A stretch of DNA of 10,974 nucleotides, from NCBI GenBank assembly GCA_009784305.1, contig WRBZ01000019.1:1-10974 (forward strand), read 5' to 3'. The position numbers were made by a program, and so were the translations under genes. Source of the DNA: Synergistaceae bacterium (GTDB lineage Bacteria; Synergistota; Synergistia; Synergistales; Aminobacteriaceae). The notes under the pieces were generated by a model. It saw only the letters and a list, made by a program, of their open reading frames with translations, was not told where the DNA came from and did not search any database. Shown piece after piece: positions 1 to 10,974 of this stretch; the first letter of the stretch is position 1, and every line of letters starts with the position of its first letter.

Positions 1-1821
1 TTAATCAATAGATTCTTCAGCCTTGTTGTCCCTCATAATTCTATGCATTACGATTTCCCCGCGCATGAATCTCATCGCGCTATACGCAGCGTCATATACA
101 GCGGATCCTTTCCTGACTTCCAGTTCTTCTTGAGGCGTAACGGGCGGCATTATTTCCACGGGTTCATTTTCGGCGCCTTCCACCATTTTTACGACTTGAT
201 GTCTGTTGCTTGTTTCGCTATATTTATATGATTTTCCTTCGAAAACTATCATTAACTCACATTCTGGAAATTTCTCCCTTACCATATTAATAAATGTCAA
301 AGAGCTTCGCCCACCGGATAAAAAATGAAAGAGATAAACATGCTTGGTAATTACATAAATCTTTTTCTGCTCCACACTATAGAGAAATTCGCAGTCAATC
401 AGCGCGCAGAAAAGCGTAAAATCAGCCGATCTTAGATTTGAAAAGAACTCGTCCCTTATTTCCTCACCCAATGGATTAAAACTTTCTAACGATAATGCCT
501 CCTCGTCTATTTGCGTAGTAAGGGAATCATTGTGCTTTTTGTCTTTGTGTGTAGAAAGGGAGTCGCTATGCTGTTCGTCTTTATGATCAGCAGGCGCCCC
601 ATGAGAAACAAGCGGAGCCGGTCGCTTTATTTCTTCACCAGCCGCATTTTCATGTAGGGAATCCATCCGGAGCCTTCTGTTATTGCTTTTTAGCTCCACT
701 CTCAACTCTCCGCTCTCCACTCTCTCTTTCCCATTCACTATTTCAGGTCTTCGCGACAATAGAATTCCAACAATAACATCAGTTTTCATCCCAATTCTGA
801 CTTGTGGTAAAAGTTTCGCTAAAAACAACATAAAACGTTCGAGGGAATCAGGGCTCCATAATTTACATTCTTCAACGATATAATCATGTTCTTCTTTCGA
901 TATGTCAGCGCTGCCAAGACAATCAAAACCAAATACCCTTGCTATCCAAAGGTTTCTCGAAATATAAAAGAGCTCTTCAATGGCTCGCTGCGGGGAAGCG
1001 CCTCTCATAAACATATCGTTAAGTTGGGTAAAAGATTCCTTTCCTCCGTCTCTCCATGCGGACAGCCAACGTTGAAGAGCGGCAAGGCTCCCGCCGCCTG
1101 ATAAAGCGGATACATCCTCAAGTAAGATATTTCCTTTCCCAAGGGACATTACCTGATCCAAGAGCGAAAGAGCGTCCCTTAAAGCTCCATCCGCTTGCCT
1201 TGCTATTTCCCAGAGAGCTTCGTTTTCATATTCGAGATTCTCTTTTTTACAAACAAATTCGAGCCTGTGCAATATATCAAATGAACGTATCCTGTGAAAA
1301 GGAATGTGTTGGCAGCGCGAACGTATCGTGACCGGAATTTTGTGAGGTTCTGTAGTGGCAAGAATAAACACCACATATTCAGGCGGCTCTTCAAGAGTTT
1401 TTAAAAGGGCGTTGAAAGCCGCTGTGGAAAGCATATGTACCTCGTCTATTATATAGACCTTGAACCTGGAATTAAACGGCGCAAGCGAGACATGGCTTTT
1501 TAGTTCCCTTATCTCTTCTACTCCATTATTTGAAGCTCCGTCTATTTCTATCACATCAAGGTTATCACCGCTTGTTATAGACAGGCAATTAAAACATTCG
1601 CAACACGGTTCATAATTATCAGCCGGAGAAGCACAATTCAGAGCTTTCGCCGTAAGGCGGGCTACAGTTGTCTTTCCGCAGCCGCGAGCCCCGGAAAAAA
1701 GATATGCGTGAGCCGCGCGGCTCTTGGAGATACTTTTTATAAGCACATCCACCGCAGAGGCTTGCCCTTCCACTTCACTGAATTTTTGCGGACGATAAAG
1801 ACGATAAAGCGCAGTTGACAT
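1..1821 (-). CDS. dnaX: DNA polymerase III subunit gamma/tau (clamp loader ATPase), complete
   Basis: This is the motor subunit of the replication clamp loader, which opens the DnaN sliding clamp and loads it on primed DNA; the tau form also links polymerase and helicase. It has 606 residues. Visible motifs are Walker A GARGCGKT at 44-51, zinc cysteines C63, C73, C76 and C79, Walker B IIDEVH at 124-129, and the SRC arginine-finger motif at 168-170. Domain III ends near residue 365. A low-complexity linker (about 365-445) follows, holding a 7-bp and a 36-bp tandem repeat, and then a tau-type C-terminal region (about 446-606). The ATG is set by GAGGAG eight bases upstream, inside the end of the DUF3084 gene. 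The stop codon is the first three bases of the window, so the usual neighbours ybaB and recR, if present, lie outside it. The family assignment is certain. Confidence 0.97.
   Translation of the reverse strand: MSTALYRLYRPQKFSEVEGQASAVDVLIKSISKSRAAHAYLFSGARGCGKTTVARLTAKALNCASPADNYEPCCECFNCLSITSGDNLDVIEIDGASNNGVEEIRELKSHVSLAPFNSRFKVYIIDEVHMLSTAAFNALLKTLEEPPEYVVFILATTEPHKIPVTIRSRCQHIPFHRIRSFDILHRLEFVCKKENLEYENEALWEIARQADGALRDALSLLDQVMSLGKGNILLEDVSALSGGGSLAALQRWLSAWRDGGKESFTQLNDMFMRGASPQRAIEELFYISRNLWIARVFGFDCLGSADISKEEHDYIVEECKLWSPDSLERFMLFLAKLLPQVRIGMKTDVIVGILLSRRPEIVNGKERVESGELRVELKSNNRRLRMDSLHENAAGEEIKRPAPLVSHGAPADHKDEQHSDSLSTHKDKKHNDSLTTQIDEEALSLESFNPLGEEIRDEFFSNLRSADFTLFCALIDCEFLYSVEQKKIYVITKHVYLFHFLSGGRSSLTFINMVREKFPECELMIVFEGKSYKYSETSNRHQVVKMVEGAENEPVEIMPPVTPQEELEVRKGSAVYDAAYSAMRFMRGEIVMHRIMRDNKAEESID
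514..585 (-). repeat. 36-bp tandem duplication in the dnaX linker
   Basis: Two adjacent 36-bp units (514-549 and 550-585) match at 27 of 36 positions by eye. They encode the 12-residue peptides HKDEQHSDSLST and HKDKKHNDSLTT (DnaX residues 413-424 and 425-436). The unit length is a multiple of three, so copy-number change would keep the frame. They lie in the charged, probably disordered linker before the tau-specific region. Confidence 0.85.
697..724 (-). repeat. Heptanucleotide tandem repeat (GAGAGNN, four units) in dnaX
   Basis: Read on the minus strand there are four consecutive 7-bp units: GAGAGTG, GAGAGCG, GAGAGTT, GAGAGTG. Partly degenerate units lie on both sides. They encode part of the peptide RVESGELRVEL (DnaX about 367-377), just after clamp-loader domain III. 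Seven is not a multiple of three, so losing or gaining one unit changes the frame. The other two frames meet stops at once: TAA at 692-690 and TAA at 682-680. Confidence 0.85.
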
Positions 1822-1826
1822 TAGTT

Positions 1827-2960
1827 CTACTCCTCGATCAAAATTCGAAGGGATACAGGTCCTTCGGTATAAATGTCTTTTGTAATTATTCCGTTTACTA
1901 TAACGGGAGATTTCATTTCTGCAAGTTTTTCTACAGCTTCATAAAATTTTTGCCCATCAAGCGAACCGACAAAATTCGTAACGGGATCCGGTGAAATACC
2001 GTCCCTAATAGCTTTGAAGCGTAATTCTCTCAGGAAAGTGTGCATAAATTGTTCGGGATCGAACCCTTCCAAGTTTGGCTCGGCCACGCGTCTTAAAACA
2101 GCATCTCCCTCGCTGTAAATCAAATAACTCGCCCAAGAATCACATGTAAGGCTGACAGATGAATCTGAAGTAATGTTCTGTTCAGCTGAAAACCTTATAT
2201 ATCTTCTTATTGCGCTGTTGGAAGACGCTTCTACGACTTTTTCCAGTGCATCCTGACTTATTGTTATAACGATATTTTCAGGCAAAGTTCCGAATTTATC
2301 AGCTATATTTTCCGCCGCTTGCGTTCTCATATTGTCCATTATTGTCATAACATCGGCGGAAGAAGTGTTTGGTAATACAACATCCTGCGCGAGCACTTCA
2401 TGCACCCTTATTACTATTGTGCCCTCCCTTATCCGCTCCAAATCAATTCGCAGGTCATGAGCTTCATTTTTCAGCAAGTCAACGCTGTGTTGCAATTGAT
2501 TTCTTTCGTCTTCGAGCAATTGTTTATCATTTTTCAGCGTATTTAGTGAGAGATTTAATAAATCTACCTCTCCTCTTGACTTTTCAAGAGCCGCTTCCTG
2601 CTGCGACAATTGATACAAACTGTCTTCAAGCTCAGTTTGAGCGCTATCAAGCTTAATCCGGCTTTCCATGAGGCCGACGCGCGACTCATTGAGTTGGTTT
2701 TGAATGTATTTCAGGCTGAATAAAGTGGTCCTTACGTCTTCAGAAAAAGAAGCAAGGATGACCACAGTAAGGGCTGTTATTGTGATTCCTGTAAAAGCTG
2801 TTATAACGTGGCTTGTGCTTTTGGGCCTCAGACCGAAGAGTGATACCCTTCTTTTCCCGAATTTCATCCCTATAACATCTCCAAGCCATGATAAGAGCCC
2901 GCTTCCTATTATGAGCATGAATATAAGGCCCCAGTTTGTATCAGAAATCCAGGATTGCAT
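1827..2960 (-). CDS. DUF3084 membrane protein with coiled coil
   Basis: This is a 377-residue inner-membrane protein of the DUF3084 family; its function is unknown. It has a hydrophobic segment at about 11-30, the conserved basic stretch FGKRRVSLFGLRPKST at 34-49, a second membrane segment at about 52-71, a long coiled coil at about 83-180 (repeated L/E/Q/K heptads), and a mixed soluble domain at 181-377. The basic loop between the helices is the part I recognise from cyanobacterial and other DUF3084 proteins. I chose ATG 2960 because AAAGGTGA (2969-2976) lies eight bases upstream; the frame stays open to an ATG at 3032, which lacks such a site. Its last two codons, GAG GAG, form the dnaX ribosome binding site and its stop is five bases from the dnaX start. 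The two are therefore almost certainly cotranscribed and probably translationally coupled. Confidence 0.85.
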   Translation of the reverse strand: MQSWISDTNWGLIFMLIIGSGLLSWLGDVIGMKFGKRRVSLFGLRPKSTSHVITAFTGITITALTVVILASFSEDVRTTLFSLKYIQNQLNESRVGLMESRIKLDSAQTELEDSLYQLSQQEAALEKSRGEVDLLNLSLNTLKNDKQLLEDERNQLQHSVDLLKNEAHDLRIDLERIREGTIVIRVHEVLAQDVVLPNTSSADVMTIMDNMRTQAAENIADKFGTLPENIVITISQDALEKVVEASSNSAIRRYIRFSAEQNITSDSSVSLTCDSWASYLIYSEGDAVLRRVAEPNLEGFDPEQFMHTFLRELRFKAIRDGISPDPVTNFVGSLDGQKFYEAVEKLAEMKSPVIVNGIITKDIYTEGPVSLRILIEE

Positions 2961-2995
2961 TAAACGAATCACCTTTCTTTCCGGGGTTAAGTACC

Positions 2996-3023
2996 AGTTT
3001 AAAATGAAGCATACGTTTGTAAA
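2996..3023 (-). promoter_or_regulatory. Possible promoter for the DUF3084-dnaX unit
   Basis: On the minus strand TTTACA (3018-3023) and TAAACT (2996-3001) are separated by 16 bases and end 35 bases before the DUF3084 start. The -35 matches five of six consensus positions and the -10 four of six. A promoter is expected here because a terminator at 3080-3107 separates this unit from the gene upstream. The exact boxes are uncertain. Confidence 0.3.
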
Positions 3024-3079
3024 GCGTAACAACGTGGAGCTTCTGTTTTATTATGCGAATTGGTAGAATCTGTCTTGTC

Positions 3080-3107
3080 AAAAAATGCCCTCAAAAAGAG
3101 GGCATTT
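3080..3107 (-). terminator. Rho-independent terminator of the Veg-like gene
   Basis: A perfect 10-bp stem, AAATGCCCTC (3083-3092) and GAGGGCATTT (3098-3107), encloses a five-base loop. Read on the minus strand the stem runs into six T residues (3085-3080), which fits termination of transcripts from the gene ending at 3142. Plus-strand reading gives only three T residues after the stem, so the signal is directional. Confidence 0.85.
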
Positions 3108-3141
3108 ACAGTTTCTCCTATATATATTACACTATTCTCCG

Positions 3142-3369
3142 TTAAACCAATTCTATTTCAAGCTCTTTTGTAAGAATCTCCGCATAACTGAAAGAAATAT
3201 GGCTTTGCTGAGATTCTATAAATAAGGTAAAAAGTTTTGGATATACATCTACTACAACTCCATGTGTTTCCTCAACTTTATTCCTGCTGTGAGTGACACG
3301 ACATTTTATGGGCTTTCCTTTGTATTGATTTATTTCTTCGCGGATATCGGAGAATGAACTGCTGCACAT
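3142..3369 (-). CDS. veg: Veg-family protein
   Basis: This 75-residue protein resembles Bacillus subtilis Veg (PF06257), a small protein reported to stimulate biofilm formation. Matching features are an N-terminal SDIREEIN helix, KGKPIKCRV, a basic turn with RNKVEETHGVV, then DVYPKLFTLFI and the near-terminal ISFSYAEILT motif, which parallels the VSYSYADVLT of Veg. It is slightly shorter than the Bacillus protein and lacks its short C-terminal tail. The ATG at 3369 has purine-rich AGGGAAGTGG upstream. It is a single-gene unit with a strong promoter at 3402-3430 and a terminator at 3080-3107, matching the high expression known for veg in Bacillus. The genomic neighbours differ from those in Bacillus. 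The molecular mechanism of the family is not settled. Confidence 0.8.
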   Translation of the reverse strand: MCSSSFSDIREEINQYKGKPIKCRVTHSRNKVEETHGVVVDVYPKLFTLFIESQQSHISFSYAEILTKELEIELV

Positions 3370-3401
3370 AATTCCACTTCCCTTCCACCGGACGTCTTAG
3401 T

Positions 3402-3430
3402 ATTATAGCATATAAATATGCGGCAGGCAA
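3402..3430 (-). promoter_or_regulatory. Strong extended -10 promoter for the Veg-like gene
   Basis: On the minus strand the -35 box is TTGCCT (3425-3430). A 17-base spacer ends in TGC directly before a perfect TATAAT -10 box (3402-3407), so it is also an extended -10 promoter. The -10 box ends 32 bases before the start codon. The spacer holds a short perfect palindrome, GCATAT-AA-ATATGC (3408-3421), which could be an operator or simply AT-rich promoter DNA. Confidence 0.75.
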
Positions 3431-3456
3431 ATCATTTTTTTGTTTCTTATATGCTA
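3406..3456. repeat. Spaced 9-bp inverted repeat in the divergent control region
   Basis: TAGCATATA (3406-3414) and TATATGCTA (3448-3456) are exact reverse complements 33 bases apart. A third half-site, ATATGC, lies at 3416-3421. The left arm overlaps the -10 region of the Veg-like gene; the right arm lies 27 bases before the ankyrin gene. This could be a paired operator or a stem in the ankyrin leader. Protein binding is inference only, and AT-rich DNA makes such matches easier by chance. Confidence 0.4.
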
Positions 3457-3482
3457 CGAATGATTTTTTGGAGGTGTGATAT

Positions 3483-4274
3483 ATGAATAAGGGAAAAGTG
3501 GCAAGAATAGCTTGTATATGCTTGATTATGACCCATTTTGTTTTCTCTTCCATTTCCAATGGCGGTGTTACTACAGATTTAGTATCGAATGAGCCGGCAG
3601 AAAAAATAAGAAGCGTTTTTCATTCAAACCCTGGCTTTGACATGAATAAAGCTTTCCAGGGCGGAGAAACTTTATTGATGTTTGCTGCAGCTAATAATCC
3701 CCATAGTGCTGTCATACATTTGCTTGTATCTCTTGGAGCCGGTATAAACGCAAAAGATGAAGCAGGATTAACTCCGCTTATTTATGCCGTAACGACCAAT
3801 AAGAATCTTGGAACGACATTCGCGTTGCTTCAACTTGGCGCTGACCCCGAACTGGCTGATTTGGAAGGTGTATCGGCATTGATGTACGCGGCGCGTAATG
3901 CTGACCCATCAATAATGGAAGCTTTACTTTCAAAAACTTTGGATGTGAATAAGCCCTCAATAAAAGGCTGGACTCCCTTAATGTTCGCAGCAGCAAGCAA
4001 CAGCAGCACACGAGTAGCTGAACTGCTCCTTGAGGCCGGGGCATATATTAATGCTGTAGATTCGCAAGGTATGACCCCACTAATGCTTGCCTCAAAATGC
4101 ACAAAGAATCCGGAAATGGTAGAACTTTTATTAAGATACAGCGCGGATACGACGATTAAAGCAAACGGAGAAACTGCTATGGATTTCGCAAGGAGAAATC
4201 CGAAACTGAAAAGCTCTTCCGCCCTGAGAAATTTGGAGACTACGACAAGGCTAAGGCTCAGCGAGAAGAGTTGA
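3483..4274 (+). CDS. Exported ankyrin-repeat protein
   Basis: This 263-residue protein has an N-terminal signal sequence (positively charged start, hydrophobic core about 8-22, possible cleavage after SSIS near 26), so it probably acts in the periplasm or outside the cell. Five ankyrin repeats follow, beginning near residues 61, 95, 129, 162 and 196, with a sixth partial one at 229. Typical elements are GLTPLIYAV, GWTPLMFAAA, GMTPLMLAS, LLLEAGAYINA and LLVSLGAGINA. Repeats run 33-34 residues, several with an NP or DP before the second helix, where canonical repeats are 33. Ankyrin repeats bind proteins; no enzymatic domain is visible and the partner is unknown. GGAGGTG (3470-3476) six bases before the ATG is an excellent ribosome site. 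It is first in the rightward gene series, 73 bases before the solute-binding protein gene. I could not identify its promoter with confidence. Confidence 0.85.
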   Translation: MNKGKVARIACICLIMTHFVFSSISNGGVTTDLVSNEPAEKIRSVFHSNPGFDMNKAFQGGETLLMFAAANNPHSAVIHLLVSLGAGINAKDEAGLTPLIYAVTTNKNLGTTFALLQLGADPELADLEGVSALMYAARNADPSIMEALLSKTLDVNKPSIKGWTPLMFAAASNSSTRVAELLLEAGAYINAVDSQGMTPLMLASKCTKNPEMVELLLRYSADTTIKANGETAMDFARRNPKLKSSSALRNLETTTRLRLSEKS

Positions 4275-4347
4275 GACAATGCACAATCAGAGGATAAAAG
4301 TATTTTTTCGTTTTTAATTGTGAATTGCATTAAGAAAGGTGACTAAT

Positions 4348-5976
4348 ATGAAAAAACTTATTTGTATAGCTATAATGACGATGTTATCAATGCCGACATA
4401 CGCCATGCCTGTTGTTGATGAATTATATATGGTTATACTGCGCGACCCTGACGCCCAGATAATTGCCATTGAAAATAACAAGATTGATGTTTTAGGCGAT
4501 TTGATCCGCCCAATTGATATAGAGAGGCTATCGAGGTCACAAAATGCAGAGCTTTCCATAGCGCCTGCTTTTCACAGTTTCTACCTGAGCTTCAACACAC
4601 GCCGCTTTCCGTTCGATTCGAAGATTTTACGACAGGCCGTATGGCAGGTGATTCCAAAGAATAAGATAGTACGCGACTTGTTTTCAGGGTATGCGGATCC
4701 AATTGATTCCTATCTTCCTCCTGTATCTACCTGGCTGGATTTAAATGTCACATACTTTAGCTATAATCCTGACAGGGCGAGAGCTTTATTGGAAAGGTAC
4801 GGTTGGAGATGGGATTCTAAGGGTATACTTGTTTCACCGAATGGTGAAACTTTAAAACCAATGAAGCTTATGTCACCAACGGCGTCTGTCGCGCCGACTT
4901 CCGCCGAAATTGGAAACCAAGCTGCGGAAGCCATGCGAACACTCGGTATCCCGATTGAAAGCGAACCCATGGATTTTTCCGCAATGCTTTCAAGAATGGA
5001 CAGGCACGATTTTGACGCGGTAGTCCATGCTTGGAGCCTTTCACGGGATCCGGATTCGCTTTTTTCGTTCTATCATTCCTCAATGAACGTACAGGGAGGC
5101 TACAATGTTTCAGGGATATCAGACCCTAAATTGGATGAGGTTTTGCTTGAACTGCGCGACGCTCCCGATGAAATCACCGCACGCGGAGCGGTAAGCGAAG
5201 CACAAATAATGCTGTCGGAGCTTGTTCCATCTGTGCCTATTTACAGCCGTTATTCCATAGCTGCGGTAAATAAAGGATGGAACGGAGTTTACACTTCTGA
5301 AAAATCGACTGCTAATAATTTTTGGACACTTACGGGAATGACACCTTCCGATGGCAAAATGCGCCCCGTATATTGGGCTTTGCCGGAAGAACCGCGCTCC
5401 CTCAACCCGATAATCGCAAGCTCCGCTTATGATTGGATGGTAATGGGGAACATTTACGATAACTTGATATCAGTACATCCGGATACATTTGAAGATATTC
5501 CGTGGATTGCTTCAGAATGGAAAGTAAAAAATGAAGATGAAAGGACCATCCTTGAGTTTATAATAAGAGATGACATTAAATGGCATGACGGAAGGCCTTT
5601 GACTGTAGTTGACGTTATTGCAACCATTGAATTTCTGAAAAAGGCTGAAGCTCCAAGATATTATGACAGCGTCAAGGATGTAGAGAGCGTTATTTCACCG
5701 GCGCCAAATACTGTTGTGGTAAAATTTTCAAAAACGAGTTACTGGAATCTGCATAACATCGGAGGTTTGCCTATATTACCCAAGCATATACTGGATGGTG
5801 TAGAAGATTGGAGAGTATGGCAACCATCGAGAGAAAAGCATCTTGATAACCCTGATCTTACCCAACTAATTGGAACGGGGCCATTTGTCTTTTCGGAATA
5901 CAGACCCGGCGACTACGTATATTTCAAACGCAACGAGAATTTTTGGAAGCCTGACAAAAGAGGGATTAGGGAATAG
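4348..5976 (+). CDS. Circularly permuted family 5 solute-binding protein
   Basis: This 542-residue extracytoplasmic binding protein is of the oligopeptide/dipeptide type (SBP_bac_5). A signal peptide (about 1-19, ending TYA) is followed by sequence normally in the second half of the family: VDELYMVILRDPDA with NNKIDV (about 24-48), YLSFNTRRFPF with ILRQAVW (79-99), YNPDRARALLERYGW (139-153) and RDPDSLFSFYHSS (233-245). From about 335 comes what is normally the first half: YWALPEEPRSLNPI (342-355), PWIASEW (385-391), IKWHDGRPLT (410-419), LPILPKHI (474-481), IGTGPF (508-513) and RNENFW (528-533), where it ends. In OppA/DppA the second block comes first. The parts look complete, so a working fold is plausible. 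I chose ATG 4348 because AAAGG lies eight bases upstream and the signal peptide starts MKKL. No transporter membrane or ATPase gene is adjacent; the ligand is unknown. Confidence 0.88.
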   Translation: MKKLICIAIMTMLSMPTYAMPVVDELYMVILRDPDAQIIAIENNKIDVLGDLIRPIDIERLSRSQNAELSIAPAFHSFYLSFNTRRFPFDSKILRQAVWQVIPKNKIVRDLFSGYADPIDSYLPPVSTWLDLNVTYFSYNPDRARALLERYGWRWDSKGILVSPNGETLKPMKLMSPTASVAPTSAEIGNQAAEAMRTLGIPIESEPMDFSAMLSRMDRHDFDAVVHAWSLSRDPDSLFSFYHSSMNVQGGYNVSGISDPKLDEVLLELRDAPDEITARGAVSEAQIMLSELVPSVPIYSRYSIAAVNKGWNGVYTSEKSTANNFWTLTGMTPSDGKMRPVYWALPEEPRSLNPIIASSAYDWMVMGNIYDNLISVHPDTFEDIPWIASEWKVKNEDERTILEFIIRDDIKWHDGRPLTVVDVIATIEFLKKAEAPRYYDSVKDVESVISPAPNTVVVKFSKTSYWNLHNIGGLPILPKHILDGVEDWRVWQPSREKHLDNPDLTQLIGTGPFVFSEYRPGDYVYFKRNENFWKPDKRGIRE

Positions 5977-6033
5977 GGATTTGGAAAGTCAAATGCGAAA
6001 ACTGTAGAAATATACTTGAAAGGAAGCGTTAGC

Positions 6034-7218
6034 ATGAAGCGTTACACAGGAACAACCGTGCGAGGGATAAGAATGCCGATAGTCCGGAAAGGCGACGACT
6101 TGGTCCGCATAGTATCGGATAACCTCATTGAGGCTGCGAAAGTAACCCCGTTTGATTTTCATGACCGCGATATAGTTGGGGTAACAGAGTCTTTTCTTGC
6201 AAGGAGCCAGGCAAACTTCGTCTCTTTAGACAATATAGCGGAGGATATTTCCACACTCGCGCCACGGGGGGATATTGCTATAGCGTTCCCTATACTAAGC
6301 CGCAACAGATTTTTACTTTTGCTTAAAGGAATCGTAAAAGGGATTTCAGGGAAGGTAAGAACATATTTATCATACCCGGGAGATGAAGTGGGCAATCTAA
6401 TAATCGACCCCATAAACTATCTTGAGAATAAACATAAATTATCGTCGGAGTGTTTTAACGAGGAGGAATGGGAAAAAGTATTCGGGCGTTATATTCACAT
6501 ATTTACCGGAATTGACTATGTAAAACTATATCAGGAAGTTGACCCTGCAAGGATAGAAATTTGGTTTGTAAATAACCCTGCCGACATTTTGCAGTTTGAT
6601 AAGAATATCATTTTAGCGAGCATCCATGCGCGTTTTGTTCAGAAAGAAATGCTGCTCAAATCGGGCGCGTCATGGGTTTTGACATTGGACGAAGTTTGTC
6701 GCTCACCGCGGGAAGATGCGGGATATAATGAAGAATTCGGCCTTCTCGGTTCAAACCTCTCCGATAATGATGCGGTAAAACTTTTTCCCCGCGATTCGAA
6801 AATATTTGTAAACAAGCTTCATGATGAACTGTTCAGGTTAACCGGAAAAAACATTGAAGTCCTCGTGTATGGAGACGGAGCTTTCAAAGACCCTGCCTGC
6901 GGCATTTGGGAACTTGCAGACCCAGTCGTATCTCCGGGATATACGGAAGGGCTTAACGGGACACCGTCAGAAGTAAAACTTAAGCTTATAGCGGATGGGA
7001 CAAAAGGCGACGCGGGAAGCGCAAGCGAGATAGTCAAAAAAACCATTGCAGATAAACATAAGGAAAAAAATATTGACAATAAACTGGCTTTAGGAACAAC
7101 TCCCCGCCGTTATCATGACTTGATAGGCTCGCTATGCGACCTGACTTCAGGTTCAGGAGACAAGGGAACGCCCGTCGTTCATATTTCAGGATACTTCGAC
7201 ACTTATATAGACGATTAA
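6034..7218 (+). CDS. CofE-like protein (coenzyme F420-0:L-glutamate ligase family)
   Basis: This is a 394-residue cytoplasmic protein of the F420_ligase family (PF01996). True CofE adds glutamate to F420-0 using GTP. The N-terminal VRKGDDLVRIV and DIVGVTESFLARSQ match the CofE start, and LTGKNIEVLVYGDGAFKDP matches the metal/nucleotide-binding TGK..VGVIITDTNG region. Other conserved-looking blocks are SRNRFLLLLKGI, LSYPGDEVGN, YNEEFGLLGSN, GIWELADPVVSPGYT and a C-terminal GTTPRR followed by IGSLCDLTSGSGDKGTPVV. At about 400 residues it belongs to the longer form found in many anaerobic bacteria, not the roughly 250-residue archaeal enzyme. ATG 6034 has AAAGGAAG eight bases upstream and is preferred over TTG 6016. 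It ends 11 bases before uvrA. No other F420 biosynthesis gene is present here, so the actual substrate is unknown. Confidence 0.82.
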   Translation: MKRYTGTTVRGIRMPIVRKGDDLVRIVSDNLIEAAKVTPFDFHDRDIVGVTESFLARSQANFVSLDNIAEDISTLAPRGDIAIAFPILSRNRFLLLLKGIVKGISGKVRTYLSYPGDEVGNLIIDPINYLENKHKLSSECFNEEEWEKVFGRYIHIFTGIDYVKLYQEVDPARIEIWFVNNPADILQFDKNIILASIHARFVQKEMLLKSGASWVLTLDEVCRSPREDAGYNEEFGLLGSNLSDNDAVKLFPRDSKIFVNKLHDELFRLTGKNIEVLVYGDGAFKDPACGIWELADPVVSPGYTEGLNGTPSEVKLKLIADGTKGDAGSASEIVKKTIADKHKEKNIDNKLALGTTPRRYHDLIGSLCDLTSGSGDKGTPVVHISGYFDTYIDD

Positions 7219-7229
7219 GTAATTTTATC

Positions 7230-10151
7230 TTGAACGAATTTATCAGCATAAAAGGCGCAAGAGAGCATAATCTAAAAAATATCAACGTTGACATACCGCG
7301 CGGAAAACTCGTAGTGATAACGGGGCCGTCAGGATCGGGAAAATCATCCCTTGCGTTTGATACATTGTACGCCGAAGGACAAAGACGCTATGTGGAGTCG
7401 CTATCAGCTTACGCAAGACAATTCCTCGGCGTACAAAAAAAGCCCGATGTGGACGACATATCGGGTTTGTCTCCGGCAATATCGATAGAACAAAAGGGAA
7501 CCGGGCATAACCCCAGGTCAATAGTCGGAACGGTTACTGAAATTTACGATTACCTGCGCCTGCTGTTCGGACGCGTGGGAGTACCGTATTGTCCGCAATG
7601 CGGAAAAGCGGTGCATCGCCATTCGATCGATGAAATATTGGAGATAATATTTCGCGACTACATGGATAAAAAGGTCGAGATACTCTCTCCCATAGTACGA
7701 AGGAAAAAAGGAGAATTCAAAAACCTGTTCGCCCGGTCCAGAGAAAAAGGATATATGCGGGTCCGCGTTGACGGCTCAATTCTATATCTTGAGGAAGAGA
7801 TATCTTTAGACAAGAAAAAGCTTCACTCGATAGAGATAGTCGTCGATCGTTTGAAAATCTCACCTGAGCGCAGGCCAAGAATCGCTGAATCCGTTGAAGC
7901 TGCGCTGAGGCTGTCCGAAGGATATCTGCTCATCGCGGGTGAAGATATTGGAGCGGAACGACTGATAACCGAAAATTACGCCTGCCCGGATTGCGATGTG
8001 GCTTTGCCGCAAATAGAGCCAAGGCTTTTCTCATTCAACAGCCCCATAGGCGCCTGCCCGGATTGTTCGGGGCTTGGAAGTCATGAACATTTTTCTGAAG
8101 AATTAGCTGTCGACCCTACCCGTCCGATATCGGAAGGAGCTCTCCTTCCATGGAAAAAAAAGCACTACATGCTGACAAAATTAGAGCTTTTTGCCGCTCA
8201 CAAAAAATGGAGTAATATTTTAAATGCTCCTTATTGTAAATTGCCTCAAAACGTGCGGGATTTCGTACTTAACGGAACAGATGAACGAATCCCCATGCCA
8301 TGGGTAGACAGCGCCGGGACTGAGAAAACTTATAACGGCGGATATGAAGGGCTTCTGCCATGGATAGAGAAAAGGTTCAATGAAACCGAATCGGAAGCAA
8401 CCACAGAAGAAATGGCGTCATATAGGATTGAAGATGTATGTAAATCATGCAACGGGTTGAGGCTACGCCCGGAGGCTTTGAAAGTGAAAGTGGGAGGATA
8501 CGGGATAGGAGAGCTTTCAAATATGCCCGTCGATGAACTGATTAATGTCATTTCATCGTTTGAACTGGGAAAAACCGATACCCATATTGTGGAACAGGTG
8601 CTGTCAGAAGTCAAAAAACGACTGGAATTCCTTGTCGACGTAGGGGTCGGGTATCTTTCTCTTCTTCGACGCGCGGATACGCTTTCCGGCGGTGAGAGTC
8701 AAAGGATAAAGCTTGCCACTCAAATCGGTTCAAAGCTTTCGGGGGTGCTTTATATACTTGACGAACCAACCATAGGGTTACATTCACGCGATACCGAAAG
8801 GCTTGTAAAAACGCTTTATTCTATAAGAGACCTTGGCAACAGCGTGATAGTTGTCGAGCATGACAGAGAGACCATAAAAGCAGCGGATGCGATAATAGAA
8901 ATCGGTCCAGCTGCCGGTGAAATGGGCGGAAATATAGTTCAGTCAGGCAGCTATGTGGAGGTTTACAACTCGGATACTTTAACAGGCAAGTATCTCAGAG
9001 GCGAAGCTACAGGAATCTTTATAAGCATTCCGGAGCCTGAGCATGATATCCCCCAAAAAGGGAGAAAAATAAGGAAAACATTAAATAAACAGGATATATG
9101 CGGCACAAACCCTAAACGCCGTTCGCCTCAGGGATGGATAGCTTTGAAGGAAGTTGGGCATAATAATCTCAAAAACATAGATGTTAAGATACCGACCGGG
9201 GTATTTACCTGTGTTACCGGCGTATCGGGTTCGGGAAAAAGCAGCCTTGTTTACGACGTATTATATAAAGGAATGCGCCGGCTCATGGACAAGGATTACA
9301 GAGAACGCGCCGGGAAATGCAAGGATATAAGCGGTTGGGAGAGTATTGAAAACATTGTGCTGGTGGATCAAAGCCCGATAGGAAGAACCCCCAGGTCCAA
9401 CCCTGCAACATATACCGGCGTATTTTCCCTTATAAGGGAGCATTTCGCGGGGCTGCCAGAAGCAAAGATAAGAGGCTATAACGCCGGACGATTCAGTTTC
9501 AACGTAAAGGGCGGCCGATGCGAAGCTTGCGGCGGAGCAGGGTCAGTAAAAGTTTCGATGCTTTTCATGGCAGATATCTACGTTGACTGCGAAATATGCG
9601 GCGGAACAAGGTATAACCATGAAACGCATGAAGTTAAGTACAAGGGAAAATCCATATCGGACGTTCTCAATATGAGCGTTGATGAAGCGGTGATTTTTTT
9701 CTCAGAAATCCCGCGTATATCTTCAAAACTCGCATTGATAAAAGAAGCGGGGCTTGGTTACATAAAACTCGGTCAATCAGCTCTTACGCTTTCGGGGGGA
9801 GAAGCGCAACGCGTGAAATTATCGAGGGAGCTTTCAAAAAAGTTCGGAGGACATACGCTTTACCTGCTTGACGAGCCTACGACGGGATTGTTTTATACGG
9901 ACGTTCAGAAATTGCTTGAGATTGTAGCAAGAATCACAAACCAGGGGAACAGTGTATTGTTCATTGAACATAACCTCGATGTCCTGCTCTCCTCAGACTG
10001 GATAATAGATTTAGGCCCGGACGGAGGAACAGGCGGCGGGGAAATAGTTGTGCAAGGAACGCCAGAACAGATAATTTCAAAATGTAAGGGCTATACATCG
10101 AAATTTCTCGGGGAATACATGACCGAAATAGAGAAAAGCAATGCAGTATAA
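7230..10151 (+). CDS. uvrA: Excinuclease ABC subunit A
   Basis: UvrA is the DNA-damage sensor of nucleotide excision repair; it forms a dimer, binds UvrB and hands damaged DNA to it. From the TTG at 7230 it has 973 residues. It has two ABC ATPase modules: Walker A GPSGSGKS (32-39) with signature LSGGES (485-490) and LDEPTIGLH (510-518); and Walker A GVSGSGKS (664-671) with signature LSGGEA (854-859) and LDEPTTGLF (880-888). Zinc modules are C252/C255 with C276/C279, and C764/C767 with C787/C790. The start EFISIKGAREHNLKNI is the canonical N-terminus, which is why I take TTG 7230 over an upstream ATG at 7134 inside the CofE-like gene. The ribosome site before the TTG is weak, and with an 11-base gap translational coupling is likely. 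One deviation is GLF where GLH is usual in the second D-loop. No obvious SOS box is seen. Confidence 0.96.
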   Translation: MNEFISIKGAREHNLKNINVDIPRGKLVVITGPSGSGKSSLAFDTLYAEGQRRYVESLSAYARQFLGVQKKPDVDDISGLSPAISIEQKGTGHNPRSIVGTVTEIYDYLRLLFGRVGVPYCPQCGKAVHRHSIDEILEIIFRDYMDKKVEILSPIVRRKKGEFKNLFARSREKGYMRVRVDGSILYLEEEISLDKKKLHSIEIVVDRLKISPERRPRIAESVEAALRLSEGYLLIAGEDIGAERLITENYACPDCDVALPQIEPRLFSFNSPIGACPDCSGLGSHEHFSEELAVDPTRPISEGALLPWKKKHYMLTKLELFAAHKKWSNILNAPYCKLPQNVRDFVLNGTDERIPMPWVDSAGTEKTYNGGYEGLLPWIEKRFNETESEATTEEMASYRIEDVCKSCNGLRLRPEALKVKVGGYGIGELSNMPVDELINVISSFELGKTDTHIVEQVLSEVKKRLEFLVDVGVGYLSLLRRADTLSGGESQRIKLATQIGSKLSGVLYILDEPTIGLHSRDTERLVKTLYSIRDLGNSVIVVEHDRETIKAADAIIEIGPAAGEMGGNIVQSGSYVEVYNSDTLTGKYLRGEATGIFISIPEPEHDIPQKGRKIRKTLNKQDICGTNPKRRSPQGWIALKEVGHNNLKNIDVKIPTGVFTCVTGVSGSGKSSLVYDVLYKGMRRLMDKDYRERAGKCKDISGWESIENIVLVDQSPIGRTPRSNPATYTGVFSLIREHFAGLPEAKIRGYNAGRFSFNVKGGRCEACGGAGSVKVSMLFMADIYVDCEICGGTRYNHETHEVKYKGKSISDVLNMSVDEAVIFFSEIPRISSKLALIKEAGLGYIKLGQSALTLSGGEAQRVKLSRELSKKFGGHTLYLLDEPTTGLFYTDVQKLLEIVARITNQGNSVLFIEHNLDVLLSSDWIIDLGPDGGTGGGEIVVQGTPEQIISKCKGYTSKFLGEYMTEIEKSNAV

Positions 10152-10174
10152 GTATTAGCTCTGGGACAAATAAA

Positions 10175-10903
10175 ATGCTTAATACAATGATACTTTACGC
10201 AATCACATGTTTTACAGGGGCAATGATTCAATCGCTTTGTGGCTTTGGATCGGGTATGGTTTTAATGTCAGCCCTGCCGCATTTTATTCACTCGTACTCG
10301 TTTTCACTGGTTCTTTCCACTCTTGCGTCACTTGTAACATGCGTCTCTATCGTGGCAAAGGAATATAGACACATCAACGTACGGATGATAATTCCAGTGA
10401 TCATAGGTAACGTGGTTGCCATAACATCCGTTATGCTTTTTTGGAGCGGAGACGCAGACAGCGCCATGAAAAAAATACTCGGAGGTTTTCTTATACTTCT
10501 CAGTTTGTATTTTGTTTTTTTAAACAGGAATATAAGAATAAAACCTACACTCAAAGCAGGATTATTGACCGGATTAATCGGCGGAACGGCAAATGCTTTT
10601 TTTTCAATGGGCGGGCCTCCGATCGCTTTATATATGATGGCAGCTTCCAAAAACACAAAAGAGTACATTGCGTCCTCACAGGCATATTTTTGTTTTTCTG
10701 CCATATATGTGACGATTTCGAGGTATATGCGCGGAATGGTAACGAATGACGTTTGGCCGTTTATTTTGGCGGGAGTGCCTTTAGTAGCCATTGGGACTTG
10801 GGTGGGGCTGAAACTGTTCGGATTGCTCAACGAAGAAAAACTGAGATTTACTATTTATATATTTATGGCTGCAAGCGGAGCTGTTATGATATTGACAAAT
10901 TGA
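10175..10903 (+). CDS. TSUP (TauE/SafE) family membrane transporter
   Basis: This 242-residue, strongly hydrophobic protein is of the TSUP family, whose members move sulfite, sulfoacetate, taurine or related small anions across the membrane. About seven membrane helices can be drawn (near 5-27, 42-61, 71-90, 99-117, 127-150, 163-182, 195-214, 224-241). Family marks are the N-terminal IQSLCGFGSGMVL (18-30) and the mid-protein GLIGGTANAFFSMGGPP (133-149), the repeated glycine-rich half-motifs of the family. Length is normal. The start at 10175 is 23 bases after the uvrA stop; GGGA upstream is a modest ribosome site, and ATG 10187 is a possible alternative. Proximity to uvrA suggests cotranscription but no shared function. 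The substrate cannot be read from the sequence. Confidence 0.85.
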   Translation: MLNTMILYAITCFTGAMIQSLCGFGSGMVLMSALPHFIHSYSFSLVLSTLASLVTCVSIVAKEYRHINVRMIIPVIIGNVVAITSVMLFWSGDADSAMKKILGGFLILLSLYFVFLNRNIRIKPTLKAGLLTGLIGGTANAFFSMGGPPIALYMMAASKNTKEYIASSQAYFCFSAIYVTISRYMRGMVTNDVWPFILAGVPLVAIGTWVGLKLFGLLNEEKLRFTIYIFMAASGAVMILTN

Positions 10904-10958
10904 TTGAGAAATTTAATTTGAGAAGAAAGCATCATTTGAAATGGTGGAGGATTTTCTC

Positions 10959-10974
10959 GTGGTTTCACATAAAA
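10959..10974 (+). CDS. Start of a further gene, cut by the window edge
   Basis: GTG at 10959 opens a frame reading M-V-S-H-K to the end of the window. GGTGGAGG (10943-10950) lies eight bases before it, a very good ribosome binding site. An in-frame ATG at 10941 is possible but has only a poor site and would place GGAGG inside the coding region. Five residues are too few to name a product. No terminator lies between it and the TSUP gene. Confidence 0.5.

Follow-up and report, generated by a model that had tools for sequence, protein, structure and literature searches.

Natural permutation of binding proteins is already known. The nearest precedent is MglB-2 (Tp0684) of Treponema pallidum, a cluster B protein ("Type Ic / Cluster Bc") that serves an ABC importer as its binding protein and is circularly permuted by nature; D-glucose binding and a change of shape have been reported for it, and its moved part has, according to its authors, 13% identity only (PMC4990184). 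Natural circular permutation is usually judged on few structures. For SBP_bac_5 (PF00496) no permuted protein was found in the literature that we searched by title and abstract opening, a collection with subscription journals mostly outside it; the first-pass annotation of the DNA analyzed here knew of no described permuted member of the family. In PMC2588589, SBP_bac_5 is listed in a table.

The DNA (hereafter the window, the whole stretch that was analyzed, 10,974 nucleotides from a Synergistaceae bacterium) contains at 4348-5976 a gene that the first-pass annotation had proposed to encode such a protein. The order of its parts, their conservation, a confident structure model, the operon found in relatives and the co-occurrence with a long OppC lead us to consider it very probable that the product is an exported binding protein of the DppA/OppA/AppA fold, permuted by descent, likely closing on a ligand and serving, in relatives, the adjacent Opp-type importer.

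Order of the parts

The reading frame starts with the ATG at 4348, its stop codon ends at 5976, and it encodes 542 amino acids. The features of the window that concern us, all on the forward strand, are:

4333..4339, +, purine stretch resembling a ribosome-binding site, before the ATG at 4348 (read by eye)
4348..5976, +, permuted SBP_bac_5 protein, 542 aa (ORF, Pfam, homologue and genome searches)
4348..4404, +, signal-peptide-like N-terminus, residues 1-19, lacking a cysteine where cleavage is likely (by eye)
4405..5337, +, C module (C-terminal in ordinary members), residues 20-330 (PF00496 146-361; DppA 207-507)
5338..5367, +, junction of the natural C-terminus into the natural N-terminus, ca. 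residues 331-340 (alignment A1)
5368..5958, +, N module (N-terminal in ordinary members), residues 341-537 (PF00496 3-145; pLDDT mostly >90)
6049..7218, +, F420_ligase-domain protein, at the place that OppB has in relatives, outside the operon (Pfam; operon check)

PF00496 was the sole family matched in a Pfam scan of the whole protein, with 203.2 bits (cut-off 32.4). Scanned alone, residues 1-330 matched profile positions 146-361 (E 5.5e-31, spanning residues 21-243) and residues 331-542, the 3' part of the gene, matched positions 3-145 (E 6.2e-28), so that the two halves fall on the second and then on the first part of the profile, as had been predicted, and not on the same part. The strength of these matches, for the whole and for both halves, excludes chance. 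The profile is thus present in whole, with one cut at 145/146 and the pieces rejoined in reverse order, and the motifs quoted in the first-pass annotation do occur in the order it gave. Since the linear order of PF00496, N then C, is not that of this protein, we class it as a permuted derivative of cluster C and not as an ordinary member. None of the NCBIfam equivalogs Opp4A, NikA, DppA and OppA reached its cut-off, the best being Opp4A (120.6 bits vs. 650).

The alignments to the PDB entries of AppA (1xoc) and NikA (2noo) both consist of two stretches in swapped order. By structure alignment (row 1dpp_A) the new chain ends fall at ca. residue 206/207 in the mature DppA of E. coli, a position that, with the domain limits we assume for DppA, lies inside lobe I, and the earlier expectation of ends near the hinge is therefore not supported. 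As to the junction, the swap of parts proposed from the letters stood, and its exact place had to be moved, now being near residues 331-340; the stretch around it, from DN to LNP, is 31-38 aa long in 108 of 120 homologues, those in which it could be measured. The export signal was recognized by eye only, as a hydrophobic N-terminus, and a lipobox-like pattern was present in just one of the 113 measurable homologues (of 120).

The AlphaFold2 model (m8759e96fd510, from 87 sequences) has a pLDDT of 93.8 and a pTM of 0.90, and the predicted fold appears complete, with no core strands seen to be missing; the signal-like residues 1-19 fall in a low-confidence region. With VIA, an order-bound aligner, residues ca. 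18-335 of the model matched, e.g., DppA 207-507, the natural C-terminal end, and the top Foldseek rows were AppA (1xoc, from B. subtilis, the best), NikA and NikZ, with TM-scores of ca. 0.5 over ca. 305 columns. Alignment of the first part only, at such scores, is what order-bound aligners are expected to give with a permuted chain. Among the matches listed, the rows of both searches were family 5-type proteins. The profile match, the conservation and the confidence of the model together suggest that the N module would be placed in lobe I.

Distribution and operon in Synergistota

A protein search gave 750 homologues above threshold, of which the best 120 were classified with HMMs of the N and C modules built from alignment A1. 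All 120 have the order C-N, and homologues with the same arrangement, sought by the first-pass annotation, thus do exist. Seven near relatives (P0002-P0008) are full length and 78-86% identical to the window protein; P0001, 99% identical and in the window's own cluster, was left out as independent proof. Among 99 genomes, the window's own included, 54 carry one full-length collinear copy and three (G007, G010, G083) broken pieces, and in the 42 others neither the protein nor a piece was found, which we count against our explanation. When GTDB contigs were scanned for the pattern of the permuted alignment, 63 loci were retrieved, some of them fragments at contig ends, 62 from records titled as Synergistota and one archaeal; they include Acetomicrobium hydrogeniformans ATCC BAA-1850 (L106) and L109, from a record whose title describes a complete genome.

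In relatives the permuted gene heads an Opp/Dpp operon. For the count, L046 and L088, which are one place, were taken once, L124 and L125 were dropped for having no usable SBP match, four loci offered too little sequence downstream, and L126, the archaeal one, was left out while the window was kept in. OppB comes next after the permuted gene in 56 of the 57 loci that have room for it, and the sole exception is the window; OppC follows in 48 of 53 (the five exceptions count against our explanation), OppD in 45 of 53 and OppF in 41 of 47, with the proviso that OppD and OppF are homologous and may cross-match.

The OppC of these operons (e.g., L078:6966-8153 and its orthologs) is unusually built. 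It has ca. 395 aa, and its GTDxxGRD-type motif lies at residues 154-198 (median 168, in 31 sequences <430 aa), as against residues 49-55 after the first Met in ordinary paralogs, of which only two were measurable, so that ca. 110 residues have been added before the motif. When the long OppC was used as query against 39 genomes, matches starting at residue 16 or earlier were found in 26 of them, and the remaining matches, among those listed, start at ca. 153 or later. These 26 are among the 29 genomes in which the permuted protein occurs whole or as a piece (the long OppC is missing in G000, G007, and G008), and none of the 10 genomes without the permuted protein has it (Fisher p 4.5e-7, uncorrected for kinship). 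Against our explanation we count that in three of the 26 (G011, G015, G072) the long OppC is on a different contig from the binding protein. We take the added N-terminal part, from the topology assumed for OppC, to lie outside the membrane, and the lengthened region is probably extracytoplasmic.

The copy in the window

The window itself departs from this pattern. Downstream of 4348-5976 there is no OppB, OppC, OppD, or OppF; the gene at 6049-7218 is followed by uvrA, and the single weak OppF match, tried as an operon remnant, falls inside uvrA and was rejected. The 389-aa product of 6049-7218 has a Pfam F420_ligase match over its length, and NCBIfam models of F420-0:L-glutamate ligase match only its start, below cut-off. 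Directly upstream, 3483-4274 encodes an ankyrin-repeat protein with a hydrophobic N-terminus and, by Pfam, ordinary repeats, for which the NCBIfam matches shown are far under their cut-offs.

Cognate permease genes were not found in the window's genome, which is 78% complete; it has two Dpp-type permease pairs that are 29-37% identical to those of the operon, a fact that counts against our explanation, as does the absence of the permuted protein from G001, a genome of the same genus. The window's copy would therefore have to rely on another permease, or has its partner in the unassembled part. These observations (no operon downstream, no close permease in the genome, no copy in G001) could also mean that the copy of this lineage is an orphan being lost or has another role, such as sensing or service to an unrelated permease, a reading that concerns this copy alone and not the family. 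We think it rather unlikely, as the frame is intact, with a signal-like start and a GC3 like that of the neighbors, the branch leading to the window is short in the tree, P0002-P0008 remain full length at 78-86% identity, and the genome is just 78% complete. In our preferred reading of an exported binding protein, the window's copy may work with another permease, or may be decaying.

Permuted binding proteins in archaea

The archaeal locus L126 encodes a 684-aa protein with the C-N order, with genes for OppB, OppC, OppD, and OppF divergent from it, and its OppC is longer still, with the motif at residue 312. In the family to which this type belongs (P0121-P0179), 55 of 59 proteins have both modules, in the order C-N, and the other four yielded one module only; 22 of 300 genomes of the phylum of L126 gave a match at 1e-15. 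The end of the permuted protein of L126 (7914-9968) has dockerin-like repeats below the Pfam cut-off, a neighbor (12031-13029) has a dockerin match slightly above it, and the protein between these two looks cohesin-like by eye, with no match given by Pfam.

A second permutation, with the order C2-N-C1, appeared among P0180-P0309, where 88 of the 130 proteins have this order, 38 the ordinary one and four are partial. The type comprises P0183 and most of P0191-P0281, and the source names include Korarchaeota, Bathyarchaeota, and Thorarchaeota. The model of P0183 is confident (pLDDT 93.0, pTM 0.85). Over residues 206-544 it aligns to DppA 1-345, which places the cut near DppA 345; it also has a long C-terminal helix resembling a membrane anchor. 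At 1e-30, 27 of the 300 genomes of the phylum of L126 match P0183, most of them over the N-C1 part only, as ordinary proteins do.

Two trees were built. The first (FastTree) contained 146 proteins, namely 18 from Synergistota, 29 archaeal C-N proteins (<800 aa), every third of the 88 C2-N-C1 proteins and 69 taken as ordinary. The second, more careful one used 61 of the 146 (10, 12, 13, and 26, respectively), without the truncated P0205, P0208, P0213, and P0309 and without P0261, P0275, and P0290. In the careful tree the C2-N-C1 proteins are interspersed with ordinary relatives, and the label, with 13 of the 88 included, changes four times, at least three of these changes being forced by well-supported branches, which indicates that gains or reversals of this order recurred. 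The C-N proteins of Synergistota (100/100) and of archaea (100/100) each form a clade.

Origin of the permuted order

The two C-N groups also join in a common clade (97/81), and their breakpoints are near-identical. The SH-aLRT of 81 and the FastTree support of 0.825 for the joint clade are counted against our explanation; the nearest ordinary proteins, P0181 and P0186, are on a long branch. The simplest reading of these sequences would be one origin of the C-N order, followed by transfer between archaea and Synergistota in either direction. That the order arose separately in the two groups has in its favor that the second, different permutation shows such events to recur in the fold, and yet the near-identical breakpoint, the joint clade and the presence of Opp genes and a long OppC also at L126, the sole archaeal locus inspected, make this quite improbable.

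With a single origin, the order of the parts would have changed in one ancestor, giving new ends at ca. DppA 206/207, perhaps by duplication and fusion with later loss of the outer parts. No N-C-N-C protein was present among the 309 classified, in a search limited to 0.55-1.75 times the query length, a range that would hide many such proteins. An 835-aa SBP_bac_5 protein in the window's own genome (L002, G000:C75), considered as a tandem intermediate, turned out to be of ordinary order with an insert, ca. 96 residues lying between its profile matches 10-62 and 61-361.

In an internal control, 12 genomes were scanned with PF00496; this yielded 79 near-full-length matches of ordinary order, along with eight permuted pairs, never more than one to a genome and all cut at the same place. 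A misjoining of fragments of ordinary binding-protein genes during metagenome assembly, conceivable in that the window is an entire contig and its genome is fragmented into 272 of them, can practically be dismissed, given that order and breakpoint are identical in many independent genomes, including L109 and the A. hydrogeniformans L106, that the C-N order recurs across genomes, GTDB loci, homologues and the 12-genome control, and that the join near 5340, of which the first-pass annotation had warned, is excluded by the 53 other genomes that carry a full-length collinear copy.

Function and comparison with known systems

The permuted protein would be exported to the periplasm, where its two lobes most likely close on the ligand in a clamp-like manner; in the relatives the ligand would then be passed to the Opp-type permease encoded alongside, with the binding protein possibly docking at the long OppC. 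The ligand is most probably an oligopeptide, peptides being the likeliest given AppA as best Foldseek match and the Opp-type operon. More tentatively, and with somewhat less than even confidence, we propose that the permuted protein and the long OppC constitute a distinct class of importer, of single origin and spread over archaea and Synergistota, in which the lengthened region of OppC docks the relocated surface of the binding protein, and that the cluster C fold has been permuted at least twice, with repeated gains or losses of the archaeal C2-N-C1 order.

In this one large transporter family, a permuted ortholog retained in many genera of one phylum can be studied beside its archaeal sister group, a second permutation elsewhere and ordinary relatives from the same genomes. 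Such a set allows a direct test of what a moved chain end does to folding, to closure on the ligand and to docking at the permease. The case is also a caution that topology is concealed by a profile annotation such as "SBP_bac_5".

Compared with AppA, DppA, and NikA of cluster C (PF00496), the likeness lies in the family profile, matched by both parts of the permuted protein, in B. subtilis AppA (1xoc) as best Foldseek match and in the Opp-type operon of its relatives; the differences are the permuted order of the parts and the longer N-terminal region of the OppC partner. The archaeal C2-N-C1 proteins of the P0183 type are likewise permuted SBP_bac_5 proteins with a confident model, but are cut at ca. 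DppA 345, occupy their own part of the tree and have the anchor-like C-terminal helix. MglB-2 has the cluster B fold, whereas the protein at 4348-5976 matches PF00496 (cluster C) alone in Pfam, and the 13% identity given by its authors for the moved part of MglB-2 contrasts with the strong match of both parts to one profile here. Within the literature searched, the following appear to be new: the permuted variant of cluster C and the breadth of its conservation, the OppC matched to it, and the second permutation, in archaea.
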